From Apostichopus japonicus (taxonomy: Eukaryota; Echinodermata; Holothuroidea; Aspidochirotida; Stichopodidae), in assembly GCF_037975245.1 (NCBI RefSeq), contig NC_092571.1, positions 9,524,501-9,588,500 on the forward strand: 64,000 nt of DNA, given 5' to 3'. This document shows positions 1 to 64,000 of this stretch, piece by piece. The position numbers and the translations under genes were made by a program. The notes beneath the pieces are model-generated. The model made no database searches, was not told the origin of the DNA, and saw only the letters and a program-made list of their open reading frames with translations. Numbering within the stretch: position 1 is the stretch's first letter; each line of letters starts with the position of its first letter.

Positions 1-640
1 ACCTTGGACCTTTGAAGATTTTCAAATCTAGGTATGTTACCTCGGTGTGTAATATTTCTACCGTAAACTTTAAGAAGCGGTGAATTTCATTCAACCTGTT
101 TACTAGTTGTTCAAGTTCCTGAAGTGAACCGTCGTAAAGCAATAGAATTTCATCTCTATAGCGGAGCCATTTTAAGATTTTATTATCTGTCGGTAAAATC
201 TGGTTTTCCAGTCTATGCTTGACGATATCACAGATTTCCGGAGAGGCTTGGCTACCCATGGCGCATCCGATCTTTTGTAGATAGAATTGGTTATTGAACT
301 CGAAACAGTTTCTTGTTAAAAATAAGTTCAATTAGTTTGCGCATGGATATGGAAGATATTTTATTTATTCCATATTCGCTTTTTTCCGCCTTTTCATAGA
401 CTTCTTGACATATATCTAATGCCTCCTCTTGGGGAGTATTGGTATACATGGCGACGACATCGAGTGTAGCAAGTACTACTGCTTTTGGTAACGGGGTGGC
501 TTCCACAATTTCAGAATGTGATTTGTGTCTTTCACATAGGTGCTTTGTTTTAATACAATAGGAAGCAAGAAATAGTCCACAAATTCCGATATTTTTTCGG
601 TCGGTGATCCGTTTCCGCTTATTATCGGGCCCTACCTTAA
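1..640 (-). pseudogene. Penelope-like element reverse transcriptase fragment, frameshifted
   Basis: Read on the minus strand from about 640 down to 1, three frame segments together match the reverse transcriptase of Penelope-like retroelements. The first has the GNGSPTEKISEFVDY block, the second LATLDVVAMYTN, and the third the CAMGSQASP block followed by the active-site region. The reading frame breaks twice, near 490-520 and again near 300-315, so no full protein can be made. The catalytic box at 149-160 reads YRDE where this family normally has YxDD. The element runs off the left edge, so the GIY-YIG endonuclease end, if any, is not visible. Identification is by family pattern only. The frameshifts and altered active site mark it as a dead copy. 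Confidence 0.75.
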
Positions 641-974
641 AAATACTTCAGGTTGCGTTAGATAGGCCTAGTGTAAAACCGCCTACACCCCCTTTTCATT
701 AATAAGTATATCATAATTATCTCATTAAATATATCTTGTTTTATGTTTTTTCTTGGGGTGAATCTGGTGTCATAATTTTCGCGCAAAAGAAAAAACGAAT
801 CGACGCAATAATAGTGTATCCATTGTACATGCACTGTTGAGCGTTGTTAAATGTGTCTATCGAGAAAAAATATGTGCACAAAAAAGCGTGTCTGCAACGT
901 TTCTGGTTTTTCTAGTTTTTGGCGAAATGTTTCACCATTTTGCATCTAAGCACTCACAATTAACCAAAAATTTC

Positions 975-1790
975 CACATTATGAACACAAAACAGTATTT
1001 GTTTTGATACTTAAAAAGTAGTTATCATTTCAGGATTTTCTCACCACTGGATTTGTCACCACTGCCTGTTGCTTCGAAATGTACCCTCTTTTTGGGCGGT
1101 GGGTCTGTTGGTAGATAAAGGATAGCATTAATGTCTTTTAGATATCATGCTTCAAGATACAGGTGGGTTAAATGTTGCACATTATGAACACAAAACAGTA
1201 TTTGTTTTGATACTTAAAAAGTAGTTATCATTTCAGGATTTTCTCACCACTGGATTTGTCACCACTGCAAGTTGCTAAGAAATGTACCCTCTTTTTGGGC
1301 GGTGGGTCTGTTGATAGATAAAGGATAGCATTTATGTCTTTTAGATATCATGCTTCAAGATACAGGTGGGTTAAATGTTGCACATTATGAACACAAAACA
1401 GTATTTGTTTTGATACTTAAAAAGTAGTTATCATTTCAGGATTTTCTCACCACTGGATTTGTCACCACTGCCTGTTGCTTCGAAATGTACCCTCTTTTTG
1501 GGCGGTGGGTCTGTTGGTAGATAAAGGATAGCATTTATGTCTTTTAGATATCATGCTTCAAGATACAGGTGGGTTAAATGTTGCACATTATAAACACAAA
1601 ACAGTATTTGTTTTGATACTTGAAAAGTAATTATCATTTCAGGATTTTCTCACCACTGGATTTGTCACCACTGCCTGTTGCTTCGAAATGTACCCTCTTT
1701 TTGGGCGGTGGGTCTGTTGGTAGATAAAGGATAGCATTTATGTCTACTTGATCATGTTTGCATATAAAGACAGGTGAAATATTGCACATT
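975..1790. repeat. Four-copy tandem repeat, 203-bp unit
   Basis: Four near-identical units begin at about 975, 1178, 1381 and 1584, and the start of a fifth, diverged copy is visible at 1784. Each unit opens with CACATTATGAACACAAAACA and contains TTTTTGGGCGGTGGGTCTGT. The copies differ at only a few bases, so amplification is recent. No open reading frame or RNA gene was recognised in the unit. The 310 bases before the array (650-975) show nothing recognisable. Confidence 0.95.
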
Positions 1791-1859
1791 TTAAACACAA
1801 AGCAGCAAAAATATTGCTGGGATATTGGTAAATTATTGGTTTCAATTAGAAATCGGAAC

Positions 1860-2990
1860 CTTCATAGTCATGATTGTGAGTGTAAATTATTCCTAGTAGT
1901 GGATCAAATGGTGGTCAAAGTTTAACATGGGTCAAGCAAAGGTAACAAAATATGACTTTGTATTTATCAATCCATGAATAGGCAGAAACCAATTAATATT
2001 GCTAAACTAATGACCATGCGCTTCACAACATTATTGCTCTACAATTCAGTAGTGAGAAAATGATTTCTGCTTTCATATTGCCAAGGAATCTCAAAGCAAT
2101 TATACTTTTCTACAAATTACTAGGGCTAAAGGTATCTATGTGATTGCGATGGTGTGTGTATGCAAGCATACTTGGTATATAAGTAGCCCTTAGTGAGCAT
2201 CATGTTTTCATGGTCACTTAAGGGTCAACAGAGGCAAAAGACTGAAGACTTCTTATGTCCAATATCTCTAGAAGATAGTCGCTTGATGTTCAATTTGCTT
2301 TGTAGGTATCCATGAGAATATCATTTCCATAGGTTTTCAAGGGGTGTCAAAGGTCATTTGAGGTGAACTGAGCTCAAAGTCTGAAAATTTTGTAAATGCA
2401 GTGTCTGAAGAACTTGGGAAAGTCCTTTTTAACATCAAAGTTTGTATTTAGCTAGCCCTTGGTGAGCAGATGATGCCTATTTTTCTAGGAGGTCAAAGGT
2501 AATTTGATGTCAACTGAGGTGATAGTCTGTAAATATTGTAAATACCATATATCAAGATGGGAAAGTCGATGACTCCTACTGTTTACCATGGCAAATAACA
2601 ATCACTTGAGGTCTTCTGAAGACAAAGTGAGGAAACTGTTTAAACAGGTTATTTCAACCAGTAACAGTTGCTACAACTTCATCCTTGGTATGGAGGTTAA
2701 AGTCATGTCAGGTGACTTTCTAAAGCAAATGATCTGAAAAATGTAAACTTCAGCACTGAAGAAATGAAAGTTGGTTTGAAATTCGGCCTCTTCAATGTGT
2801 AGGTACTCATCAATAGTTACTGTCAAACCATTGTATGACATTGGACATTTCTGGTGAGTAACAGAAGTTTTATCCAAAGTTGCATCACACATATGCAAGG
2901 AAGCAATTACTCAATTGACTTTCTGGTTTGTGAATGATGACAGAAACTTATTTTTACAACAATTGTCTGCCGTCCATGATCATATCAGGT
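1860..2990. repeat. Non-genic stretch with dispersed AGGTCA-rich repeat
   Basis: No gene was found here. From about 2090 to 2560 the sequence belongs to a dispersed family seen at several other places in this window. It has phrases such as ATCTCTAGAAG or TATCTCAAGAAG, GGTCAAAGGTCATTTGAGGT, and CTTGGTATGTAG or TTTGTATTTAGC spaced about 100-130 bp apart. It lies downstream (3') of the minus-strand SWIM/MULE gene. Confidence 0.6.
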
Positions 2991-2999
2991 GATGCTACC

Positions 3000-5900
3000 T
3001 TAGGTTAAACTAACACCATATCTATTTCTAAAGTTATCAATTATACCAGTTCTGTGTATCATCTTTGACTGTTTTGCCTTTTTCATCTTTTTCTTTCTTT
3101 GAGGCAGTGGACGAAGGGCTGATTTCTTGCCCGACTGGTGTAGAGGCAACTGGTTTTCTCTCGGTATGGTCTGTTCCAGTTCAGCACATGCCAGTGTGAG
3201 TTGGGAGATGACATTTGACATGACATCAACATCAGAGGAGAGAAAAGAGAGATCCTGCAAAACCTTCAGTTTTTCTCTGAGGCACTTCTGGGTAGAATGG
3301 ATATACCGATTGCAGGTACTGGCTTCTTCACCACTGACGTCTGTCTCATCTTCCTGTTGGACAGGGCTCCCAGTACCAACTTCTTGATCATCTCTTAGGC
3401 AAGATTTGAACTGAACTTCCTTTGAAAGAAAACTCAAGTCCAGGTTAAAATATGCACTGTTTTTATACAGTGGACTCAGGCTGTTCCAGGTGGCATCACT
3501 GTGTGCAAATATTGCAAAGAGATGTTTGCATGGCATGAAGTTCTCCATAAATGCAGCACATTGACATTTGGGGAACGATTTTGAGTCCCCAAGGAACACT
3601 TCATACCATTGTAAGGAATTTTCACTTTTCACCTGAAAAATATTTTCACCAACCTTTTGGACATCCTTTGATTTGTAGTGAGTGGCCGCACTTATCTTTG
3701 TCATGCAGTGCTTAACAAAGGCTCTGGGTCGATCATGCAAAAATGCTGGCACTTGAGGGTTGTATGCCTTGTACTGGCTACTGAAGGCATAGTTTTTTCT
3801 TGTGTAGGACATCAGTTGATCTGGTATGAAGTCCAACACCAGAGTTTCAGCCAATGAAGAGACAGTGTTTGTAGTTGTCAGCTTTAGGTAGAACTGCTTC
3901 AGTGTTCTGTTAAGTGCTTCTACTCCATTGTTTGTGGTGACTGACACATTGAAGCCAGGCAGTGCATATGCTCTGCACCATCGCTGTTAAGTAAATGGGT
4001 AATGGTCATCCTTAAACTGTTCTGAAATGTGAACATTTACTGTGTCTTTCATGAAATTGCAATTCTCCTCATTTCATTGTTACTATTGTTGACAGTTTTA
4101 CCACAAAGTGCTTGTTGTTAGATCATATGCAACTTACAGAGTTCACAGAAGTTAAATTCATATGAAGTGGATAGACTATTAAAAGTATCACAAAACTGGA
4201 CTGTACTTTCCTGTAATTGTACTAAGGTTTCGAGTAGTACCAAGTGTAGCAGAACTAGCAAGCATTGAATTCGAGCTGGCTTGATTTAAACTTCAAAGTA
4301 GTTAGATATTAAAAGTTCAACTGAAATCATTATCAATCAAACACTGTTTCAGTCATTTACTTGTAAGCCTTAGCTACAGTAGAACCTTTGAAGACACTGA
4401 ACACTTGAGCATACATGTTATCTGTATGAATAATTATCAGGAAAGCTAATTAACGCAATGTATAGTTACTGTAAGGCCGTACCTATGTGGCATCCAATTT
4501 ATCTAACAGGGAATACATAAATTAGATAGTGAATTAAGGGTTACTGACAATGCACAAATTTTGTTTTATTGTAACAATGTCCTAATTAAAACTAGTCATC
4601 CTACATGCATGTCAATGTATGACACGAGTATAACTAGAAAGACAATGTTCTTATATTTATATTAGTTGATTCATAGCAAATATCTTGTATGTACCAGTTA
4701 TGTGAATAAAAGTTTTGGCAAAAATTGATACAACCTTACAGTTATTATGTAATATCTTAAATGGAATGATTATTTTTGTGAATGATTCTTGGGAGCTATA
4801 AATCACAAGTAAGAAGGAAAGCAAATAGCTGGATCTCATTTTGTAAGTATTGCATTAATTTTATGATGAAGCAATAACATACCTGACATATGCCAAGCCA
4901 TCTAGTCTCAGTGTATGTTTTCACTCTGATGTTTGAGGAGTACAACTTGCTTGAACGCAAAATGTGAATACCTTTGTCACATTTTTCTTTTTCTTTTGCT
5001 GTTGCAATATCCCTCAGCATTTTCAAGAGATGGTGTTGGTTGTCAGTGGTTAGTTGGTTTTTTCCTGTGGAATAAAAAAAATGTTTCATGATTAGTGTTA
5101 AATTGGTGTGGGAAACAACAAAGAAGTAGCCTTCTACTTAACTTAGGTTCTGTGAAAGTGCCAGCTGGTTCAAATCGAAAATGAACTATCAAAGCTGTGG
5201 AATCCTTCAGTGTTAACCTATAGCCCAAAACAGTCTTATTTACATACTGATAGTATGTGGTAAACAATGCTGGAAATGATAAAGCCAACTAGTATTGCCC
5301 TCACCATTTATGACATGTTCAATTCTAGAACAGAGTGGGTACATACTAGTAGAAAGTTGATAAGTAGGTTTGTGTTGCAGTCTAGTGCCTGTATTTGATG
5401 ATAAAAGTTAGATTGAAACCCACCTTCCCTGCACCAGCGGATCCAAGCTTGCTCTCTGTGAAAGCTGCAAACATACTTGTGAGCCTCTGGAAACACATCT
5501 TGAAGGGCCTGATACTCTGTTTCAGAATAGTCAATCATAAAAAATTGAGGTTTCCACTGAAGGTTCCACTCCTTGATGATTGAAAGGGCCTCTGCAATAT
5601 GTGCAGTCGTCTCACTCTCACAGATAAATGTTGCAACAGGTGTATACCCTACATTTGTCCTTACAACCATTAAGAATAAGGGGAGGGCATATTTAGTTGT
5701 ACGGTACGTGGCATCAAGCAGTACTAGTTCTCCATATCTCTCTAGTAGCATCTTCTGTTGCACTGTCTGGTGTATGAAGAGGAAAGTGTTTTTCCTTACA
5801 TATGGCTCATCACTATTATCATCTAAATCGTTGTCATCAGTTAGGGGAAAACATCTTTCTGTTAAAATTTGTGCCTCTCTGATAGGTTTTGACGCTTGTT

Positions 5901-8900
5901 CATGACTTTCCTCGCTCGTGCATTTCCGAAGGAAGAAGTTTGATAACTTTTCTTTTGCTTTCCAATCAGCAACTTTATTTTCCAGGTTTTCTTGGTCCAG
6001 TCCAGAAAATCTACCTGCAACTAATGCATGATGCACATGGTTTTGGATGGAATGGCAGCTTGGAAAATATGCTCTGTCATTTGATGTTGGCTTAACCTGA
6101 TTTGCTGGGCATAGTTCCGACTCCACAAATGTTTTAAGAACTCGCTTAATTAATGGCACTGATGTGATACCTAATGAGACATATTCATGTATTTTGTCCC
6201 TTACAGCTGCATCAATTGGTTTGGAAAAACCACTTTCAATGGACACTTTGTGATTTTTATGGGATTGGTGCAATGGTAGTTTGACATGGATTATCTGCTC
6301 TGGATTGGTATCAGCCTCTTTGGAGCGAATCGACTGGTGTAGTTTTTCCATTGTCTTCTGTTTTTCTCTTTGGCCAGCAGTTTGTGACAGTTTGAATGCA
6401 TTGTATCTGGAAGACAAATTTTGAAGCCATGGAGTTTTGAAGAGATTTCAAAGTAGTCTGAAAAGAGAGACCGCCATGCATACCAACCTAATGAGAACAG
6501 GCAACTATAAAGCAGGCACTAACTTAATCTCTCTAAAGAGAGCCTCAAAGAGGGAAAGGCCAGCCATGCAAATTCTGGAGGGTCATTCTAGCCTTAACAA
6601 ACAGGTTTTGATTATAAATAAGCACACATTGTGTTTCATTTTTAACTGCGAGCAACCCTCACAGTCATGAATTCATCAACTGAGTAAGAATTAGGTCATC
6701 AAATGGAGATAAGAGCTGAAAAATAATTATTTGATTTAGCAAGACTGTGAGGTTGATAGTCGAGAAATGGGGGACCTGGAGTTAACAGGCCACCTGACAG
6801 GGACCTTGTACTAGTGGTTGATGAGCCAGCTGACAAGATTTTAATGGATTTGTCTCAATTTCTATTTTTGTAATAAGTTACAAATACCCACTAAAATGCT
6901 CACATAAAGCAGCACCCCAACATACATTCTGCCATTGTTTTAGGTTTTGATGATAATCGTAACCTTTGCAATTATGATGGCGTATGTGTATTCGCGAGTG
7001 TGTGTGTTTGGGAAGCCCATCTTGTAAACATGATATCTCAAGAAGGGAAGGTCAGAGCACTTCATATTTGGTGTGTAGAAGTACCACATTAAGTACAAGA
7101 AGCCTATTGTATTTGGTAGAGATAAAGGTCATTTAATGTCACCATGGGTTAAATTGTGGAAACCTTGTATACAAAATATCACAAGAAGGGAAGCATAGGC
7201 AGACCTCATATTTGTGTTTGGAAAAACCACACTGAGTGCAACAGGCCTATTGTTTTTGATGAGGTCAAAGGTCATTTGCATTCATCAGAGGTCAATTGTT
7301 AAAAAACTTGTAAACATGATATCTCAATACTGGAACCTAGGGTAGATTTCATACTGGGTATGAATGTGTATAACATTGAGTAAGAGAAGCCTATCGATTT
7401 TGGTGGGGGCCAAAGGTTGTTTCGAGACAACACGTCAAATTGTGAAAGCCTTGTAAACATGACATTATCACATACCTTGTGATGTGTCTTATGTAGACTT
7501 TAGATGGACATCCAACTTTCCGGCTTTTCTGTACATGGAATCTCTTTCGGCTTGGTTGGCCATAATTGTGATCTGAGATCTGTTGAAAGTAAAAGAAATA
7601 AAACATATATAGTAAAAGGAGTCATTGAAGTGGTGGGAGGAGGGGGGGGGGGATACCGGTTTATACTTTCAAACATAACGTAGGGGTGAAGAATTCATAT
7701 GATATATGATAGGAAATTCCTCAGATAAACATGAGCTTATGATATGTTCCTCACATGGAACACAATACCTTACCAAACATTAATGCATTAAAGCTTCGAA
7801 TGCTTATAAATGATGGCTTATATTTGCCCCAAGAATGCCTTTGCTAAGGCTGCACCAGAGCCTAAAAATTTAAATTAGCTAAGGCTTTGATGGCTTAAAT
7901 TTGCATATAAGTATTCACTTTGAAGCTTTAAAAATGCATTCGCTCTGCAGCCTTAATGCTAGCATAAATTTGCTCAGAAACCTAAAATGAAGGCTTCATT
8001 AAAGCTTTGAATGCTTACAAATGATGGCTTATATTTGCCCCAAGAATGCCTTCGCTAAGGCTGCACCAGAACACATTACCTTTTTAGATGAGTGAGTGCT
8101 TTGTTAGGTAGCAAGTTGACAAAAAATGAGACTTGACAAAACTGGCTCTTATTTTATTTGTAAGGCAACAAACACACTGCATGGTTATGTTGGTGCTCAA
8201 CGTTTATTGCAGAACTTATTTTTTTGATGATGTTGTTGTTACTTACTTGCTGAGAGCAGGCAATCAAATGTCGCTCTTGTTTGATTTGATCAAAATTGAT
8301 ATGATGAAACAAACAGCTGTTTGGTTTAATTTGATGTTAAGAAAGTGAAATTGCAGATCAGCAGGATGTAAAATATTATGCCTGCTCTATTATATATCTC
8401 AATGTGGTGATAATGTCTAGCTGATTGACTTCTCTTTTCTGGTCTCAATCAGTATGCACAATGTGCACTGTACCTTGTGAACTCTGGTGCTAATAAGTTT
8501 CACCTTAACCTTAATATGCAATTGTGCATTCTACTAAATTTTCAGATAGCTATAGTTGACATATATATTTTAGTTTGTATACTGCAACAGCCAGGACCTG
8601 TATGTTTAGCTGCCAATTAAATCGTCGTTAGTGCTATCTCTACCCCACCACCTATTTCAAATTTTGGTTGTATTACTTTGTCAAAACATATATTCTTGCT
8701 TTTCTTGCAAGACAATATATTCCATATATTACCTGGTTTTCATTTGATCTTAAGTTTGTTTTTGTTTTTTAGGGGGGTTCTTTTATCTTCGATCTCAATG
8801 TCCAAGAACCAATGAAAGAATGGAAACTGTTGACAAACTACCTTCTTATAATTTAACAGTCCTTGCATGTTTTACTTTGGGCTTCTTTTTTTATTATAAA

Positions 8901-11024
8901 TAGCAACAATTAACAACATACTGACATTGTTTGATATTTAAAGTCAAAGATTGCAGTTTTGGGGAAAACTTTCATAACTTTGCATTATATTGGTAACAGT
9001 TTCCAGACCAACCTTCACTGTTGGATTTTTCGTTGGTTTTGGTGGTTTCCCATATTGGCAGTTCAATATTTCCCTGCTTGTTACTTGCAGTGGTATGTTG
9101 TCATCAATATCTTCAATTTTCCACAGGATTCGGTTCCTGGCAGCTTTCTTTCTTTTGCTGTTTTTGTCATCTGCCCTGTAAGGAAAGTGAATGAGGGTAA
9201 ATAGTATGGCATAAATGGATGTATGAGGTGAATTATGGACCAATGCTGGATTTCTAAGAAGATTAATTTCTGTATTTGAAAGGTTAATTGTTTCAAGTTT
9301 GAAGTTTATTAAAAATTCCAGAATATTTATAAATAGGATATGAAAACAGTTAAGAGTTATAAAGCTTGAAATAGCATGTACCATATGTACAAATAATCAA
9401 TCAAAAGTTAATCAATGTCACTGGCTGCAGACATATCATCATCAAACCACAATGTATTAGTTCAAACCAACATAATATTTTAGGTTCCCATGCTTTGCTT
9501 AGAATAGTCTGTACAACAAAACCCCTGTATATGAGGGAGCAGCAGAAACATGTCAAGGTCAGATGACATTTTCTAACTGAGAAAATCGATTGTATAGTCA
9601 CAAACATTTCTCAATGATAGCATGCTGTACATATAGTTGGACTAATAAAGTTACAGTGGGGGGATCTTAAAGAGCCATAGATGATGATTTTGTTTTTAAT
9701 AATTAAGATCAGTGGATGGCAATTAGATGTGCCTACATATGGTTTATGGTACAGATCAACCCTATTGTGCATAATATAGCATAATTATGTAGGCCTATGA
9801 GGTCCATCTAAAAAAGGTATATATTTTAGAAAACTATTATGCCAATTTAATACTTGAGGGTGACTTAAATACCAAATCATTTTGGCTATATGTGATTGCT
9901 TAAATGCATGATTTATCAATGTCAGTATCAATTGTAGAAGCATGTTATTGCTGTCCATGCAGCTACAAAATCATTGATTGATTGAATAATCATGTGAGGC
10001 ATTTACTTAAATTTCAAACACATTTTCTTAGTCAATGTAGAAAAATCTAGATGGGAATGTGAGTTAGGGCACAATTTTACAGCTCTGACAATACAGGTAT
10101 TAGAAACTTACCTTTACGGTAGTGGTGTTATGTCTTAATTATTGAATTGTTTTCTCACCATTTTGCATATGATGTCAACGTTACTCGACTATGACACTTC
10201 AGTAATTGTTGTAACTCATCTTTGGAATTTACTACACCACTCACAAAACCATCGCCCATAGTCTTCATTTGAAAAAATGGAGGTAGCCATTCTTTGGGAT
10301 GGGCATCTGAATTGTATGAAAGATAAGGTTAAATTACGTTATGGATAAAATCTTAAAACCTTGTAGCCTGTGGGGTAGTTTGGGTGCAGAATTTATCCTT
10401 GGTACTTTATGATGCCAGTTAAAATCTGGATGTGTAAATTTGGTTGAACGGGGGAGGGAGACTATGTTGGAATGCCTTGCATCCATGCAACCCTCTCTAC
10501 ATGTGCTCTTCCACCTTAAATTATACATGTCCTGATCTACATATTTTGCTCCCATAATGCTACTCATTCTGTATTAAAAATATATTGGTGCATGCCAGTG
10601 CTGGGCAGCCAAGTAGCAGACTAGCCCATACATGCCATGACAACATAAGTACCCAGTCTAATTGATCAGGGTTTTTTATTCTTTAAAGTTTAAGTATAGG
10701 CTATGCCCAATTATAGCTACCCCATGACTTAAAATAGTTAGATTAAGTTACTCAACAGAAATCATTGCTTTCTATCAATTCTGTAACAAAATCATCGTTA
10801 TATGCCTATATGTTGGTAGCTTGTTAGCAATAAATAGCCTACTTTACAGTGGTTTTCAGTAAGGGCCGCGGGCTACAATGTCGTGTACAAATTGATAAAA
10901 TACTCGGCTCTTTGGTGCCCTGTTTTTCTAGTACTGTATATTGAACATAACCCTAAAGAAGTTAACCTAAATTTCTTCGATCTTTACCAGGAGGAAAACT
11001 TCTGTCGCAGTTCACTTCCACCAT
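3000..11024 (-). CDS. SWIM zinc-finger protein with MULE transposase-like core (probable domesticated transposase), 7 exons
   Basis: Coding exons, from 5' to 3' on the minus strand, are 11024-10988, 10306-10159, 9175-9013, 7579-7476, 6406-5424, 5064-4883 and 3983-3000. They join in phase to 2601 nt (866 residues plus stop). The start codon at 11024-11022 has a good context (A at -3, G at +4). The N-terminal third is basic with scattered Cys and His and may bind DNA. The MULE-type core has LLDATY with an acidic residue near 382, MIDYSETE near 443, a CSFH element near 464-467 and TNNGVEALNR with Glu near 561. Together these form a plausible intact DDE set. The SWIM motif CxCx9CxH lies at 679-693 and a basic tract (RKKKMKKAKQ) near the C-terminus looks like a nuclear signal. 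Many spliced exons, no frame breaks and no terminal inverted repeats argue for a host gene rather than a mobile copy. Weakest junction: the donor at 9012 (GTTGGT). Animal ZSWIM1/ZSWIM3-type proteins are the nearest relatives I can name. Confidence 0.82.
6960..7475. repeat. Dispersed AGGTCA-rich repeat inside intron 4 of the SWIM/MULE gene
   Basis: Several internal units repeat about every 115 bp. Each contains AACATGATATCTCAAGAAGGGAAG-like text split by AGGTCA motifs, and a perfect AGGTCA-A-AGGTCA lies at 7262-7274. The repeat extends right up to the 5' splice site of exon 4 (exon end 7476), so it supplies the intron sequence immediately after the donor. The same family occurs near 2.3, 37.8, 43, 47.9 and 49 kb. 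Confidence 0.8.
7785..8076. repeat. Direct repeat of about 80 bp in intron 3 of the SWIM/MULE gene
   Basis: Two copies begin near 7785 and 7996, 211 bp apart. They share AAAGCTT-GAATGCTTA and GATGGCTTATATTTGCCCC with few differences. No function is apparent. The remaining intron sequence from 8080 to 9012 shows nothing recognisable. Confidence 0.75.
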
Positions 11025-11184
11025 TTTGTGTCCAGTCAATTTTGGTTCAGAATCAAGATATTATCCCGTCCAAATATAGCTTAACTTCGAATGTATCATG
11101 AACGTAGTGTGTAATACACACCGGATAAACCCAAAATTTCCCGCGCTACCCAAGTTTGAGAGATTGTCGTATTAGGAACTTTTG

Positions 11185-11235
11185 GCATGTGACGTCACCA
11201 TGTACATGACGTCACATGCAATGCTACGTCACCCT
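11185..11235. promoter_or_regulatory. Cluster of three CRE-like sites, candidate divergent promoter
   Basis: Perfect cAMP-response palindromes TGACGTCA lie at 11190-11197 and 11207-11214. A related TACGTCAC lies at 11225-11232. The start-to-start spacing is 17 and 18 bp. The cluster sits about 160 bp upstream of the minus-strand start codon at 11024 and upstream of the plus-strand NPL/zinc-finger gene. TGACGTCA is the established CREB/ATF binding site. That it drives both genes is inference. Confidence 0.6.
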
Positions 11236-11289
11236 TTCACGTTATGTCAACGAAACCCCAAAGATTGAGTGAGAACCGTAAAAGGAGCG

Positions 11290-11404
11290 AGTGTCCTTTC
11301 TCCGTTTGTTTACAATATTGGATTGGACTCTAGCGAACATCTGTGCCTAGGCGCCCAGCTAGACACAATTTCCAACTCTGCAGTCATCAACGATATAATT
11401 ACCA
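11290..11404 (+). other. Candidate 5' untranslated exon of the NPL/zinc-finger gene
   Basis: A moderately GC-richer stretch just plus-strand of the CRE cluster ends in a strong splice donor, CCA|GTAAGT at 11404/11405. The next plus-strand gene has a start codon in a small exon ending at 15169, preceded by acceptor-like sequence (CATCTGTCAG), so an upstream untranslated exon is expected. The exact start cannot be seen. Confidence 0.3.
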
Positions 11405-11989
11405 GTAAGTCTCACTTGTCGAAAATAGCTCTTTAAAACCCCTTTATCGGAAGGTGAAGAGGATAGCATTAATTTTTTTTTGCATCGACAGAGATGGCTG
11501 GATTTGTTGATTTGGATGGGGACACCAACTTATTGTTATGTTACACTTTTTGTAACGTTAGGCTTAGTTCCACGACATTCATATGTTTCGAGTTGTACAA
11601 TCACACGCGTTAATAAGGCCTGTGTTGACTTGCTATATTACTAGGGAGTGTATACCAAGCCAACGTATATCCCGTGTTCCCAAAAAAATAAATTCTGCAT
11701 GGTTAATCTTTGCTATATATTTCCTGTATGTTAGTGAAGTATTTTATGAAAGTGCTGCAAATTTAAAAATGAATATCTCCATGTTTAAAGGTATCAATGT
11801 TAGCTGGTTTTGTTCTCGTTATGTTATGGATCAAAACTTTCAATGAAAATGTGGAAAACAACTTGACAATTAAACATAGCAATTACAGTGTCTACCAAGG
11901 TATGCCACATAGTCTTGATTCTTGACGGGCTCCAAGAAAGGAAAGTCTTTTTCAAACCCTCCCAACTTCAGCACAAAACAGATACTGTA

Positions 11990-14290
11990 GAAAAATTCAC
12001 AAACAACAGAAATAAACTAACAGCCCTGCACATTAACGTATACAACTCCAAAAGCCTAAAACTATGTTCCTCATCATCGTGGTTGTCCAAGTTTGCCTTG
12101 GAGTTATCCAATGGAGTTGCAGAGACAACAAACTCAGGGAGAAAGTTCCATGTACTTACTAGTTGGTAAGAAAAATAGTTGAGACGTGTATTTGATTTGC
12201 AATGCTTTTTGGCAATCTTGTAGCTGTGCCCTCTGGTTTTGGCAGACTGATCAAAGGAAAACAATTTGCTACACTCAATATCTTCCAAACCATAAACAAT
12301 CTTATAAGTTTGAATGACAGTAGATCACCTCTCTTTCTGTTGCATTTGAATGTAGGTAACTTAAGTGCACGTAATCTGTCACAATAATCATAGTTATACA
12401 GACCAGGCACAAAACATGTAGCTCTGTGTTGAACACTCTCAATACTGCTTATGTCCTTTGTTAGATGTGGGAGCCAAATAACATTACAATATTTTAGATG
12501 TGGCCTCACAAGTGCTTTGTATGATAAGATAATAACTAAAGTAGCATTTACAGCTCGAAAGGCTAAATCAAACCAAGCATGCTGTTTGCTTTGTTCACCT
12601 TGGTAGAAATGTGCTTGCTAAAATTTTAGGAATCCTGGAATAGCACCCCCAGGTCTTTCTCTTCACTTACGCTTTGCAATAGATTGTATTTAGTGTCATT
12701 ATAACCAAGAAAGAAATAATGATGTTTTAGTATTGTTCCTTCCAAAATGCATAACATTAAATTTACAAATATTCAAGGAGAGTTGCCACACTTGAGACCA
12801 CTGTTGCAAGTTGTAAACATCATGTTGCAGGACTGCTTTATCATTGTCTAGGCTGACTCTAGAATAAATATTTGTAACATCAGCAAACATTCTTATGATA
12901 TTCTGCGCAACTTCTGGTAGGTCATTGATATAGATCAAGAACCACACTGTACCCAAAACACTCCCTTTTGGAACTCCACTGATGGGAAATTAGTTAATGC
13001 CTAATAATACGTTCCATACATTTGCCGACAACAGGGGTTAAGCTACCTGGTTGATAAAGTAGTTACAGTACATGGCTCAGATTTCTTTCCCTATTTAAAT
13101 GGGAACTACTGCAGCATAATTCCATGCTCTAGGAAGTCTTCCTATGCTTATAGTTGAATGAAAAATTCTTGTTAGTGGATCAACAAAAATGCTTGACATT
13201 TCCTTTAGAAGATGTGGTGGATGAATATTGTCTGGACCTGGTGATTTACTAGGATTTAATTTCTCAATTCCTTTGCTTACAATATCCTCAGTAATAGCAA
13301 TGTGGCTTAAAGTCTCAATAAATCCCCTATCAGCCAGCAATGGAACCTCACCCTGTTTTTCTTTGGTGAACACGCTGGTAAAATCAATCAGACTTGGTGG
13401 TAGAACCATCAGGCAAAATGAGATCACTTACAGATGTGGTAACTTAAGATTTGCTTCTAACATATTTCCAAAAGTGATTTGGGTCAGTCTATATTTTGGT
13501 GGCAACTAAGCCCTCATGAGACCAATTGGTGTCTTTAGCCCACAGAATTTTTTTTTCAAGCAATTTTAAAAAGTTCAAAATCTTTAATTTGCCTAGAATA
13601 CTTGTCATTTTGCCAAGCATGTTGTTTCCTCTTAACACTCTTTAGAGTTTCGGCAGTTATCCAAGTACTGTAGGCTTTGGATTATGGCTTGGATAATAGA
13701 CAGACATTGGAACGTATGCTTTTAACACTAGAATAATATTTCAGAGCAAATTCATCCCACATTGCATCAAGATTCTTTCCAAGGAACCTATCATCCCATT
13801 TGATATTACTCCATTCCTCTGAGAATTTAGCAAAATTACACTTATCGTACCTCCAAGATTCTTTCTTTACACCATAAAATTTGGAAACACTTTATAAAAT
13901 ATCAAAGACAATAACACAATGGTCGCTTTGCCAATTGGTGAAAAATTATCCACCTGCTGCATATCCTCTTCTTCCTTTGACAAAATTAAATCCTAAAGGT
14001 GTGGTTCATCGCTACAGGTACAGTACTTCGGAATCTCGATGGCTGATTTACTTGTTGAAAAATGTTCTCAATATGCAACTCTGAGTGAGATGTCACTCAG
14101 AAAGACCAATCAATACTTGGATAGTTGAAATCACCAACGAAAACAACAACACTAGCGTCAGATTCCACAGCTGTTTGTATCATTTTATTCAAAATTAAGG
14201 TCACACGCTCTTCTGGGTACTGTTATCGTTGGAGCCAGTAGTACACCAAGATGCATCACTATATAAACTATTTTTATTATAAACGTTTCG
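11990..14290 (-). pseudogene. Decayed LINE retrotransposon (endonuclease plus reverse transcriptase)
   Basis: Minus-strand segments in order match a non-LTR retrotransposon of the jockey/CR1-like kind. An EEP endonuclease piece with GDFNYPS..DW lies at about 14104-14150. Next comes the start of the reverse transcriptase with KLNPSKSPGPDNIHP (13095-13427). The active-site segment with LIYINDLP and MFADV follows at 12699-12956. Last is the conserved C-terminal region with RPHLKYCNVIW and LVSTWNFLPEFVV (11990-12509). Stops and frame changes separate the pieces. The catalytic box has lost its second Asp (FADV where FADD is expected, 12876-12887). If the 5' exon proposed at 11404 is right, the element sits in the first intron of the NPL/zinc-finger gene. 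Confidence 0.85.
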
Positions 14291-15159
14291 AGTAACTACC
14301 TGTGTTTTCTCAAAGGCCCTTGTAATACTTCAAGTTGACTTAACACTGATATTATTTACTTATCCTACTGTACAGTAGACCTTAGATGGTGCTGAGTAGG
14401 ACTACAGTAGTACTGTAATACTACAGTACTGTAGTTTATGATTGGTGTTTGGTCATTTTTATCTTATGGAAAATTTTGTGACCAGAAATATGTACCCTTA
14501 TAATGATGTGTTAGTCAACACAACAAAAAACAACATTTATTGCAATGATGATCACTCCTCTGAGGCAGCATACTGTGTACAGTATAAGTAGCTAATGTTT
14601 ACTGTTATCTAAATATCATTCTAGAAAACTGCAATAAGTATCTGCTGCATATATATATCACAAAGTAGGAAATTATGTGTGTTTAAACAGTAAAGCTAAT
14701 GATTGGGACCAATATTGCTCACAGTCCTAACTGTTTTCTTTGGAATGCTTTTTTCAACCTGTAAACATGAAAAAGTTGTTTTTAATGTGATTTATGTTTT
14801 ATCAACAATCGACAAATCGGACATGGATCTACTCTGCCTATCATGATACATATATAGGTTGGACCTAGCCATTTTCCATTACTATATACCCACCCATGTT
14901 TGCACCCCTTCTATCCTGAAATTATTATTATTCCTTGTAAGAGGTACAATCTGAAATGAGGAAATTGGTGCCATATGCCTTTAGTGCATCCCATTGAAAC
15001 AATCTCATATCTGTGCCACCAATCATCTATATATTCATGTTTTAGTCTATTTGCTTTGCTCAAGTTAAAAATTGTTCTTTCTTTTGTTGATCAGGTTTCT
15101 CATTTTCATCTGTCAGACAATACGGAAGCCCTGCTTCAGAAGTCCATACAGAAATCAAA

Positions 15160-18100
15160 ATGATATGGGGTAAATGTTTCATAATTGCTGTACAATGGTG
15201 GGAGTAAAAACCCTGAAATATGTTCCATAATTATATGTAAATGACTGCAGGAGTGGCAGTCTGTAACCATTTTACAGTACATCGTAACTTCAAAGTGAAG
15301 GTTTTGCGAGAATAGAAATCAAAGCAATATTTTAGCTGAATGGAGTTAATGATATTGTAATAAGGAATGATAGGGTGTCATTGGACTAATATCTTCAGAC
15401 CCTTTCTTGGGTTCTGTGTGCATAATTACTGCATATATGTGTGTGACATGGAGAGATTCAGAGATTGCCTCAGTCAATGTACTGAGGGAGGGAGGTCAAC
15501 ACAAATCACCATTTGTGATGACCTTCCTCCCTCAGCCAGAAGCTTAGCTTGAATTAGTAACAAGTGTTTAAAGTAATTGCCATCAAATTTGCTCTTCTTT
15601 TAAAAAGTAACCACAGAACAGCTGCTGTTTTCATTGTTTTGATTTCATTATAAAATTCTTACTGCTGGTTGTTAGCATGTTTCCTAGATGCCTTCTCATG
15701 TAAATATACTGTATATTTATGATTGAAGACTTTCATAATTGATCGCTGCAGGCTATTTTCTGCAAAACAAGCAAAAACAAATAATTACTAGGACTTTTAA
15801 TTCTTCTTTCGTTCTATTTCATCAGGTAAAGTCCTTCATCCAGGGGAATCACTCACAGAAGTGGTTGACAGTGAAATTCATCTCTCAATGGCTTCCTTAG
15901 AATGCAGACCAAGGCTATCATCCAGTAATCTATAATACTGTACTTCCTTAAATGTTTAAATGTCGCAATGAATAGCAAATCTTATATGATTTTTAGCGGT
16001 AAGGGACCCAGATACGCAAGAGCCTAACCAAAGGCTTCTATTGTTCAGTGTCTTAATAATTCTATCGAATAACCCTCCTGGCAAAAATTCTTTGCGTTCC
16101 CTAAACTATATATGTATGTGGTCCATGTGCCACAAGTATTGAACGCCAAAACCGACAAAAATGCAGAAACAAATTATGTAAACCTAAGTCATTTATGTGA
16201 ATACAAATTTATCGCCACATAATGACCAAGAACAACTCAAGTCTTTATGTGGCAATATTAGCTCCTCCACATAATGACCAAGAACATTTTATGTATCATG
16301 GGATCCTAACACTACCGCATAATGACCGCCAATTTGAGTTGCTCTTGATGAACACATGTTGACAATATGTCGTACCTAGTCACTTGAACATTTTTCTGAC
16401 AGCATTGTCAACCAGCAGTTCAAAACCTCAATTCTTTTCTTAGACCAAATAATATACAAAACAATGGTTTGAACAGTACTCACCTTTGCCATATTAAAAT
16501 AAGTAATTTTATGATTATCGGATTCTGAGCAGCACAATCTCCTCCCCTCAACACTACCACTGACAGGAATTGTGATTTGTTCTGTTGGATGTAGTTTGTT
16601 TCTGACTGTATCAAATCTCTTTATAGTTTATAGCCTATTGCAGAGTAGGTTTTCAGTTGCATACTTTCAAACATCATTTGAGACCCTCATCTTGATTAAT
16701 TCTATATATACTGTACTTGTTTATTCTTGCAGAGAAAGACCTGACTGCCCATGTTATTCTCAGGACTCATACTGGCGAGTATCTGCTCTGCTCTTTGGGA
16801 TATGGACCAACACCGCAGCAGAATTTAGACCTGGTCCTTCAACCGCAGGAAGAAATCACATTTAGTGTGGAGGGATCAGGTACGGTCATGCAGCTATTGT
16901 TTTGACGATTGTCTGAAAATTGGGAGTAAATTTAAACAATTTTGTTAATTAAATATGTTTTAATAGGTTCAGATGACATCTCAAAGAATTCCCTCACTAT
17001 TGACCTGGAATTTTAGTAGTTTAGCTAAAAGTTTCCAGGCAAACTCTTTGGGAGGTTCTGACCCTCCACATGATTCAGTGTTTGGTTACAAAATGAAATC
17101 CCTCATTAAGGAATGTAGGGTTTGAGACTGGCAGTTAAGTGATTCTTGAAATTTGTGTGACCATTTTTAGACTATATAGCATATTTGTTTACCAAGTGGT
17201 ATGGTCCAGTGACTGAAGGCGATGGCTTAAGAAGCATGGACAAAAGTAATTTGGATTTTTTTCATCCAAGAGAAATCTACAGTCTTCCCTTCTGAAATAT
17301 TCATGCAAATTGTATAAGATCCAAAATTACCAAAAAGTGTAAATTAGGTAGGCTCCTGATGTGAAGTGAGAGTAATAAGCCATTCAGCTTCTAGAATAAC
17401 AGTCTTCCAGCATCGATTGTATTGGGATAGTGATTATTGTAATGATGGTGTCACATGTCTTGTACACAGTAAATCATTGTATGTTTAATACTGTTTTCAC
17501 ATGTTTGGCAAATTCATAACTGATAACAAAGTTTGACACTTTTCTGATTGGAATTTCTTCAATTTCACTTCCAGTGTGAATGTTTAATTTGGTTATATTT
17601 TGAATATGTTGTTTGAAGATATATATTGAAATTAAGTTGAGTGAAAATGATTCTAATGGTCTTGGCACTGATACCCCTAAAATTGAAAGATATCCCTTTG
17701 TTTTAATTTAAATTACTTTCTCTATCATAGGAGTTGTGTACCTGACAGGTTACACCATACCAACTACAGAACCAGTAAGTTACTATGGTGATACTGGATT
17801 TGATGAAGAAGCTATTGAAGACTGTGGAGAAGTCCCTCAAGATCAGGAAGATTTCCAGCAAGAGTGGGAAGTAGCTGCTTCAGGTTTGCTGGTTACTCTA
17901 TCTTTGGAAATTAACATTTAAAGTGACTATATGATGATGCCTCAAGTGCTAGATAGAGTACTCAACACTAGCAGTTTGATATTAATAGCTTTGAGAGAAT
18001 CTTGTGTTCCAAATGTTGTTTATATAATTAACATAATAAGAGTCAGGCAGTCCTTGCGATGAATTTGGTTCCATGAATTTATACTTCATTTTATCGCTCC

Positions 18101-21100
18101 TGCATGAAGATACTGATGAGTGCTCATGATAGTACAAGGTGTTAGGCACATATCTGGGGATGGAGTTATATCTCACACAGACTGGGGCTACATTCTATTA
18201 AAATTACTGGTTTATCAAACAAAGTGTAACATTATTTGAAAAAAAAAAAATCTGCTAGTGCCTGTTTTGGGATGACCTACCATCATCCTCTCATCTGTGT
18301 TGAACTTATCTGCTAAAATACCAAGTCCTCTAGATTTGATAAGTTCCAGTTCAAATGAACAACTTCAACAGAATGACAAATGTCTCTTCAGTGTTCTACC
18401 TTGATGATAACATTAAATTAAATACAAAGGTTTCACTGTATGCAAGAAAATATTCCAACTTGATTCCTTTCTTTGGCAACGGATGCACTAAACTGACATT
18501 AATATTCAGTAATGTGAGTTTGCCAGAGGCTATTGTTTTCTATTACTGGAAAGTACTACCTTTTAACATGTTACTTTATGAAGGCTTGAAGTTTTTAATA
18601 ATTATATTTTTATTCAGAGGGAACAGATGTCACTGTGAAGTCAGAAGCACAAAAAGAAGATGTTCCACAAACTTGTGGCCAAGGTACTTACTTTTACTGC
18701 ATAACACATTAAATCAGGGCAGTTTTAAGATCATACAAATACTTGTCAAAAGCTCACACGTCTTCAACTGAGTCTTAAATTCAACTTGCTGTCTATTACA
18801 AAACTTTTGCAGTATTTTACCGAAACTTTACTCTGATCTTTATTTCTAAATTTTTCAAACAATTGTAGTATGAGATTTGTTTTATGATTTTAAAATGTAC
18901 TTTCTGTTGTACTGTTATGCTCTCAGAGACTTGCAACACAAAACAAAATAAGGAAAATGAAAGGGATATCAAAATAGAAACAAAGAATAACAAATAAATG
19001 GGACATTCTTGATAGGGTTGTTGTTGACCTCCTTGAAGCGGACTTGCCTATTAATACTTTGTAACGATCAGACTGACTGATCAGACTGACTGACTGACTG
19101 ATCAGACTGACTGACTGATCAGACTGACTGAGTGACTGACTGACTGATCAGACTGACTGACTGACTGACTGATCAGACTGAGTGACAGACTGACTGACTG
19201 ATCAGACTGACTGACTGATCAGACTGACTGACTGATCAGACTGACTGACTGATCAGACTGACTGAGTGACTGACTGACTGAGCAGACTGACTGATCAGAC
19301 TGACTGAGTGACTGACTGATCAGACTGACTGAGTGATCAGACTGACTGAGGGATCAGACTGACTGACTGATCAGACTGACTGATCAGACTGAGTGACTGA
19401 TCAGACTTAGTGACTGACTGACTGATCAGACTGAGTGACTGACTGAGTGACAGACAGACTGACTGAGCAAACTGACTGACTGATCAGACTGACTGACTGA
19501 TCAGGCTGAGTGACTGATCAGACTGAGTGACTGACTGACTGATCAGACTGAGTGACTGACTGATCAGACTGACTCAGTGACTGACTGATCAGACTGACTG
19601 ATCAGACTGACTGAGTGATCAGACTGACTGACTGATCAGACTGACTGAGTGACTGATCAGACTGAGCAAAGGTCATGGTAGCTGTCTGAGTTTATTCTGC
19701 CAAACATTAGGATGCTATTAAGTTCACAAAATCCCATAGCAAGTCAGTTCATTGGCTTGACTGCAAATACTTTACCATAAATTAAAAGAAGAGATGTGAA
19801 AACCCTGGACTTTGATAGCTTTAAAAGCTTTCCAGTCCTTGGTGAATAAGCAATATTAGGAATACAATCAAAGTAGTTTTCCCTGAGTCTCTTTAATATC
19901 TTTATATCTATTGGTAGATATGCTCTGTTCATTTCTTTGTAGTTTTTATTATATTAGCTCCAATCTGATGGTATGAAGCACTTTCTTTTAAGACAAAGAC
20001 AAGACACCAAAAAGCATGAAAATAATGACATTGTTATGAAATTTGCCTAAATTAAAACAGAAAATATAAGATTAGGCCTAAAATTGTTTGGTTTGCAAAT
20101 GGAGTACTAAGGGATTGTCTCAACTATGTGGGACACAAAATAACACATAACAAAGTATTCAGTCATGCAGTAGTAACAAGCATGGTTTATATCCATATAA
20201 ATGTCTTACTAGTTAGGTTAGGTTGGCATATTACATAGCTTGCTCAAAGTCACACAAGTGAAACCCTGACCATCTTTGAAGTATGTATATTGATATGTAT
20301 TTGAAGAATGTATAGATATGTATTTGAAGTATGTATACATAAGTTTATATATATATAAATATGTCTTTGAAGTATGCATAGATATGTATAGATATTTATT
20401 TGAAGTATGCATACATGTATATATATGTATTTGAAGTATGTATCTAGATATGTATTTGAAGTATGTATAGATATGTATTTGAAATATGTATAGACATGTA
20501 ATTGAAGTATGTATAGATAAGTATTTGACGTATGTATAGATATGTATTTGAAGTATGTATAGATAGGTATTGAAGAATGTATACATATGTATTTGACGTA
20601 AGTATAGATATGTATTTGAAGTATGTATAGATATGTAATTGAAGAATGCATAGATATGTATTTGACGTAAGTATAGATATGTATTTGACGTAAGTATAGA
20701 TATGTATTTGACGTAAGTATAGATATGTAATTGAAGTATGTATAGATAAGTATTTGACGTAAGTATAGATATGTATTTGAAGTATGTATAGATATGTAAT
20801 TGAAGAATGCATAGATATGTATTTGACGTAAGTATAGATATGTATTTGACGTAAGTATAGATATGTATTTGACGTAAGTATAGATATGTAATTGAAGTAT
20901 GTATAGATAAGTATTTGACGTAAGTATAGATATGTCTTTGAAGTATGCATAGAACTGCAAACAACTTTGATACTGCAGCTTCTTTGGTCTTCACTGCTAC
21001 TTGTATATACTCACAGAATACTGCATCTGACCTACTGTATATTAGCGGTTACTTATTTTATATCTTTTCGATGCTTTTTTCAATTGATGTGTCTGTTTGT

Positions 21101-23637
21101 ATGTGTGTGACATTCTGGTTGTCAAGACATATTTATGGTTTCATTTACCTGTCACAGTAGGAGAAGTCCACTCTGCTCCAACAGAGGCCAACGAGGACAA
21201 TTTAAATTACCAGAACGAACAGATGGAAAGTTCTGACAGGCTGTCATCTCAAGGAGGTGAGGGAACTCTATCAACTCATTGTTAAATGTTTTGACTTGTG
21301 CATCAGCAGCTTTAGTCTGTTTCTCTCGAACAGAGACTGGAACATTAAGTACTTGATGAAATACACACATATGACAGATTATTTGGTTAAGCAGAAGATA
21401 TTAGACATATTATATCCTATATTTTGCTTACCTTCAAAATTACATTTCTAAAACGACAGACCATTCATATGCTATATAGCCTTATGCTATAAGTTTGTCT
21501 TCTTACTAGAACACTTTTGTTTTACAGAAGAGAAACAATCATTATCATTCTGTGTGTTTTAAAGAACTTTTCAAGAATTCTGTTTTTCCACGTCAAGTTT
21601 GTTTGCTAGGCTTCCATCTTTGCAGCTCAGTGTATTGGATATACATATAGTCCATATTCAAGTAAAAGAAAACATGGGCTCTGATATTTGTTTTTCATGA
21701 AAGTCATTTATGGAAAATTTGATTGAATATAACATGTATGTGAACAAATAAAAATGATATAGAATATAACTTAGATGAAGATATCGAAATTCTCAAGATT
21801 GAATTACAGTACATTACTAGTGTTCCTGATTCCAGAGATAATAGAATTTATAAAAGAATTTCAGGATGTCTTTAATATCTCTAGCTCACAAATATAACTT
21901 TTGAGGATTTTTGAGGACTTTGGGTCTTGCTCCTTTCAATGTTGTGGAACCTGTGGTTTGGAAAATGTAAGTGTTGTACATTGGCATGATTCAGAAGTAA
22001 ATAAAATTGAAAGTCTTTCATTTCACCAAATATGGAAATATGCAACCAATCTTGATAAATTGATTATGCTGTATTAAAATACAAAAAATAAACAACATGG
22101 GATATGGAGTTAGGAGAACAGGTGGGCAAGGATGGGGGTGGGGGATATGTTTAATGGGTAAGTATGTAAACCTGTAGAGCAATTAAATACCATTTGCACT
22201 TAAATTATAGGAGTATTGCAGCTAGCTGTTTTATGTAGCAACTATCTGAATGTATGAGCCCATGGTTCAGTAAAGAAACTGCTTGTTATGTCCAAAGATA
22301 AATTCTTGCTTAGTAGTTGCCTCATGCATTTCAAGTTGTCCATCTATAACCATCCAGTGATTGTCATGTTTTTTAGCCATTCATCAGTGTGATGCTATTT
22401 TTACTATCTTCTCTTTTCTTTAACATACTTTCACTTCATCTCAAATGTCTTGTTATTGTATGTGTTACTGTTGTTATTGTATTTGTTGCTGTTGTTATTG
22501 TATGTGTTACTGTTGTTATTGTATTTGTTACTGTTGTTATTGTATTTGTTGCTGTTGTTATTGTATTTGTTACTGTTGTTATTGTATTTGTTGCTGTTGT
22601 TATTGTATTTGTTACTGTTGTTATTGTATTTGTTGCTGTTGTTATTTTTTAACTTCTCTCTCACTCTGTCTGTCTGAAATGTTTACTTTTCTTTCATCTG
22701 AATTGTTGTCAGTGTATATTACTGTATTAATATTTATCCAAATCAACTGTTGTTTGGATATCACCATATGTGTTATACAACATGTATGCATTTCCTTTGT
22801 TTTTCAATGATATCGTTCTTTGTTTTCTCATTCTTAGATGAGATAGCTGTAGTTCAACTTGATGATGAAGAAGATGAAGCTTTCACTGCTGTCAAATGGA
22901 GGTTAAGTGAATCTACAATGACTGGTCACCAACAGGAAGGACAGTCCCAGCAAGCAATGCAGAAATGTCTTGCATGTCCAAATCTGATTCCATTCAGAGG
23001 ACAATTTGAGGACAATGAAGGACAGTTGTCTTCCAATATTGTCCTTCATTGTAAGAGCTGTTTACAAAGATTACAAGGCAGTGGAGGGCACCAAACATTA
23101 TCACCAAGGTATAATAAGCCAGCGCAGGATCAAATGGGAGCCAACAGAAGGAAACGTCAGTCTTGGAAGTCGTCTTATTCTGTTCCGCAGAACTCACAGA
23201 CTGGAAGGGTGTATGGAACTGACCAACGAGGTGCTGGAAATGTCAGTTATCAACTTCCTGATGAAAGACAGCATAGGACAAACAAAGACAAGCTTTGTAG
23301 TTACTATTGTTCATACTGCAGCAAAGGTTTCTCTTCCTCGGCAGGTCTGAAGGTACATGAGCGAATGCATACAGGAGAGAAACCATATAAATGTCGTTTC
23401 TGTCCAAAGGCGTTTACTCAGTGCACAAATTGGAAGAGTCATGAGAAAACACACACAGGAGAAAAGCCGCATAAATGCTCTTACTGCGAGAAAACTTTCA
23501 TTCGTACAGATGCCATGAAAAGTCATGAGAGAACTCATACAGGAGAGAAACCCTATCGTTGTCAGAACTGTCCCAGAGCCTTTGGGCAGAGGTCAATGTT
23601 GAAGAAGCATGAACTCCTTCATCATTTTGATTTATGA
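15160..23637 (+). CDS. Nucleoplasmin-like domain fused to four C2H2 zinc fingers, 7 coding exons
   Basis: Exons are 15160-15169, 15826-15924, 16733-16879, 17731-17883, 18618-18683, 21158-21256 and 22838-23637. They total 1374 nt, or 457 residues. Every junction is GT-AG and every intron is phase 1. Residues 1 to about 100 match the nucleoplasmin-like (NPL) domain at the N-terminus of FKBP39-type nuclear immunophilins: MIWGKVLHPGE at the start, EIHLSMASLE, then LDLVLQPQEEITFSVEGSG and VYLTGY. An acidic tract follows (about 105-132), as in nucleoplasmins. Exon 7 carries another acidic run (LDDEEDE) and a CxxC...CxxC module starting near Cys235. A basic stretch (NRRKRQ) is next. Four classic C2H2 fingers with TGEKP linkers span 347-374, 375-402, 403-430 and 431-453. 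No FKBP domain is present. The likely role is nuclear: histone binding plus sequence-specific DNA binding. Plant HD2 proteins have a comparable NPL-acidic-C2H2 layout. Exon 6 could start three bases later. Confidence 0.85.
19060..19670. repeat. GACT/TGATCA simple-sequence array in intron 5 of the NPL/zinc-finger gene
   Basis: About 600 bp are built from GACT repeats interrupted regularly by TGATCA, giving units such as TGATCAGACTGACTGAC with occasional GAGTGAC variants. The array is palindrome-rich because TGATCA recurs throughout. It lies in the longest intron of the gene (18684-21157). Confidence 0.95.
20270..20950. repeat. About 23-bp minisatellite, intron 5
   Basis: The unit is close to GTATAGATATGTATTTGACG followed by TAA. 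It varies at one or two sites (GACGTAA versus GAAGTAT) and is repeated about 28 times. Because the unit length is not a multiple of three and lacks stops on the minus strand, all three minus frames stay open for 500-780 bases; these are not genes. The array ends about 210 bp before exon 6. Confidence 0.95.
22440..22645. repeat. 21-bp minisatellite, intron 6 of the NPL/zinc-finger gene
   Basis: About nine to ten copies of TTGTTATTGTATTTGTTRCTG alternate between GCT and ACT variants. The unit is a multiple of three, which keeps frames open on both strands. It lies about 190 bp before the last exon (22838). Confidence 0.9.
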
Positions 23638-23744
23638 TATAAACTATATGAACTATATGATATAAACTAGGGAACTGTGGTTTACTCCCACAAAACACAG
23701 CTAGTAACTTTATGGAGACAGTGGATACAAAATACAAGGCAAAG

Positions 23745-24080
23745 GTAATAAACTTGAGGACTTGGTTGTACACCTGCAAACTTGAGGACGTAGTTGTACA
23801 CCTGAAAACTTGAGGACTTGCTTGTACATCTGCAAACTTGAGGACTTGGTTGTACATCTTAAAACTTGAGGACTTGGTTGTACACCTGCAAACTTGAGGA
23901 CTTGGTTGTACACCTGAAAACTTGGTTGTACATCTGCAAACTTGAGGACTTGGTTGTACACCTGAAAAACTTGAGGACTTGGTTGTACATCTGCAAACTT
24001 TAGGACTTGGTTGTACACCTGAAAACTTGAGAACATGGTTGTACACCTGCAAACTTGAGGACTTGGTTGTACATCTGCCG
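23745..24080. repeat. 28-bp minisatellite in the probable 3' UTR
   Basis: About eleven copies of a unit beginning CTTGAGGACTTGGTTGTACA and ending CCTGCAAA. The variants alternate CACCTG with CATCTG and GCAAA with AAAA, and one or two units are shortened. The array starts about 110 bp after the stop codon, so it is probably transcribed as part of the mRNA. Confidence 0.95.
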
Positions 24081-24238
24081 AAGAATGCTAAAAGTTTGAG
24101 AACTTTGTTACTAAGTCTACAGAAAACACTGACAAGATCAGTATTCAGACAGTTGACAAGAAGCTCTAACATATCAAAGGCTATGATTCTTTACTTTCAA
24201 AATTACTTGAAATAATATTGTTTGAAAAAGTGAATAAT

Positions 24239-24244
24239 AATAAA
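24239..24244 (+). terminator. AATAAA polyadenylation signal
   Basis: A canonical AATAAA lies 602 bp after the stop codon of the NPL/zinc-finger gene and is the first strong candidate downstream of the minisatellite. Confidence 0.45.
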
Positions 24245-26449
24245 GAGTGGGTAGCAAAACATTTCTTGGTCCGTTATCTTCCCCAAACTATTAAACTCAT
24301 AGTCTTGGCAAACCAGACAGACATGATGGCTACCTGAAATTGTTATATAACCAATTTTTATGTCTCAGATGTGAAGAAGTTAGAAGTTCTTTCATTAGTT
24401 AAGTCATATATATCGTTAGCCCCCTTCAGAGTTCTCCTTTCTCTGTGTTGCGACATGTTCTTTGAAATTCTGGCCGTTTATAGCGAAATTTCGATTATGA
24501 GTGAATGCTGCTGACATTATGTATGAAGTTGGAACACCTACTTATGAACTACCAATACAGACGTTTCATCCGGAAAGTCTATTGAAAAAGTCTGACTTTG
24601 TACGATTAAGTTGTCACCACCACCCCCCCCCAGCCCCCCAAAAATAAGGACAAAATGTTGGCGTTTCATCAAAAGTATTACTTTTTATGTCCCCATATTT
24701 TCCGTTTGATTTCGAATTTCAAGTCTTATACGATAAGTTTGAGCGACCATGATGTATTTGACTCGGAAATGTATCATTTGATTTCCTGACTCGCTTTTTC
24801 TGGCATACTTATATAAAGAAGACAGCTGAATGAATCAGCACTGCTGCTGCAGCCCCCCCCCCCAAATCAAATCATTTTTGTGAAAATTCGGGCAATATGC
24901 TGAGAATTTTTCGGGCACCTACTGAAAGAAAAATAAATTGGAATGTGTTTTTCAATGGTTAAAGTCATATTATTATCATCATTTTTATTGTAACGACTTC
25001 CCCAGAAATAGTAATAAAAACGGCAAATGATTGTATGTAATTGGAATACGGTATAATAACCGATGCATGCCTATATGAAATATTGGTTATATTTTTCGGG
25101 CAAGTCCTCACATCCCCCCTAAATCAAATTGGGCTTCTACGCCTATGGTTACAAGTGTTTGGGAATGGGGCATATTGCAAATGACCGAACTGGTTGCATG
25201 AAACCTTCTCCACTCGAACTTTGTGTGCCCTTACCCCCCCCCCCCCCCCAGATAACAAAGTCTGGTGATACCATTGCACCCACTTCTTCTTTCTACATAA
25301 TCCTAGCTTGTCTTGGAGTGGTCCTTTCTCAAAACTTCTCGTTTCTCCTCTCTTCATGTTCTCGTAGCTATGCCTACACGTAATTACCAATTAAGACCAC
25401 ATCTCACACGTCCCCCGTTTCAAAATCTGTGTAAACAATAGGCTATACCAGTAATAAGTAGTCCTTTTGTCATAGGAAACCTTGATAGGTGTGATTGTCA
25501 CGATAGACTGTTTGAACAGCTTTATGTGCAGATAAAAAATGAAATTGTGATTAAATTTGAGTCCTAATTGTCCTACGTGAGATATCCAAAATGTCTTAAA
25601 TATACACGAATTGAAGATTACCGTGCTATGAAGTTCCTGTTAAAACCTGTGTAAACAGTGGCGGCGCCAAGAGGATAGGGACATGGGCCATTTCCACCAA
25701 TCATTATGTGCCCCTGTCCCTCAGTCAGCTGAGACGTTTTCTGTGGGTAATAACTTTATACAATTATTAATATGGTGAATGTACGACCCTGGTTATAGGC
25801 CTATGATATTGGACAATTTTGAATAAATATTTTCATAGATTAAAATTTGGTTCCCCTAGCCGGCCCCCTTAATTTGCCAGTGATGTGCACTTTATGTAGT
25901 CTATAGAGGGCTGACGAACAACGGGTTACAGTTGTAAAGGATCTATCGGTAATAATGCATGTTGTTTCAGCTGTGTCCAAATGACATAAAGTGAATGCCA
26001 GCTTAAAGAGTATTCACTCAATAGTTGTGGAGAAACTGGTCTTTTTCTTGTGGTATCATACTCAAAATCAAGCAACGCAGAACCAAGTGGAAGGCAGGCG
26101 TACCACGTATAGTTGTACATCAAATATATCCCGACCTGATACCACTGCTGGTGAAGAAAAGGAGAAACCTAAAATGAAGAAAAATAAAAGGAGCCGTGTA
26201 AAAACACTGAAAATTTCCTTTACAGAAACTTTGTGAATACAAATGGGGAATCGGATAATGAAAGTGACAAATAGCGATAGTTCTCAAAATTATAGGCGAT
26301 TTACACAAAGGCTACAGTATTGGAATCTCCATAACGACTAATAAAGGTAACTTAAAAGGCATTGAAGACGCGCCCCAAACAGCGTGCCGCCATCTTTAAA
26401 ATGTTAACTTTCCATTGCTTGCAAGTGAAGGTTTTCTCTTGTCGCTACA

Positions 26450-28165
26450 AAATGCAGACAGTAATGAAACGTGATACCTTGTTATCTTTAGCTGGACCCG
26501 AGGTGTCCATCGCTGTATCGTTTGTACACGGTGCTGTGGGGTGACCGCAGCTGTATGTACTGACTGTACACTAGTGTCTAATTACCGACGGTAGCAAGCT
26601 GTGTGTCACTGTGTGTGTATTTTCTGGGATCGATGGTGGTGTCTAACACTTCTGTTGTCTTCACACCCTTTAATTAAAGAATCGGAATGGGTGCATGGCG
26701 AGGGGATGCGGTGGAAACCCTCTGAAGCTTCAACATTTAAAGATTATTAGTGATTCCCTCGTATAGCCAGTTTGAAGCACGAACGTGAATTTTCAGAACA
26801 ATTGTTAAGGAACTACTCTCATGTGTGACTTCCTCTGCCAAAAATCACATATTAATGTGTAATATATATGCAGTTATGGTGTTTCATACCTCTAACGCTT
26901 GAAGAAATATGTAATAAAATATATTGTGTTATTGTACTAATTATGTATAACATCATTCCCTAAGCAGAACATACACAGTAAACTTCAGCGATAGTCTGTT
27001 ATAGTATTTATCCGGCAGGGGTTATGGAGGTTAAGTCGTCCAGTGGAGGGCTCCTTTGGCAACTTCTGGTAAATCGGAGGGTGCTTAAATGCCAAATGGT
27101 GCTATCTTTCGCAATTTTTGAAACAATGTTGAAGAATGTTCGACTGTTTAGTTAGGTCATACAAGATATACATTCTCACTGTACACTAGGCATTGTTGTC
27201 ATTTACTCTTTAGTATGCGAAATGAGGGGGCGGGGGGGTTGGGTTGGGGAAGGGGGTGAAATACACATGGTTGCGACCCTGATCCTAAGTATTCAATTTC
27301 AAACTGATTGGTGTATTCTACTTGTGAGTAAGTCTGATTATGTTTTGGGAATTTGGCAACTTTGAAAATAGACAAAAAAGAAACAATCAATCCTTAAAAT
27401 TCAACATAAGAAAACTTTAGACAGAAATGTGCGAACAATCATGCCAAGTAACATAACATCTAGGCTGTAACCGTATGGCCATGATGGTGGTGATGTCACG
27501 AGGAACCCCTCCGACCGAAAACTGGGAAATAGGTAAGTTATACGTGATCAGGTTTAAGGTTGATGAGAGATCTACTTTGTACTGTGTATCAAGTTACCTG
27601 AATAGGAACAGTACTACATATACCATGTTGTGACCCTTAGGCCAAAAGGTTGAGAAGCGAAAACAAGGCTGGTTAATGTCTATAACAAAGGACGAAAGTT
27701 ACCTGCTACTGTACCATAAACTGACACGACTTTACACATTATATTTTGGACAGCAGTTATATATTAACAAAATAATTGAGTACACTATCCCGTTAAAATA
27801 CAGATGATTGCCTAATAACACAAGAAACACCATTACTTTTCCAAATATAAATTTATTATTTGAGTGTTACTCAGTGTTTTTATAAATAACTTTGCTTTGC
27901 AGAAATTGACGACAGTAATGAAACGTTACACCTTGTTATCTTTTATCTGGACCTCGCTTTTATCTGGACACAGCTGCTATGTACACTGTGCTGTGGGTAT
28001 TGACCGCAGCTGTATGTACTGACTGTACACTAGTGTCTAATTACTGAAGGGAGCTAGCACGCTGTGTGCATATTTTCTTGGATCGATGGTGGTATCTAAC
28101 ACTTCTGTTACACGTCATTCGAAACTAGGTCAGATTACCGGCATTAGACGTTTCTTTTTGCGCGA
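26450..28165. repeat. Diverged direct duplication, copies at 26450-26680 and 27905-28165
   Basis: The two segments share GACAGTAATGAAACGT, ACCTTGTTATCTTT and GACCGCAGCTGTATGTACTG. They also share GATCGATGGTGG and CTAACACTTCTGTT, in the same order. Small insertions and substitutions distinguish them, so the duplication is not recent. No coding potential was seen. Confidence 0.8.
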
Positions 28166-28269
28166 GTCTTCACACCCTCTAATATCATTGATAAAATCAA
28201 GTTTGTCATGCACATTGCATATGTAATTATTTTACAACATATGTTAAATATTCAAACACTTGGTAATCC

Positions 28270-28680
28270 AATTGCATTCTGAGTGCTTCACTTACCAAGG
28301 GAACTGATTCAAATGCTTGGTATTGCAGTGTATTGCTTACCCTGTTCGACTGAGCCACCGTAAACCAAACACTTTGTATTGCATTCTGAGTGTTTCACTT
28401 ACGTACCAAAGGCACAGTGATTCAAACACTTGGTATTGTATTCTGAGTGTTTCTCTTACTTACCAAAGGCAGAGTGATTCAAACACTTGGTATTGCATTC
28501 TGAGTGTTTCACTTACATACCAATGGCACAGTGATTCAAACACTTGGTATTGCATTCTGAGGGTTTCACTTACGTATCAATGGCAGAGTGATTCAAACAC
28601 TTGGTATTGCATTCTGAGTGTTTCGCTCATATTGGCGATTCAAACACTTGGTATATCTCACGGAGTGTTTCGTTTAAATC
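28270..28680. repeat. 57-bp minisatellite
   Basis: About six or seven copies of a unit that runs GATTCAAACACTTGGTATTG, then CATTCTGAGTGTTTCACTTA, then CATACCAATGGCACAGT. The 57-bp length equals 19 codons, which explains a 125-codon open frame across it. That frame has no family resemblance and is not called as a gene. Confidence 0.9.
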
Positions 28681-30954
28681 ATTTCTTTACTTGATTTTAT
28701 GAATTTGGTTTCCAGAATGATCTAAAAGTAACTGGTATCTTCACCTCTTTCCCCAACACATCCAAAAGCTTAACAATTTACCCCTAAAACGATTAATATT
28801 ATCAGCGAATCTGAAACGGTAATGGTTGTTAAAGGTCAACTAACTGTGTTGTCGAAACACCTTGAAACTAACCTCAGCCTGATTATTACACTGTCTCCCG
28901 TACAAAACTGAGCTAGTGTTACTCTTCCACGGTAACGTGTACAATCTTTCCTAGTGGTACTTAGACGGTAGAGTAGAACTACTGCACAGCCTACAGGTCT
29001 GTCCTTATTAGGTTCTAACTTCTATAAGCCTACAGTATTAGTGACCAAACTTGAGGCGTGATCAACGAAGGTAGGATAATTTTGTAAAACTGAAAATTTC
29101 GAAGAACTTACAGATTTACCCAGTGCTAAGTTAGGCAACCACCACTATAGAATCGGTCATGCATTAATTATTGTGTTTTTGTGTAGAAATAACTTAGGCT
29201 AGGCTATATGTTTGTGAGTGCTTCTTCAATGTCTAACCTACAATGTACACCAGTACTTCACATATATTTTTGATAAAATTCCATGGACCCCTGGAACTTT
29301 TTTAGAGAATTATATATTGGTCAATACATACTACATAGGTAGTTGTTGCATAATCTACGGTAGCCTACAGGTATTCTTTGTCAGGCCTGTAGGCCACACA
29401 GTGTCAGAGAGGGTTAGGATACAGTCCCATTTACACTCATTTTATTAAATATGGCTAAAACAAAATAAGAGGAAAAGCTAGGTAGCATGGTGGGGTCAAT
29501 AATATAGCATACAGTACTTAAGACTTTGAACTGGCAAATTGTAATCATTGTCCTATTTTACTAGCTAATTCTTACATGTAGCTAGCTTTTGCAAAATATT
29601 AAAAACTTGTGCATCAAATTTTTACATATTTTGAAAATATATTGAGGAAAATGTGGACAATTTCTGTAGAAGAATCTTCCCTAAATATGGCGCCATTTTG
29701 GTACCACATAAAAGAGTGGAATGCATCTGAAATTCATTTGCATATGTCCTCAAACCAATTATTATACTGTCCTTTGCTTTTCATAGGTACATTATTGGAC
29801 AATTAAGTATGATTGGAAAAGTCTGCAAAGAATAATCTACGTATGATTTTCCTTTTTCTTCATTTAACACAAACATGTGAGCTGATACATGATTAAGGTA
29901 ACATGAATAATGTTACTAGATAATGATGATTTGACCTAACACAGGTGCAAAGTTACATCATCATTTCATGTTCATTTTGAGATGCAAGACAAAGCAGCTA
30001 GCACACTCATAATTACAGTAGGTCAACTTTCAATTCCTCTGGTAAAATAATGAGATTTCCCAAAACTGGGTCATAAAATTGACCATGCCATATATGTCTT
30101 TCGACTAAGCCCGGTCACATAATTGTCCCCAGGACCAGACCTGGTTCTTGAAGCCTTTTCGGTGCAGTTTGCATGAAAGGGGCAATTCCATGGTTACAGT
30201 GTGACAAAAAATACACATTTAGTCATTTCAATTTGGTTTTTCTCAGAATATTGAATGGATATCTTCAGAATAGGTTATCAGTGCAAAAGGGGCAACAATT
30301 AACTTTTGAAACATGCATAATTTTTTGGAGATTTCAATGTCAATTTTTGAATATTAATAAAAATATGCTTCGGTTACAGTGTGACATGAAAAATACCTAG
30401 GTTTTTCACCCAAATACCCTTCCTTAAAACCCTCTGAAATTAAAAGTGTACCCCAATTGGAAATACATACATTTTATCCAACATAGTCTTAACTATCATG
30501 TGATATGAGCAAATTGACAGACTGACCATTAAAACCTGAAATATTATAACATAACTATATCAATGCATGGTTACAGTGTGACGGTTACAGTGTGACAAAA
30601 CGTTGCAACACAAGATGTACAGTATGTCACAAAAGCATGAAACATCAAGTTATATGTTCCCTAGAATCAAGTGTGAGTAGGTAATAATAAAATTGAAAGA
30701 TAAAATGAAAATGTGTCAATAAAGAAGGAACTGCTAGTGTTATAATCTGACTAGAAGCTTTCAAATTTCCTGAAAATAGTATTAATTTTGATATTAATTT
30801 TCATCTAATTCAAATAATTTTAATCAGTATAGACCAATCATTCTGATATTATAACGTCTGTAAGTGATCCCATTACGGTCTCATGAACTAGGAATTACAG
30901 GTTACACTTGCATATTGTTTGTATGCAAATTCAAGACAGGACGATCTCTGTTCA

Positions 30955-32470
30955 GTTGGCCTCATGAATAGGTTTCTGGAAGTGGTATCTCTCACGGTTA
31001 TCCATTGTGGGTGACGGCAATTTCCTTGTGATTTGGGAAATAGCTACCCATCCATGCTTATCCGTACATTCCTTAGCAACAAAGATCAATCCCTTGCTGT
31101 CATATTTGTGCAAGTGGGTGACACAAAATTCTACCACACCATCATCCACATGCTCTTCTTGAACTTGAGCAACATAGGCAAATCTGCCAGAGGTCTTCTT
31201 TGCTCCCATATACTCAACCATTACAAAGTCCCCGAGCTTGATTGATTGTGGAGTGATCTCAGAATGATCACTACTGGTGGGTAGTTTGCACCGTTGAGTA
31301 CATTGCTGTTGTCCAATGCTTCAGGTGGTTGCTTTTCCCTCTTCTCCATTGACATAGGCTCGAGCAAATGCATGATCGGAATCGGTCAACTCCACATCTG
31401 ACTTCAGCGAACTCATGTGGTACTCTCCTCTTCCTGCATACATGGCATGGCAAAGCACATGTTTCCTGACTGGGATGACAATGTGGGTAGTATGGGTTGT
31501 TGGTAGTGGACTGACATCTGCCCATCGGTTATCGAAAGCTTCCTTAGCATCCTCTACTTGTTGGGAAGGGACAAAGATCACTTTTATTGACTTCCCCTTA
31601 GCTGCTGCTACCTCCACAAATGACTAAGCTTCATGCACATGTGCTCCCGTTCTCATGGCTGTCCACACTAACCGCTTCACTCAGTGGAGTAGGAAGGTAC
31701 TTTTGAGTGGGGGGGGGGGCTGAAGACTGATGGCCGGTCTAGGGGAGGGGTCTAAGAGGAGGGGGTGTCCCCCTCCCGTTTGGATTTTTTTGAATTTCCA
31801 GGTGGCCTCAGATGCAATTTGGTGCAATATACAGTAGCACACTTCAACACCCACTCCATTTTGTAAATAATTTTGCATTTTCACCTGGCCTCAGATGCAA
31901 TTTGGTGCTCCAAATGAGATTTTTTTCTCATTTGGAAATGAAAAAGGGGTTTCTGACTTGCGAAGCAGGGGGGGGGGGCGGAATGATACTTCCGCCCCAC
32001 TATATTCTTCACTGGGGGGCTGGTGCCCCCCAACCCCCCCCAGGTTCATACGCCCTTGACTTTACTTGACCACCGATCCCATCGACCACACCCTTGCCAT
32101 GGCTTATGGCAAAAAGATCCATGATGTTTGAACTCATATGTCTCTCTGAAGTGGGTGATACACGAAGAGATACCGTTGTTTGAACTGGCTTGCCGCTCCG
32201 TCTGAGAGGAATGACAGTGACTTCAGATTGGGGCACTGAATCATGACATCGTTGATGATCTTATCCAGGAATGTGACAACGGCAAACTTCCCATGCAACA
32301 GGTCATTGCTCACCATAACATAAGACTGCACAGTATTTGCATCACAATTAGCACATGCAGTGAACAGTGTAACTTGTGAATGGGCCCAGTGCGCACTCTG
32401 GATCTCATCTTGCTGGATGATAGTGAAGTTTTAGTGATTCTCTATAATAGCAGCAAGAATTATCTAGGAC
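30955..32470 (-). pseudogene. Broken transposase-like coding region
   Basis: This is the coding part of the relic above. An in-frame stop lies just before the QDEIQSAHW block (near 32430) and another near 31625 between HVHEA and FVEVAAAKG. A G-rich insertion splits it at about 31675-32060. The final part (31221-30955) contains YMGAKKTSGRFAYVAQVQEE and ends with a stop near 30952. The order of blocks matches an intact ancestor, so this is one gene that has decayed. Confidence 0.7.
31675..32062. mobile_element. G/C-rich insertion within the transposase relic
   Basis: On the minus strand the coding sequence reads GGQVK up to about 32057 and resumes with KRLVWTA at about 31678. Between them lie roughly 385 bases unrelated to the protein, with long G or C runs at both ends and an internal direct repeat (GGCCTCAGATGCAATTTGGTGC-like at about 31804 and 31889). 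The flanks AGTAAAG and AGTGAAG may be a 7-bp target duplication with one mismatch. No coding capacity is visible, so it looks like a short non-autonomous element. Confidence 0.55.
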
Positions 32471-32829
32471 TGAGCTTTCAATAAACCAATATCACCATGC
32501 CAACCAAGCCTAATGGGGACCCAGGTGTATACTTCATGTCACAGATCTGTTATAGAGGAAAGGTTCTAAATTGAATGCTGGTTTCCCCTATAGAAACACA
32601 CTGTTGCTGTCACACTGTAACCAAAAAAATGTCACACTGTAACCAAAAAGTTACAGTGTGACACATTTTATTTTCCCATTATTCCCACCCAGAGGGTACT
32701 ACAGTAAAACTATCATGTGCATTTAATAAGTGCCTACACAGTTGATTTTGAGAAAAACAATCAGTTGATTACAATTCCAATTTTTGGAAATATTAAGAAA
32801 AAATGGCATTTTTTGGTTACAGTGTGACA

Positions 32830-33590
32830 CTTTTTCAGCAAATCAACATTTATGTGTGGTCACTGATGCATGACAACATGTAAACCACCTAAAATGGCTT
32901 GATACACTTAGCCATAGTCTCATACTATCCATCAGTATTTAAACTTTTAAAGTCACCACTTTTATTGTTACAGGACTGATATGTGGGGATTAATTTTAAG
33001 CTAATTTTAGTGTTGATTTTTTTTCTAAAATCGCCTATTTTTACATAATCCCTACTTTTGGGTAGTTTATGTTAAGAGCATGGGGAATTAAAACACATAT
33101 CTGAAAAATTCACACTTTTAGCTTCAATTTGATACCAATTTCCATAGCAGTTGCTTAATTTTAGTTTTGATGAATTTGTCTCCTCTGGCCTGGAATTGCC
33201 CAAAGAGCAGACCTGCCAACCTACCTGTACCTAAGTTGTAAACATGAAGAAATACTGTACAGAAAAAAAGGAAAAAAAAGAAGTAAATTGGTATCTGAAA
33301 CCTGAAGAATTTACAAATAAAATTCATGTTTTGAACACTCTAATAGCAAAAAATATGAACAACTCCATGTAAATCTGAGTTACGGTAATGTACATTTTTT
33401 TGCTGGTTTAAGATTTTTACAGGCTTGGGCTAGCTGTTACAGTACATGCTGATTTACACAAGATTTGAGAACTCTTCAATGAGCAGTCTTTGCTCAGTTA
33501 GCCCATGACACTTGAGCTAAAAAAAATGTGTAGTGCATTCCTATTACATTCCCTATAAAGTTTACAGTTTTATTTCTGTTTCTCATGTAG
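32830..33590. other. Flank with no recognised feature
   Basis: The stretch is AT-rich and contains no supported exon. It ends in the polypyrimidine tract and AG (33589-33590) in front of the oxidoreductase start exon. Because an acceptor precedes the start codon, an untranslated exon must lie further upstream. Confidence 0.4.
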
Positions 33591-33591
33591 C

Positions 33592-36500
33592 ATGTCTGCC
33601 TCAACTGAAGATCGCAAAAAGCTGAGATGTATAATAATTGGAGCTGGAAATAGAGGATTTAGATACAGCCAGTATGCCTTAGACTTTCCTGAAAGGCTCC
33701 AGGTACAGAAAATCAACAATTGAATATATCATAGCCATTGAAGTCAAATGCTGTTTAATACTGTATGTTACTGTACGTTCTAGTGATAGTAGAACATTAT
33801 TACTGGCAAGATGTTCAATCTAATTAAATGCATACAGTAGCTGGAGGCGGAAAATTTGTTCTTGTTTGGGTGGCTCATTCTAAAATACTTTAGTACACCA
33901 ACAATACTGTGCTTCTCGTTTAGTCGAAAGAGACAGTAATTTAGAGAAATTTTATGTCAAAGTTAGCAGATTCTCACTGACCAGAAACGTGATGCGTACA
34001 AGCTAATGAACGTACAGGTCACTGTGTTGTTAGTCTGCAGAGTGTACCCTGAATGCAAAACAAAAACAAAGGACTTTCCACATACTTCTACGTAAGAAAG
34101 TGAACCTTTTATTAACTTCACTCTTCCAATAAACATGCAGCTTCAAGAGAAAGAAATGGTTGTAAGAATTGTTCACAAACTTGTGACTCATTTTGGATAG
34201 CAATTCTTCAATTAAAAGTAAATTATGGTTAAAACTGCCTCAATGTCTGGTCATATTTGGTAAGATTGGCTGCTATTATAGGCCTATATCGAGGTCTTGC
34301 CGCAATTGAAATGCCTACTGTACCTTGTGAAATGTGTCTGCATCTCAGATATTTCTTCATCTGTTGTTGCAATAAATCGTGTTTGTAGTAAGTTTCCAGT
34401 CACTGGATGCAATATTAATCGAATCCACAAAATATAAAGCTTTGGGTATGTCTCAGTCTCGCTGCCATAATGTAAGGTTTTCAGAAAGTCACAACTTTAG
34501 CTAAAGCAGATACACAAGCGAAGGGAACACCAAACAAGCACCTGATAGATTCCAAAGCCTGCGACGTTTATTGTCGGTTTGATGACTGGGAAACATTTAC
34601 AAGAAACTTAAATTTTGGTTTCAGAAGTGTTTTTGCAACCTGCTACTACACAATTCGTTGGCATTTTGATTTTAACAGTAAGACAGAGTGTCGTATAGGC
34701 GTAGTGTTAGTGATGCAGTGAATAGCTTGATCAAAAGTTTTCCTCAACCGACTCTGCACATGTGTTCACAGGGTGACCTGCAGTCATGTGAGCGCTTAGG
34801 AATTTTTGCCAAAATGAGCAAATTCCTTTACAAAAGTGCTAGGTTTGATCAAGTTTTACCGAGTCTCCAAAGAAAATAATATGCCATACATCAATGGAAG
34901 GGAACAAATGTAAGTATTCAATGTAAAATAAATTTGAACGGATTTGAAAGGATGTCAAAAACCACCAGCTACAGTATGCCTTTTAAGGGATATTCCAGTG
35001 GAACATCTTTTGGTTAAAACCACATCCTCATAGCTCATACTGTATTGGTAAAGCTATGCATTATTCAAATTTGATGATTGTTTGTGAATGCACCTGGCAA
35101 CAGCAGAGTTTTGATGTGGATAATGCCAATTGAGCTGTAAATGTATTTGTTGTCCTCAATGATATTTAACTTACTTAACCTTGAGCAGAGGAAGTGACAT
35201 TTTCATCAAACTTCCTTTCTCATACACTCATGAATGCTCTTCAATTCCACATCAAAAATAATGAAGTGATCAATAATAAGGTTATTTAACCTAAGATACA
35301 CTGTGCATGTACAGAGACCTAGTGATTATGTATTCATATCACTTTCTTTCTACCTTGTGAAGTAAAATCATTTAGTTTTCAATTTTTCTTATAAGTCACA
35401 TGATCAAAGAACATTTATTTGGTATGTGACAAGAAAGCCTAGAAGAGGGGTAAATTGTTTAAAAGAAGAAACATGTTATCTATCCATGTTTGCTATCGGT
35501 AGATTGCATTTAAAGCTTTGATTTCATAATGCTTACTTTCTAGGTGGTGGCTGTTGCTGATCCAAATGAGAAAGCCTTGAGAAGGATGAAGGAAGCCCAT
35601 AATATTCCTGATGATAATATCCATCGAGATTGGAAAGAGATTGCAACAAAAGACAAATATGCTGATTTTGTGGTAGTTGCAACACCAGATAGACACCATA
35701 AGGTGCAGTATGTGTAATACATGATACCTTATTAATAACCAGAGGCAAAGCCAGAGGGGGGGGTAGGGGGGGGGCCTCACAGACATTTTCAGATAAGAAA
35801 CAGGGATGGCAAACAAGATAGAAGAAGCTATGATATACTGTATATGATAGTGAATAGGATACTTGTCCTGATGGATGGCACAGTGTGATCTGCTTCTCAG
35901 AATGTTTTCCTCATGAGCTACACGAGACACAGACCGAGATTTCTCTGGACAAGTTAACTCATTAAAAGTTCTGTGCATCATATGAATCATGATAGTCGTC
36001 TTTAATAAACACAAAACATCTTCATTTGCGTCAGTATAGAAGTAAGATACCTGCGTATACTGTACCTATCCACATGTTCTATTATAATGTCCCTAATATA
36101 AACAGGGCCACAGCCACTGGGAGCATGGGGACATGCCTCCTCACCCAAATTTTCTTCCAAATGGCTTTCATTTTATATCACATGTTGCAATGTCATACAC
36201 AAATGTAGCTGAGATTATGGAAATGATAACACCATTTCACATCTAAGCCCCCTTGCTGCAACAAAATTTTCTCGTAGGGCACTCTCCCATTGAAACTCCT
36301 CCTCAGGACAGATGTCACCAATTTTTGTGCTCCCCCACCCGCACCCCCATGAAAAGTCATATCAATAAAAGTGTTGACTAAACTTACATTCCCTGACTTG
36401 TTATATGGAAACAAAAATGTCTTGCACCCTCACACCACTGGCTATGTACCTAGTACAAGGATATATTTAGCAGGTCAGATAATATCAAGTGTACATTTGT

Positions 36501-39500
36501 TTCTTCACAATTAACTGTTCACAAAATATATCTTCTTTTAAGCTGTGTCCTACTGTTTTGTATAGTTTAGTAATTAATTATAAATCAGGTTTTATATGAA
36601 TGTCTCTGTATCTGGGAGGCTGCAATTAAGCACTTAAATTGTCACTAATATTTTTGTAGGTTACATTTTGATTTCTCTTGTGATTTTGACTAGGATCCTA
36701 CTGTCAGCTTTGCAAAGAAGGGTTATCACATTTTACTGGAGAAGCCAATGGCAGTGAGTATTTCAAATGAATTCATAATGAAAGGACATTTTAGTGCAAC
36801 TAATAAAACTAATCTTAAGTTGGTGTAAACTGTATAGCCAATAGGCTGCACATGTTGTATATATCTGCTATGGACTTACAGCTAATGTGTAAATTTAACA
36901 ATTTGTTGTGACATCTATATAACAAAATAATATTTCTTGTGCTTATTGGAGCCAAAGACATCATTATCATATGCAACTGCCTGCTTCAACACAACAGAAG
37001 CATAAATGGGTAACAGAAGACAGAATGGTTGTTAAATAGGACAGTGTTTCATCAACATTAGCTCAGCATAAATGTATAGCTGCTAGAGAGAAATACTTGT
37101 TGAAGTACTCCAGTCAAACCAGAGTTATTGCTTTTGGCATTCTCACTTTGTAACATTTTATATTAGACCCACTAGTAGAAAGATTTGTAAGGAGAAGTCA
37201 TGTTATCTTTACCCATTATAGCAGGATTGTGATTCTTATTTAGTAGATCTATACATAAGATACATGTCAACTTCGTCACTTTAAATAATTGAAGAAAATT
37301 CAATGCTGTGATTTTGTTTCAGATTTCTGAGGAAGATTGTAAAGAAATTGCACATGTCTGTAAACAGCACAAAGTCATGCTTGGAGTTTGCCACGTTCTA
37401 CGCTACTTTCCACCAATGCGCAAAATAAAGGAAATTATCATGAGTGGAAGAATCGGTGATGTGGTGAATATACAGCACTTGGAACCTGTAAATATTTAAA
37501 ATTTTATATGTATTTTTTAGATACAAACCTTGGTCAAATCTATGCGAAGTAAATCATGTTTGATTCCTTGCCAAAGGCAGAAGGAATCTATGCGATGGTG
37601 TTTATATGACACTTGCTCGTAAACCCTCTAACTTCAGAAGGATAAGTGGGGTACATTTCATATTTGGTATGTAGGTGCCCCTTAGGTAGAACTGGTTTGG
37701 GATTGTTGTTGATGTCAGCATGGGTCAAAGTCTGAAAACATCATTCACAAGAAGTGGACAGTACAGGAAGTTCAAACTTGGTATGTAGCTTGCAGTTGGT
37801 GAGCAGACAATGTAGTATTTTATGTGATTGTCATAGGTCATTGGAGGTCAACAGACGGATAAAAGTGTGAAAATCTAATAAACATATCTCAAGGAATGTC
37901 GCCTGTGCAGTTCTTACATTTGGTATGTGGATTCCCTGTGATAAGTTCAGCAAACCCAATTGTTTGTGATGGAGGGCAAAGGTCATTTGGGTTCAGCAGA
38001 GGGCAAAATATGAATATTTCAAAAGTGCTTTTACCTCCAAAACTAGAGCATGAAAGGAACTATATGCATGGTATGATAGCCTTGTTTGTGTATTGTATAG
38101 TTTGTACACAATCTGATGTAGGTCAGAGTTCATTTAGAGTCACCAGGTGTCAAAACATCAATACTATGCAAAGAGAGACTTCTAATTTGCTTCAAGTCAA
38201 TAGTTGTTTAAGGCTAGCAGAATTCAATCCCTAAAAACCTTTCTTCTCAGTTAAAGTGGTCAGTAAAAATGCCTTTGGTTTCAGCATGAAATTTTGTGCA
38301 AAAACATGGTGTACAGAAAAGCACATACTTGAACCTTAATTGATATTGTTGTTATAAAATTAAGAACCTAATAAGTAATTCTTGAAAGTTTACACCATGT
38401 CAGAGTAATTTTTCATTGCTCTCACTATCTTGGTATACATCCATGCTCTCATTATACTTGGTACAGGTATGAGATGCTGTTTAAGATACGTTTTGTAAAA
38501 AGTTACTGCACAGTATCTTAAATATCTCTGAATTCCCAGGTGATTCCATATATAAACTTATAAGGCAAGGAATCACAAAGCCTGCTGGCTTGCTGGTTCT
38601 TATATGCAATGGATACTATAGGTGGCTATACCCATGTTAATCTATAAATATGAATCCTACAACATAAAGCAATTCCTCATAGTTAGGTACACCATTATCA
38701 AGTGTCCAACATCGAGTTTAATCAATCTGGAGGATTCATGTCAATTGGGTGCGCGCGTACCATGTATGGAGGGTCATGTGATGTGTTCCAGGGTGGTACC
38801 AAACTGATATTTCTCTGTAGCAGTTCGAGAATAGTGTTAGTGACTTCGTGAAAGATTTGCACCAAGACGGATCGGACATGGGAACTAACGGCATAAGAAG
38901 GTACTGGTACTTCAGGCCTACAAAATAGTGCTAATATGCTAACGTTAGACATGCTGGCACAGAACAAGTACAGATACATTGGGCTTGCAGCGGGAAATGT
39001 CGATGTCTGAATTGTATTTCAAGAATGATTTTTTGTCGAAAAGGATTGTTGAACTGGACGGTGTCTTAGATCATGTTAAGTGTGTTTACTAGCTAACTCT
39101 GCAGAAGTTAAGAGAAAGTGTTCTCGGTAGACCTGACTTAACTGCACACACATGCAGATAGTGCCTACTGCCTAACAGTAACATACAGTAGCCTATGTTT
39201 AGTATGGTATCGGGCAAGTTAATTACAGTTAATGCAGACATCTCTACAATAACTAGCCTAACGTACATTTTTGTGTTGAAATGATTCTGGTTGAATAGGC
39301 CTATAGTTGATTGCTTGAAGTTGAGGTACAGCTACTGTATTTATAGAGTTTGGTCCTGTGGGGAAATGTTTAGTTCATTGCAACCACGGAATTCTCCATG
39401 GAACAGAGCCTAATGCTGCTCGACGGGAAAATAGCTATCACGTTAGGCTACAGGCACGGTTATTGCTAGGTAACGGGTGTCGTCTGCTGCTCTAAGCACG

Positions 39501-42500
39501 CATACACATTTACGTACTAGTTGGGTGAAATCATCATGCGTAATGGGGAGAGTAATATATTAGTACCACCCTGGAACACATCACATGACCCTCCATACAT
39601 GGTACGCGCGTACGCGCGTATTTACTGTGTGATAGTTTCTCCAGATTTATTAAACTTGTTGGTGTCCAAAAACACTTTGTCAGTGTACCAACGAATTCAT
39701 CAGCCTCTTTCTGTTAAACAACAGACATCATAATATTCAAGGCACTTCTTCTTTGTATGTGTGGTCAGACTGTCTGTTACCATCCGTTAAGTAAGGCTCA
39801 AACCCAACCATCATCTTCAGCTTGTATGACAGAGTTCTTTTTGATGAACAACTCCCCCAAACAGGCAAGAAAAATCTTCTCTCCACTTAGATATCCAAGT
39901 TTAAAGTTTGTGTGTTTGGCAGCTGCCATTTTGTTAATCTATGATGTCATAGTGCCAGTAGGATCTGGAACAGTTTACTTTCTCTTTGTTTTTCTTGTCA
40001 TATTTTCAAGGTAGAATTTTGAATACTGTTGACACTGAAACCAATGCCATCATTTGGTCTTGTTTTGATATTTTAGAATTTACTTTGCTCCTTGTTCACC
40101 TGTCTCCCCACAACTGTAGCACTCTCATTATACTGTGCCTAGAATAAACACTGTGCACCCACATTGTCCGGACCTCTCCGGTCAATGCCCTTCTCATTCG
40201 ACCGCCCAAAGCGCTTAGACATCCGTTTTTGTGTGTGGACTTTTGCCCATCATTATTTCGGTCGGACCTGTATATTATCATTCTAGGCACGGTAGAACGA
40301 GAGGGCTAAAATAAAGGTTGTGGGGAGACAGGTAAGCTTGTCACTCGTAAATATCAAAACCAGTAAGTTTTTAAATTTCAGCATTTGTAAACCCCATCTC
40401 TAATGTGGGGAACCAACATTGTTATAATAAAGGAAGACCTAACAATCAAGTCTTCAGCCTTGTATGTGAAGGAATGTTAAATCAGTGATATCTCCCAAAT
40501 GGAATGAAATGTTAGAGCTGTTTGGGCAAGCTCTTCATGACAGTTATCTCTATGATGTAGACCAATGTTGATGGTTGCGTTTGTGTCTCTTTTAAAATCA
40601 CACCAAATGCCCATCTTTTGTAACTACCTCTACAATCAATTAGGATGGACAAAGTGTTTTGTTTGTGATTTTAAAATCACACCAAATGCCCATCTTTTGT
40701 AACTACCTCTACAATCAATTAGGATGGACAAAGTGTTTTGTTTGTGATTTTAAAATCACACCAAATGCCCATCTTTTGTAACTACCTCTACAATCAATTA
40801 GGATGGACAAAGTGTTTTTGCATGATTTCCTTTTCCATTAGGTAGGCTTTTGGCACTTTGGTCATTCATATGTTAGAGGTAACTGGAGAAATGAAGCAGA
40901 ATCTACATTTTCTTTGTTGGCAAAATGCTGTCATGATGTTGACCTTATCATGTGGTGGATGGGGAACAAAAGGTATGAATATCAAACTGGTGAATATAAC
41001 GTTTGACCAATTACAGCATGCTTTTAAGAATTATTTGTGAGTACTTGAATTAGGTAGCATTTACTGCTGTAGATGTTGAAAAGAATAGTTTTGTACCATA
41101 TGGAAAAGCTTGTTGATGTTGATCAATAGATCATAGGAAGTTGATGATATTGACCACTCAGAATCACTGTGTAAAGGTGTGTCACATGGACAATTGTAGC
41201 TTAATTAGCTACAATAGTTGGTAGTAGATCTCTGATTTGGACCAGTATAATAATGCTGGAAGGGTTATAAATGGTGTATTATATTAGTCAGAGAATGTAA
41301 TAAATGCAATTGGACATCGCTAGTATGTGCATAACTTCCTGCTTGAACAAGGCATATCAGTTTTTTTCTTTCCTTTCTCCACAGATGTGAAAAAATATCA
41401 TCATTTGGATCCTTAGTTCATTTCACAAAGGAAAATAAGGTAAGAATAATATATTTGTCCAATCTAAAGAAAGCAAAACAAGACTGCAACTCTGTGAGTA
41501 GCATATAACTCCATTAAAGTACATTGGTACATTGAGCTACATATAGCATTGAGCTATACATTGAGCTACATATACAGTAGCATGCTTTAAATACATCTAG
41601 GAAGCAATTTGTCAGATTTCCAGAATCCTATCTCTTTGCAATACTTGCTATGATCAAGTGCTTAAATGGTTTAATATCGTATGACCTCAAGTGGTCAATT
41701 TAACACATTTGTGAATATGTGCGACTTTTTTATGTTGCCATAATTCAGTTCTAACGGCAACTAATTCTTTCTAGCCAGCAGGAGCAGGAAGCAGATGTTT
41801 AGAATGTAACGTGGAACAGACATGCCCTTATTCAGCAAAGAAACTCTATCTTGGGCAATTCAATTCGGTATGTACAAAAAATTGTATCCACTCAATATTT
41901 CACGAACATCCTCCACCTACCCCACAATAAATTGTTCACATTACAATATACCATTTACATGTTTCTTTTCATTCTATGACCTATTGTTCATATGCTATGT
42001 TATGAACAATCATGTTCATTAGACAGTAGTCCCAATTCCATCAAGACTAGAATTAAGCTAATTTTAAGTGTTTGTGAGAGGATGGTATGTTAATTGTTTT
42101 ATGCAGAATTCCAAAAAATTTGATTTTGAATTTGCTCTTATAGCAGTTGACCCAATTAAGTATATTTTTTCTTGGTATTGCCAAAGTTTGGTCATTTCGT
42201 GGGGTCATTAGGTCGTTAAAAAATCTTTTGAGACATTCACTTTATAACTTGTTGATTTATTTCACAGGGGAACAAAGGTTGGCCAATTTCAGTGATATGC
42301 AATGCTGAAGAACCAACTCTAGAAAGAGTAACAAATGCATTGAAGACAGGACCATATGGAAAATGTGCTTACGAATGTGACAATGATGTTTGTGATAATC
42401 AGGTATGTCAAACTACAGCCAATGAAAGATGTGAATTTTTTCATGTTCTCATCAGGCAGAAACCACCAGTAGTAATAGATTTTCTGTTAGCATGAATCAA

Positions 42501-45500
42501 GACATTTTTATTGATCTGTTGATACTTGTGGCAAATGATCTCTCTCTCACCCAATTTACCTAAACTGATTTTATATTGCTTGTTCTCTGTAAATTGTAAA
42601 ATTAGGGAACAGCAATACCGAAATGATAATTTCATTCATAAGTGTTGAAGCATATTATTTGATGTTCTGTTATCATATCTATATATGGTTGACCATGATA
42701 AAATTGTCCATTCAAATTACAGGTGGTGAACATGTCATTCTCAGGCGGTGCCACAGCAAATCTCACCATGATTGCATACACACAGAGAACTTGTCAAAGA
42801 GTTGTCAAGATATTTGGAACCAAGGTAAATAACATGACTGTGTACTAGCTGTTTATGCTTACCTTTGATTTATTCCTTGCTGGAGGCAAAAGGAATATAT
42901 GCGATGGTAATGGTGTGTGTGTTTGGGTGTTTATATGACATTCTAACTTCAGAGGGATAACAGGGATACATGTCATATTTGTTAGTCAGGTTCCCCTTAG
43001 GTAGAGTTGGTTAGGGATTGTTGTTGGTATCGGTCAAAGGTCATTTGAGGTCAGCTTGGGCTTAAGTCTGAAAACATTGTTCACACAATACCTCAAGATT
43101 AGGAAGTTGCAGGAAGTTAAAGGTTGGTGTGTAGTTTGCCATTGGTGAGTAGACAATCTGTAGTGATTTTCTTGAAAGTCAAAAGTCATTGAAGGTCCGC
43201 AGATGGAAGAAAGTGTGAAAATCTTCTTGTTCCTTGCCAAAGGCAAAAGGAATCCATGCGATGGTGATGGCGTGTGTATGTGATGCTGCTGGTGAACAAG
43301 ATATCTCAAGAAGGGTAACCATGAGGGATGTCATACTTGGCTTGAGGATGCCCAATATTGAGTACAGGAATCCTATTATTTTTGTGGAGGTCAAAGGTCA
43401 TGTAGGATTATCAGAGGTCAAACTGTGAAAATGTGAACACGATATCTCAAGAAGATAAACAGTAAAGAATGTGATACTTGGCATGTATATGCCCCATATT
43501 GACTACAAGAACCCTATTGGTTTTGGTTGGGGTTGGAAGTCATTTGGGGTCACCAGACGTCACGCTGATAACCTTGTAAACACGATATCTCAATAACAGA
43601 ACCTGGATGAATCTCACACTTGGTGTGCTGAGTAGCAGAACCCTATTGCTTGTGGTGGAGGTCAAAGGTCATTTGAGATCACCAGAGGTTAAATAGTGAA
43701 AACCTTGTAAACACAATATATCAAGCAGGAAAACATGTCTGGATCTTATATCTGGCAATTAATGCCCAAAGTTTAATGCATGAAGCTGATTTATGACCTT
43801 GTTAACATGACATCAATCTGTTTGATCTCCTATGATTAAATTATTAATGAAGACCCTATAAAAAATGGTGGAGATCAGAGGTCAAACTGTGCAAGCCTTG
43901 TAAACATGATATCTCAGTCTAGGTAAAACTTTGATGACTGATACAGTTATTCATAGTTCACAATACTGTTAGTCAATGCTCATGGATCTTAAGCATTCTA
44001 TACCTGAGTGTTAACACAGTAACTTCAGAATGGAAATGTGTCAAATTGAAACCACATATCTTAAGAATGATTTCCTATTGGCAAGGAATCACTAATCCAA
44101 TTGGCTCTCTGGTTTTGCAGCTGGGAGTCATAACTTGTATCTTGTCACTCATGCCATAGTGTATTCATGTTTCCAGCTGTTGGTATTGCTTAATTCTTTG
44201 TCCATGTGAATAGCATGATGGAATGCTTGAGTCTATGCAAAACTTGAATCTATAATATTTATAAATTTAGGTTTCATTTCCTTTTGCTTTGTCAATGCAA
44301 CCTGCTTACACTTGAAAGGAAAGTTTCAATGTTTGGAAAAGTTTCCATCATCTTAAATGAAATATCAAACAGTACTAAGCTGATAAGTGCTTAAAAATTC
44401 TCTTTGATAAAGACAAGTTAAGTATGTATGTATGGACGTATTATAGATCCTCCTGCAATCAGGAACTCGCAAAGAAGCCTCATTGGCTTATCAAAGCCAC
44501 AAGCTGACCAAAGTCAGTCTCTTACATTCATATTTAACGTCCATGATTATGAATTGTCAATTGTCAACAACTCTGTAACTGGAGTGACTCAAACCGGGGA
44601 CCTTATGATTGAAAGGCACCGGCGTTAACCACTGAGCTAACACTCCATAAAGTATCTTACTAGTAAAAACTTGTGTATACTTAAACAGTCATACTCAGAA
44701 ACAGACAATATCTGTACTCAATGCAATGTTCTCCATTACAATATTGCTATTTAGTAAGACAACAAGTACTAGAATGTTAGGTTGATCAGTCACAAGTGTA
44801 TATTTTTATCATAATTTATTTCTATGCAGGGTGAAATCAGATTTGACAACCAGGCATTACAGGTTTATGACTTCCTCTCTGGAAAACAAGAGACTATAAC
44901 TTTGCCATCAGCTCCACAAGAAAAATCCAGCCTACAAGGACATGACGGCGCAGACTATTTTACATTCCATTCTTTTGTTAAAGCCGTCCAGGTGAGTCTC
45001 CCACTAGATAATCCCCGGGATTACAGAGACACAAACCCAACCATGATCTATAGCGTATATGTCAGAGCAACGTACACAAACCCAACCATCAGCTATAGCG
45101 TATATGACAGGGCAAGGTACACAAACCCAACCATCATCTATAGCGTATATGACAGAGCAACGCACACAAACCCAACCATCAGCTATAGCGTACATGACAG
45201 GGCAACGTACACAAACCCAACCATGATCTATAGCGTATATGACAGAGCAACGTACACAAACCCAACCATCAGCTATAGCCTATATGACAGAGCAACGTAC
45301 ACAAACCCAACCATCATCTATAGCGTATATGACAGAGCTACGTACACAAACCCAACCATCATCTAGAGCGTATATGACAGAGCAACGCACACAAACCCAA
45401 CCATCAGCTATAGCGTATATGACAGGGCAACGTACACAAACCCAACCATCAGCTATAGCGCATACGACAGAGCAACGTACACAAACCCAACCATCATCTA

Positions 45501-46591
45501 TAGCGATATGACAGAGCAACGTACACAAACCCAACCATCAGCTATAGCGTATATGACAGAGCAATGTACACAAACCCAACCATCATCTGTGGCGATATGA
45601 CAGAGCAACGTACACAAACCCAACCATCATCTCTGGCGATATGACAGAGCAACGTACACAAACCCAACCATCAACTATAGGGTATATGACAGAGCAACGT
45701 ACACAAACCCAACCATCATCTATAGCGTACATGACAGAGCAACGTACACAAACCCAACCATCATCTATAGCGTACATGACAGAGCAACGTACACAAACCC
45801 AACCATCAGCTATAGCGTACATGACAGAGCAACGTACACAAACGCAACCATCATCTATAGCGTACATGACAGAGCAACGTACACAAATCCAACCATCAGC
45901 TATAGCGTACATGACAGAGCAACGTACACAAACCCAACCATCAGCTATAGCGTACATGACAGGGCAACGTACACAAACCCAACCATCAGCTATAGCGTAC
46001 ATGACAGAGCAACGTACACAAACCCAACCATCAGCTATAGCGTATATGACAGAGCAACGTACACAAACCCAACCATCATCTATAGCGTATATGACAGAGC
46101 AACGTACACAAACCCAACCATCATCTATAGCGTATATGACAGAGCAATGTAGAGTATTAATAATGTAGACACTGAAACCAATGCCATGATTAATTCACAT
46201 AAAAGGGGTTCAACATTTCAGAGTCAGTTCTTCCAAAACCCATCTCCATTACAAACAATAAACATTTTAAATGAATAAAGAAAACCATAAAAAGTTGAAG
46301 CACATTTGGTTGATGATTTGATCAGGTCTTCAGGCTTGTGTGTGGGAAAAAAAGAATCTCTCTAATGGAATAATATTTTTGTTGGCTGTTTGAGATGACA
46401 ATTACCTTTATCACAATCTGGTTGTTGTCATTGTTCTATGTTTCTGTTTACCTCTGCAGACAAATGATCCATCTCTGATATTGAGTGGGCCAGATGACTC
46501 GCTGGCCAGTCATTTGCTGGTGTTTGCAGCTGAGAAATCCCGACGTCAAAACAGGATTGTGGATACTCTTACTGAATTACCTAGCTGGTAG
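33592..46591 (+). CDS. Gfo/Idh/MocA-family NAD(P)-dependent oxidoreductase, 11 coding exons
   Basis: Coding exons are 33592-33702, 35544-35702, 36694-36753, 37323-37487, 40842-40972, 41385-41439, 41775-41867, 42268-42402, 42723-42824, 44830-44991 and 46460-46591. They encode 434 residues. All introns are phase 0 except the fifth (phase 2). The N-terminal Rossmann fold shows GAGNRG (about 17-22) for dinucleotide binding, [10 protein letters not shown] and the family EKP motif (106-108). The substrate domain has HDVDL (His196, Asp197), where the family places its catalytic His. It also has a three-Cys cluster, [14 protein letters not shown] (Cys235, 238, 244), seen in a sugar-dehydrogenase-like subgroup of bacteria. 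The segment [20 protein letters not shown] resembles bacterial members closely. The substrate is unknown; family members oxidise or reduce sugars and cyclitols. No signal peptide is seen, so it is probably cytosolic. Introns hold many repeats. Confidence 0.93.
35742..36445. mobile_element. Probable non-autonomous repeat in intron 2 of the oxidoreductase gene
   Basis: A block begins with GAGGCAAAGCCAGAGGGGGG and ends near CACACCACTGGCTATGTACC. The CCAG/CTGG boundary words and G- or C-runs resemble short repeats elsewhere in the window (near 25660 and 52940). No coding capacity fits. The boundaries are approximate. Confidence 0.4.
37560..38230. repeat. Dispersed AGGTCA-rich repeat in intron 4 of the oxidoreductase gene
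   Basis: It starts with CCTTGCCAAAGGCAGAAGGA and contains repeated units of the family described at 6960. A perfect direct repeat AGGTCA-TTGG-AGGTCA lies at 37835-37850. Confidence 0.75.
38751..39614. mobile_element. Short DNA element with about 50-bp terminal inverted repeats
   Basis: The left end reads GCGCGCGTACCATGTATGGA and continues through GGGTCATGTGATGTGTTCCA to GGGTGGTAC (38751-38802). The right end (39563-39613) is its inverted copy with almost no mismatches. The 760 bases between encode nothing recognisable, so it is a MITE-like non-autonomous element. It sits in intron 4 of the oxidoreductase gene (37488-40841). No clear target duplication was found. Confidence 0.8.
40098..40333. 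mobile_element. 236-bp palindromic MITE
   Basis: The termini are perfect inverted repeats: ACCTGTCTCCCCACAAC at 40098-40114 and its reverse complement at 40317-40333. A weaker inverted match continues inward, with GTGCCTAGAAT at about 40135 and ATTCTAGGCAC at about 40280. No coding sequence is present. It lies in the same intron as the 38751-39614 element. Confidence 0.8.
40591..40827. repeat. Three-copy tandem repeat, 79-bp unit, beside a 3' splice site
   Basis: Units start at 40591, 40670 and 40749 with TTTAAAATCACACCAAATGC and are virtually identical. The last copy ends about 20 bp before the acceptor of exon 5 (AG at 40840-40841), so the branch-point region of this intron probably falls in or next to the third copy. 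Confidence 0.95.
42870..44100. repeat. Long copy of the AGGTCA-rich dispersed repeat in intron 9
   Basis: Many internal units carry ACGATATCTCAAGAAG, CTTGGTATGTA and AGAACCCTATTG words. AGGTCA direct repeats lie at 43038-43053 (4-base spacer), 43388-43400 and 43659-43671 (1-base spacer). The word CCTTGCCAAAGGCAAAAGGA occurs at about 43232, and an inverted GGCAAGGAATCAC occurs near 44083, suggesting loose terminal inverted repeats. No protein is encoded. Confidence 0.8.
44420..44650 (-). mobile_element. tRNA-derived SINE
   Basis: On the minus strand the sequence from 44645 begins GGAGTGTTAGCTCAGTGGTT, an A-box-like tRNA 5' end, and continues to GGTTTGAGTCACTCC, a B-box and matching acceptor 3' end. 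The acceptor stem pairs (GGAGTG with CACTCC) but the D stem does not. Further sequence follows to about 44420 as a body. This fits a SINE with a tRNA head better than a working tRNA gene. Confidence 0.6.
45025..46155. repeat. 45-bp minisatellite in intron 10 of the oxidoreductase gene
   Basis: About 25 copies of a unit that starts TACACAAACCCAACCATCAT and continues CTATAGCGTATATGACAGAGCAACG. They begin about 35 bp after the splice donor of exon 10 (exon end 44991). The main variants are ATCATC/ATCAGC and TATATG/TACATG. Three units are a base or two short, which resets the frame. The 15-codon unit keeps frames open on both strands; these frames are not genes. Confidence 0.97.
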
Positions 46592-46655
46592 GACTGATGT
46601 TGGTACAACAAACAGAATAATAGTGCTTTGGAGGTCATAACTGTTACATGCTACT

Positions 46656-46661
46656 AATAAA
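46656..46661 (+). terminator. AATAAA polyadenylation signal of the oxidoreductase gene
   Basis: The first AATAAA lies 65 bp after the TAG at 46589-46591. A second lies about 30 bp further on. Either could define the mRNA end. Confidence 0.5.
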
Positions 46662-48359
46662 TCTCTCTCATCTTTTGATATTTATTCAGGAATAAACTGG
46701 CATTTCTACTAGTCTGGCTCTTTGCGTATGAGGAATAAGTTTCATTAGTTCAGCTTTTGTGACTGATAAAATCAAAATAGTGTGAAAAATCTGCATAAAT
46801 CATGGCATAAATTATATAGTCCAATCATGACATACAACAATAACACACAGCCAGGCAATCATTTAGGGACATATGTGATAAATTATCAATATCTGCCTGT
46901 TGTAGCAATTGTTTCCTTTTCTTGATTGATTACTCCCTGCAGGTTTGGTGAGATTCATGAAGATATTTAGCTTGTTAAGGAATGCCCAACTGATAAATGT
47001 ACTGTAACAATGTACCTGGTGCCTGCTGGTGTTCCTGTAATGGGACCTTGTATACTTTGCATGCTATTAATTTAAGAATTACATAAAAGGCTAATCCTGA
47101 GAAATTCTTCACAATGGCCGAACATTGATTGTCTTCAGGTATCACATTTTCCGGTTATTGGTAACAATGCATTGTCTGGTCCATTATATTTAGTTGTTTT
47201 ACTTTCATCCTTTGAAATATGTAATTCTATAAGGATTTAAATAGGAATTAGCATCACAGTCTATTTTTTTATTGTCTTTTCCATTGCCTTTGAATCAACC
47301 TATTAAATTTACCCAACATGCTGCCGGAACATAAATATTGAAGAACAATCTTTTACACATTGAACAGAAATAACATTTCATGCTATAAAATAAATAAATT
47401 GAAAACATGCAATTATCTTGAATTAGCTTATTAAATTTTGTCTAATTGTTTAACATGAAAATGAATACTGCATTAGCTTGGTAACAGGGGATATTGGTGT
47501 GGTGATTTAGCCTGCAGTAACTAATAAGTTACGGTACACTGACTGGTTACCTAAGCACACTGCGGTGGTATATCACTCAGTAGGAGGGACTAGAACAGTT
47601 TGTTTATTTATCGTCTGTTTAAAGAGTAATCGTATGAATCTGGGAGTCGGATATATACCTTAGAAAATAGATGTAGAATAATTTACTTCATGTTTTTGTG
47701 TCTTTATTCATACAACTGAATATGACAATTGGTTTTTGTGTTTTTCAATGGGTTTGGTGAATAGCTGCACCTTTTACTGCCTATTCCCCTTGTTTTCTGG
47801 CCTCAGAACTTGCTTTCAAAATCTGTCTGTATGAAGTGGTGTGATGCATTAGATGGAAATATGATTTCTCGAGATGGGTGATGCTGACAGGTGTGACACT
47901 TGGCATTTGGCTTCCCTATAATTAGTATGAGTTCCAAGTGTTTTTTGTAGGGGTCAAAAGTTATGTCAGGTTAGCAGATGGCAAAGGTGAAAATCTTAAA
48001 ATTCTGTATCTCAAGAACCATGACCGACCTGGACAAGGTTTGTATATTTTACTGTATTTGTGCCATTTCCTGGCAACCCTTCCAGACCAAGCAAGTTTAA
48101 TTCAAACCTGAGATTATTATTAATGTTACAAACATATCTTTTTAGGTTTTTCTTTTCACCATGTTTAGAGTAATTACAATTGAACTGAATATTACTTATA
48201 TTGAACATTTAGTCACACAAAAGCCACTTGGAAGCTACTTGTAAATTGGTCCACTCGAATGCTAAAACCATGCCAATGATGTGAATTTAGCAACATTGGT
48301 CAAAACTGGAAATATATTATGTGCAGTGTTACATGAAATATTCAGATGTGAAATGTGGC

Positions 48360-49580
48360 AAGGAATTACAAAGTCATTTGGCCTTCTTGGTTTCTGTTGG
48401 CTGTCAAAATGGATGTCAAACACTGAAAATGGATGTCAAACATGAGAAAGAAAGAGTGATTTCATCTGTCGTATGTATTTTCTGTTCGTAGAACACTCCA
48501 TAATGTAAAGCACTGCTGTTCCCTCACAGTCTGCTTTGAATACTTCAACATTGGATATTAATTAACAAAGTGTCAGGCAACCATGATTAAAGAACTGCTG
48601 GACTGTCACGCCTAATCAGGTTTTGCCAGGCAATGATAGGTTGCTTGAGGATCAATACAATTGCTTCCTGCCATAAATTAATTAAGCAAAATTTTGAATT
48701 TCTGACCCCCTCCAAGTCACCCAGGGAAGAACCTGGGCACGAAAACCAAACTACCGAATGACTGATCCGCTCTCAACCCCAGTCCCCTTGCATGAAGACT
48801 GACTGTGTGATCATCGTCAGGTATGTGTCACTATTCCCCTCGAAAGGGAACAGATACTACACATGATCTCAGCCAAAAGGCCACATCTCTACCTTTGAAA
48901 ACCTGTTCACATCACTTTTCGCGGCCAAGACTAATGCATGGTCAGAGTGAAAGACCTGCTCGAAGAAACATTGAAGTTGGTAGAGGTCAAAGGTCATTTG
49001 AAGTAAAAGTAAGTCAAAGTCTGTTGAAAATCTTGTAAACATGATAAGCCTGAAAGCCGAGCTTGATGAACTTCATACGCAGTATGTTTGTGAACTTAAG
49101 TGTGTACACGATCCATATTGTTGATTGTGTAGGGCAAAGGTCATGTGAGACCAACAGTAGTGAAATTCTGAAAATCTTGTCACATGATAAGTCAATATTT
49201 ATATGACAAATGTTATGAATGTTATACTTGATATGTTGGTTCACCTCAGTGAGTGCAAACCACATCACTTTTGTGAGTGCAAACCACATCACTTCTTGGT
49301 TTCTGTTGGCTGTCAAAATGGAGGTCAAACACAGAAAATGGATGTCAAACATGAGAAAGAAAGAGTGATTACGTCTGTCATATGTATTTTCTGTTCGTAG
49401 AACACTCCATAATGTAAAGCACTGCTGTTCCCTCACAGTCTGCTTTGAATACTTTAACATTGGATGTTAATTAACAAAGTGTAAGGCAACCATGATTAAA
49501 GAGCTGCTGGACTGTCACGCCTGATCAGTGTTTGCCAGGCAATGATAGGTTGCTTGAGGATCAATACAATTGCTTGCTTC
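48360..49580. repeat. Direct duplication, copies at 48390-48660 and 49290-49570
   Basis: Both copies contain CTTGGTTTCTGTTGGCTGTC, then GAGAAAGAAAGAGTGATT. Both continue with AGAACACTCCATAATGTAAA and AACCATGATTAAAGA, then GGATCAATACAATTGCTT. The copies are about 92-95% alike by eye and 905 bp apart, and the interval carries the U2-like element. Confidence 0.85.
48665..48900 (-). mobile_element. U2 snRNA-headed repeat element (SINE-like)
   Basis: On the minus strand, 48882-48847 reads GGCCTTTTGGCTGAGATCAT then GTGTAGTATCTGTTCC. This matches the 5' region of U2 snRNA, including the GTAGTA branch-point-pairing box, with about three differences in 36 bases. After that point the sequence leaves U2 and forms a hairpin (TTCCCT CGAA AGGGAA region, 48833-48850). 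It then continues to about 48665 through a second hairpin word, CCCAGGTTCTTCCCTGGG. That is a U2-like head on an unrelated body, so it is a repeat rather than a U2 gene. U2 identity is from memory of the conserved RNA. Confidence 0.55.
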
Positions 49581-50004
49581 CATTAATTGAGTGAAAGAAA
49601 TACTACTCCCACCAAGTGATATCAGTCAATATCAGATTCTATGGCATAACTTGGTCATACATACAGAGCTATCAGGAAATGTGTCACTTGCTCCCTAAGG
49701 ATGCTGTTCTTTCTTCCAATCCCCCCTCCCCTCCCCCCACACCCTATTAAAGAAATCGATGGAATCCGTTGGTCACCAAGGAATGCTTGTGAGACAGCTT
49801 AACGTTCCATACTTACAAACTGCAAGAGTCGTAAAAGATTTATGGACTCTTGCAGATGATTCATTTTCATGAAAGTAGTAACTCTGTCAAACTGAGGGAC
49901 CATTACATATGTATGGCTGCTTTGTTGGCAATTCAAAAGTCACAGACATTGGGATTTCATCAACCTTACAGCATTGTAGTAATTTAAACTGCATCAGAGG
50001 GTCA

Positions 50005-53000
50005 TCACCTTGTGTCAACCATATGAGCTGTGAAGTAAAAACAGATATGTACATTTAAAACATGAGAACAAAGTAATGAATGGTGTGAGCAAGGACACAT
50101 GACTACTTTCTGACAATGAAATTACTCAAACAGTAGCTGTAAAATATGGAATATGGCAAGTCATCACTCTATATTATGATATTAAAATACTATATACTGT
50201 AAACTATATCTGAATAGTTGCAATCAAACGAAAAACAAAACTAAAACGAAAAACTACTTATTGTAACCAGAGTTGGGTAACGACCTTCTCTGAGGTTACT
50301 TGCCATATTTGGAAAATTAAGACTAGAATCCAAGTAGCCAAATTCAAAGAGAATTCTTTAAACACACATTCTATGAAACACGGTACACCCATAGAAGAAA
50401 TAGTATCATGTACACACACAGTAACAAGATTTCATATTTTGATGATCAAGCAGTGTACTACCTCCACTGTGCCATAAACTGGAAAGTCCAAAAAACAATT
50501 TTAGGCTTTTTTTGGTAAATTTAAAGCAAATATAGAACTCTGTTCCAGTTGCTCAAATAACTTGAATAAACGGCTGATCCCTAACAAAGGGGTCTTATAC
50601 TCATTATGGGCAAGTTGCATACCCTGGTAACATTTGTGAACATTCTCCTTATTGAGATCATGTTTACAAAGTTTCAAGTTTTGCCATCATCTCTATTTTA
50701 AATGACCTTTGATCTCTACCAAAAACAAGAAAACTTTTGTGAGTCATTAGTACAATCAAGGATGATTGTATACACTTTGTCAAATTTACCATTCTTGCTG
50801 GATGCAGTTTGAATGATTGACCTGTACTAAACACACAAGGTAATTAGATGCTAGGGTCTGAATTAACTTTTCTATTTCAAGGGATCTTTTGAGAAATTGA
50901 AAGGCTTTTTTGTGGCTTTTGAAGGCATACTTTTTCCCATGTGCTCTATAGTTGGAGCAAGTGTAATGTTACCAGTAGTTTTACTAGCTTAGTTGTCTAT
51001 AAAATCTCAGTTGGGCCATGCCCAGTCAAGGCCGGGGCAACTCCCTAAAGTTTGGAGTCTAGTACATGTGGCCTGCTGACTCCGAGAAGAGCCGCGACTC
51101 GTTCTTCATGCAACACAATGACCGAAAAAGAATTCAGAAGAAGGCCCTTAGTACTCAGGGATCATAATTGCTTTCACACTAAAATACAAAAGTGAGAGAA
51201 CTTCCTGACTTAATGCATCGTACTTTTCTCCATATTATGTGTTTCACAACTAACCAAATATTAACAATGGTCATTTATCAACAATCGTTTGCCTAGCAAT
51301 TGCTCAATTGCGGAAACAACAGTACAGTGTACCCTGTCATAGGACAAATATAAATGCATTTTCCATAGACTGAAATCCCCTGCTCTACAGACCGACAAAA
51401 TTCTGCGAAATCACATAACTTTCTTACTACTGGAACCTGGATATTCCAAGTTTTGGCTATACAAATTCAATGAAGTTGTGACCAATTAGTCTTTTATAGC
51501 CTATAGGTTAAGAATCAAAGTGCCTTTCACACTTTTTTGTAACCCTTTTAGTAATAAACTTTTAATCATGAGGTAATTTCCGAGGTGGTTAGGCTTTATT
51601 GCGTCCTATTCTCACAATGGTTGGATAGTACTGATTTGTTGATACAGATAATTAAAAAAAGGTTTCATATCAGCTGAGCGATGCACCTTAGATCATGATC
51701 TACTTGTTGAGGGAATGACATGGGTAATATATTGCAATATGTACCATTTCTTCTGAGCGTTTAAAGATGTTTGCTGTCCTTTGATATGTGATTTTCCCAA
51801 AACACTTCAGATACTGACTCTGAGTGTAGGTTGAGTATGATTTTGAATGCGTAAGAGATCGGCTTCATCTCAAGACAGTTGTAATGGAGAGAAACCATGG
51901 AATGTTGGTGCATGATCATTCAGTGACATACATATAAGCTATTCATGGTGTATGAACTATATTAATTTGCCAGACTATGCTAATCAATGGCCATGTTTTG
52001 TTTCTTTTCCGAATCCCCTTGATGTATCCTATAGCCACAACATAGGATATCTCTTGACACAGTCCATGATAGTTGCACATGGCTCTATACAGAAGCCACT
52101 GCACAATATCAGTAGGCGATTTGATTGATGCTCTGCAAGTGGACCATAGCCTCTAATGGTGAAACAGGGATCATTTTACCAGATGTATTTACAGTGCTGC
52201 CAGATGCTCACTATGGGAAAGCCACCTGCAAAGGATGCCATGTTTCAACAACCTGTCCCCCCTCCCCCCCCCCCCAACTCTTGAGATAGCAAGTTTACAT
52301 GAATTTCAGTTTTGGCCCATTGACATGCAGATATAGATTTACTGCTGCCTACAGTAAGTAACAAGCCAAAGTTCAGTACACTGAAATGTTAGGAGACTTC
52401 ACATACACCCTGACATACATGCTATAATGACGGTAAAGGTACCTTTGCTTTAGATTGCCTTAATATGCAGTATGTATGGCATGGAAATAACCTCACTCAC
52501 TTCATAGATGATGTAGCATTAAGAGCCATGTTGAAGATGTCACATCATCGACTTTATACTTCATTACTTATAGTATTATAATAACAAATAATTAAATTGT
52601 GAGGTAAAACTAACGCACAGTAAAGAATACCTGTGGGTCCAGAGATGAATTATTAAAAGCACTTACATTGCTTGGGTATTCTCAGAGGCTCATTGTCTTG
52701 TACTGTGCACTCGTGTAGTTTCCCTCTAAAATAATAACGTACTTTAAGACTTTTGTCTTCACCAATGCATGGATCATAGAATCCTGGCAAACTGGTCTGC
52801 AATGAAAATAATATTGTTAGAGAACTAGAGCACCAATGGTGCAGAAGCTCATACCTTTTCGAGCTTAAAAATGTAGGGCCCACAAAACTTTATGGCCCAC
52901 CAAATTTCAGGCCATTTTTCAGATTCCACCAATTTTCAGCCCATGAGGGATTCCCCCCCCCCCTCCATTAGCAGAATCCTGGCCACGCCACTGGCTATAA

Positions 53001-56000
53001 TTCCTATTTTCCCCCTTTAAATCCTTATTTACCCACTCTCTCAAACAATACCACTGACCTACCCTATTAAACTTTCTCCCCTCTACCTGAGCAGACCTGA
53101 AGCACTCCTTGCCAAAATTTTGGCTGGCTGCCTACATACCTCGGGCTCAAAGACTTCTAAGAATCGGCAAGTGCTGATTGGCTGTAGGGCTCCCACCCTT
53201 ACAGTTCAACAGTTAATAACAACTCCCAGTCCTGCTTTAATTCCACTAACAGCCTCTGCAGAGCTTAACCACAAATGTAAACAAACACTGCAGAGACTGG
53301 GAGACAAATTAAAGGAGCTTTGGCAAAAGGTGAAGGCTCAGATTTTTTTAAACAATGGGGATTAATTGTAATTAATTAACTTTTGACCAAAAATTATTAG
53401 GCATCACCTTATTCATACACAATCCAACAATCATCAGTTCAACTTTGAATATGATCCATCAAAATCTTGAGGAGATTGAGATATTTGAAAATATTACAAA
53501 GAATGACCCCCGATGAACCCCTAAATGACATTTGACCTCAATTTTCCGAACACCCCTCGTAACCCTCATCCTGAGGAACGTTGTGACCAAGTTTCATTAT
53601 AACTAGCCATACACTGTATGAACAGGAGCAATTTGAAAATATAGGGCCACGGCTCGGGCCACAAAAGACCCCTAGTTGATCTTTGATCTCAAATTCATGA
53701 ACACCCTGAAGGTAAAACTTCTATAGTACTATCGTGACAAACCCTCAACATTGTACCATGGAATCTGTAGGAGAAGAAGCATTTTGCGTATTTCCACAAA
53801 ATGGCCCATTACGGCCCACAGGTGACCTTTGACCCCAAATTTCGGACCATCTCTGATGGCCCTATACCCAATGGTCCTTGTGTCCAAGTTTCATGAAATT
53901 CCATCAAACATTGTGCAAGTGGGAGCGGTTTTACCAATTGTTGACGGATAGAGTGATAGAATGATAGAGTGATAGAGTGATAGACGCCGCACTGTAACAA
54001 TAGCTCACACCAGCATGCTGGTATGAGCTTAAAATGGGAATGCATAGACATCTTAATCTTATCAAAGGGATAACTCTCGAAACAATTCATGCCTGTGGTT
54101 TGCGATAAGGATCATTCGTGCCTCCATGAACTTTTTGTTCTTAAATTCTTAGTAAATATGAAAATTATGTATACTTAAATTCAATTGATACTTTCTCACA
54201 TTAGATATAAACATTATTTGTCTATGTACAATCTGTTAAACTTTAAGAACTATGCACAAAAGTTCAGCTTAAATGTTCATTTTGACATTGAAGAGCAAAC
54301 AAACATAGCCCAGTATTAAATTCATATACTCAATGAAGTTACAATAAATGATTGCCATATGTACAGCAACAAACATTCAACCAGATTGCAGAAATATTAA
54401 CACTAAACTGATGTGTTGTTCTTAAAATAATTTAATTATCAGGTATTTATGGATAGCCGTCACAGAAGTACTGAGTCTCAACTCATATTTCCTGCAAATA
54501 CGTAACATCAAATAACGTATCTATGTTTTATGAAGTAATGGAAATGTATTCAGAACTAAAGAAATCACTCCCCTGGTGATTAGTACAACTTAATTGCATT
54601 GACAATAATGACATAAATATTTCTCCAAGAATATTTCTACAAGCAGTTCCTCTACCTTTGATACATCTGTGAGCAGTAGCTTAGAGTCCTTCACTTGACA
54701 TTGTAGTGGTATGGTTACATCAATAACACTAATGTTATCTGGTCCATCTGCAGTGACATCTGAAACTAATTTGCCATACCAGGCCTTCTCAAGAATCAAG
54801 CCTTGCCTGGAAGTTTCAACTTCTCTGTTCCTTTGAACTACATCTTGCATAAGCCTTATCTGAAAAAGAGCATGTAAGTATACCTTATCAGTGAAGGAAG
54901 ATTGCATGGGCTACAGACAGTATATAAATAGAGTATGTAAGTATACCCTATCAGTGAAGGAAGATTGCATGGGCTACAGACAGTATATGAATAGAGTGTG
55001 TAAGTATACCCTATCAGTGAAGGAAGATTGCATGGGCTACAGACAGTATATAAATAGAGTATGTAAGTATACCCGATCAGTGAAGGAAGATTGCATGAGC
55101 TACAGACAGTATATAAATAGGGTATGTAAGTATACCCTATCAGTGAAGGAAGATTACATGAGCTAATGACAGTATATAAATAGAGTATGTAAGTATACCC
55201 TATCAGTGAAGGAAGATTGCATGGGTTATTGCATGGGTTACAAAGAGTATATGAATAGAGTGTGTAAGTATACCCTATCAGTGAAGGAAGATTGCATGGG
55301 CTACAGACAGTATATAAATAGAGTGTGTAAATATACCCTATCAGTGAAGGAAGATTGCATGGGCTACAGATAGTAAATAAATAGAGTATGTTAGTATACC
55401 CTATCAGTGAAGGAAGATTGCATGGGCTACAGACAGTATATAAATAGAGTATGTAAGTATACCCTATCAGTGAAGGAAGATTGCATGAGCTACAGACAGT
55501 ATATAAATAGAGTATGTAAGTAAACCCTATCAGTGAAGGAAGATTGCATGAGCTACAGACAGTATATAAATAGAGTATGTAAGTATACCCTATCAGTGAA
55601 GGAAGATTGCATGAGCTACAGACAGTATATAAATAGAGTATGTAAGTATACCCTATCAGTGAAGGAAGATTGCATGGGCTACAGACAGTATATAAATAGA
55701 GTATGTAAGTATACCCTATCAGTGAAGGAAGATTGCATGGGCTACAGACAGTATATAAATAGAGTATGTAAGTATACCCTATCAGTGAAGGAAGATTGCA
55801 TGGGTTATTGCATGGGTTACAAAGAGTATATGAATAGAGTGTGTAAGTATACCCTATCAGTGAAGGAAGATTGCATGGGCTACAGACAGTATATAAATAG
55901 AGTGTGTAAATATACCCTATCAGTGAAGGAAGATTGCATGGGCTACAGACAGTATATAAATAGAGTATGTAAGTATACCCTATCAGTGAAGGAAGATTGC

Positions 56001-59000
56001 ATGGGTTATTGCATGGGTTACAAAGAGTATATGAATAGAGTGTGTAAGTATACCCTATCAGTGAAGGAAGATTGCATGGGCTACAGACAGTATATAAATA
56101 GAGTGTGTAAATATACCCTATCAGTGAAGGAAGATTGCATGGGCTACAGACAGTATATAAGTAAGAGTATGTAAGTATACCCTATCAGTGAAGGAAGATT
56201 GCACGGGCTATAGACAGTATATAAATAGAGTATGTAAGTATACCCTATCAGTGAAGGAAGATTGCATGGGCTACAGACAGTATATAAATAGAGTGTGTAA
56301 ATATACCCTATCAGTGAAGGAAGATTGCATGAGCTACAGGCAGTATATAAATAGAGTATGTAAATATACCCTATCAGTGAAGGAAGATTGCATGAGCTAC
56401 AGGCAGTATATAAATAGAGTATGTAAGTATACCCTATCAGTGAAGGAAGATTGCATGGGTTATTGCATGGGTTACAAAGAGTATATGAATAGAGTGTGTA
56501 AGTATACCCTATCAGTGAAGGAAGATTGCATGGGCTACAGACAGTATATAAATAGAGTGTGTAAATATACCCTATCAGTGAAGGAAGATTGCATGAGCTA
56601 CAGGCAGTATATAAATAGAGTGTGTAAATATACCCTATCAGTGAAGGAAGATTGCATGGGCTACAGACAGTATATAAGTAAGAGTATGTAAGTATACCCT
56701 ATCAGTGAAGGAAGATTGCACGGGCTATAGCCCGTATATATACAGAGTATGTAAGTATACCCTATCAGTGAAGAAAGATTGCATGGGCTACAGATAGTAA
56801 ATAAATAGAGTATGTTAGTATACCCTATCAGTAAAGGAAGATTGTATGGGCTACAGAGAGTATATAAATAAAATAGCTACTGGATGCATTGCATGGTTTT
56901 CCCTGATCTGTACTTGACTGCAACACCACAGAGCTACTAAATTTATGCATCAGATGGTTTTCCCTGATCTGTAATTGACTGCAACACCACTGAGCTACTA
57001 AATTTATGCATCAGATGATTTTCCCTGATCTGTTATTGACTGTAACGCCTATGAGCTACTAAATTTATGCATCAGATGGTTTTCCCTGATCTGTTATTGA
57101 CTGTAAAATCACAGAGCTACTAAATTTATGCATCAGATGGTTTTCCCTGATCTGTAATTGACTGCAACACCACTGAGCTACTATATTTATGCATTGCACG
57201 GTTTTCCCTGATCTGTACTTGACTGTAACGCCACTGAGCTACTAAATTTATCCATCGAATGGTTTTCCCTGATCTGTACTTGACTGTAACACCACTAAGC
57301 TACTAAATTTATGCATCAGATGGTTTTCCCTGATCTGTACTTGACTGTAACACCACTGAGCTACTAAATTTATGCATCGGACGGTTTTCCCTGATCTGTA
57401 ATTGACTGCAACACCACTGAGCTACAGAATGCATGAATAGCTTCACACAAATGACAAGCTCCACAAACTTCTCAACCTCACTATTGGTATATGCGCATGC
57501 GATGTGTGAAAACTGTCAATGTTATCTCATGATATCACTGTTTATACAAAGCTCAACATGTTCATTTGCTTACTGTCTATGACCTTTGATCTCATAAAAG
57601 AAAAAGAATGATTACCACAAGGGTATTATATTGTAAAGAATGTAACTTTAGGGAATGCACACTGTTACAATTTTGGAATTCCATAAACAATGTTATCATG
57701 TCCAGTTCTATCTGAACCTGGCAAGTCATGACTTTACTAGTAGATAAGGAATCTGTCAGTCACATGCAGGCTTGAGTTATCAATGTTACATTAGCACAGA
57801 CCATTACAAAAGTGTTCAGTCAAGTGTGTCAGTCCCTGCTGAACTTGGTACCTTGTATTACTAAGGTACATTATTATCTTTTGTTTACATGCAATGCTCA
57901 TTTTAAAAAGTCAGCAACCATGTAAAGTGGTTACTGCAAGATGCCTGAGGTCATAAACCTGTGTGATATGTCTAAACATGGCGTTAGATGCTCTACAGAG
58001 ATGTGTGCTTAATGCACAGATTGTTGGGTTAGAGAGTTTTACAAGCCAAGGTGTCATACACACACATGCAAGCTATCACCATCCAATAGGTTAATTTTGC
58101 TATCCTAAGGAATAAAGAATGAACCTTCTATTCCCTGTACTTAGTACTGCTGCATACCAAGTATGACATCTATCCAAGTTGCCATATTCAGAAACACAAT
58201 TTCATGCTGGCTTCCTACAAAATTTGACATCCAATGCGGACACAACCACATATGTATGAGGAATCATAACTGGAACAGTAGCAGTTATCATTAAACCAGA
58301 GCAAAGAAAAATAAACCATCTCCAATGCGAACGCAACCACATATGTATGAGGAATCATGACTGGAACAGTAGCAGTTATCATTAAACCAGAGCAAAGAAA
58401 AATAAACCATCTCCAATGCGAACGCAACCACATATGTATGAGGAATCATGACTGGAACAGTAGCAGTTATCATTAAACCAGAGCAAAGAAAAATAAACCA
58501 TCTTACCTCTGTTTCTGCTTCTTGTTTTCTTCTTTCTCTCTCAGCCCTATTACTTGCTCGTTGCTTTTCTAATTCACTAAAAAAATATATATATATATAT
58601 TTATATATTGATCCATGCAACCAATCATAAATATTTATCTGGGATCAGCTGATGACCCAAGCTTCAAAAAAGTCTGGAGCAACGAGAAGCATGAATTCAA
58701 AAATACATTAGGACCACATAATACATCCGAAGTTCTCAAGTACTTTTGCTTTTTGCAAATTGAAACTGATATCTTTGAGAGGCTCGAAGTGGCCTGCATG
58801 CCGCCTATTTTATAATCCCTTTATAAGCTGTGCTGTAAAAATGCAAGCTTTGTTTCACTATAATCAACCTTTATATTTATATCACATAATTTATTGTCTA
58901 TTTGTGATTCGTCTCAGTGATAAGGATTTCAAGGGATAGTTCCAAACTTGATGGCTCCTTCTATTGCTAAGATTGTGCACAAATTTGTGATGCCATAAAT

Positions 59001-62000
59001 GGGCAACAAATCAAAGCTGTCATTGTATGTCACAGATGCAATAAGGACACCTCCATAACAGTAATCATTCATTGATGTGACGAATTTACTTGATCACACC
59101 CTTACATACAGTATATGCAGTAGCAGGTTTGCCCATATATGGCATACTACGAATTATTGCACGGTGCATTCAAATGATGCATTTCCTAATAATAAGATAA
59201 ACTGCAATATTTTCTATCTAAACCAAGGAACAAGGCATGCAGATTGGATCAGTAGGATTTCCTTCACAAACCCTGTATTACATAAATGTTAAATCTCAGC
59301 CCTTTGATCTATTAAAGTAATTACCTTTCCTTCTGCTTCTTCAAAAATGGTGTCACAATGACAGCTTTGACAAAGAAATATATTGCTATAGGTGTTAGGG
59401 TTCCATATAAGATTGCCTGAGGACAAATTTCTTGAGAGAGGTGGACTGGAAATAGGAAAACCTGGTTGGCTCGAACCAGTCTGTGGATATATGAAGAGAA
59501 TAAAACACACTACAATGAACACACAAGATGGCAGACCATGGAGTTGCAGATCTCATCTCCTTCATGACTATACCCTGGCATCCTAACTTTGCTAAACAGT
59601 ATGCCATTTGTTCACACAGTAAGTTTGCACTTTAATAGATTTACGGTGTAGGAGTTTGCAACACTTTTTAGCAAAGTTTAGGCCAATTTGACCTACATTG
59701 ACCTTGAACTGTAACAACCACGTATGTACTATTTTAAAATTTGTCTGATAATTCTCTACACATATTGTGGTTTAATGACATTTCCTACATGTTGACAAGC
59801 AGAAAAAAGGCTGAAACCCAATGTTTATTAACCTCTGATCATCAATCATGCAGGCACAACTTTAAATGATCAGGCACCTACACACTAAGTTTGAACATGA
59901 TCAAACATACGGTTTAGGAGTTTGCGACACACCTCTTCTAAAATTTTAGACCATCTTGACCTACAGTACATTCCACTTTGACCTTAACCCTTAATAACCA
60001 CTATTTTAAAATGCATGTCCCATTATTCTCTACATTTCTTATGGTTTAATGATTTTCCAACATACTGACTAGCAGGTAATGGCTAGAAAAGTTAACCGGG
60101 TATTTGACCTTTGACATCACAATCACGCAGGTATGAGTTTTGGCACCTACCCACCAGCTTTGAACGTTATCATACTTGGAATTTAGACCAAATTAACGTT
60201 TGACTCCGACCCTTAACATTTAAATCTGTCCTATTTTAAAAATTGTCCCATCATTCTTGATATATCATGTGGTATATTGACCTTTTTTTATAAGTGGACA
60301 AGCAGAAAATGTCTAAAAACCAATTTTTAGGTTTCTTGACATTTGACATCATATATCATGCAAGCATGATGTTATATGGTCATGCACCTACTCATCAAGT
60401 TTGAACTTGATCAGACTAACGATCTAGGAGGAGTTTGTGACACACTTATTGCTCACACACACTTCCTGACATTTCTGATGTGGGGTGAAGTACAATATCT
60501 CATCTCCCTATACATTACATGTACAGTATGATGTAGGGAGATGAGATAAGAATACAAGAAAAACCAAATGAATTGTGTCCCAAACACTAGTGCTTCAAAA
60601 GAAATATTTACTGATGATGGAATACAGTCTCCTTTTCCAAATGTTCATATAATATCATAAGATTGGACTACAAAAGCATTCACCATAGATGTATCTAAGC
60701 CTACAAAACATCTAATTCAAGAGGAATTACTGTCAGGGAGTGGGTGAGGAGGGTTGACAAGGGAGGAGACTCCAGATGGATTCCATTTACATGAGTGACC
60801 TGAAAAGAACACCTCCATTGATGATCTAATTAGCTGCTCCTTGACATTCAGGCATTCCCTTATTGATGTGCACTGTTATCATACAGTGTGATGTACCTTG
60901 AGGCTTAATCAAATAAGTGGAGCTTAAGACTACATGTCTGTTCAAGCGATGGCACAAAGTCTGCTTGCGAGATATAGCCATGAATTGCAACCAATCTTAT
61001 GTTTTCACTGCAACATTCTCAAAATGACCTCTGACATATATCCTGTACTGTGTCATAAATTCCCAAATTGATGGGCAATATTATAATACACGGTGATAGA
61101 AAAGCAACCTTCCTGAGGCTCTACCTTAATTTTGAAGTTGAGATGGTGTGTTCAGAAATGACACATGTGCTGCAACCAAGTTTCATTTACACTGGAACAT
61201 GGTCAAGATGACCTCCAACCTACAGTATTTTTCGCTGCTGTTGATTGTGCCACTTCACAAACTGACTTGTTCAGATCTAGCTTGCTAAAAATGTGAGCCA
61301 ACCTTTATGAAAGCTGCAGGTTGGAATCATTCTTCGTTTTGGTTGCTAATAACTTCATATGACCTCTGACAACAAAGGGTTAGGGGGGTTAGGTACAATT
61401 TATTTTACCCCATTAGTAACTGTACTTACATTGGTTGAATTAAATTAAAGCTCACCCTACCAAGATGATCTGTTTGAAACATTGCACATTTTTTCCAAAA
61501 TGATCTAAAAAATTATGCACTTACCTCATACTCTTGAACAACTTATGCACCCAATCCCTTGCTATACTCCATTGGTTATGCAAATTGAACTAAAAACTAT
61601 AAGGCTTTGGTTCTCATTATGAAGACACCTGATATAGGCTGTAAGATTAATCTCAAATTCCCTGTTTGATATATCATGTTTATTAGGTTTTCAAGGCTTT
61701 GACCTCTGATGACCTCAACTGGCTTTTGACCTCTATAAAAACAAAACAGCTCATCTTCTAAATATGGGGCCACCACATCCTAATTTGAGGTACACCCAAG
61801 ATTCCATTCTGGAGATATGTTGAAGAGATTTGAATCTTTGACCTCTGATGACCCCTTTAATCAAGTATAGTTTTATTGAACTCTAAGTGGAGAAACCACA
61901 GACAAATTTTGTAATAACATTTTCCCTTCTCAAGTTGTTGGTTTTAACAATTGACCACAAATGAACTTTGATCTTCACTATAACCAATCCATGTTCTCGA

Positions 62001-63965
62001 ATCAATACGAGGCATCCTCATACAAACTTGAGGTTCATCCAAGTTTCCCTTCTTGAGATTGTAAACAATAGAATGTACACAAAGGCAGTATAAACCCAGT
62101 GATACCACTAAATAAGCTGCTTCATATTTTCACCAACCAGAGAGGCTTTGGGACAAGGTTGCACAGATGCTCAGCAGGGAATAAGAAACTGAAAAGTAGC
62201 ATCATCTACAGGTAAACTCAGAGAAGAATAAGCTTACCTTATCTTGAGGGTTACACCCATAGGTACTCCTACAGCAATCTTTGCTCCTAATCTGCTGTGA
62301 GTCGATACCTTCTTGTCTCCTCCGTATTCAATGTAGGTACCAAAGACACTAGCTCTGTAGAACAACAGAAAGGGCAAAGAATGGTTCACCTGTCCACAAA
62401 ATCATCTCTTATTTATAGGCAAGTATCATACTACAATTGGTATGAATTTTTTCATTTTGTTTGTTTATGAGTCAATACCAGTTCCTTGGGGTAGTTTTAC
62501 GAGGACTACTGCATGACCCTCTTATGGGTAAGTAATATTGGACTAAGTGAACTGGCAAACCATCATACTGCAACCTCTTGTGCTTGCAGGCTTGTACCAA
62601 TATTGATCTTTGTAGGATTCTGGCTGCATTCTTTACTACTTCAAACTATGCACTGCTCTTATAAACAATACATTCATGAATCAACTTTAATAGAACCATT
62701 TGTCACATGTTTATTCAAACAGGAAGTAAAACAAACAAACAACAAAGTATTTAAGGTAAGTGCTTCGATTAAGTACAATTGTGGGGATGTCTTAAATCTT
62801 TTCCTAATATAGCTCAAAGTATTTCTAATTGGTAGCAGTCAAAACTTTCTTGATCTGCTCCGCAAGTTTCTATTAGTTCTGATTTGTACTCTGTGACACT
62901 TACTTGATTGTTCCAGTCAATTGTGCATCATGTCCCGGAAACTTCTGAGTGTATGAGGCAAGTACAAATGTGTTTGGTAATCCAAGCTGTATCTGTCCAG
63001 TGAAACGGTTACTGCTAGTGTCCCTCATTACAGTGGCATTCATTGAAGATTGCATACCCCACTTCCAGGTCAAATATCCAACAGTTTGTTTGTCTAATTG
63101 ACGGCTAGCCACTGTGCAAAAAAAAATGTAATCAAAATAAGGAAAAATAAAAGAAACAAAGGTTCCAAATGTTTCTGGGTAACAGTACTTTATTACTGAT
63201 GCATAAACCACTTGTATATAACCAACGACAATATTCTTACATAAACAGGCACAGTAATCCATTGTTACTTTGATGAGATGCCATTTGACAATAGTCATCA
63301 CAAACACATTCTACCAATCACATCGATTCAGCATTTCCTTGTCTTGTTACAAAATGTTAAATTTTGTGGCAAATGTTTATTTTCCTGATATTTCTGGTAC
63401 TTCCATTAATCATCTCCATCCATTGATGATAGCTCATCTCAGGCACCTGATCACCCTTTCAAATACTTGTTGTGAATGAAGTTGCAGCTTTTGAAAATCA
63501 ATGACAAAACTAATATTTCCCAGTACACACATTTAAAATGTAACCAAATTAAAATGGCCAAAAACACTTTACAACGACTCCTTCAGGTCAAGAACTCTGG
63601 TTCCTGCAAGGTTTCAATATGTGAGGCAACATTTCACCCTTTGCCAGCCGTGTGCTAAAAGGTACACTATTAATGGCATACCCGTGTACAAACAAAGTTT
63701 TCAGAAAAGAGGTCTTACAAATTTTCAGAAAATCTAACCGTACAATTATATTATACCTTTGAAAAGAGTAATTGAGAAACATTAGTATGAACATTAGTAG
63801 GAAGTATGAAATTGCCCTTCCCCATGAGCAAATGTAGTAAAAGCAATATTTGAAAAAATAGTTGAAACAATAATGAATAACTAGGCTGAGAGCATAAGAG
63901 AAGGCATCTCACCTGTGACCAGTCCTGGAGCAATCAAGCCATTCCCACCCACCTGACATATTCCA
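50005..63965 (-). CDS. DNAJC11: DnaJ homolog subfamily C member 11, C-terminal eight exons (partial)
   Basis: Exons on the minus strand are 63965-63913, 63111-62904, 62354-62238, 59480-59325, 58576-58507, 54859-54656, 52796-52667 and 50027-50005. All are GT-AG and in frame, about 320 residues. The start and the J domain lie past the right edge. The first exons alternate polar and hydrophobic residues (GYLTWKWG, GQIQLGLP), fitting the beta-rich middle of the family. A hydrophobic stretch (ILYGTLTPIAIYFFVKAVIV) follows. Next is a charged coiled-coil-like segment (ELEKQRASNRAERERRKQEA). The conserved C-terminal DUF3395 block ends it, with VIDVTIPLQC, LPGFYDPC and LRIPKQ. The last exon codes only eight residues (the final S completed across the intron, then HMVDTR and stop), matching the short family tail. 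In mammals this protein is a mitochondrial outer-membrane partner of MICOS that supports cristae. The gene converges on the oxidoreductase gene. Confidence 0.93.
52825..54030. mobile_element. Probable repeat element in intron 6 of the DNAJC11 segment
   Basis: The word AAGCTCATACC occurs at about 52848 and its reverse complement GGTATGAGCTT at about 54020. Between them are repeat-like texts with TTTGACC words, a GATAGAGTGATAGA microsatellite (about 53946-53985) and a C-run near 52950. A short plus-strand frame (53120-53365) shows no family resemblance. The boundaries are approximate. Confidence 0.45.
54880..56875. repeat. 63-bp minisatellite abutting a DNAJC11 acceptor
   Basis: About 30 copies of a unit that starts TATACCCTATCAGTGAAGGA, continues AGATTGCATGGGCTACAGAC and ends AGTATATAAATAGAGTATGT plus AAG. 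A longer variant with GGTTATTGCATGGGTTAC inserted recurs near 55220, 55805, 56005 and 56458, giving a higher-order pattern. The array starts about 20 bp from the 3' splice site of the exon at 54859. The 21-codon unit yields long open frames on the plus strand; these are not genes. Confidence 0.97.
56870..57430. repeat. 61-bp minisatellite next to the 63-bp array
   Basis: About nine copies of a unit containing AGCTACTAAATTTATGCATC, then AGATGGTTTTCCCTGATCTG, then TAATTGACTGCAACACCACTG. It follows the 63-bp array without a gap but is unrelated in sequence. Both lie in the intron 54860-58506 of DNAJC11. Confidence 0.95.
58231..58503. repeat. Three-copy tandem repeat, 91-bp unit, at a DNAJC11 splice donor
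   Basis: Units start at 58231, 58322 and 58413 with CCAATGCGAACGCAACCACA (first copy slightly diverged). The last unit runs to within about 4 bp of the splice donor of the exon ending at 58507, so the duplicated block is the intron's own 5' end. Confidence 0.95.
59630..62230. other. DNAJC11 intron without further recognised exons
   Basis: The intron 59481-62237 holds repeat-like phrases (ACCTACTCATCAAGTTTGAAC, TGACCTTTGACATCA) and a reverse-orientation AGGTCA direct repeat at 61700-61715. No additional coding exon is needed, because the flanking exons join in phase with the expected family sequence. Confidence 0.5.
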
Positions 63966-64000
63966 CTGCAAGTCACAAAGCTAAGCAAGATACAAAGAGA

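Follow-up and report, generated by a model that had tools for sequence, protein, structure and literature searches.

A nucleoplasmin-like domain joined to C2H2 zinc fingers in a sea cucumber gene, one member of a family with about 29 NPL heads

Animal C2H2 zinc finger families grew behind a few head domains: KRAB, SCAN, BTB, ZAD and FiNZ. A locus in the sea cucumber Apostichopus japonicus raises the question of whether a nucleoplasmin-like (NPL) domain can serve as such a head, and of what a protein built in this way would do.

Structure and constraint of the window gene

The window, the whole stretch of 64,000 nucleotides that we analysed, carries a real gene in which seven joined exons (15160 to 23637, + strand; C11:9539660-9548137) give 457 codons and a stop in one open frame. 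The six introns all have GT-AG borders and phase 1, bearing out the seven-exon, 457-residue product proposed by a first-pass annotation. Of six GT/GC candidates for the exon-2 donor, 15924 alone keeps the frame open throughout when the other exons stay unchanged. The features are as follows:

15160..15169, + strand: exon 1, NPL start (MIW and the first base of G), phase-1 donor; present in the paralogue
15826..15924, + strand: exon 2, N-terminal strands of the NPL, carrying H22-x-S24
16733..16879, + strand: exon 3, NPL core (EYLLCSL..QQNLDL..EEITFSVEG)
17731..17883, + strand: exon 4, last NPL strand (GVVYLTGYT), after which the acidic linker begins
18618..18683, + strand: exon 5, acidic linker
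21158..21256, + strand: exon 6, acidic linker
22838..23637, + strand: exon 7 (the tail exon), which finishes the acidic linker (QLDDEEDEAF) and then encodes a basic stretch (NRRKRQ) and four C2H2 fingers before the stop
23308..23625, + strand: the C2H2 array of four fingers, whose starts lie at 23308, 23392, 23476 and 23560

The gene has this single tail exon only. The fifth and sixth exons are short; long tandem repeats lie within introns 5 and 6.

A Pfam search of the protein revealed the two families that the annotation had expected: NPL (PF17800) over the full length of the profile (1–94) at residues 2–95 (E 3.4e-18; 66.6 bits against a curated cut-off of 23.4), and zf-C2H2 in four stretches (E 3.1e-16). 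Residues 1–100, on which the annotation had staked its NPL assignment, do contain the match. The acidic tract that it had placed between head and fingers is also present, with a net charge of about −30 across 129 residues. Its four TGEKP-linked fingers need a small correction: the fingers are four and the TGEKP linkers between them three, and these consecutive linked fingers place the protein in the C2H2 family. As the annotation had likewise said, there is no FKBP domain in the protein (Pfam search, E up to 1); moreover, an FKBP search of the genome gave no FKBP exon on C11 among the matches listed. We rejected the idea of an FKBP relative that has lost its tail, since the protein has no FKBP match and an NPL-FKBP gene lies elsewhere in the genome. 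By our reading, H22-L-S24 and D69 of the NPL domain fall at positions named for the pore residues of FKBP39, and V71 occupies the position of FKBP39 Asn64. Solved NPL structures match the head weakly, the best PDB match being plant HDT2 (E 0.0018), with Drosophila FKBP39 at E 0.9.

A full paralogue lies on C11, 3.3 Mb from the window gene, and keeps all seven exons and their splice sites. Comparison of the two revealed 23 coding differences; 18 of them are silent and 5 change an amino acid (dN 0.0046, dS 0.066). The NPL part contributes one of these and the fingers seven, all of them silent, so that both halves look translated and constrained. Purifying selection acts on the window gene.

A family of NPL heads with C2H2 tail exons

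The architecture noticed in the first-pass annotation is real, and the window gene is no isolated oddity: the genome has about 29 heads of this kind, and arrays of tails follow some of them. The PF17800 model and a single-protein query returned an identical set of 30 NPL loci in the genome, comprising about 29 non-FKBP heads and one NPL-FKBP gene, and FKBP exon matches lie near only one of the 30, on C2. All 30 loci have the same NPL exon, corresponding to exon 3, with a phase-1 donor. The codon at which this donor falls is shared by 28 of them; in L014 and L033 the deletion of one and two codons has displaced it. A homologue of exon 2 was found at 19 of the 30 loci (14 are the profile's own seeds, five are independent profile hits). 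The exon-1 pattern ATG-xxx-TGGGGT also occurs upstream of L006, at position 298, and was not found in L001–L004 or in the stretch of about 1 kb read upstream of the other loci (1.5 kb for the FKBP gene). The pore histidine is replaced by R in L007 and L019, by Q in L008, L011 and L012, and by C in L028; with this residue lost in several members, pore chemistry may vary across the family. In a tree of the NPL domains only four of 29 inner branches have good support, heads that have a recognised tail are interspersed among those that lack one, and descent of the family from NPL-FKBP is neither shown nor excluded.

A C2H2 exon on the same strand lies behind 21 of the 29 heads, 17 read as sequence and four by position table; the remaining eight have no recognised C2H2 exon within the 6.6–10.6 kb read. 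A separate class of tail-less heads (no C2H2 exon within 6–11 kb) was considered, and the case for it is weakened by C2H2 ORFs that the position tables place 9–22 kb downstream of L025, L012, L009 and L011. In the stretches behind all 28 other heads, one fixed pattern detected 61 C2H2 motifs on the strand of the head and one on the opposite strand; the latter sits in an ORF at L013 and was taken as unrelated. Ahead of the fingers, the acceptor that scores highest is of phase 1, matching the head donors, in 21 of the 22 tail exons read (p 1.4e-9 against an expectation of one third, for copies that are not independent). At the first tail of L007, the best-scoring acceptor is phase 2 and a phase-1 acceptor ranks second. 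Finger number in the other members read ranges from 2 to 11 by a loose pattern, against four in the window gene. With phase-1 introns, a head and a C2H2 tail exon can enter new combinations while the reading frame stays intact.

Behind six of the heads there are at least 44 tails, most of them known from positions and ORF lengths, and no opposite-strand tail lies inside the six array intervals among the matches listed. The largest array, at L007 on C11 (3.38–3.46 Mb), has at least 23 listed tails over 65 kb (four read); L013 has three listed (two read), L008 has two (both read), and L012, L011 and L009 have multiple tails by position only. A head followed by several candidate tails is the layout at L007, L013 and L008, and not that of the window gene. 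The family size, the shared splice phases and the same-strand arrays are observed features of this genome.

Reading the architecture

Several known systems resemble the window gene in part. Plant HD2/HDT proteins are described as having the same order of N-terminal NPL, acidic stretch and C-terminal C2H2 (PMC4414354), a likeness correctly drawn in the first-pass annotation. HD-tuins, however, belong to plants and are described there as carrying one C-terminal zinc finger, whereas the window gene is an animal gene with four TGEKP-linked fingers and phase-1 modular exons, which sets it outside HD2/HDT despite the common order. NPL-FKBP proteins (FKBP39/46) belong to the same NPL family, and the NPL-FKBP gene of this genome has the same exon phases; they end in FKBP, while the window protein ends in C2H2 fingers and falls outside that group. 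Nucleoplasmin/NPM is reported to have a related fold and an acidic tail (PMC4414354); the one nucleoplasmin gene of this genome is separate, lies on C5 and belongs to PF03066, not PF17800. In Drosophila, lola and mod(mdg4) are reported to combine a common oligomerising head with many 3' zinc finger tail exons (PMC11426971, PMC4667647). Here NPL stands in place of BTB, the animal is an echinoderm, the layout is read from genomic sequence, and the window gene has one tail. ZAD-, KRAB- and FiNZ-ZNF families are likewise described as lineage-specific expansions of a head with C2H2 fingers (PMC10547256), whereas this family has a histone-chaperone-type domain at its head.

The best explanation, and in our judgment the probable one, is that the window gene encodes a nuclear, sequence-directed chromatin factor in a modular NPL-C2H2 family, some loci of which are lola-like. 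By analogy with other NPL domains, the head (exons 1–4) most likely forms a ring, although that of FKBP39 is a tetramer in one report (PMC5225439). One ring would carry about five sets of fingers. The acidic linker would suit basic proteins such as histones, which it may bind, and the four fingers encoded on one tail exon are predicted to bind DNA. The head presumably descends from the NPL-FKBP head or has a common ancestor with it.

Alternatively, and this we regard as quite possible if less favored, the NPL head is a multimerisation device only and the window protein an ordinary high-avidity C2H2 factor without histone chaperone activity. Tramtrack-type BTB heads are reported to work in this way in insects, as hexamers (PMC11426971), and the loss of the pore histidine in several members fits such a role; the acidic linker does not, as it resembles the acidic stretches described after NPL in chaperones (PMC4414354).

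As for the tails, the arrays might be clusters of independent zinc finger genes, with each head using its nearest tail or none. We consider this rather unlikely. An in-frame methionine does precede the fingers in tails L051 and L052, and 12–22 kb separate the head from the first tail listed at L009, L011 and L012. However, all eight array tails read offer a phase-1 acceptor candidate, which scores best in seven, and the two tail ORFs of L008 are only 444 bases apart. The heads of L012 and L009 point toward one another, and between them the listed tails change strand. Furthermore, neither the Pfam model nor single-protein searches of the genome found an NPL exon inside the arrays. The introns of tails L052 and L053 cannot be aligned except for about 50 bases at the acceptor; L053 lacks a methionine in its first ~60 codons, yet dN is lower than dS across the 60 codons that align there with L052 (0.36 against 0.95). 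With this pattern ahead of the first methionine, these exons look as if they are read from an upstream donor.

An unlikely reading of the family as a whole is KRAB-like genome defence in an arms race with transposons. Across animals, ZNF numbers are reported to follow transposons, and the motifs predicted for sea urchin ZNFs to be enriched in them (PMC10547256). For one pair from the arrays, 8 of 12 DNA-contact residues differ, compared with 13 of 51 elsewhere in the fingers (one-sided p 0.0099). By contrast, the other five pairs gave p 0.06–0.36, and the window pair has no amino-acid change in its fingers. With one pair of six at p 0.0099, we do not claim diversifying selection on the finger contacts.

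Finally, two adjacent genes, one NPL-only and one C2H2, falling into one frame by chance is a very improbable account: short exons 5 and 6, the repeats of introns 5 and 6 and an exon joining deduced from sequence leave it some room, but we rejected it on phase (exon 7 has a phase-1 acceptor as its best candidate, in step with the phase-1 donors of exons 1–6), on constraint (the paralogue retains both halves at low dN) and on the same-strand recurrence of C2H2 exons behind the heads.

A possible combinatorial system and its meaning

If the window gene is indeed a chromatin factor of this modular family, the genome would have exploited phase-1 modularity to build its ~29 heads, and in-place duplication of tail exons at several loci would have given one head many possible tails in a lola-like manner, presumably chosen by alternative splicing. 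A bolder proposal, which we put forward tentatively and at just under even confidence, is that an echinoderm lineage made a histone-chaperone ring domain the shared head of a combinatorial zinc finger system, with ~29 heads, several of them bearing arrays that reach 23 or more alternative C2H2 tails, and mixed rings that could present different finger sets and read composite DNA addresses while handling histones.

In the freely searchable papers that we covered, we found no description of an animal NPL-C2H2 family, and PF17800 occurred in three papers, each with a title on histone deacetylases or acetylation enzymes of plants. NPL-C2H2 proteins of this type may already carry automatic annotation. 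A histone-chaperone-type ring, if true, would be a new C2H2 head with a possible action of its own on nucleosomes, and it would connect plant HD2 and animal NPL biology. If the tail arrays are alternatively spliced, the principle of lola and mod(mdg4) would have arisen again in deuterostomes.

A gene with an NPL domain and C2H2 fingers, and its second copy

The first-pass annotation had proposed a seven-exon gene fusing an N-terminal nucleoplasmin-like (NPL) domain to C2H2 zinc fingers, and all seven exons are indeed present on the + strand, joining to 457 codons and a stop:

15160-15169, +, exon 1
15826-15924, +, exon 2
16733-16879, +, exon 3
17731-17883, +, exon 4
18618-18683, +, exon 5
19066-19665, tandem repeat, 17-base unit, intron 5/6 region
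20275-20953, tandem repeat, 23-base unit, intron 5/6 region
21158-21256, +, exon 6
22450-22646, tandem repeat, 21-base unit, intron 5/6 region
22838-23637, +, exon 7
23750-24078, tandem repeat, 28-base unit, downstream of the gene

All six introns are GT-AG and phase 1, and of six candidate donors tried for exon 2 the frame stays open to the end with 15924 only. Searching the protein with Pfam recovered the predicted NPL domain over its whole length (residues 2-95, E 3.4e-18) and four C2H2 stretches, and found no FKBP domain, as had been claimed. The acidic tract was recovered as well (35 acidic and 5 basic residues in 97-225); residues 293-346 carry 11 basic versus 4 acidic. The description of TGEKP-linked fingers needs rewording: there are four fingers, and the linkers between them are three TGEKP. 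By pattern, neither strand of the 64 kb window holds a C2H2 motif beyond these four. By domain content the gene is NPL and C2H2, and neither FKBP nor plant single-finger in type; in an alignment read by eye, His24, Ser26 and Asp62 of FKBP39 correspond to its H22, S24 and D69. These sequence features confirm the gene as observed, and the accompanying reading is borne out in part.

Elsewhere in the window, ORFs at 12162-13427 (- strand) resemble reverse transcriptase remnants by eye, and long ORFs at 3003-6447 (- strand) have a SWIM-like Cys/His motif and the look of a MULE-type transposase.

A second full copy, a segmental duplicate, lies ~3.28 Mb away on the same contig, C11 (copy at C11:6255445-6266200, loci L037 and L016; window at C11:9524501-9588500), with all seven exons and their splice sites kept and a 2.63 kb insertion within intron 2. 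The copies differ at 23 of 1,374 coding bases, 18 silent and 5 amino-acid changing (dN 0.0046, dS 0.066), and all five amino-acid changes fall in the linker. Assuming that 75% of random substitutions are amino-acid changing, the chance of five or fewer in 23 is 1.3e-7, and that of none among the seven finger differences, all silent, is 6e-5; the NPL part has a single difference, also silent, too few for this test. Compared in this way, both halves of the gene appear constrained, with one difference in the NPL part. The duplication extends into the downstream DNA (752 of 1,001 bases, 91% identity). An assembly artefact is unlikely, because the copies have diverged outside the exons, for example to 91% identity across 3.4 kb of partly repetitive sequence. 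Near both copies lie orphan copies of exon 2 (C11:6185633-6185725 and C11:9435129-9435221, - strand; 94% protein identity over 31 residues).

A family of NPL heads

From sequence matches, the finding is larger than the first-pass annotation reported, comprising a whole family and not the window gene alone. The NPL model gave 32 exon matches in the genome, grouped into 30 loci, and a single family protein (49 aa) as query recovered the identical 30. One of these, on contig C2, is by its features an ordinary NPL-FKBP gene: its linker is acidic and rich in lysine, and two FKBP exon matches follow 5.6-7.2 kb downstream. The nucleoplasmin gene is separate, on C5. Setting the NPL-FKBP locus aside leaves 29 heads (NPL-coding 5' exons), the window gene among them, of which 11 lie on contig C1, 3.2% of the assembly. 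A phase-1 donor ends the core NPL exon in all 30 loci, at an identical codon in 28; in L014 and L033 its position is offset by deletions of one and two codons. The NPL tree, with good support on 4 of 29 inner branches, does not decide the family's origin.

On the mitochondrial contig C35, ARAGORN tRNAs and translated protein genes give the order COX1-trnR-ND4L-COX2-trnK-ATP8, and AAA codons stand at COX1 positions conserved as Asn; we take this order and AAA=Asn code to be those of echinoderms. COX1 matches also occur in fragments on a second contig (C29:14745-31219); this may be a mitochondrial copy that is nuclear or misassembled.

Zinc finger tails and tail arrays

For the 28 other heads, 6.5-11.4 kb downstream of the NPL match start was read, which revealed a same-strand C2H2 exon, or tail, behind 16 (17 of 29 with the window gene). 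A position table adds same-strand C2H2 ORFs behind four more (L025, L012, L011 and L009), for 21 of 29 in total; that of L025 is 96% identical to the L024 tail. No C2H2 exon was found in ~10.5 kb read behind L014, L019, L020, L022, L023, L026 and L034, or in 6.6 kb behind L021. One fixed pattern, applied to the 28 downstream stretches, gave 61 C2H2 motifs in the orientation of the head and 1 on the opposite strand, the latter in an L013 ORF that we take to be unrelated. One of the 61, in L011, looked spurious and was left out of the tail count; a short L026 match to a looser pattern was dropped as a tail. Downstream of the L026 head (L026 and L047, joined position 8171-8648) is a Cys-rich non-C2H2 ORF (CACC...CFMCHKMF), perhaps another kind of tail.

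Eight of nine tail exons scored above the Pfam zf-C2H2 cut-off, and the ninth, the first L008 tail, above that of zf-met. Ranking every AG from open-frame start to first finger by its preceding pyrimidines, the top acceptor was phase 1 in 21 of 22 tail exons (p 1.4e-9 versus one third, the copies not being independent); in the exception, the first L007 tail, the phase-1 acceptor ranks second. A stricter filter left a phase-1 candidate in 20 of 22, with none in L028 and L033.

Six heads are followed by arrays, with at least 44 tails together:

Heads followed by arrays of C2H2 tails
L007 (C11:3458244), -, at least 23 ORFs of 153-232 aa, all on the - strand
L012, +, at least 8 tails
L011, +, at least 5 tails
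L009, -, at least 3 tails
L013, -, at least 3 tails
L008, -, at least 2 tails

The listed ORFs behind L007 lie within C11:3382901-3448480, several of them spaced ~1.3 kb. Among the matches listed, no opposite-strand C2H2 ORF lies inside the six array intervals, although tandem copies keep strand and the events are not independent. The L012 and L009 heads face each other, and among the matches listed tail strand flips between them, at a point after 7180299 and before 7219102. One C2H2 ORF past head L018 (C1:6110150) is on the opposite strand. Neither the profile nor the single-protein search of the genome placed an NPL exon inside the arrays.

All eight array tails read have a phase-1 acceptor candidate: four behind L007 (its first tail and L051-L053), and two each behind L013 and L008. 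Between tails L052 and L053, intron alignment is lost save for the last ~50 bases, and dN is below dS across 60 aligned codons ahead of the first Met of L053 (0.36 and 0.95); both therefore look like exons dependent on an upstream phase-1 donor. Their fingers give dN 0.27 and dS 3.9 (saturated). NPL heads supply such a donor and are candidate partners for the array tails. Long C2H2 ORFs with multiple fingers are densely clustered at C17:1380856-1777615, on a contig where the NPL search shows no head.

Known layouts and a proposed mechanism

A common head with alternative zinc finger tails is already known from Drosophila lola and mod(mdg4), where the head is instead a BTB domain of the hexamer-forming type, and 17 of 20 lola isoforms have different C2H2 tails (PMC11426971, PMC4667647). 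KRAB, ZAD and FiNZ are known head-domain expansions with C2H2 fingers, and a term search of the accessible text of a survey that includes sea urchin ZNFs returned no "nucleoplasmin" (PMC10547256). Likewise, the accessible text of a sea cucumber genome preprint, with its count of 167 zf-C2H2 genes for Holothuria glaberrima, did not return the term (PMC13228809). An A. japonicus papilla-number association study tabulates "Nucleoplasmin-like protein ANO39, partial", its table not stating whether this is nucleoplasmin or an NPL-C2H2 head (PMC12784826).

One paper distinguishes three arrangements of NPL proteins: nucleoplasmin, NPL-FKBP, and HD-tuin, the last with a C2H2 finger at its C-terminus. 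It reports that the NPL domain forms pentamers in FKBP39 and in yeast Fpr4, and a dimer of pentamers in plant HD2, with acidic stretches after the NPL in all three (PMC4414354). Deduced from these domain families, a ring bearing fingers is the likely form here. A separate report is said to describe the FKBP39 head as a tetramer (PMC5225439). We infer that the window protein may handle histones. The NPL heads would likely form a ring from which flexible acidic arms project, each tipped with DNA-binding fingers, and such an assembly would likely act as a high-avidity, DNA-addressed chromatin factor.
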